From NCBI GenBank assembly GCA_014729395.1, contig WJJZ01000006.1, positions 71,090 to 107,222 of the forward strand: a stretch of 36,133 bases of DNA, written 5' to 3'. This stretch comes from Candidatus Magasanikiibacteriota bacterium. Lineage in GTDB: Bacteria > Patescibacteriota > Patescibacteriia > Magasanikbacterales > UBA922. A program made the translations under genes and the position numbers. The notes beneath the pieces were generated by a model that worked only from the letters and a program-made list of their open reading frames with translations, was not told the DNA's origin and ran no database searches. Within the stretch, counting starts at the first letter, position 1, and the number at the start of each line of letters is the position of its first letter. Below are positions 1-36,133 of the stretch, in pieces.

Positions 1-1808
1 AAGAGGGTCACAAGGTTATGTTACCTTCAATTATTACAGTAAGGGATTTTGCTGATAAATTGGAGATGCCTGTAACTCAAGTTATTACAGAATTAATGAA
101 AAATGGAATTTTGGCAAATCAAAATCAAAATTTAGATTATGATACAGCTGCAATCGTAGCTCAGGAACTTGGTTTTACGGCAGATAAAGAAGAAGTTGAT
201 GAAGTTCAAGAAGATGAGGAAAAAGTACAAGCTTTGGAAGAAGCCCTGGAAAAAACCGACAAGGCAAGTCGACGCGCTCCGGTTATAGTCGTTATGGGTC
301 ATGTGGATCATGGCAAAACAAAATTATTGGATACAATTAGAGAAGCTAATATTATTGACACCGAAGCCGGTGGTATAACTCAGCATATCGGTGCTTATCA
401 GACATTTTGGAAAGATCCAAAGACAAAGAAAAAAGAAGCTTTGACCTTTATTGATACACCGGGTCATGAAGCCTTTACAGTCATGAGGAGCAGGGGGGCT
501 ACAGTAGCTGATATTGCCATATTGGTTGTGGCCGCTGACGACGGTGTAAAACCGCAGACAAAAGAAGTTATTCAAATAATAAAAGCGGCAAAACTGCCTT
601 TTGTGGTAGCAATAAACAAAATAGATAAAGAAGGCGCGGATCCGCAAAAAGTGAAAACCGAATTGTCTCAGTATGATATTCTAACCGAAGAGTGGGGAGG
701 AGAAGTTCCAATGGTTGAGATATCAGCTAAAGAAAAATTAAACATTGATAAATTACTTGATGTATTGCTATTGGTCGCTGATATGAACGAGGACAAAATA
801 AAGGCTGATCCCAGCGCACCTGCATTGGGAACGGTGATTGAGTCACATGTAGACAAGGGAATGGGTCCTGTTGCTACGATATTGGTTCAGTCCGGTACCC
901 TAAGAAAAAAGGATCCCTTGGTGGTAAATGGAGAAATATATGGCAATGTAAGGGCTATGAAAAATTATCTTGGTGAAGATATAGAAGAGGCCGGACCTTC
1001 AGTTCCTGTTCAGATTATTGGTTTTAAGGTGGCTCCCGAAGTAGGTGATATTTTAGACGTAGGTCGAGCTGAGTCCGCTCAAAAAATTGATATTAAACAG
1101 AAAAAAGTAAGACAGACCGGTGCTGAAAAGCATACAATTATCAGTTCTCAGTCAGAAGACGAAGACGAAGAAGACAATGCCAAAAAAACATTAAATTTAC
1201 TTATCAAAGCAGATGTTTTGGGATCATTGGAGGCTGTAATAGATTCTCTGGAGAAAATCCATAATGATGAGGTCAGTGTAAAAATAATCGGCAAAGGACT
1301 TGGAAATATAACCGAAGATGATGTGAATAAAGCAAAAGCCGGGGATGCTTCGGTAATTGGCTTTAACGTAAATGCAACTCCGGTTGCAGAAGAATCAATG
1401 CGAGAAGAGAAAATTGAATTCTTGCGGTTTGATATAATTTATGATTTAATAAATTGGGTAAAGGATGAGTTGCAAAAGCTGTTATCAGAGGAGACTATAA
1501 TTACTGAACTTGGAAAATTAAAAGTAAAAGCAATTTTTAGAACTGATAAAAAAGCAATGACTGTCGGGGGTCTTGTTACTGAAGGAAAAATACCGGCGGA
1601 TTCATTGGCTAGAATTAAAAGAAAGGGTAGTATTGTTGGAAAGGGTCGTATTGACTCATGTCAAACCGGAAAGCAAAATATGAAAGTGGTTCCGGCCGGA
1701 AGTGAGTGCGGAGTCAGGTTTGAAGGAAAGGATAGAATTGAGGAAGGTGATGTTTTGGAAATTTATAAAAAAGAAAAAAAAGCAAGAGAGATAGTTTTCA
1801 AAAAATAA
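1..1808 (+). CDS. infB: Translation initiation factor IF-2 (probably 5' truncated by the window edge)
   Basis: GTPase motifs GHVDHGKTKLLD, DTPGHEAF and NKID; IF-2 C-terminal domains. The frame stays open upstream of the ATG at 18 (codons from position 3), so the true start may lie outside the window. Confidence 0.96.
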   Translation, partial: EGHKVMLPSIITVRDFADKLEMPVTQVITELMKNGILANQNQNLDYDTAAIVAQELGFTADKEEVDEVQEDEEKVQALEEALEKTDKASRRAPVIVVMGHVDHGKTKLLDTIREANIIDTEAGGITQHIGAYQTFWKDPKTKKKEALTFIDTPGHEAFTVMRSRGATVADIAILVVAADDGVKPQTKEVIQIIKAAKLPFVVAINKIDKEGADPQKVKTELSQYDILTEEWGGEVPMVEISAKEKLNIDKLLDVLLLVADMNEDKIKADPSAPALGTVIESHVDKGMGPVATILVQSGTLRKKDPLVVNGEIYGNVRAMKNYLGEDIEEAGPSVPVQIIGFKVAPEVGDILDVGRAESAQKIDIKQKKVRQTGAEKHTIISSQSEDEDEEDNAKKTLNLLIKADVLGSLEAVIDSLEKIHNDEVSVKIIGKGLGNITEDDVNKAKAGDASVIGFNVNATPVAEESMREEKIEFLRFDIIYDLINWVKDELQKLLSEETIITELGKLKVKAIFRTDKKAMTVGGLVTEGKIPADSLARIKRKGSIVGKGRIDSCQTGKQNMKVVPAGSECGVRFEGKDRIEEGDVLEIYKKEKKAREIVFKK

Positions 1809-1874
1809 TAAGTGAAAATTGGTAACATTGTATTTTTTGCCTAATTTCATTTATTATTTTTAAATTACAATTAT

Positions 1875-2198
1875 ATGTCAGAGTTAATCCTAACTGATGA
1901 TAATTTCGAGCAGGAAGTTGTCAAATCAGAGTTACCGGTATTTGTAGATTTTTGGGCTCCATGGTGCGGTCCGTGTCAGATGATGGGTCCTATTGTAGAA
2001 GAGTTGGCCGGTGAATTTGATAATGGAAAAGTAAAGATTGCCAAATTGAATGTGGATGAAAATCAGGCTACCGCCGGTAAATTTCAGGTAATGAGTATTC
2101 CAACATTTCATATTTTTAAAAACGGTGAGGTGGTAGATACTCTAGTCGGCGGTGTTTCCAAAGAAAAACTTAAAGAAATGATTGAAAAACATATCTAA
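1875..2198 (+). CDS. trxA: Thioredoxin
   Basis: FWAPWCGPCQMMGP active site, SIPTFHIFKNG motif, 107 aa. Confidence 0.97.
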   Translation: MSELILTDDNFEQEVVKSELPVFVDFWAPWCGPCQMMGPIVEELAGEFDNGKVKIAKLNVDENQATAGKFQVMSIPTFHIFKNGEVVDTLVGGVSKEKLKEMIEKHI

Positions 2199-2208
2199 TT
2201 ATCATAAT

Positions 2209-2236
2209 AAAAAATCCCTTACAATGGGATTTTTTT
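2209..2236 (+). terminator. Intrinsic terminator after trxA
   Basis: AAAATCCC-TTACAAT-GGGATTTT followed by T run. Confidence 0.85.
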
Positions 2237-2293
2237 GTTGGATTTTTTATATGCGGAATGATATAATTACCAGGTAAATATTAATTTAAATAT

Positions 2294-3241
2294 ATGAGTA
2301 AGAAGGTAAAAATAACCCTGGGTGTGGTCGGAGTTCTGCTTTTCTTTATTATTCTGGTTAGTCTCGTTCGTTATTTTGATAACCCAGCCTTAGAATCCGA
2401 GGAGATGCTTGGTTATAATATGCTACCATCCGTTTCGGATATGGATGATATTGCCTTAACTTCCAGAGTTTCAGGTGAGGCGGCTCAGTTTGAAGAAAAG
2501 TCTATGGCTGTTGACTATGCACCAACGTCGGCCGTTGATGGAGAATCAACTGCGGCTATGGATAGGCTGATTATCAAAACCGGGTTATTTTCACTTTTGG
2601 TGGATGATGTAAATTTAGCTGTTGATCAGATAAAACAATATGCAACAGAAAAAGGTGGTTTTTTGGTATCCAGTAATGTTTATAAATCAGGTTTGGCGCC
2701 ATATGCAACCGTGGTTATAAGAATTCCGGCAACTGAATTTGATAAAGGCGTAGAAAAGTTACAGGGTATGGGTGAAGTTACCAGCCAAAGAATTGACGGC
2801 CAAGATGTGACAGAGGAATATGTTGATTTGGAAGCACAGTTAAGAAATTTTAGAGCTACAGAAGAACAATATCTAAACATAATGAAACAAGCCTACGAAA
2901 TAGAGGATATTCTGGCAGTACAAACTAAATTATCCGATGTTCGAAATCAAATCGAACGTATTGAAGGTAGAATGAAATATTTGAAACAAAGTGCAGACCT
3001 TTCTACCATTACTGTAAATTTATCAACTGACCCGGAGGTTTTACCGGCAGTTGATGATGAGGATAAGTGGAAGCCGTGGGCCGAAGTTAAAGAGGCTTTA
3101 CGTTCTCTAGTCAATTTGGGCAAAGCCTTAAGTTATGTGGTCATTTGGTTTGTAATTTATATACCGCTGTGGATAGGTCTTGTACTGGCAGGTTGGTTAG
3201 TTTATAGATTGTTTAAGAGGATATTCGGAAAAAAAGTTTAG
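2294..3241 (+). CDS. DUF4349-like membrane-anchored protein
   Basis: N-terminal TM; motif RLIIKTGLFSLLVDDV...YVDLEAQLRN...ILAVQTKLSDVRNQIERIEGRMKYL; C-terminal TM. Confidence 0.8.
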   Translation: MSKKVKITLGVVGVLLFFIILVSLVRYFDNPALESEEMLGYNMLPSVSDMDDIALTSRVSGEAAQFEEKSMAVDYAPTSAVDGESTAAMDRLIIKTGLFSLLVDDVNLAVDQIKQYATEKGGFLVSSNVYKSGLAPYATVVIRIPATEFDKGVEKLQGMGEVTSQRIDGQDVTEEYVDLEAQLRNFRATEEQYLNIMKQAYEIEDILAVQTKLSDVRNQIERIEGRMKYLKQSADLSTITVNLSTDPEVLPAVDDEDKWKPWAEVKEALRSLVNLGKALSYVVIWFVIYIPLWIGLVLAGWLVYRLFKRIFGKKV

Positions 3242-3259
3242 AAAATCATTCAATAAAAA

Positions 3260-3300
3260 AAGCGTTTGTTTTTTACAGGCGCTTTTAGTTTGTTATTTTT
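3260..3300 (+). terminator. Putative intrinsic terminator
   Basis: AAGCGTTTGT-TTTTT-ACAGGCGCTT stem with T-rich 3' side. Confidence 0.65.
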
Positions 3301-3361
3301 AATATTTACTTGACTTTAAAGTGACCGGTAGTAAAATAGTATAACTTTTAAATAAAAAATT

Positions 3362-4588
3362 ATGGAAAACCCATTCGAAAACGCTATGCAGCAATTATCC
3401 AAAGCTGCGAGTATAATGAACTTGGATAAAAATATTCATGAAATTTTAAAACAACCCGATAGAGTTTTAACTGTTTCTATCCCTGTAAAAATGGATAATG
3501 GAGAGGTAAAAGTGTTTACAGGCTTTCGATCACAGTATAATGATTCCCTCGGTCCTTATAAAGGTGGTATTAGGTATCATTGGAATGTAACTCCGGATGA
3601 AGTAAAAGCTTTATCGTTTTGGATGATGATAAAATGCGCCACAGTAAATATTCCCATGGGAGGAGGAAAGGGTGGAATAATTGTTAATCCGAAAGAATTG
3701 TCAGAATCTGAGTTAGAAAAGTTATCAAGAGGTTTTATCCGAAAAATTTGGAGAAATATTGGATCAGATAAAGATGTCCCGGCTCCGGATGTTTACACCA
3801 CTCCGCAAATTATGGCTTGGATGAGGGATGAGTATGAAAAATTGCTTGGTAAGTCTGACCCGGGCGTAATTACGGGTAAGCCAATTGAGCAGGGTGGTTC
3901 GGAAGGGAGAAGCTTCTCTACTGCCCAAGGTGGGGTTTATTGTGTACAAGAGTTAGCCAAAAAAATGAATTGGGATCCGTCCCAGACAGCGGTTTCAGTT
4001 CAGGGTTATGGTAACGCCGGCAGTTTTATGGCCAAGATTTTACATGAATTGGGTTTCAAAATTGTGGCAGCCAGTGACTCCAAGGGTGGTGTCTATAAAG
4101 AAGATGGTTTTAATCCTGAAGAATTATTCAAACACAAGCAAGAAAGCGGTAGCGTGCTTGGCTTCAAAGACACAAAAGAAATTACTAACGAAGAAATTTT
4201 AGAACTTGATACAGATATTTTGGTACCGGCGGCATTAGAGAATGTTATAACAGATAAAAATGCCAATAATATTAAAGCTAAGGCAGTGGTAGAGCTGGCC
4301 AATGGACCGACAACACCTAAAGCAGATGAAATTTTGAAAGAAAAAGGGGTAACAGTTGTGCCGGATGTATTGGCCAATGCCGGGGGTGTTACTGTCAGTT
4401 ATTTTGAATGGGATCAAAATGTGAAAAGTGAACATTGGAGCGAAGAAGAAGTTTTGGAAAAATTGGAGCGTATTATGGTGGACGCTTTTGATCAAGTTTG
4501 GGAGACAAAAGAAAAGTATGGTGTGGATATGAGGACAGCCGCTTTTGTAAAAGCGATTGAGAGGGTGGGTGAGAAGATTAGTTTTTAG
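3362..4588 (+). CDS. gdhA: Glu/Leu/Phe/Val dehydrogenase (glutamate dehydrogenase)
   Basis: GPYKGGIRYH, MGGGKGGI, PAPDVYT, VQGYGNAGS, ANGPTTPKAD motifs. Confidence 0.95.
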   Translation: MENPFENAMQQLSKAASIMNLDKNIHEILKQPDRVLTVSIPVKMDNGEVKVFTGFRSQYNDSLGPYKGGIRYHWNVTPDEVKALSFWMMIKCATVNIPMGGGKGGIIVNPKELSESELEKLSRGFIRKIWRNIGSDKDVPAPDVYTTPQIMAWMRDEYEKLLGKSDPGVITGKPIEQGGSEGRSFSTAQGGVYCVQELAKKMNWDPSQTAVSVQGYGNAGSFMAKILHELGFKIVAASDSKGGVYKEDGFNPEELFKHKQESGSVLGFKDTKEITNEEILELDTDILVPAALENVITDKNANNIKAKAVVELANGPTTPKADEILKEKGVTVVPDVLANAGGVTVSYFEWDQNVKSEHWSEEEVLEKLERIMVDAFDQVWETKEKYGVDMRTAAFVKAIERVGEKISF

Positions 4589-4667
4589 TTTAGAAAAAAT
4601 TTATATGGAATTTAGGTTTTTTTGATTTTTTTCTTATTGTGCTTGTAGTATTATTGTAATTGATTTC

Positions 4668-4773
4668 AACCCCACCCCAACCCTCCCCTTAAAAAGGGGA
4701 GGGAGTTTGTTAGGGTGGGTTTTTGTAGTAAGTCCCTCCTTCCTTTATAAGGGAAGGAGGATAGGAGGTAAGG
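4668..4773. repeat. GC-rich palindromic repeat (CCCTCCCCTTAAAAAGGGGAGGG plus TCCCTCCTTCC...GGAAGGAGGA)
   Basis: Two consecutive hairpins; related to the in-frame element at 14913-14952. Confidence 0.85.
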
Positions 4774-5175
4774 TTGATAAAATTTATATCCATGATAACA
4801 CCTTTCAAACAATATAAAGCCATAATTCAGCAAAGAGCCAGGAAGCTTAGAAATAATCCCACTATAGCCGAAACATATTTATGGAAATTTTTGAGAAAGC
4901 AACAATTAAAAGAGGTGAGATTTTTGCGTCAGAAACCAATTATTTTTAACCCTAATGGTCGCGTTTATTTTTTCATTGCTGACTTTAATTGTCATAAATA
5001 CAAACTTATTATAGAAGTGGATGGCTGTGTCCATAATGAGGATACACAAAAGAAGCATGATGAAGTACGTACTGGGGTACTGCAAACCATGGGTTTTATT
5101 GTCTTAAGATTTAAAAATGAGGAGGTTCTGGACGACATTGAAACTGTCATTAAAAAGATAAAATATTATTTATAA
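4774..5175 (+). CDS. DUF559 domain protein (Vsr/restriction endonuclease-like fold)
   Basis: ARKLRNNPTIAETYLWKFLRKQQL..FLRQKPI..YFFIADFNCHKYKLIIEVDG..H..DEVRTGVLQTMGFIVLRFKNEEVL. Start is TTG 4774 or ATG 4792. Confidence 0.88.
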   Translation: MIKFISMITPFKQYKAIIQQRARKLRNNPTIAETYLWKFLRKQQLKEVRFLRQKPIIFNPNGRVYFFIADFNCHKYKLIIEVDGCVHNEDTQKKHDEVRTGVLQTMGFIVLRFKNEEVLDDIETVIKKIKYYL

Positions 5176-5243
5176 AATCTAATTTATCCTTGCTATTTGC
5201 CTCGTTTTTAGATATTATAAAAACATTCGTCAAACTATAGTTT

Positions 5244-8069
5244 ATGCAAGAATATAACCCAAAAGAAATTGAGTCTAAGTGGCAAAAGTACTGGGAGGAA
5301 AAGAAGACGTACAAAACGCCGGAAAATGCTACTCATGACAATAAGATGTATATATTGCCGCAACTTCCATACCCATCAGGATCAGGTTTGCATGTTGGTC
5401 ATGCCGAAGTTTATACCGCTTGTGATATATATGCCCGTTACCAGAGGATGCTTGGCAAAAAAGTCCTACAAGTGATTGGTTGGGATTCTTTTGGTTTGCC
5501 GGCGGAAAATTATGCCATTAAGACCAATATTCATCCGCAAGAAAGTACTGAAAAAGCAATTGACACTTTTAGAGAGCAAATCAAGTCTCTTGGTATTTCT
5601 GTAGACTGGGAAAGAGAAGTCGGATCACACAATCCGGATTATTATAAATGGACCCAGTGGTTTTTCTTGTTGTTTTATAAACGAGGTCTGGCTTATAGAA
5701 AAAAACAATCAGTCAACTGGTGTGATAGCTGTAAAACCGTTTTGGCAAATGAGCAAGTAGAGGATGGAAAATGCGAGAGATGTTCTACAGTAGTAGAGCA
5801 GCGTGATATGGAACAATGGTACTTAAAAATCACCGAATACGCCGATAGATTACTAAAAGATTTGGATAAAGTTGACTGGCCCGAGGAAACAGTTAAGCGT
5901 CAGAAAGATTGGATAGGGCGAAGCGAAGGCGCGATGGTGGAATTCAAAATTCAAAATTCAAAATTCAAAATTTCAGTATTCACCACCAGACCCGATACTT
6001 TATTTGGGGCAACTTATATGGTTTTGGCTCCGGAGCATGAGCTTGTCCAGGATTTTAAAAACAAAATAGAAAATTGGGAAGAAGTGGAAGAATATATTAG
6101 TCAAACTAAATTAAAAACCGATCTTGATCGCCAAACTGAAAAGGAAAAAACCGGTGTGGAATTAAAAGGCATAAAAGCGATTAATCCGGTAAACAATGAA
6201 GAAATTCCTGTTTGGATTGCCGATTATGTATTATCAAGCTATGGTACCGGAGCGATTATGGCAGTCCCAGCGCATGATGAAAGGGATTGGGAGTTTGCAA
6301 AGAAATATGGTTTACCAATAAAACAGGTAGTGGCAAGACAAATTGGCGATAGAAAAGAGGAGGGTTATTGTAGGCCGGGTGCTTATGGAATTATCCAAAA
6401 GGATAATAAGGTTTTTGTCTTGTTTGATAAAGAACATGGTTATTACAGATTGCCGGGTGGTGGTTTTGATAAAGAAGATAAAACTCCAGAAGAAGCCTTA
6501 AAAAGAGAATTGGCAGAAGAAACAGGCTTTGTAAATTATGAAATTGGTGAACATTTTACTAAACTTGAAGCTTGTTCATATACCGGCGATGGGGAGGCTT
6601 ATCAACATCGAATGCTTCATGCCTACTATGTTAAGTTAATTGATGAAACAAGAAATAAAGATTTGCTTGAAGAACATAAAGATTGGGATTATCACTGGAT
6701 GACATATGACGAGGCCGTCGATGCTTTTGATAGTAATCCTCAGGAGATTGGTGAGATAGATTTGATTGCCCTAGCAATGGATAAACAAACCCCGTGTTTT
6801 ACGGGAGAGGGAGTAAGTGTTAATTCAGATTTTTTAGATGAACTTATTACTAACGACGCCAAAGAAAAAATGATTGCCTGGCTGGAAGAAAATAAATTGG
6901 GCGAGCGGAAAGTGCAATATAAATTACGCGACTGGTCTGTTTCCCGCCAGAGATTTTGGGGTGCGCCGATTCCCATGCTTTATGATGAGAAGGGCGAGCT
7001 TCATCCTGTGCCTGAAAATGATTTACCGGTACTGCTGCCAAATGACGTGGATTTCAAGCCCACCGGAGAGTCTCCGCTGAACTATTCCAAGGATTTTAAT
7101 GCCGGGGTAGAAGAAAAATATGGTAGAGGCTGGAAAAGAGAGCCTGATACTTTGGATACTTTTATGTGCTCCAGTTGGTATTATTATAGATATTTGGATC
7201 CACATAATGACAAAGAATTTGCTTCACCGGAAAGTCTAAAAACTTGGATGCCGGTAGACTTTTATTTAGGAGGTCCGGAACATGTAAATGGTCATTTATT
7301 ATATTCCAGATTTTTTACCAAAGTATTATTTGATGAGGGCTTAGTTGGTTTTGATGAGCCTTTTTTGAAGCATCGTCACCAGGGATTAATTCTTGGTGAA
7401 GATAATAGAAAGATGAGCAAGCGCTGGGGTAATGTGATCAATCCAACTGATATCGTCAACGAATTTGGAGCTGACACAGCCAGGATGTACGAGATGTTTA
7501 TGGGTCCATTGGAAGATGACAAACCATGGGACATGAATGGTGTAAAGGGGATACGAAGATTTTTGGAAAAAATTTGGAAACTGCAGGATAAAGTTCAAGC
7601 TGATGCCGAGTCGGACTCAAAATTGTTACACAAAACTATAAAAAAAGTAACTGAAGATATAGAAAAAATGCATTTTAATACCGCTATTTCCGCTATGATG
7701 GAGCTGGTGAACGAATGGCAAAAAGCCGATAAAATATCAAAAGAAGATTTTGCGATTTTTGTAAAGTTATTATCCCCATTTGCGCCACACATGGCCGAGG
7801 AATTGTGGTCTGAATTAGGTAGTGGCAGTACAATCACATTTGAAACATGGCCGGAGTATGATGAAAGTTTGATTCAAGATGATATGATTACTCTGGTTGT
7901 CCAGATTAATGGTAAAGTAAGGGCAAATCTTGAAGTGTCGGCTGATATTTCAGAGAGCGAAGCTAAAGACAAAGCTTTGGAGGAAGATAACGTAAAAAAA
8001 TGGCTTGAAGGCAAACAACCTAAAAAAGTAATTTATGTTAAGGGTAAATTGGTAAGCATTGTTGTCTAA
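5244..8069 (+). CDS. leuS: Leucyl-tRNA synthetase with NUDIX-like insertion in the CP1/editing region
   Basis: PYPSGSGLHVGHAEVY (HIGH), CDSCKTVLANEQVEDGKCERC, TTRPDTLFGATYMVLAPEH, AVPAHDERDWEFA, YRLRDW-like VQYKLRDWSVSRQRFWGAP, NRKMSKRWGN (KMSKS). NUDIX-like PGGGFDKEDKTPEEALKRELAEETGF at about residues 363-514. Confidence 0.97.
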   Translation: MQEYNPKEIESKWQKYWEEKKTYKTPENATHDNKMYILPQLPYPSGSGLHVGHAEVYTACDIYARYQRMLGKKVLQVIGWDSFGLPAENYAIKTNIHPQESTEKAIDTFREQIKSLGISVDWEREVGSHNPDYYKWTQWFFLLFYKRGLAYRKKQSVNWCDSCKTVLANEQVEDGKCERCSTVVEQRDMEQWYLKITEYADRLLKDLDKVDWPEETVKRQKDWIGRSEGAMVEFKIQNSKFKISVFTTRPDTLFGATYMVLAPEHELVQDFKNKIENWEEVEEYISQTKLKTDLDRQTEKEKTGVELKGIKAINPVNNEEIPVWIADYVLSSYGTGAIMAVPAHDERDWEFAKKYGLPIKQVVARQIGDRKEEGYCRPGAYGIIQKDNKVFVLFDKEHGYYRLPGGGFDKEDKTPEEALKRELAEETGFVNYEIGEHFTKLEACSYTGDGEAYQHRMLHAYYVKLIDETRNKDLLEEHKDWDYHWMTYDEAVDAFDSNPQEIGEIDLIALAMDKQTPCFTGEGVSVNSDFLDELITNDAKEKMIAWLEENKLGERKVQYKLRDWSVSRQRFWGAPIPMLYDEKGELHPVPENDLPVLLPNDVDFKPTGESPLNYSKDFNAGVEEKYGRGWKREPDTLDTFMCSSWYYYRYLDPHNDKEFASPESLKTWMPVDFYLGGPEHVNGHLLYSRFFTKVLFDEGLVGFDEPFLKHRHQGLILGEDNRKMSKRWGNVINPTDIVNEFGADTARMYEMFMGPLEDDKPWDMNGVKGIRRFLEKIWKLQDKVQADAESDSKLLHKTIKKVTEDIEKMHFNTAISAMMELVNEWQKADKISKEDFAIFVKLLSPFAPHMAEELWSELGSGSTITFETWPEYDESLIQDDMITLVVQINGKVRANLEVSADISESEAKDKALEEDNVKKWLEGKQPKKVIYVKGKLVSIVV
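5942..5972 (+). repeat. In-frame tandem repeat (ATTCAAA)x4 in leuS
   Basis: attcaaaattcaaaattcaaaattcaaaatt encodes FKIQNSKFKI before TTRPDTLFG. Confidence 0.85.
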
Positions 8070-8074
8070 AATTC

Positions 8075-9565
8075 ATGCTGGAAAAAATAATACAATCAAA
8101 GAGTAAGCGGTTTTTCCTCTACACGTTATCTTTCCTAATAGGAATATCAGTAATATCAATAATCGACCTCCGGGTCGATTTTTTAATTTTATATTTATTT
8201 TATTTTTTCATCATCACGTTTTTGGTATTATTTTGGCAGAATAAAAAAATAATGTTTTGCCTGCTTTGCTTATTGTTTTTATTACTTGGAATTTCCAGAT
8301 ATTTAATTTCTTTTCCGCCTGATTCCTTCAAACAAATTTCTCATTACAATGGCGAGAAAAAAGAAATAATCGGTTTTATCGCAGCTGAACCGGATGTAAG
8401 GATGGATGGTGTCCGCTATATTTTAAAAGTCCAAGAATTTGAAAAGGGTGGCCGAGTTAGAGGAAAAGTTTATTTTAAATATAATTTGTACCCAAGATTT
8501 AATTATGGTGATAAGTTGAAAATTAAGTGCAGTTTGCGTACACCTGAACCGATTGAAACAGATGAGGGGAGAGATTTTCGTTATGATATGTATCTGGCGC
8601 GTTACCGGGTATTTAGTTTATGCAGGGAACCGGTAATTGAAAAAATAGGGGAGGAAGAGGGTAATATGATTTTACGAGGAATATTTTCTTTGAAGCGAGT
8701 TGTGGCCGAAAGAATAAATAAGCTTTGGCATGAGCCGCATGCCAGTTTTATGGCAGGACTACTTTATGGTTATCGTGGTGGTTTGGGATCTTTGAATGAA
8801 CTGTTTAGTCGAACCGGGGTTACTCATATTGTGGCCATTTCCGGCTATAATATTACTATCATTGCTACAATATTCATTACAATTTGTCTAAATTTATATA
8901 TTCCCCGTAAGAAAGCATTTTGGGTAATATCAGTCGGTATAATTTTGTTTGTCTTATTTGCAGGTGCCAGTGCTTCGGTGGTAAGAGCCGGGATAATGGG
9001 TATTATAGTTTTGTTAGCCAAGCAAGTTGGAAGAATGAGTGGAGTGGGAAATGTAATGATTCTAACTTGTGTGCTTATGTGTTTTCAAAATCCATTTGTT
9101 TTAATATGGGATGCCGGTTTTCAGTTGTCATTTATTTCCACTTTGGGTTTGGTCTATCTTACGCCAAGCATAGAAAAGTATTTTATTCGGGTGCCGGAGT
9201 TTTTGAGTTTACGCGAGTCACTTGTTTCCACCTTGTCTGCCATTACGGCCACTTTGCCGCTGATATTGTTTCAATTTGGTCGTCTGTCAGTAGTCGCGCC
9301 AATTGTAAATATTTTGATTTTATGGATTTTACCGATTTTGATGGCTTTGGGATTTTTTGCGGTCATGGCCACTTTTGTTTTTAATCCACTGGCACAGATT
9401 TTGGCTTGGCTAAGCTGGCTGGGGCTCAGTTATATTATTGTGGTGGTAAAGTGGTTTGCCGAGTTAGAATTTGCAGCCGTGGATTTACAAGTACCGTGGT
9501 GGGGGATGGTGGTAATGTATATTTTCTTGGGAGTAATAATTTTTCAAACTAATAAAAAATTATGA
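8075..9565 (+). CDS. comEC: ComEC/Rec2 family competence protein, membrane (Competence) domain only
   Basis: Multi-TM; MAGLLYGYRGGL...FSRTGVTHIVAISGYNITII; ASASVVRAGIMG; QLSFISTLGLVYL. No MBL domain on this ORF. Confidence 0.92.
   Translation: MLEKIIQSKSKRFFLYTLSFLIGISVISIIDLRVDFLILYLFYFFIITFLVLFWQNKKIMFCLLCLLFLLLGISRYLISFPPDSFKQISHYNGEKKEIIGFIAAEPDVRMDGVRYILKVQEFEKGGRVRGKVYFKYNLYPRFNYGDKLKIKCSLRTPEPIETDEGRDFRYDMYLARYRVFSLCREPVIEKIGEEEGNMILRGIFSLKRVVAERINKLWHEPHASFMAGLLYGYRGGLGSLNELFSRTGVTHIVAISGYNITIIATIFITICLNLYIPRKKAFWVISVGIILFVLFAGASASVVRAGIMGIIVLLAKQVGRMSGVGNVMILTCVLMCFQNPFVLIWDAGFQLSFISTLGLVYLTPSIEKYFIRVPEFLSLRESLVSTLSAITATLPLILFQFGRLSVVAPIVNILILWILPILMALGFFAVMATFVFNPLAQILAWLSWLGLSYIIVVVKWFAELEFAAVDLQVPWWGMVVMYIFLGVIIFQTNKKL
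8161..8190 (+). terminator. Terminator-like hairpin inside the 5' end of comEC
   Basis: AATCGACC-TCCG-GGTCGATT-TTTTAATTTT; 8-bp perfect stem, UNCG-type loop, U-rich tail. Confidence 0.7.
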
Positions 9566-9855
9566 GGAAAATGTATGTCTATATTTTAAGTAATACAAGA
9601 AGAACAGTTTATTATGTTGGTGTAACGAATTTTTTGCAGAGGAGATTATCTGAACATCGGAACAGGCTACATAAAAATAGTTTTACGGATAGATACAATT
9701 GTGTTCAATTGATATACTATGAAAAGTATGACAGTCCGATGGAGGCGATAAGAAGGGAGAAGGAGTTGAAGAAGTGGAGGAGAGAGAAAAAGCTTTTGCT
9801 TGTAAAGAGGGTTAATCCTGGTTTGAAGAGTGTTCGTTGTCCGGTGTTACGTTAA
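9562..9855 (+). CDS. GIY-YIG nuclease family protein
   Basis: MYVYILSNTRRTVYYVGVTNFLQRRLSEHRNR...YDSPMEAIRREKELKKWRREKKLLLV; start overlaps comEC stop (ATGA-type). Confidence 0.92.
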   Translation: MRKMYVYILSNTRRTVYYVGVTNFLQRRLSEHRNRLHKNSFTDRYNCVQLIYYEKYDSPMEAIRREKELKKWRREKKLLLVKRVNPGLKSVRCPVLR

Positions 9856-9865
9856 AAATGCTACG

Positions 9866-10012
9866 GTCATCCAAGGGGATTCCTCACCCGCTGCGCGGGT
9901 TCGGAATGACGACCACAGAAAACGCATTTCGTAGTCCCTTTCAACAACGGCAGTCATTCCGAGCCTTGTCCCGAACGAAGTGAGGGACCTGGGCGAGGAA
10001 TCCCGCTGCACT
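9866..10012. repeat. Inverted pair of GTCATTCCGAG...GAGGAATCC repeats
   Basis: GGATTCCTCACCCGCTGCGCGGGTTCGGAATGAC, and in opposite orientation GTCATTCCGAGCCTTGTCCCGAACGAAGTGAGGGACCTGGGCGAGGAATCC. Confidence 0.9.
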
Positions 10013-10030
10013 ACCGTGGCGTATTTAATG

Positions 10031-10066
10031 CGACACAAAAAAACGCTACCAGTGTAACACTTGGTA
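10031..10066 (-). terminator. Intrinsic terminator reading minus strand
   Basis: ACGCTACCA...TGGTAGCGT stem with T7 on the minus-strand 3' side. Confidence 0.75.
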
Positions 10067-10080
10067 GCGTATCCGGTCGA

Positions 10081-10263
10081 TCAAACCTTCCAGGATGGCT
10101 GGTTTGACCGAATGAGCTGTTGCTCAGCCGGAAAGGTAGGGAAGGAGTCGTCGACGCGGTTCGTGTCAGTGTGGTGCGCCGGCGTCCTGCATGATCTCGG
10201 AGGTCTCGTCGATGCGGTGGGTGCGAAAAAAATATTTTCTTTCCAGTTCTGCTCGTAATTCAC
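10081..10263 (-). CDS. Putative orphan small protein (60 aa, GTG start)
   Basis: GAAGGGAGATGGAGTG leader and minus-strand terminator just downstream; no recognised homology. Confidence 0.4.
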   Translation of the reverse strand: MNYEQNWKENIFFAPTASTRPPRSCRTPAHHTDTNRVDDSFPTFPAEQQLIRSNQPSWKV

Positions 10264-10422
10264 TCCATCTCCCTTCTTCGTTTTGCCTTATGTAGGGTGT
10301 TTATCCAAGTCCAGCTCTAGTGGCCGAACGATAAAGAAATCTACCACATTTTCATTTTCATGAATTTGTCAATAGTTTAAGTCACACAATATATATAGCT
10401 ATATTAAGCCAAAAAAATAACT

Positions 10423-11352
10423 ATGCGACCCATAAACAAAGCAATATTTTCACTTCTAACTTTACTTATTGCTATTTTGGCAATGATTTTTTATCTCCAT
10501 GAGGGCGAAATTCAAACCTCTGCTGATGAAGGTTCTGAAATTAATTCAGTTGGTTCTACAGATGAGATAAAAGTAACTTTTTTGGATATTGGTCAGGGCG
10601 ATGCTACTTTTATTGAGTTTCCAAATGGTGAACAGATGCTAGTGGATTGTGCAATTGATGCCAGAATCATTGAAGCATTGGGTAGGGTAATGCCGTATTA
10701 TGATCATGATATTGATTATTTACTTGTTACTCATCCGGATACGGATCATTATGCCGGCTGCACGGAAGTTTTAAAAAGATTTGATGTAAAAAATATTATT
10801 TATACCGGAGTGCAAAAAGAAGATGACACTTGGCTTGAGTTTTGGAATACGGTAGAGCAGGAACCGGCTGATTATTATGAAATTAATGATGAAGGAGTTT
10901 GGGAAATTGCCAGCACGACAATTCATTTTTTATATCCGGATCATTCCTTGGTTGAAGATAGCGAGATTCCCGGCACGGAAAAAGAAGCTAATGGAAATAA
11001 TACCTCAATTGTATTTAAACTTTCCTACGGAGATATGGATTTACTCATGACAGGCGATGCCGAAGAAGATTTGGAAGAATATTTATTAGCAATTTATGGA
11101 GATCAGTTGGATGTTAATATTTTAAAGGCCGGTCATCATGGCAGTGGTAGTTCGTCTATGCAAGATTTTATTGATATGGTCGGTCCTGATCATACAATTA
11201 TTTCTTGTGGGCAGAATAATAAATTCGGCCATCCTTCAAGAAGAGTTTTAAAAAGGCTGGAAAGAGCCGGTAGTGAAATTTGGAGAACCGACCTATTAGG
11301 TGATATAATAGTATATATCAATAGAGATAGTGTTTTTGTAAATGAAAGATAA
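10423..11352 (+). CDS. ComEC C-terminal-type MBL-fold hydrolase, separate ORF with N-terminal TM
   Basis: VTFLDIGQGDATFIEFPNGEQMLVDC, THPDTDHYAG, LLMTGDAEE, LKAGHHGS motifs. Confidence 0.93.
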   Translation: MRPINKAIFSLLTLLIAILAMIFYLHEGEIQTSADEGSEINSVGSTDEIKVTFLDIGQGDATFIEFPNGEQMLVDCAIDARIIEALGRVMPYYDHDIDYLLVTHPDTDHYAGCTEVLKRFDVKNIIYTGVQKEDDTWLEFWNTVEQEPADYYEINDEGVWEIASTTIHFLYPDHSLVEDSEIPGTEKEANGNNTSIVFKLSYGDMDLLMTGDAEEDLEEYLLAIYGDQLDVNILKAGHHGSGSSSMQDFIDMVGPDHTIISCGQNNKFGHPSRRVLKRLERAGSEIWRTDLLGDIIVYINRDSVFVNER

Positions 11353-12118
11353 AAAATTAATTTTCATATTATTGTGTACGGCTTTATTTGTTATGCCTAA
11401 TTTTTGTTATGCTGAGGGTGAAATATTGGACTCAGATGGAGATGGTCTAAGTGATGATTTGGAAAAATTTTATTACACTGATCCAAATTTAGCGGATACG
11501 GATCATGATGGTTTTTTAGATGGTGAGGAGGTCAACAATGATTACTCGCCTCACATTGGTTATAAAAAAAGACTACATGAGTATGATTATGATAAAGATG
11601 GTTTAAACGATTGGCTGGAGCGTTGGTTTGGAAGTGATATTGGCAAATTGGATACGGATGATGATGGAATAAATGATTTTGAGGAAGTGATGTCCGGATA
11701 TAAACCTAATGACACTAGTACCAGTACGCGGTTTGCGCGCAAGATTGTAGTAGACAGGACTACACAAAGATTGTTTTATTATGTAGACGGAGTTAAAGTG
11801 GCTAATTTCCCGGTTTCTACCGGCATACCTACCATGCAGACACCCAAAGGCGAATTTAAAGTTACGGCCATGATTCCTAAAAAAAGATATATTGGACCGG
11901 ATTATAATTTACCAAATGTTTGGTGGAATATGGAGTTCTTACCAATGTATTATATACATGCCGCTTATTGGCATAATAATTTTGGCTTGAGAACAGAATC
12001 ACATGGTTGTGTTAATATGCGTTATAGCGATGCTGAGTTATTGTACAAGTCTATAGATCTTGGTGTGCCCATAACTGTTACCGGTACAACCCCAAGTCGT
12101 TATTATGTTGGTACATAG
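11342..12118 (+). CDS. L,D-transpeptidase (YkuD) with N-terminal thrombospondin type-3-like Ca-binding repeats
   Basis: DSDGDGLSDDLE, DTDHDGFLDGEEV, DYDKDGLNDWLE, DTDDDGINDFEEV; catalytic ESHGCVNMR. Confidence 0.92.
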   Translation: MKDKKLIFILLCTALFVMPNFCYAEGEILDSDGDGLSDDLEKFYYTDPNLADTDHDGFLDGEEVNNDYSPHIGYKKRLHEYDYDKDGLNDWLERWFGSDIGKLDTDDDGINDFEEVMSGYKPNDTSTSTRFARKIVVDRTTQRLFYYVDGVKVANFPVSTGIPTMQTPKGEFKVTAMIPKKRYIGPDYNLPNVWWNMEFLPMYYIHAAYWHNNFGLRTESHGCVNMRYSDAELLYKSIDLGVPITVTGTTPSRYYVGT

Positions 12119-12148
12119 TTAATTAATTTATTTTTAATAAAATAAAAT

Positions 12149-12487
12149 ATGAAAATTTTATTACGTTGGCTCGTTAATACATTGGCTTTGTTAGGTTTAG
12201 CCTATTATTTACCCGGAATAGAGGTTGGTGGTTTTTATGCCGCTTTGATTACTGCTTTGGTGTTGGGGCTTATAAACGCTCTGGTAAGGCCATTAATAAT
12301 ATTATTGACATTACCAATAAACGTCTTGACCTTGGGCTTATTTACGTTGGTTATTAATGCTCTACTGTTTTGGTTTGTTAGTACGGTTGTAAAAGGATTT
12401 GAAGTGGCCGGTTTTTGGCCGGCTTTTTGGGGTGCCTTGATTATGAGTGTTGTTAGCTGGGTCTTGGGTATGATTTTAAAAGATTAA
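12149..12487 (+). CDS. Phage holin family (4 TMS, superfamily IV-like) membrane protein
   Basis: LLRWLVNTLALLGLAYYLPGIEV...GLINALVRPLIILLTLPINVLTLGLFTLVINALLF. Confidence 0.88.
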   Translation: MKILLRWLVNTLALLGLAYYLPGIEVGGFYAALITALVLGLINALVRPLIILLTLPINVLTLGLFTLVINALLFWFVSTVVKGFEVAGFWPAFWGALIMSVVSWVLGMILKD

Positions 12488-12496
12488 AAGTGTATT

Positions 12497-12634
12497 GTGA
12501 AGAAATACGCATCCAAAAAAAGACATAGAGGTAAGACAGCTTATAGAATGCCAAGTAGAATTTTGGCCAGCAAAGAGGAGTTGGGCGAAAAACAGGCTGA
12601 ACAGCAAAAGAAGAAATATATAACAAAGAAATAG
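12497..12634 (+). CDS. Small basic hypothetical protein (45 aa, GTG start)
   Basis: Manual translation VKKYASKKRHRGKTAYRMPSRILASKEELGEKQAEQQKKKYITKK; fills the gap between two genes. Confidence 0.45.
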   Translation: MKKYASKKRHRGKTAYRMPSRILASKEELGEKQAEQQKKKYITKK

Positions 12635-12640
12635 AATATT

Positions 12641-13318
12641 ATGAAAATAATTTCAGTCGGGGGTTCAATTGTAATTCCTAAAACCGGTTTTGATATACCT
12701 TTTTTGAAAAAGTTTAGAAATTTGATTTTAAAACATGTTAAAAAAGGTGAAAAATTTATTTTGGTAATTGGCGGAGGAGCCACAGCCAGACAATACCAAG
12801 AAGCCGGCAAGGGGGTAATAAAGATGACGAATGAAGAACTTGATTGGATTGGTATACATTGTACCATTTTAAATGCTCAATTTGTTAAACATCTTTTTAA
12901 AAATTATTCTTACAAAGATGTGGTAACTGATCCGAGATTTAAAATTAAAACCAACAAACCAATAATAATTGCCTCCGGCTGGAAACCGGGCTGTTCTACT
13001 GATAAAGATGCGGTCTTACTTGCAAAAGCTTATGGCGCCAAAGAATTGATCAACTTATCAAATATTGAGTATGTGTATGATAAGGATCCAAATAAATATA
13101 AAACTGCCAAAAAAATAGAAGAAATAGATTGGAAGACTTTTAGGCGTGATATCGTAGGTTATAAATGGGAGGCAGGTGCAAATAAGCCTTTTGATCCGAT
13201 TGCCTCTCGTGAAGCGCAAAAATTGGGTCTTAAAGTAAAAATATTAAAAGGGACTGATTTGTCCCAGGTAGAGAGATCTCTAAAGGGTGAAAAATTTAAA
13301 GGGACAGTAATAGCCTGA
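12641..13318 (+). CDS. pyrH: UMP kinase (amino acid kinase family)
   Basis: MKIISVGGSIVIP, VIGGGATARQYQEAG, CSTDKDAVLLAKAYGAKELINLSNIEYVYDKDP, ASREAQKLGLKVKILKG. Confidence 0.85.
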   Translation: MKIISVGGSIVIPKTGFDIPFLKKFRNLILKHVKKGEKFILVIGGGATARQYQEAGKGVIKMTNEELDWIGIHCTILNAQFVKHLFKNYSYKDVVTDPRFKIKTNKPIIIASGWKPGCSTDKDAVLLAKAYGAKELINLSNIEYVYDKDPNKYKTAKKIEEIDWKTFRRDIVGYKWEAGANKPFDPIASREAQKLGLKVKILKGTDLSQVERSLKGEKFKGTVIA

Positions 13319-13375
13319 TTTTTGGCTAAACCTACATAAAATTAGCCCTAAATTCAAGAATTTTTATTTAACATA

Positions 13376-13402
13376 TTGACATTAGCTTGAATTTCCTATA
13401 AT
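13376..13402 (+). promoter_or_regulatory. Putative sigma70-like promoter
   Basis: TTGACA 13376-13381, TATAAT 13397-13402 (15-nt spacer), upstream of a consensus SD AAAAGGAGG. Confidence 0.5.
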
Positions 13403-13441
13403 ATAAGATGTTCAAATGAACTTATATAAAAGGAGGCTGTA

Positions 13442-14188
13442 ATGGCGTTCTCTAAAATACAACACATCGCGCTTGATTTACTTAGAAATACAGAAACTGT
13501 GGAATTCAATGAATGGGTAAATCGAGAAAGAGATAGGCAAAATTTTGAGTACCTGGATTTGAGAGGGGTGGACTTAGCCGGTTTGGACCTACGGGGTTTT
13601 CGTCTGACCATGGTGGATTTTTCAAATGCAGATTTGAGTGGATCCGACTTGAGCTATTCAAATATGGCTTGCAGTCGATTTAAATATGTAAATTTGGAAA
13701 ATGCAGATCTTTCTCATGCAAATTTGACAGTAGCAAATTTTACAGGATCGAATTTGACTGGAGCAAGGCTGAAGAATTCAAAAATCGGAACCGTTTATTT
13801 TCATCATACAAAGATGATAGGCGCCGATTTTAGCAATGCAATTTTAGATCATTCGGAGTTTGTAAAGACAACCGGCGGCTGGGTAAATTTTTCAAATGCC
13901 AGTCTCAAAAGTGCCCTTTTCAAAAGATCATTTTTTAAAAGCGCTAATTTTACACTGGCCAATTTACAAGATTCAGAAATGATCAAGGTTGTATTAGATA
14001 TGGCTTTATTTGACAAAGCCAATATTGCCGGTGTAACGTTCTATCATGCAAAAATGGGGGGAGCCGACATAAGAAGGACAATCGGCAGCGAAAGAGCTCA
14101 TTTTAAACTTAAAGCTGAAGATATAGACGGTTTGATATGTAATGCGGATCAAATCATCAATAAAAAAAAGGAGAGAAGTATCGCATGA
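13442..14188 (+). CDS. Pentapeptide repeat protein
   Basis: Repeated A(D/N)LXX pattern: LRGVDLAGLDLRGF...FSNADLSGSDLSYSNM...LENADLSHANLTVANFTGSNLTGARL. Confidence 0.93.
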   Translation: MAFSKIQHIALDLLRNTETVEFNEWVNRERDRQNFEYLDLRGVDLAGLDLRGFRLTMVDFSNADLSGSDLSYSNMACSRFKYVNLENADLSHANLTVANFTGSNLTGARLKNSKIGTVYFHHTKMIGADFSNAILDHSEFVKTTGGWVNFSNASLKSALFKRSFFKSANFTLANLQDSEMIKVVLDMALFDKANIAGVTFYHAKMGGADIRRTIGSERAHFKLKAEDIDGLICNADQIINKKKERSIA

Positions 14189-14193
14189 GAGAC

Positions 14194-14220
14194 AAGCTAT
14201 GGAATAACATAGCTTTTTTT
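14194..14220 (+). terminator. Intrinsic terminator
   Basis: AAGCTATG-GAATAA-CATAGCTT-TTTTT. Confidence 0.85.
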
Positions 14221-14260
14221 AATTTACATATTATCTCGATTAGGGTATTGTAGTATTTGT

Positions 14261-16138
14261 ATGTCATCAATTAATAAAAATACACCGCTTGTAGCCAGGA
14301 TGAGACCGAGAAATTTTTCTGAATTTGTCGGCCAAGATGATGTGGTTGGAAAGGGAAAATTGCTTAGAAAATTAGTAGAAACTGATCAGTTAACTTCTAT
14401 AATTTTTTGGGGTCCGCCGGGAGTAGGTAAAACCACCCTTGCGCATATTATAGCCAACCAGACAGAGTCTAAATTTGTTCAGCTTTCAGGTGTAACCAGT
14501 GGTAAGGCGGATTTAAAGAAAGTTATCAAAGAAGCTGAAGAATTGCTCAAGGAAAATAAACAAAGAACTGTTTTATTTATAGACGAAATTCACCGTTGGA
14601 ATAAAGCTCAACAAGATGCACTTTTGCCATATGTAGAGAAGGGGCTTGTGACTCTGATTGGTGCCACAACCGAAAATCCTTCTTTTGAGATAATCGGCGC
14701 TTTACTTTCCCGTTCACGGGTTTTTATATTAAAATATCTTGAGAGTTCAGATATAGTAAAATTAATTAGACAAGCTTTGGAAGATAAAGAGAGGGGGTTG
14801 GGGGAACATAAGATTGGGATTGAAAAAGATGCCGTGGAGTTGTTAGCTGACCTAGCAGGAGGGGATGCTAGGACTGCCTTAAACGGTTTAGAGTTAGCTT
14901 TCAAATCAAAAAGCAACCCCCTCCCAACCTCCCCCTTAAAAAGGGGGAGGAGAAAAGTTGGTTCTGTTGAAATAACTGGAGCTGATATCAAAGAAGCTCT
15001 GCAAAGAACACATTTAGTATTCGATAAAAAAGGCGAGGAATTTTATAATCTAATTTCGGCATTACATAAATCAATGCGAGGGTCCGATGCCAATGCAGCC
15101 CTGTATTGGTTGGCAAGAATGATTGAAGGCGGTGCTGACCCGTTGTATATAGCCAGAAGAGTTTTAAGATTCTCTTCAGAAGACATTGGTATGGCCAATT
15201 CGGAGGCAATGATCCAAGCCAATGCTGCTTATGATGCCTGTCATAAATTAGGCTATCCGGAATGTAGTATTCATCTGGCGCAAGCGGTAGTATATTGCGC
15301 TAAGTCAAAAAAATCGAATTTGCTTTATCGGGCTTATGAGGAAGCGGCATGGGACGCTAGACGAACATCAGAACTTGGTGTACCGCTACACCTTCGAAAT
15401 GCTCCGACTAAATTTATGAAAGAAATTAATTATGGAAAAGGTTACAAATATAATCCGGATTATGATGGCGAGGTTAAGCAGTCTTATTTGCCAGAGGAGC
15501 TTAAAGACAAAAATTATTTTAAAAAAGCTCCAACCAGGTGGACAGATTACATGAAAGAACAAAAAAAAAGAAAAAATAGTATGAAACAAAAGTTTTTACT
15601 TCACGTCTGTTGTGGTCCATGTAGTGTAGCCATATTTGAGGAATTGCAAAAGCAGTTTGATTTAACTGTTCATTTTTATAACCCAAACATTCATCCGGAA
15701 AATGAATATGAAAAACGAAAAATTGAAGTTATTAAATTGTGTAGAGAACTAAACATTTCTTTTATAGAAGAAGAGTATAATCCAAAGGAATGGTTTAAAA
15801 TGACAGAAATTTATAAGCAAGAACCCGAAGGTGGTAAACGTTGTTCGGTTTGTTTTAAAATGAGACTGGAAAAAGCTGCTAACTATGCTGCTAAAAATGA
15901 TTTTGACTATTTTGGAACAAGTCTTACAAGTGGTAGAAACAAGTATGCCAACGTGATAAATCCGATTGGTATGGTGGTTGGGAAAAAATATGGGGTTAAT
16001 TTTTTTGAGAGTGATTGGAAGAAAAAGGGCCGCCAAGAGTTGGCGACACGGTTGGTAAAAGAAAAAGGGATTTATAGACAAGATTATTGTGGATGTGTAT
16101 ATTCACTTCGCAGTTCACAGCCAACAGGCTTTGATTAA
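14261..16138 (+). CDS. RarA/MgsA AAA+ ATPase fused in frame to QueH (epoxyqueuosine reductase, DUF208)
   Basis: N-terminal RarA: PLVARMRPRNFSEFVGQ, WGPPGVGKTTLA, FIDEIHRWNKAQQDALLP. From residue 441, QueH: KFLLHVCCGPCSVAIFEEL...FYNPNIHPENEYEKRK...CSVCFKMRLEKAA...YCGCVYS. Confidence 0.92.
   Translation: MSSINKNTPLVARMRPRNFSEFVGQDDVVGKGKLLRKLVETDQLTSIIFWGPPGVGKTTLAHIIANQTESKFVQLSGVTSGKADLKKVIKEAEELLKENKQRTVLFIDEIHRWNKAQQDALLPYVEKGLVTLIGATTENPSFEIIGALLSRSRVFILKYLESSDIVKLIRQALEDKERGLGEHKIGIEKDAVELLADLAGGDARTALNGLELAFKSKSNPLPTSPLKRGRRKVGSVEITGADIKEALQRTHLVFDKKGEEFYNLISALHKSMRGSDANAALYWLARMIEGGADPLYIARRVLRFSSEDIGMANSEAMIQANAAYDACHKLGYPECSIHLAQAVVYCAKSKKSNLLYRAYEEAAWDARRTSELGVPLHLRNAPTKFMKEINYGKGYKYNPDYDGEVKQSYLPEELKDKNYFKKAPTRWTDYMKEQKKRKNSMKQKFLLHVCCGPCSVAIFEELQKQFDLTVHFYNPNIHPENEYEKRKIEVIKLCRELNISFIEEEYNPKEWFKMTEIYKQEPEGGKRCSVCFKMRLEKAANYAAKNDFDYFGTSLTSGRNKYANVINPIGMVVGKKYGVNFFESDWKKKGRQELATRLVKEKGIYRQDYCGCVYSLRSSQPTGFD
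14913..14952. repeat. In-frame palindromic repeat inside rarA
   Basis: aaccccctcccaacctcccccttaaaaagggggaggag encodes NPLPTSPLKRGR; same family as 4668-4710. Confidence 0.9.
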
Positions 16139-16174
16139 GTTAAAACGCAATCAATTTCTGTTGGTCGTTGGCCA

Positions 16175-16852
16175 TTACTCTACCTCAACTATCTCTATCT
16201 CGATAACTTTTACTCCAAAGTTTTTAGCTTTTTCTCTGGAAATTTGCCAGACATCTATTCTGTTGTTGCCATAACGTGAATTCATTCTATCTTGTACAGT
16301 TAATATTTTTTCTCCATAAATTTCAGGTATTCTTATCTTTGTGCCAAAAGGAAGAAAATTAGCTGCGATTACATTTTCTTCCATATTTTCACATAGATCA
16401 TATCCATTCGCAGTAATGCATGGTGTTGAGTCGGTTTGCCCGATTGTAGAAGAGTAGGCTGTAGCAATCACTTTTTTTGTTTGCAAAATTTTAATAAGTG
16501 GTAATTTATTTTCCGGTTTGGAAAAAAAGTTCAGTGCATTAAGTATTAAAAGAATGCAGACTACTATTATTAGTCTAACCAGCATTGAGACAACCACCAT
16601 TTTAGTTTTTATTTTCCTACTTTTTTTAAATCGAGATTTTGTTTTTTTAGTATTTCTCTTTTTTTGCTTAGTAGTGGTTTTCTTTGTTTTTTTTCCACTT
16701 TTTTTTGATACCTTTTTTTTAGGCTTATTTTTTTTAGAATTTTTTGTTTTTCGTTTTCTTGTTGTTCTTTTGACAGACTTTAATTTAGGCTGAGTTTTCT
16801 TCAGTCTTTTTTTGTTAGAATTATTTTTTGAAGTTTTTTTTCTAGGAGGCAT
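16175..16852 (-). CDS. 3D (Asp-Asp-Asp)/double-psi beta-barrel domain protein with Lys-rich N-terminus and single TM
   Basis: About 85 aa Lys/Arg/Thr-rich N-terminus, TM MVVVSMLVRLIIVVCILLIL, then VIATAYSSTIGQTDSTPCITANG...AANFLPFGTKIRIP...VQDRMNSRYGNNRIDVW. Confidence 0.82.
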   Translation of the reverse strand: MPPRKKTSKNNSNKKRLKKTQPKLKSVKRTTRKRKTKNSKKNKPKKKVSKKSGKKTKKTTTKQKKRNTKKTKSRFKKSRKIKTKMVVVSMLVRLIIVVCILLILNALNFFSKPENKLPLIKILQTKKVIATAYSSTIGQTDSTPCITANGYDLCENMEENVIAANFLPFGTKIRIPEIYGEKILTVQDRMNSRYGNNRIDVWQISREKAKNFGVKVIEIEIVEVE

Positions 16853-16889
16853 AATAAACTGAGTTTATTATACCATTTTTTTGTTAGAA

Positions 16890-17345
16890 TTATAAATTTT
16901 GTTTTGGGGATTGTTCAACATTTATTTTTCTTTGACCCGCCCCTATATCAGTAATTATAATACGCAAATAATTGAATTGGTTTTTAATTAAATTATCAAT
17001 TTTTTCCGGCCATTCAATTATGCAAATATTATTTTTTTTACCCAAATAATCCTTAATCCCAATATCAATTAATTCCTGCTCATCTTCCGATCTGTAGGTA
17101 TCAATATGAACTAAAGTTCTAATCGGTTGTTGAGCTGATTGAGCTATTTGATAAATTTGCATTATTGTGAAGGTGGGGCTGACAATATTTTTTATTCTAA
17201 AGTAACCTAAAATACCTTTAGTAAGAGTGGTTTTACCAACCCCGAGTTCACCTTGTAATAAGACTATGTCACCGGGCTTCAAATCAGCCGCAATCTTTTC
17301 TCCAATTTTCAGGGTTTCTTTTTCCGATTTGCTTTTATATTCCAT
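16890..17345 (-). CDS. tsaE: tRNA threonylcarbamoyladenosine biosynthesis ATPase TsaE
   Basis: LQGELGVGKTTLTKGI, SPTFTIMQIY, HIDTYRSED, CIIEWPEKI. Confidence 0.93.
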   Translation of the reverse strand: MEYKSKSEKETLKIGEKIAADLKPGDIVLLQGELGVGKTTLTKGILGYFRIKNIVSPTFTIMQIYQIAQSAQQPIRTLVHIDTYRSEDEQELIDIGIKDYLGKKNNICIIEWPEKIDNLIKNQFNYLRIIITDIGAGQRKINVEQSPKQNL

Positions 17346-17350
17346 ACTTG

Positions 17351-18598
17351 TCAGTCTAATTCAGGATACAATGGGAAACGGCCGGTTAATTCTTTAACTT
17401 CCTTTTTTACGGTTTCCAGTACATTTTCATCATCATGATTAGTTAAGACTTTTTCAATTAAGTTAGCAACTATTTCCATTTCAGATTCTTTCATACCCCT
17501 GGTTGTAATTGCGGGAGTACCCAGCCTAATACCCGATGGATCCATTGGGCTTCTGGGGTCATCCGGTATCATGTTTTTATTAAGCGTAATACCGGCTTTA
17601 TCCAGTGCTGCTTCGGCTTGTTTGCCAGTTAAACCTTTGGGGGTAACATCTACAAGTAGTAAATGATTATCTGTCCCGCCAAACATCAGTTTATATCCGA
17701 ATTCATTAAATTTTTTCTCCAAGACTTTGGCATTTTTCTTAATTTGAATAGCGTATTCTTTAAAATTCGGTTCAAGTGCTTCTTTGAAAGCGACAGCTTT
17801 GGCGGCAATATTATTTTCATGCGGGCCGCCTTGAAAACCGGGGAAGACCGCCTTGTCTATTTTTTTAGCAAATTTTTCTTTGCACATTATCATACCGCCT
17901 CTTGGGCCACGCAAAGTCTTGTGGGTGGTGGTTGTAACGACATCAAAAATAGGGACAGGATTATTCATCTCTCCGGCGGCGATAAGACCGGCAATATGGG
18001 CAATATCTGCCATGGTCATAGCCCCTACTTCATCAGCTATCTCTTTAATTTTTTTATAATCAATTTCTCTCGAATAGGCACTGTAACCAACCAAGATAAG
18101 TTTTGGTTTAGTTCTGTGAGCCTCTTCGCGCAGATACTCAAGATCTATTAATCCATGTAGGTCGGTTTTGTATCGATTAAAATTAAATATTTTAGCAATA
18201 TATGTTACCGGGTGGCCATGAGTTAAGTGTCCACCATGTGAGAGATCCATTCCCAGGATAGTGTCACCGGGCTCCAGTAGGGCAAAGTAAGTAGCGATAT
18301 TGGCCGGTGCACCGGAGAGTGGCTGGACATTGACATGCTCAGCATCAAATAATTTTTTGGCTCTGTCTATAGCGAGTTGCTCGGCATCATCTATAAAATG
18401 ACAGCCGCCATAATATCTTTTGCCCGGGTAACCTTCTGAATATTTATTGGTTAAAATGGAACCCAGGGCTTCCAAAACTGCCGGAGAAACGAAATTTTCC
18501 GAAGGTATTAATTCCAGTCCGGTCTCTTGGCGATGAAGTTCATTTTTTATAGTTTCTTTAATTATTGGGTCAAATTCATCAAGTTTTAGTTTGTTCAT
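17351..18598 (-). CDS. glyA: Serine hydroxymethyltransferase
   Basis: [59 protein letters not shown]. Confidence 0.97.
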
Positions 18599-18728
18599 AA
18601 AATACTAAGTTTTCTAAGTTAACTGAGTTAGATAGGTTGGCTAAGTTATTTAAATTCTAGGCTTTTGTAGATCATAGGACACGATTCAGGATACACGTAT
18701 CACGAGACAAAATTAGGTTATGATAAGT

Positions 18729-19562
18729 TTATTTTGATTTATTATCTTTTTTAAGCGTTTCATGGTGGCCTGCCACATTTTTACCAACTCCAAACCAAAG
18801 CTTACCTCCCTGTAAAACCTCTGTTGATTCAACTAATAAGTCTTTTTCATTTTTTAATAAATCATACGTAAAAGGCACATCTGTTTCTAAAATTCTTGGA
18901 ACATTTTTATCTGGTGTACGTGGTCTGGCAATATCAAAAATTAGACTGGAGTTTGTGTTTGTGGGGTTTTTAAAGACGATGAAGCTGTGATTATCTGGAA
19001 ATTCATCCACATCTTTTGCATTTTTCATACATATACCACTCACATAGGCTGATTCAACACCAACTCTTTGAAAGAGATATTGCCCTAGAGCGGCTCTTTC
19101 TCCGCATTCACTTATTCCTTTCAATTCCGATAATTTCGGTATATTCTGATTCGAATATTTTTTTTCTCTTTTAGTAGAATGTTCAAGTGTGTTTGGCACA
19201 ACCTCCAAAAGTTTGTGTATTTTTTGTTGAACTTGATAACAGAGAAAGTATGTATAAGGGTCAACATCAGAGCCGACTTTATCTAACCAACTTATTACAA
19301 GATTTTTATTTTGTTCGTACACGTTTTTAATATTTTCTTCAGTAAAACTTTCAAGTTGTTCTTCAAAAGTATCAAAATCCAATTCAAGTTTCAGAGTTAG
19401 TTCCTGGTTGTTGAATAATGACCCGCCAATAGGTAATTTTTCCCCATTGACTAATTTTTTTGCCCAAACACCACGATAGAGAGATTTTATCGCTTCGGAG
19501 TTATCCCTTTCTTTTTTGTTTTCAATAGCTGAGTTTTGGTATTCTGATTTTTGCTCTTTCAT
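18729..19562 (-). CDS. Hypothetical protein, possible transglutaminase/papain-like Cys-His-Asp domain
   Basis: ISECGERAALGQYLFQRVGVESAYVSG...NHSFIVFK...LIFDIARP spacing. Confidence 0.5.
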   Translation of the reverse strand: MKEQKSEYQNSAIENKKERDNSEAIKSLYRGVWAKKLVNGEKLPIGGSLFNNQELTLKLELDFDTFEEQLESFTEENIKNVYEQNKNLVISWLDKVGSDVDPYTYFLCYQVQQKIHKLLEVVPNTLEHSTKREKKYSNQNIPKLSELKGISECGERAALGQYLFQRVGVESAYVSGICMKNAKDVDEFPDNHSFIVFKNPTNTNSSLIFDIARPRTPDKNVPRILETDVPFTYDLLKNEKDLLVESTEVLQGGKLWFGVGKNVAGHHETLKKDNKSK

Positions 19563-19568
19563 ACAAAT

Positions 19569-19958
19569 TTATTGCAATTCTTTAATTACTTCATAAACAT
19601 TTTCCGCACAATCTTCTGGCAGATCATTAATATCGTGCCAATCCCATTCTACTATATTTTCTCCGGGCGTTACCTCACCAATTCTTTTTGTCAGATAGTG
19701 AATTAGGACGATAACCTTATCATCTTTATGGAGCATGACAGGTTTGAGAGGTTTAATAATTTCCACGTCAATACCCATTTCTTCTTTTACTTCGCGGCGA
19801 CAAGCATCTTCCAAGCTAGAGTCGAAATCTTCCACCTCACCACCGGGAAAAAACCAGGGAGTAACACCATAATCTTTTTGCTCCTTATTAAGTAAAACTT
19901 TGCCGTTTTCAATTATGACAGGTCCGGAAGCAATAATTGATCCTTCGGGTAATTTCAT
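19569..19958 (-). CDS. NUDIX hydrolase
   Basis: FPGGEVEDFDSSLEDACRREVKEEMGI NUDIX box. Confidence 0.9.
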   Translation of the reverse strand: MKLPEGSIIASGPVIIENGKVLLNKEQKDYGVTPWFFPGGEVEDFDSSLEDACRREVKEEMGIDVEIIKPLKPVMLHKDDKVIVLIHYLTKRIGEVTPGENIVEWDWHDINDLPEDCAENVYEVIKELQ

Positions 19959-20033
19959 ATTGTTTGTGAGTGTTAAATTAATAGGTTGTAAATAGTATAT
20001 TTTAAACTGATAAATATCTAGCTTGTTATCTTT

Positions 20034-20122
20034 GTCATTCCCGTCCCCACCTACGTGAGGATAAACTACGGCGGGAATCCAGGAAACAAGATTATAGATT
20101 CCCGCCTTCGCGGGAATGACAT
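20034..20122. repeat. Inverted GTCATTCCCG...CGGGAATGAC repeat pair
   Basis: gtcattcccgtccccacctacgtgaggataaactacggcgggaatcc ... gattcccgccttcgcgggaatgac. Confidence 0.9.
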
Positions 20123-20165
20123 ACTGGGACTTTAGATGATTTTATTCACCGTTTATTATACCAAA

Positions 20166-21803
20166 TCAAATCTTTTTGACCATATAGGTACCCTGTTTTT
20201 TATAACCCAATTTTCGGTAATAATTTCGTACTCCAACTCCGGAAATGACCGCAATTTTAGTAAAGCCCGCTTTTTTAGCGATTTTTTCCGCCCGGCTAAC
20301 CAATTTTTTACCCATACCTTTGTGTTGTGTTGCTTTATTATCTTGCTTTCCTATTCCAACCAGCTGGCCATAGACATGCAACTCACGGATAAAGGCACAG
20401 TCTTTAATCTCGGGCATCAATTTATACAAGTTATCTAAGTCGGCTGAATTATCAAAGTTAGGTAGTCGTAATCTCAAAAATCCAAAAACGGTTTGCCTTT
20501 TTTTATCTTCAAAACTGATAAAATATTCATCCCCACCGACAGTTTCATATTCATCTACAAAAAGATGGGTTGCTGAAGTGTTGTTGTGCTGAAGTGTTGT
20601 TGTGCTATGTCCAACCTCCCGACAACGCAAGCACCTGCATTTTAATCCACGTTTATCCATTTCTTTTTTTAATTCTTCACGTAAATTTGTCACTAAATTT
20701 CCCGCCTTGATGTCAGTAGTGGGAATGTCGCGAATTAGTCTGGAAATTCGGCAATAACGCGGTGTATTTGTTTTTATTTCAATCAGAGCTTCAAATAATT
20801 TTTTATCGCTGTATGGTTTGTATTTGCCGGATTTATACCAATTGTATAATTTCGCGGTTTTTATCACTGTACAAGGATAAATTTTTACCATATCAGGCTT
20901 GAAGCCGGGGTCAGAAAATAACAGTTTATACATTTCAACGTCGTGATTTGCTGTGGTACCAGGTAAATCAGGCATAAAGTGTAGGTCAACTTTAAAGCCG
21001 GTCTGTCGGAGGAGGAGAATGGCTTTTTTAAATTGTTCCACTGTGTGGCCACGCCTTATTAATTTTAAAATTTTGTCGTCAGGTGCCTGTAAACCAAGTT
21101 CAATTCTGGTGCAGCCCTGTATCCTCATATCATAGATAGTCTTGGCTGTAATTGCGTCAGGTCTGGTTTCAAGTGTGAGGCCAATGATTTTGTGCTTGGC
21201 ATGTTTATCGTTATAGTTCTGTTCAATTTTTAATTGTTTTTTTAATTTTTCAATTGTTATATTGTTATATTGTTGAGTAGTTGAGGTCTTTTTTTTTCTG
21301 CTGAGATTGTTACAAGCTTTGAAAGATTCTAAAACAAACCAATATTGATATTTCAGCGGATAAGCGTTCCAGGTACCGCCTTTTACGATATATTCTATTT
21401 TATCAGTCGGGTGGCCGCTGCGCGCCAGCATCTCAATTCTTTTTTGCATTTGTCTGTATGGGTCAAATTTTAAAGCCAAAGCTCGGGCGGCAGCTGGCTC
21501 TGTTGCTAGATAGCTTTTTGGCATTTTTATTTCGTCAGGACAATATATACAATTGCCCGGACAGGGGTGGGGTTTTGTGAGAGAGGTGACAATAGCTACA
21601 CCGGAAAGAGTTCTAATATTTGCTTTACGCATAAAAAATTCAAGCTGTTTATTTGGCTCAACTCTTTTCTTTTTTACTAAATTCTGATAGGCTTTTAAGA
21701 GATTGCGGTTGGAAATTTGTGGAATTTTTAGTTTACTGCAGACTTTTCTTCTCGCATCATCAAATTCAGCCTTATTTCTCGGCTTTTTGGTAATAATTTT
21801 CAA
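20166..21803 (-). CDS. elp3: tRNA uridine(34) carboxymethylation radical SAM/GNAT enzyme Elp3
   Basis: SLTKPHPCPGNCIYCPDE, ATEPAAARALALKFDPYRQMQKRIEML, KGGTWNAYP, ETRPDAI, RIELGLQ; C-terminal GNAT HVYGQLVGIG..HKGMGKKLVSRAEKIAKKAG. Confidence 0.95.
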   Translation of the reverse strand: MKIITKKPRNKAEFDDARRKVCSKLKIPQISNRNLLKAYQNLVKKKRVEPNKQLEFFMRKANIRTLSGVAIVTSLTKPHPCPGNCIYCPDEIKMPKSYLATEPAAARALALKFDPYRQMQKRIEMLARSGHPTDKIEYIVKGGTWNAYPLKYQYWFVLESFKACNNLSRKKKTSTTQQYNNITIEKLKKQLKIEQNYNDKHAKHKIIGLTLETRPDAITAKTIYDMRIQGCTRIELGLQAPDDKILKLIRRGHTVEQFKKAILLLRQTGFKVDLHFMPDLPGTTANHDVEMYKLLFSDPGFKPDMVKIYPCTVIKTAKLYNWYKSGKYKPYSDKKLFEALIEIKTNTPRYCRISRLIRDIPTTDIKAGNLVTNLREELKKEMDKRGLKCRCLRCREVGHSTTTLQHNNTSATHLFVDEYETVGGDEYFISFEDKKRQTVFGFLRLRLPNFDNSADLDNLYKLMPEIKDCAFIRELHVYGQLVGIGKQDNKATQHKGMGKKLVSRAEKIAKKAGFTKIAVISGVGVRNYYRKLGYKKQGTYMVKKI

Positions 21804-21833
21804 AATAATTTTTTCGGGGGAGTTTATATTAAT

Positions 21834-22532
21834 ATGATTGATGATGAAAAATTAATTGAACAAAACAAACAAGTTTACGATATTATAGCTTTGCCTTTTG
21901 CCCAAACCCGCAAGTTTATTTGGGATGACTTAAAATCACTGGTTAAGTATAGCAAAGATGGCTATAGAGTGTTAGACCTGGGTTGTGGCAGTGGTAGACT
22001 TTACCAGCTTTTCGCAGATTTGTCCATTGATTATGTTGGAGTTGACCAGAGTGAAAAGCAGCTTGAAAATGCCAGAAAAAAATATCCGTCCGGTAAATTT
22101 ATTATGGCAGAAATGAGGAGTTTGCCATTTGAAGATAGTGAATTTGATGTAATATATTGCATTGCCACTTTTCATCACCTGCCAAGCAGAGTAAGTAGGT
22201 TGGATGCTTTGCGAGAAATGAAAAGAGTTTTAAAACCCGGAGGCAGAATAATTTTTACTAATTGGAATTTGTTTTCTAAGAGTGCCAAGAAAACTATAGA
22301 AAAAGGAAAGTGGAAAATAAAAGAGGGGACCGAGGCCGATTTTTTTGTACCATGGATGAATTCCGAAGGGGGTATTTTAGGAGAGAGATATTATTATGGA
22401 TTTATGCCGGAAGAGTTGAAAGAATTGTTTGAAGCTGCCGGTTTTGTTTTGGAGGAACAATATTATAGTAGGAAAGGTGAGACGAGTGATGTTGAAAAAG
22501 GGCATAATATTGTTAGTGTTGTTAGGGCTTAA
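21834..22532 (+). CDS. Class I SAM methyltransferase, Trm9/ALKBH8-like
   Basis: YDIIALPFAQTRKFIWDDL, VLDLGCGSGR, YVGVDQSEKQLENARKKY, DVIYCIATFHHLPSRVSRLDALREMKRVLKPGGRIIFTNW. Confidence 0.85.
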   Translation: MIDDEKLIEQNKQVYDIIALPFAQTRKFIWDDLKSLVKYSKDGYRVLDLGCGSGRLYQLFADLSIDYVGVDQSEKQLENARKKYPSGKFIMAEMRSLPFEDSEFDVIYCIATFHHLPSRVSRLDALREMKRVLKPGGRIIFTNWNLFSKSAKKTIEKGKWKIKEGTEADFFVPWMNSEGGILGERYYYGFMPEELKELFEAAGFVLEEQYYSRKGETSDVEKGHNIVSVVRA

Positions 22533-22535
22533 ATC

Positions 22536-23153
22536 ATGGAATTATATAAAACCAAAAATAGAAATATCCATCGACCACTTCATATTTATAGTGGTCATTG
22601 TTATTTTTTGACAGCGAGGTGTTATAAAGGTTTTAAGTATTTTAGAGGAGGGAGGAAGAAGATTTTAAAAACGAAAATAGGTGAATTATCTAAAGATATG
22701 GATATTGGTATTCTTAGTTGGGTAGTCTTGGATAATCATTATCACTTGCTATTTTTATTAAAACACCCGGAAGGGACGACGAGCGCAAGCTCGTCTGATG
22801 GCAAACTTGCGTTTGCCATCCCTTACGATAAGCGTAGAGAAAAACTAACTTGTTTTGTTCGCCGACTTCACTCTATTACTTCTAAAGAGATAAATCGACT
22901 GGATCGGACTCCCGGCCGTAAAATTTGGTACCAATATTGGGACTACTGCATCCGCGATAAGCGAGATTTCTGGACGCATTTTAACTACATACTAAAAAAT
23001 CCAATAAAGCATGGATTGGTTGGTAGTCTGATAGAAAGTTTTAGATATGAATATTCGAGTAATCCGATTTGGTTGGGTAGATTTGGTCTGGATGGAATCT
23101 ATGAAGGTTTTATAAGATATCCTGTAAGGGAGGTTGTCGTTTTTTGTTTATAA
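22536..23153 (+). CDS. REP-associated tyrosine transposase-like (Y1/IS200-like, RAYT)
   Basis: HIYSGHCYFLTARCYKG; VVLDNHYHLLFLLK (HUH); WYQYWDYCIRDKRDFWTHFNYILKNPIKHGLV. Confidence 0.88.
   Translation: MELYKTKNRNIHRPLHIYSGHCYFLTARCYKGFKYFRGGRKKILKTKIGELSKDMDIGILSWVVLDNHYHLLFLLKHPEGTTSASSSDGKLAFAIPYDKRREKLTCFVRRLHSITSKEINRLDRTPGRKIWYQYWDYCIRDKRDFWTHFNYILKNPIKHGLVGSLIESFRYEYSSNPIWLGRFGLDGIYEGFIRYPVREVVVFCL
22773..22822. repeat. Double palindrome in frame inside the RAYT gene
   Basis: GGGAC-GACGAGC-GCAA-GCTCGTC-T-GATGGCAAAC-TTGC-GTTTGCCATC-CC. Confidence 0.9.
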
Positions 23154-23193
23154 AAACCTCTACCATATGTTTATTTATATACAGTAGAGGTTG
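23151..23193. terminator. Bidirectional terminator hairpin
   Basis: aaaaacctctaccatatgtttatttatatacagtagaggttgttt; stem with A/T tails on both sides. Confidence 0.7.
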
Positions 23194-23215
23194 TTTAGCG
23201 GAATAATGAAACTGT

Positions 23216-23425
23216 TTAATCCTGACCATTCTGCTTTCTTGCACTTTTTCGACCAGTAAAATGTTTTTTACCTTTCTGTTTTAAGATAGTTTCTAGATAC
23301 TTATCCCTTCTCCCTCCTCTTCCTACAGATATATAGAATACTCCCGGTGCTATCCTATGTATTACCCTTCCTATATTATCTAACTTACGTTCTAAAAGAT
23401 CTTGATCTTGCCCTGTTTTTTTCAT
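23216..23425 (-). CDS. Small basic hypothetical protein (69 aa)
   Basis: Consensus SD AAAGGAGGGAATCCACAATG; terminator just downstream. Confidence 0.6.
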   Translation of the reverse strand: MKKTGQDQDLLERKLDNIGRVIHRIAPGVFYISVGRGGRRDKYLETILKQKGKKHFTGRKSARKQNGQD

Positions 23426-23686
23426 TGTGGATTCCCTCCTTTGATAAAGTGAGTTTCAGTGATATGAATAAGTCGATGATTTTTGACTAAATTTCATTTT
23501 ATATTTTAATTATCTATAGTATGTATACTATATCAAAAAGAGGTGTTTTAAACAAAGGGGGAAAGGTGGTGTTAACCATCATCATAAACATAGCTTTATA
23601 AATTTGTTGATTTTTTTATTAATGGCGTTTTATTTCAAGTTTTTTTATGATATTGTGTGGACGGTACATTTGAAAGGAGGTGCAAC

Positions 23687-23722
23687 ATGACCACCGACAA
23701 TGTTTTTTGTCCCCCACAGTAA
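23687..23722 (+). CDS. Putative 11-aa peptide MTTDNVFCPPQ (leader-like)
   Basis: GAAAGGAGGTGCAAC-ATG; the ORF 3' end overlaps the 5' arm of a long terminator hairpin. Confidence 0.35.
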   Translation: MTTDNVFCPPQ

Positions 23723-23804
23723 TAAGTATTGATTCATCACAAACATAGGTTCACATTCGTACCAACCGAACCTGATGAAAAGAGCTTATCTGTGGGGTTT
23801 TTTA
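23712..23804 (+). terminator. Long nested hairpin with U-tract
   Basis: CCCCACAG(TA)ATAAG ... CTTATCTGTGGGG-TTTTTT; internal TTCATC/GATGAA and AGGTTC/GAACCT pairings. Confidence 0.7.
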
Positions 23805-23807
23805 TTC

Positions 23808-23880
23808 TATCGCCCGGTAATCAAACAACACAGCGCCACCTCAAAAAATCCCAGCCTTATTAATAGGCTTTTTTAAATCC
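23808..23880 (-). pseudogene. Degenerate duplicate of the C-terminal coding end of the PLP enzyme at 24550-25434
   Basis: TATCGCCCGGTAATCAAACAACACA is identical to 24551-24575, followed by diverged similarity (CCAGCCTT...AGGCTTTTTT). Confidence 0.75.
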
Positions 23881-23912
23881 GATAGATTGGATTTTATTAA
23901 AAACTTTAGGAC

Positions 23913-24548
23913 TTAGTTCTTCCCTCTGCAGTAAAATCTTGCTATTTCTGAAAAGTACTTTTCATTCCAGGGAAAAATAGAGCCTCTAGTAATTGATTCG
24001 TACGGTTTAAGATTTTGAATTGAAGAATAGTCTGTGTTAAACGGCAGTCCACTTTCTTGACTACCAAGAATAGTAATCATGGTAGATAAATCTATGTATG
24101 TTTCAGGGTAAGAATCAGAATGATTGAGACAGCATAGTTTTGGAAGAATATTACTCGTTGCACTTGTGGAAAACCAAATAGAAACAAATAATAGTATAAA
24201 TGAGTACACCAGAGCACCTTTAATTTTGTTTATTAGTAGTGTTAATATTATTGTAGATACGGTTAGACAGTATATAAGTGCTCCGATAAAACCAATCCAC
24301 GTGTAGATACCACAAAGGCCGTCAGATAGTCTGTATGGAAAGAAAATTAACTGGTGAAAATGTATTTTTATTTCCAAAAAAAATATATTCAAAAAATGGG
24401 CATTATCGATGGGTTTTATGTTTGAAGATCCTAATACCTGCACAACATTGATATTGTACAATAAATAGCCCAAGAGGGTATACATGGCTGTACAAAAGAT
24501 GGAAATAATTAGAGGTATTTTTATATTATATTTTAATCTATGAAACAT
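23913..24548 (-). CDS. Hypothetical multi-TM membrane protein (211 aa)
   Basis: Hydrophobic segments IPLIISIFCTAMYTLLGYLLY, IYTWIGFIGALIYCLTVSTIILTLLI, GALVYSFILLFVSIWF; no recognised family. Confidence 0.65.
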   Translation of the reverse strand: MFHRLKYNIKIPLIISIFCTAMYTLLGYLLYNINVVQVLGSSNIKPIDNAHFLNIFFLEIKIHFHQLIFFPYRLSDGLCGIYTWIGFIGALIYCLTVSTIILTLLINKIKGALVYSFILLFVSIWFSTSATSNILPKLCCLNHSDSYPETYIDLSTMITILGSQESGLPFNTDYSSIQNLKPYESITRGSIFPWNEKYFSEIARFYCRGKN

Positions 24549-24549
24549 A

Positions 24550-25434
24550 TTATCGCCCGGTAATCAAACAACACACCTCCCCCTCGAACTTCCAGCCTTG
24601 TAAGCAGGCTTTTTTTAGTCCGGCAATTGATAAGGCCGAATTTGGTGAAATGTGAATATCGGTAGTTTTTTGGACTAGTTCTTGCGCTTGTTTTATATCG
24701 TCATCATTTACCACCCAGCCCGAACCCCCGGAATTTTTTATAACTTCAATCACTTCATTTTTTCTGTGAGCAACTCTATCAACAATTGCTCCGGCAATGG
24801 AAATTTCTTTTTTATCAATAAAATCATTATCAAATTTGCAGGCTATTGGGTGACAGTATTCTGTTTGGACAATATGGATTTGCGGATTATTTTTTAGATC
24901 TTTAAAAGCCACTCCCAAAGCCTCGGCCGTAGTCCCGGAAGATGTAGGAATAAAAATTGCCTGTAGGTTTTCTATTTTGTCCAATTCTTCAGCCAGAGAG
25001 TTATAACCAAAAAGAGCCGATTCATCTGTGGATTGGCGCAGATATTTGGCTTTTTCGTATTTATCCAGCTGAAAAGCGGTTTGTTTAGGTTTTTCCACCT
25101 GTTCAATCGTAATGCCGTCATCCAATAAGGCCAGTTCTGATAAAGTCTTTAATTTTTTAGGATCAATTTTTTTGCCCACAAAGACAGCTAAGTATAATTT
25201 TTTGTCATTATTTTTATTATGATTGGTTATATATTTTATGGCCGCTATAGCCGCATTGCCTGATGAAGAAATTACAAAATCATCCCAACCTTCTTCATGA
25301 TGGGTCTTAATCATGTGCGGTATGGATCTACCTTTGTGAGAGTCATACTTGTGCTGATCTTCTCTTTTTAGATAGAGCTGACTAATTTTTAGTTTATTAG
25401 CCAATTTGGGGTGAGAAATTTGTGGGGTTTTCAT
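24550..25434 (-). CDS. PLP-dependent fold-type II enzyme (threonine synthase/cysteine synthase-like)
   Basis: LYLKREDQHKYDSHKGRSIPHMI, ISSSGNAAIAAIKY, FIPTSSGTTAEALGVAF. Confidence 0.85.
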   Translation of the reverse strand: MKTPQISHPKLANKLKISQLYLKREDQHKYDSHKGRSIPHMIKTHHEEGWDDFVISSSGNAAIAAIKYITNHNKNNDKKLYLAVFVGKKIDPKKLKTLSELALLDDGITIEQVEKPKQTAFQLDKYEKAKYLRQSTDESALFGYNSLAEELDKIENLQAIFIPTSSGTTAEALGVAFKDLKNNPQIHIVQTEYCHPIACKFDNDFIDKKEISIAGAIVDRVAHRKNEVIEVIKNSGGSGWVVNDDDIKQAQELVQKTTDIHISPNSALSIAGLKKACLQGWKFEGEVCCLITGR

Positions 25435-25449
25435 AAATTTTTTTAGTAT

Positions 25450-25560
25450 GTCATTCCCGCCCCCGTCTACACGAGGGTAAACTTCAGCGGGAATCTATAA
25501 CTTTGTTTCCTGGATTCCCGCCGGAGTTTATCCTCACGTAGGTGGGGACGGGAATGACAA
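25450..25560. repeat. Inverted GTCATTCCCG...CGGGAATGAC repeats
   Basis: gtcattcccgcccccgtctacacgagggtaaacttcagcgggaatc ... gattcccgccggagtttatcctcacgtaggtggggacgggaatgac. Confidence 0.9.
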
Positions 25561-25686
25561 TGATTTAGTTTGGTCTGTAGGGGGCGGTAATGACAAGAGA
25601 TGGTTATTCTCTTGTAAAGTAAAATTTATTTTGATATTATATATTTCACTTGTAATATTAACACTTGTAATATTAATATAATATTT

Positions 25687-25851
25687 ATGAAGCTAATTTG
25701 TCCAGAGTGCAAAAATGAAGTTAATTTAGATAATTATCCTGACTTGGAAAAAGGTCAAGTGATTGAGTGTGATATGTGTGGGATTACTTTGGTAGTTAAT
25801 GAAATTGAAGGAAGTGACGTTAAAGTTGAAATTATTGACGAGGGAAAATAA
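25687..25851 (+). CDS. LysW-like zinc-ribbon protein (54 aa)
   Basis: Manual translation MKLICPECKNEVNLDNYPDLEKGQVIECDMCGITLVVNEIEGSDVKVEIIDEGK; CPEC...CDMC and spacing as in LysW/amino-group carriers; terminal EDWGE absent. Confidence 0.65.
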   Translation: MKLICPECKNEVNLDNYPDLEKGQVIECDMCGITLVVNEIEGSDVKVEIIDEGK

Positions 25852-25896
25852 TAAAAGGCTCAAAATGCCTGAAAAGCCAAAAAGGCTTGAAAGGCT
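25852..25896. repeat. GCCTGAAAAGCC..AAAGGCT short repeat cluster
   Basis: aaaaggctcaaaatgcctgaaaagccaaaaaggcttgaaaggctc; related to 35995-36040. Confidence 0.7.
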
Positions 25897-25897
25897 C

Positions 25898-27310
25898 TTA
25901 ATATTTTGCAATCAACTCGTCTATCATTCCTCTAAAACCATGACTACCTAAGAATACCACCACGTCGCCACTGGTTGTGCTTTTATAAATATATTCTACC
26001 AGTTCATTATCACCTTCAATATGTTTGGTATTCTTGTGAGTCTCGGAAATTACTTCTGTTAGATTTTCTCCATCATATGGTTCCGGCTTAGTCGGATCTT
26101 TTTTTATTTTTGTCAGTCTTGGAATTATGACTTCATCGGCATTCTTAAAAGCGTTTTTGTAGCTCGGGGCTGATTCTACTTGGCGGTTACCGGTGTTTGG
26201 TTCAAAAACAGCTATTATTTTTTTATTATATATTTTTCGTAAATTTTCCAATGTAAAACTTGCTTTAGCCGGGGAGTGGGCAATGTCGTCATAAATATCT
26301 ATGCTGCCGGAATATCTTTTTTCCAGACGACGTTTAAGGCCCGGGAATTTTTTTATATTTTCTACTATTGATTCAGCCGGGATACCGATTTCTCTTGCCA
26401 TAGCAAAACAACCCGTAATATTTTCTGCCATATATTCGCCGAGCATATCGCTTTGGATTTGGTAAGTTTTGTTTTTGTTGTGGATTTTAAAAGTGATTCC
26501 TTGTTTGGTTTGGTTTATATCATAGTACTTATAGTCAGCGTTTTGTTTTTTTCCATAGGTTTTGAGACCGGAGACTGGTGATTGGAGATTATTTATGTTT
26601 TCGGACATAACAATTAGCCCACCTTCCGGTATTGACTTGAATAATTTATCAAATGCTGCAAAATACTCTTTTTCAGTGGGATAAATATCGGCATGGTCCC
26701 ATTGCAAACCTGTTAAAAGCAGGTGAGTGGGGGAGTAGTGGCTGAATTTTGGGCTCATGTCCCAGCGAGCGGTTTTATATTCATCACCTTCCATTACCGA
26801 CCAGTCGCCATCATTTATCTCGGCTGATAAAAAATTTTCGTCAACACAAAGTCCGCCAAACATGTAGCTTGGTTCAAATTCAACTTGCTTTAAGATATAT
26901 GAAAGCAGGGAGGAGGTGGTGGTTTTGCCATATGTGCCGGCACAAACAATAGAGTTTTTCTTTATATAAAATTCTTTTAGTAATCCCGGATAAGAAACGT
27001 ATTTCAGTTTTTTTTCTTGGACATATTGCCATTCCGGATTTTTGGATCCGGCTACATTACCAACCACTACCAAATCAGGATCGCCTTTGCCGGCAGGCCA
27101 TGAGCTTGTCGAATGGGTCATTTTATCTACATGCCAGCCGGGATAAAAATTTATTTTATGTTTTATCAAGTGGGTTGATACCGGAGGGAAAAAGCCTTTG
27201 TCAGATCCGGTTACTTTGTAGCCGGCTTTTTGCATAGCAATAGCAAGCGCACTCATTGCAACACCGCAAATTCCGATAAAATGTATATGATGTATTTTTA
27301 TATCTTTCAT
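25898..27310 (-). CDS. Mur ligase family (Mpl/MurC-type)
   Basis: HIHFIGICGVAMSALAIAMQKAGYKVTGSDKGFFPPVSTHL, CAGTYGKTTTSSLL, LLLTGLQWDHADIYPT, DIAHSPAKASFTLE, FEPNTGNRQ. Confidence 0.93.
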   Translation of the reverse strand: MKDIKIHHIHFIGICGVAMSALAIAMQKAGYKVTGSDKGFFPPVSTHLIKHKINFYPGWHVDKMTHSTSSWPAGKGDPDLVVVGNVAGSKNPEWQYVQEKKLKYVSYPGLLKEFYIKKNSIVCAGTYGKTTTSSLLSYILKQVEFEPSYMFGGLCVDENFLSAEINDGDWSVMEGDEYKTARWDMSPKFSHYSPTHLLLTGLQWDHADIYPTEKEYFAAFDKLFKSIPEGGLIVMSENINNLQSPVSGLKTYGKKQNADYKYYDINQTKQGITFKIHNKNKTYQIQSDMLGEYMAENITGCFAMAREIGIPAESIVENIKKFPGLKRRLEKRYSGSIDIYDDIAHSPAKASFTLENLRKIYNKKIIAVFEPNTGNRQVESAPSYKNAFKNADEVIIPRLTKIKKDPTKPEPYDGENLTEVISETHKNTKHIEGDNELVEYIYKSTTSGDVVVFLGSHGFRGMIDELIAKY

Positions 27311-27412
27311 AATAATTTAATTTTCCATTTTTTCTGTTTAGGTTTTATGCGTAGTAGCCCTCGCAGATTACGATAATGTGGATATTTTTATATCAACTCT
27401 TTTGTTAGCTTA

Positions 27413-28324
27413 TTAATTCTTTGATGCTGTCTCAATGATGTTTTTCACAACTTCCTCTGAGGCTTTTTTGAGTATGTTTATGTATTCATCGGGGATGGCT
27501 TCTACTTTTCCTTTTTGTGAAATATTTACTACTGGTTGTCTTGAGACTCGCATTAGTCCGGCAATATATTTTCCTTGCAGCGTGTATGTCCTGCAGTCCC
27601 AATATCTTTTTTTGCGGAGATTTTGGTGAATTTTCTCTTGTATTAACCAATTATCACCTTCTAATTTTATTTTATCCAAATCTTTTATTTTTTTTATAAA
27701 AAAAATTTTTTTCCCGCCATATCCTTTATTCGGTTTTATTATGTATTCATCGTATTGGTTGTCTTTCATAAATTCATATGCATCGTTTAGATCGTTGAAC
27801 GAAAAAGTCTTTGGAATATTGTAATACTTTGATTGGTGCAGGGACTGATATAAAAACGATTTATTTATACAAATATTACTAATTGAATAAGGATTTATTA
27901 CAGGGATTTCCGTATGCCTAGCTAATTTTTCTTTTAGTTGTATATATGGCGTATAAACAATATATTTTTTATTTTTCATTATATGTTCATAAGCAGTTTG
28001 TAGATTTTTTTCATTAACAGTATCTATTGTATAATATTCATATTTATTATCATCCAATTTTTTTGATAAAAAATTATGCACATACTTTGTATTTTTACTT
28101 TTTTTATCCAAGTATTTTGAAACTACATTAATAATTTTCTTTTCAGGATATTCTTTGGTTTTGTTTATCAGAAGCTCAAGAGGTTTGCAGTTTTTATATT
28201 TCTTTTTAAAAAAGCGCATCAAACCCGGATCACTGTTTGCTTCAATAAAAAAAAGTTTATCATTGCTATCAAACATAAAATCAAGCCCCAAAAATGTAAT
28301 CATTCCATTCTTATTTTTGTACAT
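27413..28324 (-). CDS. ATP-grasp family protein, apparently circularly permuted
   Basis: N-terminal GLDFMFDSNDKLFFIEANSDPGL (usual C-terminal ATP-grasp motif); C-terminal half EYIIKPNKGYGGKKIFFI...WLIQEKI...DCRTYTLQGKYIAGLMRVS...ends without a second ExN motif. Confidence 0.75.
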   Translation of the reverse strand: MYKNKNGMITFLGLDFMFDSNDKLFFIEANSDPGLMRFFKKKYKNCKPLELLINKTKEYPEKKIINVVSKYLDKKSKNTKYVHNFLSKKLDDNKYEYYTIDTVNEKNLQTAYEHIMKNKKYIVYTPYIQLKEKLARHTEIPVINPYSISNICINKSFLYQSLHQSKYYNIPKTFSFNDLNDAYEFMKDNQYDEYIIKPNKGYGGKKIFFIKKIKDLDKIKLEGDNWLIQEKIHQNLRKKRYWDCRTYTLQGKYIAGLMRVSRQPVVNISQKGKVEAIPDEYINILKKASEEVVKNIIETASKN

Positions 28325-28326
28325 AC

Positions 28327-29055
28327 TTACTCTTTTAGGTTTTTTTTCAACCCCCCCAAATCATCACTCCATTTATCACCATCAAACCATTCCAGTCCTT
28401 TGAATTGCAATTTATATTTATCACCCGGCCTTTGAGCTGATCCCAGGTAGATATATTTTTTGTTATTTTCTTTGGCGTACAGAATGGCTTTTAGCATCAT
28501 GCCCATACCAACGTTGGGTAACCGGTGATTGGAGATTTGTAACTGGTAGAAAGGGTAACTGTAATGGATGATTTTGTTTGTCTCCAGTGCTATGCAGTAG
28601 CCTATGGTGTTGCTATTAGTGATGGCGGTAGACCGACGGGATTCCTCGCCCAGGTCCCTCACTTCGTTCGGGACAGGGCTCGGAATGACGTATGCAAACA
28701 ATGTATTAAAGTTTCCCTTGTTCGTGGTCATCAATTCTTTCACTTTATTGGCACTAAAAATTCCTTTGCCGAATTTTTCATCATAAAAATCTTTAGCCAT
28801 TTTACCAATCTGCCAAGCATAATCTTCGTATGGTAAGTCTCCAATCTCCAGTCTCCAATCTCCAGTCTTCTTCAAAATACGCCTATTTTCACTACTCAAT
28901 TCAAACTCATCCAGATCAATTCTTACACTTCGGGTCTGGTTCATTACACCTCTGCCAATTCTAGTAAAAACATAACCCTCGTTGTAGAGGTTATTGATAG
29001 TTTGGTTAGAGAAGTCATCAATTTTTTTTGTATTCCAGGATAGATATTTACTCAC
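28327..29055 (-). CDS. Aminoacyl-tRNA-protein transferase (ATE/Bpt)-like or GNAT-fold acyltransferase
   Basis: GYVFTRIGRGVMNQTRSVRIDLDEFELSSENRRILKK and VGMGMMLKAILYAKENNKKYIYLGSAQRPGDKYKLQFKGLEWFDGDKW resemble ATE N- and C-terminal patterns. Confidence 0.6.
   Translation of the reverse strand: MSKYLSWNTKKIDDFSNQTINNLYNEGYVFTRIGRGVMNQTRSVRIDLDEFELSSENRRILKKTGDWRLEIGDLPYEDYAWQIGKMAKDFYDEKFGKGIFSANKVKELMTTNKGNFNTLFAYVIPSPVPNEVRDLGEESRRSTAITNSNTIGYCIALETNKIIHYSYPFYQLQISNHRLPNVGMGMMLKAILYAKENNKKYIYLGSAQRPGDKYKLQFKGLEWFDGDKWSDDLGGLKKNLKE
28515..28560. repeat. In-frame 'GGTGATTGGAGATT' repeat
   Basis: gggtaaccggtgattggagatttgtaactggtag encodes (minus) YQLQISNHRLPN. Confidence 0.75.
28626..28690. 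repeat. In-frame GTCATTCCGAG-family repeat
   Basis: gggattcctcgcccaggtccctcacttcgttcgggacagggctcggaatgac; near-identical to 9955-10005; encodes VIPSPVPNEVRDLGEESRR. Confidence 0.92.
28835..28868. repeat. In-frame 'GGAGATTGGAGACTGG' repeat
   Basis: gtctccaatctccagtctccaatctccagtc encodes (minus) TGDWRLEIGD. Confidence 0.85.
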
Positions 29056-29197
29056 ACTAGGTAATTAGTAATTTGTAATTAGTAATTTGTAATTGACAAG
29101 CTCTTTTTCCTAAACAAGCTTAGTTAGTAATTACCGATAACTATTTACAAATTACCATGTTTTTTAATTTATATTTTGGTTTGTTTGGATCTAGTGC

Positions 29198-30328
29198 TTA
29201 ATAGAGCGCAATCCACAGACCCACCAACACAAACGCCGCATGGATTATCCAAAAACGCATAACGGTTTTTTCTTCACTCCAGCCGCGCAATTCAAAGTGG
29301 TGGTGAAGCGGTGCCATTTTGAAAATTCGTCTGCCCAGTGTGTATCGACCCAGTATCTGGATAATAACGGACACTAATTCAATATAGAAAATAAATCCCA
29401 AAAAGGGGAGTAAGAGCATTTTATTCAAAACAATTGTATTGATGGCAAGTAGTGCACCAAGGCCAAGAGAGCCAACATCACCCATCTGAAATCTGGCCGG
29501 CTTAATATTAAAATATGTATAAGTTAGAAGTGCCCCAACCGCGGTTGAGTTTAAAACCGCAATCGCATGAAAGCCTTCCAGCCAACTCAAAACCGTAAGG
29601 GCGGCAAAAGTAATGAGAAGCGACCCACCCGCCAATCCATCCATACCGTCGGCTACATTAACAGCGTTAGCCGTAAACATTACAAATAAAATAATAAGCG
29701 GAATAATCAGCCAGCCGATACTCACAAAACCATCAAAGGGAATATAAATATCGCGCCAGTGTTCTCCCAGTTTGTAATAGATCCACCAGGCGGCCACAGC
29801 TCCGGCTGCAAATTGTAAAATTAATTTTTCATGGACATGTACACCTTTGCCCGGGTGTGAACCAAGCCAGAGAGATCCTCGCTTGAAAATTGTCCAAGGT
29901 AAAGTAATCGCCAACCAGACTCTTTGTTTCCAATCTTTGTGGACTTTTATAAGCCTTAGAACGTGTTTAAATTTTCTTGATCTGCGTTTGTGTCCGTAGA
30001 TATTTAAAATATCGTCTAATCCACCCAAAAAAGCCGCCATAAGCATCACGCCGATCGGTACCCAGGTAAATTGTCGCTCCCAATTAAATAAGAGGGTTAT
30101 TACCGCTACTGTTATTACCACGAGAAGTCCACCCATTATCGGTACGCCACTTTTACTTTTTCTTGCCCCCATAGCCAAAGTGGCATCATATTCCGGATTT
30201 CTTGTGATTTTGTATTTATATAAAATTTTTATCAAAAAAGGCGCCCATAGGAAGCTGACAGCACAAGAAACAAGACCATATGTAATGGCCGTGCGCAAGG
30301 GTTCTAAAGTTTCGGCAGGAATATGCAT
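29198..30328 (-). CDS. mraY: Phospho-N-acetylmuramoyl-pentapeptide-transferase
   Basis: GVPIMGG, TANAVNVADGMDGLAGG, QMGDVGSLGLGALLA, APLHHHFELRGWSEEKTVMRFW. Confidence 0.95.
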   Translation of the reverse strand: MHIPAETLEPLRTAITYGLVSCAVSFLWAPFLIKILYKYKITRNPEYDATLAMGARKSKSGVPIMGGLLVVITVAVITLLFNWERQFTWVPIGVMLMAAFLGGLDDILNIYGHKRRSRKFKHVLRLIKVHKDWKQRVWLAITLPWTIFKRGSLWLGSHPGKGVHVHEKLILQFAAGAVAAWWIYYKLGEHWRDIYIPFDGFVSIGWLIIPLIILFVMFTANAVNVADGMDGLAGGSLLITFAALTVLSWLEGFHAIAVLNSTAVGALLTYTYFNIKPARFQMGDVGSLGLGALLAINTIVLNKMLLLPFLGFIFYIELVSVIIQILGRYTLGRRIFKMAPLHHHFELRGWSEEKTVMRFWIIHAAFVLVGLWIALY

Positions 30329-30418
30329 ATTTACCAGTAAATTTTAGCAAATTTACTTGAAAAAATCAATAAAATATGATTTAGTGAAATTGACCCTAAA
30401 AAACACAAGGAGGTGCAG

Positions 30419-30751
30419 ATGAAAAAATGTAGATGTGGCCGCTTGGTTCTCGAAACGGAAAGAGTCTGTCACGAGTGTTGGCGTGAGTCGGTACAGGTAG
30501 GTAAAATAAAAAGAGTAAGCTTTAAAAAAAATGATGAGCACGAAAAGATCTGTCTTGAATGCCCAAGAATGAATAATTGTCCTTTTAATAAAAAGTTTGA
30601 GGCTTGCAAAGCTTATTGGGGGGATATGTGTAAATACGGCGAAAGAATTATACCAAATAAAAAAGAAGATACTAAAAATACTAATGATTTGGGGAGTTCG
30701 AACGTCGTTGACTTCGATCCTGTCAGTAAATATGCTGATGGTGAAAAATAA
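30419..30751 (+). CDS. Small Cys-rich (zinc ribbon-like) protein
   Basis: MKKCRCGRLVLETERVCHEC...CLECPRMNNCPF; SD AAGGAGGTGCAG just upstream of ATG 30419. Confidence 0.7.
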   Translation: MKKCRCGRLVLETERVCHECWRESVQVGKIKRVSFKKNDEHEKICLECPRMNNCPFNKKFEACKAYWGDMCKYGERIIPNKKEDTKNTNDLGSSNVVDFDPVSKYADGEK

Positions 30752-30753
30752 AT

Positions 30754-30790
30754 AACGGATTGACAAATTAATATAATCCGTTTTTTTTAT
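30754..30790 (+). terminator. Intrinsic terminator
   Basis: AACGGATT...AATCCGTT-TTTTTTT. Confidence 0.85.
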
Positions 30791-30792
30791 AC

Positions 30793-30821
30793 TTGACAAA
30801 AGTCAAAAAATATGCTTAAAT
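30793..30821 (+). promoter_or_regulatory. Putative sigma70-like promoter
   Basis: TTGACA, 17-nt spacer, TTAAAT; TTGACAAAAGTCAA palindrome overlaps the -35. Confidence 0.65.
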
Positions 30822-30863
30822 GTTTGGTGCCCTAATAATGGGGTACACAAAAGGAGGTGCAAT

Positions 30864-30980
30864 ATGAAAAAAATTTGGAAACTCGTGAGCGCGCTATTCC
30901 GTGGTGAAAGGTGTTGGATCTGTGACAGAATTATACCCGGCTGCGGGTGTGAGATTTGCCACAACGAGCACCACGGCTAG
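30864..30980 (+). CDS. Cys/His-rich microprotein (38 aa)
   Basis: Manual translation MKKIWKLVSALFRGERCWICDRIIPGCGCEICHNEHHG; promoter, SD AAAAGGAGGTGCAAT and terminator present. Confidence 0.65.
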   Translation: MKKIWKLVSALFRGERCWICDRIIPGCGCEICHNEHHG

Positions 30981-31007
30981 GAGAGGTGTTCGCGTTTCTC
31001 TCCATAT

Positions 31008-31037
31008 ACCACTGTCTTCGGACGGTGGTCTTTTTTT
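31008..31037 (+). terminator. Intrinsic terminator with UUCG loop
   Basis: CCACTGTC-TTCG-GACGGTGG-TCTTTTTTTT. Confidence 0.9.
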
Positions 31038-31085
31038 TCTAAAATTTCTATGATAATATAATTTTTACCAATAATATATAAAAAT

Positions 31086-32345
31086 ATGAAAGAAGTAGAT
31101 GTAGTTGTAATTGGAGCCGGTTTTTCCGGCTTAACTTTTGCCCACTATTTACCAAATAAATATAGAGTTTTGATTTTGGACAGAAAAAGTAAATTAAATT
31201 CAGCCATTGAGTCAACCGGGCTTATAACAGAGGTGACCAAAAATTTATTTGCCGATTTTACCGATGTTGAAGCTTTTTTACCAAACCATATTACGACCAT
31301 TAGTGTGGTATCTCCGGATTATAATAAATACTTTTTTTCTCATACAGAAAAGCCTTGGATTTATTCTACTGATACACCGGAATTTTTGAAACACATGTCA
31401 GAAACATTACCCGACAATGTTGATTTAAAATTGGAATCAAGTTTTGTTGATTATTCAATTGAACCCGATCATGATTATCCTGTTAAAATAATCTATAACC
31501 AAAATGGTTCGGGCCAAAAAGAACTAAGATGTAAATTTATCGTTGGGGCTGACGGAGTTAATTCAAAATTGGCTAAAGTTAATTCAAATTTGTCTACCAA
31601 TAAAAAATTGCTGGTCGGATATGAAAAAGTTTTTTATGGAAATATAAATTTGGGCGAACACCCCGAAAGTACGGTTTATCATTTTTGGTTTGGTGAATTT
31701 TCTTTGGGCTATGGCGGCTGGCTGTCGCCAACAATTGTTAATGGCAAAAAAGCTTTTCGGCTTGGTCTTGCCAAGTTGGAAAAAGACAAGGATAAAATTC
31801 ACTTGTTGGAAAAATTTATCAACAAATTAAAAGATGAAAAAATAATAAAAATTGATGAAGAACATAAAAATCCAATACATACTTTTGCTCATTCAATTCC
31901 AATTGGGGGAGTATTACCCGATCTGTATGACGGCAATAGTATTTTGATAGGGGATGCGGCCGGTTTTTGCGGTGCCTTTGCTGCCGATGGTATCAAGGGT
32001 TCAATTATTTCCGGTAAAGTGGCGGCTAGATTAATTCCAAAATATTTGGAAGGTGAAAAAAATATTTTGAACAGCTATCTTAAAGAGATGAATAAATTTA
32101 ATCATTTGATTTCATATTATAGAAGGCAGCAGCTATATAGAGCTCTCTGGAATAGGATGAAATCTGATAGATCTTTTCACGCTTTGTATAATTTGATTGA
32201 AAAAGAAAAGGAAGGTTTTTTGAATCAGTTTTGTGACAATATGACGAAAAAGAAAGGCTTAACAAAAGTAATACTAAAATTAAAAAACATACCGGCGCTT
32301 AGCTGGTATGCTATCAGTCTTTTTTTTGATTTGTTTAGAAAATAA
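31086..32345 (+). CDS. FAD-dependent oxidoreductase (geranylgeranyl reductase-like)
   Basis: VDVVVIGAGFSGLTFAHYL, FIVGADGVNSKLAK, ILIGDAAGFCGAFAADGIKGSIISGKVAA. Confidence 0.88.
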   Translation: MKEVDVVVIGAGFSGLTFAHYLPNKYRVLILDRKSKLNSAIESTGLITEVTKNLFADFTDVEAFLPNHITTISVVSPDYNKYFFSHTEKPWIYSTDTPEFLKHMSETLPDNVDLKLESSFVDYSIEPDHDYPVKIIYNQNGSGQKELRCKFIVGADGVNSKLAKVNSNLSTNKKLLVGYEKVFYGNINLGEHPESTVYHFWFGEFSLGYGGWLSPTIVNGKKAFRLGLAKLEKDKDKIHLLEKFINKLKDEKIIKIDEEHKNPIHTFAHSIPIGGVLPDLYDGNSILIGDAAGFCGAFAADGIKGSIISGKVAARLIPKYLEGEKNILNSYLKEMNKFNHLISYYRRQQLYRALWNRMKSDRSFHALYNLIEKEKEGFLNQFCDNMTKKKGLTKVILKLKNIPALSWYAISLFFDLFRK

Positions 32346-33119
32346 TTATTTCAATCTTCTAATCTCACATTCTTTGGAATTTTTTGCCCGCAAATAAGTC
32401 TCATTATCTTTTCCTGTTTTTTTATGCTCAATCCAGTTTTGGTCTGTGATTTTTTTGTTTAGGTCTGTAATTTCGATTTTACCTTGCCTTACTCCGTGGT
32501 CATATTTTCCATCACTTCGCCAACTTAAGGAATGTGTATAGTAAAGAGTTTTGGGTTTATTATTCTCATAATCAACCCGGTGGATTACCAAGACATGGTC
32601 ACGGTCACTTTTTTCACCGGCTTTTAAAATACTAATAAAGTCTCCCGGCTTTACTTGTTTTATTTCAACTGTCTTGCTATTAGCTTCGTGTGATAAAGTT
32701 TTTACACCGGTGTTTTCCACTGTTCTAATTTTGGCGATTAATTTGCGAATGGGATTTTTTATGTTTGGAAATTTGATATGTTTTTTAATTCCGCCTTTAC
32801 GTTGGGCTTTCAGTTCTCTATCCAATACATAATAAACAAAACCGGAACAATCAATACCTAAATTATGATCCACTAGAAATTTTTTTATTTCTTCATTATT
32901 CCAATTCCTTAGATCAACCTTTTCTCGTAAAGAAATTATCTTGGTTTCTTCCATGATATCTTTTACAGAGCCTTTCCCTATTAAAACTCTCAAGGCTGCG
33001 CGGACATTTGTTTTTCGATTATTAAAATATGGACAAGACACATCCTTGTTTTTGAAGGGGAGTTTTAGATAGTCTTGGATAACTTTTAGAGCCGGTTTGG
33101 ATAGTGTGACTGTTTTCAT
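32346..33119 (-). CDS. Hypothetical protein with NlpC/P60/CHAP-like cysteine peptidase motifs
   Basis: LGIDCSGFVYYVLD ... KPGDFISIL...DHVLVIHRV. Confidence 0.55.
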   Translation of the reverse strand: MKTVTLSKPALKVIQDYLKLPFKNKDVSCPYFNNRKTNVRAALRVLIGKGSVKDIMEETKIISLREKVDLRNWNNEEIKKFLVDHNLGIDCSGFVYYVLDRELKAQRKGGIKKHIKFPNIKNPIRKLIAKIRTVENTGVKTLSHEANSKTVEIKQVKPGDFISILKAGEKSDRDHVLVIHRVDYENNKPKTLYYTHSLSWRSDGKYDHGVRQGKIEITDLNKKITDQNWIEHKKTGKDNETYLRAKNSKECEIRRLK

Positions 33120-33164
33120 TTATTTGAATTATAAGTAAAACTAATTTAAATGCTTTAAACGTGC

Positions 33165-33275
33165 CATTCCCGTCCCCATCCGTATAAGCTCAACCAATGT
33201 CATTCCCGCGAAGGCGGGAATCCAGTATACGAAGTCCGTTTTCCTAGATTCCCGCCTTCGCGGGAATGACATGCT
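33165..33275. repeat. GTCATTCCCGCGAAGGCGGGAATC palindromic repeats
   Basis: gtcattcccgcgaaggcgggaatccag ... gattcccgccttcgcgggaatgac. Confidence 0.92.
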
Positions 33276-33285
33276 GATCATATTT

Positions 33286-34914
33286 TTATATTTTTTGCAA
33301 AATTATTTTGGCAATACCGTCCGGTTTTAAATTAATTTTTTCCAATTCATCCAAATCAACCCATTTTAGTTCATAAGAGTTATTAGGACAGTTTCTTTCC
33401 GATTCTTCTTCACCAAGTGTGGTTTTACCACTGATATTTTTTACAAAAAAGTAATACTCGTTTCTTCCGGTTACGTTTATGTGTATTGGTGTTTGCTCCG
33501 GTATATCATAGATTAGATTAGTTTCTTCTTTACCTTCTCTCTTTGCTGTTTGTAATATTTTTTCATCTTTGTGGGCAGTTCCACCCGGTAGTGAAAAGAA
33601 ATGTCTTCCAAATTTATGTCTTTCAATAAGTAATATTTTATTATTTTTTATTGCAATTATTCCACCGCGGTCATTATCCCAAGTTTTACCATCTTTTGTG
33701 GTGGTAATAAAATCAATCATCTGTTTTCCGCATATATTTAGTTCGTTGTGTTTCTTGATAATTGAGTATGGCATTTGTATCCTCAAAAGATCATTGCCAA
33801 GTTTTTTATTTTTATATTTTATAGTCTTAAAATCGACATTATTTTTTAAATTTATATCCGGAAGTGTTTGTATGTCTTTAGTAACTCTCTGAATTATTTG
33901 TGCGCCATTGTCAATTTCAACCAGCTCATAATCACTCAAATCAATATCTAACAAAGCAGCCAAGTGAGCCTCAAAAGAAGATATTTCGTTGTTGGTTGTT
34001 TCTAATTGTTGCAGAGTAGATTCATAACTCATTGACGCCGGTTGCCTGGCATTGACTTCCAGTAAATACATTTTTCCGGTGCTTGCTTCCATTACCACAT
34101 CAATTCCATAGGCGCCTTTCCAGCCGTCCTTTATCAGTTTTTCACCAATTTCACGAGCTTGTTTTTTATATTCTTCAATTTGTTCGTCCGATAAAATTTT
34201 TCTAACGACACCCCAGTCGTTGCCAATAGTGGCAAATTTTCTGTCGGTAAACGGTTGTAGTCCGGTGATCTGGTAACTAATATTGCCTAGTAAAATTTTA
34301 TCTCCCGCGGTAATATTATTATTTGTAAAAATCGGTCCTTCAATGTAATTAGCTACCCGGGCTTCACGATTGGGAAATTTATTTTTTATTTCTTTAAGTT
34401 GTTCGGCCGATTCTATCAAAATTGTACCACTACCGGTGTGGGATCTATTAAATTGTAGTATGAATTTTTTGTTTTTAAATTCTATATCTTTACACTGTAA
34501 AACTTCATAGCCCGGTAAGTATTTTTTCAAATCACCCAGCCATTCCAGTTGAGGTATTTTTTCTTCAATTTTACTTGCGGTTTCTGATGGGGGATTGAGT
34601 AGTTTCCAATTCTGCTCTTTGCAAATTTTTTCTATTTGGGTTGTATTTTTAAATACCAATATATTTGGTTTGTCCAATCCAGAGATAAAATCAATTACTT
34701 TCGGATTTTGCATCAACTGCCAGGTGTCTAAAATTTCTTCATTTTCTATGAGTAAAATATTTGTTCGGTCTTGCTTTAGCTGCTTGGCAAAGGAAGAAAA
34801 ATTTGTAATAATAAAATAACCGGGGGTATCAAGATCAAGGCCAGTAGCCCGCTCAATATCTCGGGTTATGTAGACAACCGGATTAATTTTTAGCTTATTT
34901 TCTATCTCTTGCAT
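33286..34914 (-). CDS. ATP-grasp and NUDIX fusion protein
   Basis: ATP-grasp: GAYGIDVVMEASTGKMYLLEVNARQPAS; NUDIX: LPGGTAHKDEKILQTAKREGKEETNL. Confidence 0.85.
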   Translation of the reverse strand: MQEIENKLKINPVVYITRDIERATGLDLDTPGYFIITNFSSFAKQLKQDRTNILLIENEEILDTWQLMQNPKVIDFISGLDKPNILVFKNTTQIEKICKEQNWKLLNPPSETASKIEEKIPQLEWLGDLKKYLPGYEVLQCKDIEFKNKKFILQFNRSHTGSGTILIESAEQLKEIKNKFPNREARVANYIEGPIFTNNNITAGDKILLGNISYQITGLQPFTDRKFATIGNDWGVVRKILSDEQIEEYKKQAREIGEKLIKDGWKGAYGIDVVMEASTGKMYLLEVNARQPASMSYESTLQQLETTNNEISSFEAHLAALLDIDLSDYELVEIDNGAQIIQRVTKDIQTLPDINLKNNVDFKTIKYKNKKLGNDLLRIQMPYSIIKKHNELNICGKQMIDFITTTKDGKTWDNDRGGIIAIKNNKILLIERHKFGRHFFSLPGGTAHKDEKILQTAKREGKEETNLIYDIPEQTPIHINVTGRNEYYFFVKNISGKTTLGEEESERNCPNNSYELKWVDLDELEKINLKPDGIAKIILQKI

Positions 34915-34971
34915 GTGGGGGATTATAGCGTAAGATTAGGCTAATTGCAATGGTAGGTGGGTTGGATGACT

Positions 34972-35022
34972 AAAGACTGGTGACTGGTGATTAACCAATC
35001 TATAATCTCCATTCACCAGTCT
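34972..35022. repeat. Inverted GACTGGTGA / TCACCAGTC repeat upstream of murB
   Basis: aagactggtgactggtgattaaccaatctataatctccattcaccagtctc. Confidence 0.75.
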
Positions 35023-35045
35023 CTCGTCGCTATTACCTTTTAAGT

Positions 35046-35993
35046 ATGGATAAATTGTACCAACAACTAAAAAACTTTGGCAAAGTAAAACTAAAAGAAC
35101 CTTTGTCAAAGCATCTGACAATGAAAGTGGGCGGACCGGCTCGCTATTTTGTGATTATTGATAATACGGATAAATTGGTGGAGCTTTTGAAATATTTACA
35201 AGGCGAAGGGGTGGAGTACCTGCTGATCGGTGGGGGGAGTAATTTGATTGTGGGTGATGAGGGATTTGAGGGGGTCGTCTTGAAGACTGGAGATCGGAGA
35301 CTGGAGATTAGAGATCAGTATGCGATAGCGAGTTCCGGGTGTAGTATGGTGGACGTGGCTCGCAAATCAATTGACGCCGGCTTGACCGGGTTTGAGTGGG
35401 CGATCGGGATTCCGGGCACGATTGGTGGAGCCGTTCGTGGTAATGCCGGAGCTATGGGTGGAGAAATGAAAGATAATGTGGAGAATGTAGAGGTTTTTCG
35501 TGATGGTGAGGTGCTGGAGATAACAAATCAGGAATGTGAGTTTGGTTATCGTGACAGTATTTTTAAGCATAATAATGATATAGTCTTACGAGTTTGGTTG
35601 AAACTTGAAAAGGGTAGTGAAAAAAATAAAATGAAGCAGGCTTTGGAATATATTAAAAAAAGAAATGAGTCGCAACCACAAGGATATGCTTCGAGTGGGT
35701 GTATATTTAAGAATTTTGAGATCGGAGATCGGAGATCGGAGATCAGTAATTTAGAAATTCCAGAAGAATTCATTCAAAAAGGCATAATTCCGGCCGGTTG
35801 GTTGATTGAAGCTGTGGGAATGAAGGGAGAGAAGGTTGGCGGGGCTAAAGTGAGCGAAAAGCATGCTAATTTTATTGTAAATACCGGAGATGCTACTGCA
35901 AGTGACATCTTGACATTAATTGAGAAAATAAAAGAAAAAGTGTATAGTAAATTTGGTATAGAACTCGAGGAGGAAATTAAAATAATTTTTTAA
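35046..35993 (+). CDS. murB: UDP-N-acetylmuramate dehydrogenase
   Basis: TMKVGGPARYFV, LLIGGGSNLIVGDEGFEGVVLK, GIPGTIGGAVRGNAGAMGGE, GYRDSIFK, SSGCIFKN, PAGWLIEAVGMKGEKVGGAKVSEKHANFIVN. Confidence 0.95.
   Translation: MDKLYQQLKNFGKVKLKEPLSKHLTMKVGGPARYFVIIDNTDKLVELLKYLQGEGVEYLLIGGGSNLIVGDEGFEGVVLKTGDRRLEIRDQYAIASSGCSMVDVARKSIDAGLTGFEWAIGIPGTIGGAVRGNAGAMGGEMKDNVENVEVFRDGEVLEITNQECEFGYRDSIFKHNNDIVLRVWLKLEKGSEKNKMKQALEYIKKRNESQPQGYASSGCIFKNFEIGDRRSEISNLEIPEEFIQKGIIPAGWLIEAVGMKGEKVGGAKVSEKHANFIVNTGDATASDILTLIEKIKEKVYSKFGIELEEEIKIIF
35284..35320. repeat. In-frame GGAGATCGGAGACTGGAGATT repeat in murB
   Basis: Encodes TGDRRLEIRDQ. Confidence 0.85.
35717..35750. repeat. In-frame tandem (GAGATCG)n repeat in murB
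   Basis: gagatcggagatcggagatcggagatcagt encodes EIGDRRSEIS. Confidence 0.88.
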
Positions 35994-35994
35994 A

Positions 35995-36040
35995 AAGCTA
36001 GAAAAAGCTAGAGAGGCCTGAAAAGCCGGAAAGGCTAGGA
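35995..36040. repeat. AAAGCTAGAAAAAGCTAGAGAGGCCTGAAAAGCCGGAAAGGCTAG repeat
   Basis: Short tandem/inverted units upstream of the four-helix-bundle gene; related to 25852-25896. Confidence 0.75.
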
Positions 36041-36044
36041 TAGT

Positions 36045-36133
36045 ATGCAAGATTATCATGATTTATTAGTCTGGAAACGAACTGTAGAATTTACCAAATT
36101 AATTTATCGTTTAACTCAGAAATTTCCAGAAGA
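36045..36133 (+). CDS. Four-helix bundle protein (23S rRNA IVS-type), 3' truncated by window
   Basis: MQDYHDLLVWKRTVEFTKLIYRLTQKFPE. Confidence 0.75.
   Translation, partial: MQDYHDLLVWKRTVEFTKLIYRLTQKFPE

Follow-up and report, generated by a model that had tools for sequence, protein, structure and literature searches.

A divergent Elp3 and Trm9-type methyltransferase gene pair as a predicted minimal mcm5U34 pathway in Patescibacteria

Could an ultra-small bacterium produce the wobble nucleoside mcm5U34 with little more than two enzymes? The eukaryotic mcm5U pathway, which combines Elongator with Trm9-Trm112, is textbook knowledge. The question is raised by two head-to-head genes in the 1.01 Mb genome of a member of Candidatus Magasanikbacteria (Patescibacteria), located in a stretch of 36,133 nucleotides that corresponds to positions 71090-107222 of contig C1 and is referred to below as the window. 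The features concerned are the following:

20166..21803, minus strand: elp3, 545 aa, TTG start; radical SAM and acetyl-CoA (GNAT/KAT) enzyme, inferred to carboxymethylate tRNA U34
21804..21833, no strand: divergent gap of 30 bp separating the elp3 and MT start codons
21834..22532, plus strand: Trm9-type SAM-dependent methyltransferase (MT), 232 aa, ATG start; predicted tRNA cm5U34 carboxyl O-methyltransferase

The initial annotation, made from the sequence alone, had described this locus as an Elp3 and a Trm9/ALKBH8-like methyltransferase on opposite strands, and its coordinates, strands, 30-bp gap and quoted motifs were found to be correct to the base. The protein METHYLTRANSFERASE, encoded at window positions 21834-22532 on the plus strand, is a class I methyltransferase of 232 aa. 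The gap contains a GGGGGAG upstream of the MT ATG, which is a possible ribosome-binding site.

The surrounding genes include a separate NUDIX gene beyond elp3 (19569-19958), and in one member of the MT family (L009:1066-2190, genome G011) a C-terminal NUDIX hydrolase domain is fused onto the Trm9-type methyltransferase. A REP-associated tyrosine (Y1) transposase-like gene (22536-23153; 79 bits versus a cut-off of 80) starts 3 bp past the MT gene, and a similar gene is also present downstream of the MT in genome G009 (L005). A single open reading frame of 625 aa at 14261-16138 contains a RarA/MgsA-type AAA+ ATPase and a QueH (epoxyqueuosine reductase) domain; it is possibly a fusion touching another anticodon modification. 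The PF07952 match at 18729-19562 is below threshold (21.7 versus a cut-off of 25 bits) and probably represents chance similarity.

At the sequence level, the minus-strand gene at 20166-21803 encodes a full-length Elp3 with every tested active-site residue, whereas its ability to form cm5U34 is inferred. The protein scores 552.8 bits against TIGR01211 (cut-off 350) with residues 3-545 covered, and contains the Pfam domains PF04055, PF16199 and PF00583. Its closest solved structures are ELP3-family entries (best E 1.2e-114). The initial identification as Elp3 with radical SAM plus GNAT domains was thus confirmed by TIGR01211, PF04055 and PF00583. The FeS cysteines 81, 85 and 88 are present and invariant in 110 of 110 relatives. 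In MinElp3, the residues E207, K302 and Y304 are needed for the formation of cm5U, an established product of Elp3 (PMC13315578), and their counterparts E212, K307 and Y309 are likewise conserved in all 110 relatives. At its N-terminus, the window Elp3 is also extended by some 60 mostly basic-type residues; an extension of this kind has been described for archaeal and eukaryotic Elp3 proteins and is missing in DmcElp3 (PMC6367351).

For the second gene, a comparison with Trm9 versus UbiE/COQ5-type enzymes at the level of profiles and structures, as proposed in the initial annotation, identified Trm9 as the closest relative by sequence, profile and fold. A phmmer search of PDB sequences gave Yarrowia Trm9 as the best match (5cm2 chain Z, E 1.7e-16), and the same entry was again first in a PDB search with a profile of 29 MT orthologues (5cm2_Z, E 2.4e-28). 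Its alignment is among the few that go past the SAM-binding core and also cover the VPW and RYYH segments of the MT. AF2 modelled the MT alone with high confidence over its full length (pLDDT 96.4, pTM 0.92), and a Foldseek search with this model retrieved 5cm2 first (E 5.4e-16) with a target-normalised TM-score of 0.81, the highest among the listed matches. Many class I methyltransferases fit the model well in this search, and the fold by itself cannot tell them apart. The hhalign scores, with four E. coli methyltransferases as controls, decreased from Trm9 (155) to UbiE (119), BioC (93), CmoA (78) and CmoM (72). Searches of Pfam and NCBIfam produced only generic class I methyltransferase matches; the Pfam cut-off of Ubie_methyltran was passed (44.8 bits), and the UbiE/MenG equivalogs were not reached (best 55 bits, cut-offs of 158 or more). 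As an independent check of kinship, 72,556 plasmid records were searched (E<=1e-5). YlTrm9 had one match only, a haloarchaeal methyltransferase from Natronorubrum (WP_006068033), and the same protein was the top plasmid match of the window MT.

In a phylogenetic tree, the Elp3-linked MTs form one clade with YlTrm9 and the haloarchaeal Trm9-like protein (support 95/90), and E. coli UbiE, BioC and CmoM and other methyltransferases fall outside it. These support values refer to the tree obtained after dropping six long-branch outgroup rows, which earlier fell among the Elp3-linked MTs. The initial annotation would have been refuted by a firm grouping of the MT with an unrelated family; instead the MT groups with Trm9, and the proposed resemblance held and reaches well past the shared fold. 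An identity as UbiE, BioC or CmoM was rejected on the basis of the equivalog scores, hhalign and the tree. We infer from sequence, fold and tree that the protein is very likely a Trm9-type methyltransferase, with the conversion of cm5U to mcm5U as its predicted activity.

This assignment was examined at the level of individual residues. Mutation of R29, H115, R241, Y243 and N271 of yeast Trm9 has been reviewed to strongly lower tRNA affinity and kcat, and these residues have been interpreted as orienting cm5U34 (PMC5372719). They correspond to R26, H114, R185, Y187 and N225 of the window MT, with yeast H115 assigned by residue spacing to the first His of an HH pair. We counted these positions in two sets, 46 Elp3-linked MTs of diverse phyla versus 18 other methyltransferases. 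R26 is found in 46/46 versus 8/18 and R185 in 45/46 versus 4/18, whereas H114 (40/46 versus 7/18) and N225 (37/46 versus 3/18) show that the counterparts of yeast H115 and N271 are retained in 80-87% of the Elp3-linked proteins. The second His of the pair, H115 of the window MT (46/46 versus 8/18), and W144 (46/46 versus 2/18) are present throughout the Elp3-linked set. Y187 is found in 17 of the 46 and is confined to the window's family and its close kin. Distant Elp3-linked MTs have Val, Cys, Leu or Ile where yeast Trm9 has Y243, and because of this difference the specificity of the MT may vary.

The association of the two genes was analysed in 39 closely related genomes, including that of the window, and in a phylum-wide set of 145 evenly drawn Patescibacteria genomes in which the MT was called at 100 bits or more. 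Among the close genomes, the MT is present in 38 and Elp3 in 36 of 39, and one near relative (G030) has neither. The genes are divergent neighbours in 34 of the 36 Elp3-positive near relatives, and in the remaining two they are located on different contigs. Across the phylum, Elp3 was detected in 57/145 genomes and the MT in 39/145, and all 39 MT-positive genomes also have Elp3 (Fisher p 9e-22, without correction for relatedness among the genomes). In the 88 Elp3-less Patescibacteria genomes, this threshold yielded no MT. All 34 same-contig pairs of the phylum set are divergent, and in 30 the two genes are no more than 310 bp apart. Of the 80 top-scoring MT loci in a public genome collection, 47 also contain elp3, and all 47 pairs are divergent; they derive from numerous lineages of Patescibacteria, from Chloroflexota (Anaerolineae and others), Fermentibacteria and Dojkabacteria, with single contigs labelled Ignavibacteriales and Deltaproteobacteria. 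Thus, the adjacency of Elp3 and the MT is far above chance. The initial annotation had named adjacency unique to this genome, together with a lack of mcm5U in tRNA, as a refuting outcome, and the survey it proposed found the pair conserved in the family, order and phylum, and in other phyla. The pair on the contig labelled Ignavibacteriales (L040) nests among Patescibacteria in the tree, for which a misbinned contig or a recent transfer is a possible explanation.

The dependence is one-sided. Elp3 occurs without the MT (>=100 bits) in 18 of the 57 Elp3-positive Patescibacteria genomes and no genome has the MT without Elp3, which suggests that Elp3 can act without the MT, but not the reverse. 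The elp3 neighbourhoods of nine of these 18 genomes were searched with the MT profile, and no MT was found. A replacement methyltransferase beside elp3 was also considered for the MT-less genomes and rejected on the basis of these nine neighbourhoods; four sampled neighbours are an unrelated TP_methylase, Asn_synthase, SLOG cluster 4 and LPG_synthase_C.

One element of the initial annotation, a shared bidirectional promoter, was not supported. A consensus scan near the 30-bp gap revealed two promoter-like sites versus 1.3 expected, which is at chance level, and none inside the gap. Across 28 relatives the elp3-MT gap varies from -2 to 203 bp, and at five loci (L016, L018, L019, L020 and L023) the start codons are head-to-head, 0-3 bp apart or overlapping (CATATATG, CATATG). 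With start codons back to back, the promoters of these five pairs must be located inside the coding sequence of the partner gene, with overlapping 5' transcripts. The fixed head-to-head order may point to coordinated expression, an inferred link, but not to one promoter in the gap serving both genes.

The context of U34 modification was analysed in the same 39 genomes. MnmG, MnmE and CmoB were not found over their family cut-offs in any of them (0/39 each), and the MnmE-like matches span the GTPase part only; nine control genomes were positive for MnmG and MnmE in the same searches, and one for CmoB. In the phylum-wide set, 4/145 Patescibacteria genomes have an MnmG above the cut-off, and none of these four is Elp3-positive. 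Most of the MnmG-less genomes of this set also lack Elp3, and with MnmG nearly absent many Patescibacteria therefore appear to be without any known C5-U34 route. In contrast to these missing proteins, MnmA is present in 38/39 close relatives. The search for a Trm112-like partner, also proposed initially, gave no PF03966 match in the 39 genomes, and was positive in 8 of 14 controls including E. coli. Because of this result we use the label Trm9-type rather than Trm9-Trm112, and if a complex with Trm112 is taken as a criterion for membership in the Trm9/ALKBH8 group, this criterion is not met. Lys-UUU, Glu-UUC, Gln-UUG, Arg-UCU and Gly-UCC are each represented by a single tRNA in the host genome; these are the same five that are mcm5(s2)U targets in yeast (PMC5372719). 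Its tRNA genes (L176-L222) also include C34 partners beside the U34 tRNAs, among them Glu-CUC, Lys-CUU, Gln-CUG and Gly-CCC; their presence would be consistent with wobble being restricted by modification of U34.

We propose, with a probability of roughly 0.8, that the divergent Elp3-MT pair represents a minimal bacterial mcm5U34 pathway in ultra-small bacteria; this is a genomic prediction without nucleoside or enzyme data. In the first step, a stand-alone Elp3 would use acetyl-CoA and SAM to place a carboxymethyl group on C5 of tRNA U34, giving cm5U34, as inferred from its family and conserved catalytic residues. The 232-aa MT would then esterify the cm5U carboxylate with SAM to mcm5U34, a step inferred from the homology to Trm9, the near-invariant substrate-orienting residues and the strict dependence on Elp3. 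Since no Trm112 was detected, the prediction is that the MT does not need it for solubility or activity. In a third step, inferred from the presence of MnmA, this enzyme may add the C2 sulfur on the Lys-UUU, Glu-UUC and Gln-UUG tRNAs to give mcm5s2U34. The pair would thereby replace MnmE-MnmG, the usual route in bacteria and undetected in these genomes. The minimal pathway suggested initially is supported as a strong genomic prediction, with added support from the presence of MnmA and the failure to detect MnmG, MnmE and CmoB, and the occurrence of mcm5U in tRNA remains inferred.

Four alternative explanations were considered. The one that survives best is that the Trm9-like MT requires an undetected small activator in the role of Trm112, which remains possible. 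Eukaryotic Trm9 depends on Trm112 for solubility and activity (PMC5372719), and PF03966 is just 40 positions long, so that a divergent version could escape detection. Against this alternative are the contrast between 0/39 genomes and 8/14 controls and the confident AF2 model of the MT alone (pLDDT 96.4), although the latter is no proof of independence.

A second and unlikely alternative is that the MT uses an Elp3-derived base as its substrate but forms a product other than mcm5U, for example by methylating another position or a hydroxylated or amidated intermediate. Any Elp3-derived substrate would fit the strict dependence on Elp3, the counterpart of yeast Y243 is not conserved in distant MTs, and 18 Elp3-positive genomes manage without the MT. 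However, the counterparts of R29 and R241 are near-invariant, H115 and N271 have their counterparts in most of the family, Trm9 is closest by three methods, and the product of Elp3 is established as cm5U (PMC13315578).

It is very unlikely that the protein is a generic UbiE/COQ5-type or small-molecule methyltransferase which merely adjoins elp3. Such a view could rest on the exclusively generic Pfam and NCBIfam matches, including Ubie_methyltran above its Pfam cut-off, and on a fold common to many class I enzymes. Nevertheless, the MT is far under the UbiE equivalog cut-offs, scores higher against Trm9 than against UbiE in hhalign, is split from UbiE, BioC and CmoM in the tree (95/90), and occurs only with Elp3 and in a single orientation across phyla; no genome with the MT and quinone genes was found among the 88 Elp3-less genomes. 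Finally, a CmoM-type enzyme converting cmo5U34 to mcmo5U34, a known bacterial U34 carboxyl-methyltransferase with analogous chemistry, is all but excluded by the lowest hhalign score tried (72) and by the lack of any CmoB over the cut-off in the 39 relatives, because of which the cmo5U substrate should be absent.

The minimal mcm5U34 pathway also invites a bolder reading, which we hold to be clearly less probable than its opposite. In the best tree Trm9 is located inside the bacterial Elp3-linked group, and the AU test leaves a tree with separate groups unrejected (p 0.297). According to this reading, the Elp3-linked bacterial family would be the ancestral, Trm112-free Trm9, and the bacterial two-enzyme mcm5U pathway would predate eukaryotes; eukaryotic and archaeal Trm9 would have arisen within it, with the dependence on Trm112 added later. 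If so, mcm5U would be a native bacterial wobble modification of Patescibacteria and Chloroflexota.

If the minimal pathway itself is correct, it would account for possible U34 modification in many Patescibacteria in the absence of MnmE-MnmG, and a 'eukaryotic' nucleoside would be predicted in bacteria. A system of two proteins, or perhaps three with MnmA, would become available for studying mcm5(s2)U chemistry without the six Elongator subunits or Trm112. The MT would represent a widespread bacterial Trm9-type family, and the origin of Trm9 would become testable. According to a 2017 review, no bacterial Trm9 had been reported, and we found no report in the literature searched, which left out most subscription journals and all preprints. 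Since the eukaryotic version and bacterial Elp3 are known, an archaeal version has been predicted and bacterial Trm9 is unreported, we regard the divergent Elp3-Trm9 pair of bacteria, which lacks Trm112, as a new form of a pathway type already known, with its activity predicted.

Among bacterial systems, the MnmE-MnmG route to cmnm5U34 also acts at C5 of the wobble U34, on a comparable range of tRNAs and as a rule alongside MnmA, but it uses unrelated enzymes, produces a different side chain and is undetected in these genomes. CmoM, the E. coli tRNA cmo5U34 methyltransferase, is also a class I enzyme methylating a U34 carboxylate, whereas the similarity of the MT to it is far weaker than to Trm9 (hhalign 72 versus 155) and the substrate that CmoM needs from CmoB is not to be expected in these genomes. 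A bacterial Elp3 is already known from Dehalococcoides mccartyi (DmcElp3, PMC6367351). It is a stand-alone protein of the same family; in contrast to the window pair, no Trm9 partner has been described there, and only the window Elp3 has the N-terminal extension.

With eukaryotic Elongator (Elp3) and Trm9-Trm112 or ALKBH8-TRMT112 the pair shares the conserved Elp3 active site, the sequence kinship of the MT to Trm9, including VPW, RYYH and the residues that orient the substrate, and the same five U34 tRNAs as possible substrates. Unlike the eukaryotic pathway, the genes are bacterial and divergently paired, Elp3 is annotated alone and no Trm112 was found, and MnmA would be expected for 2-thiolation in place of Ncs6/Urm1. 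A parallel in organisation comes from archaea, for which a 2008 study predicted Elp3 with Trm9 (PMC2584109) and a 2017 review took up the idea (PMC5372719), with examples including HVO_0574/HVO_1032 of Haloferax and clustered genes in Sulfolobus solfataricus (PMC2584109, PMC5372719). Both systems combine a stand-alone Elp3 with a Trm9-like methyltransferase without Elongator subunits, gene clustering has been reported in one archaeon, and in archaea, too, the pathway is predicted and not shown. In contrast to the archaea, which mostly have Trm112 (or a fused Trm112-methyltransferase) and Ncs6-type thiolation, the bacterial pair is Trm112-free, strictly divergent and widespread.
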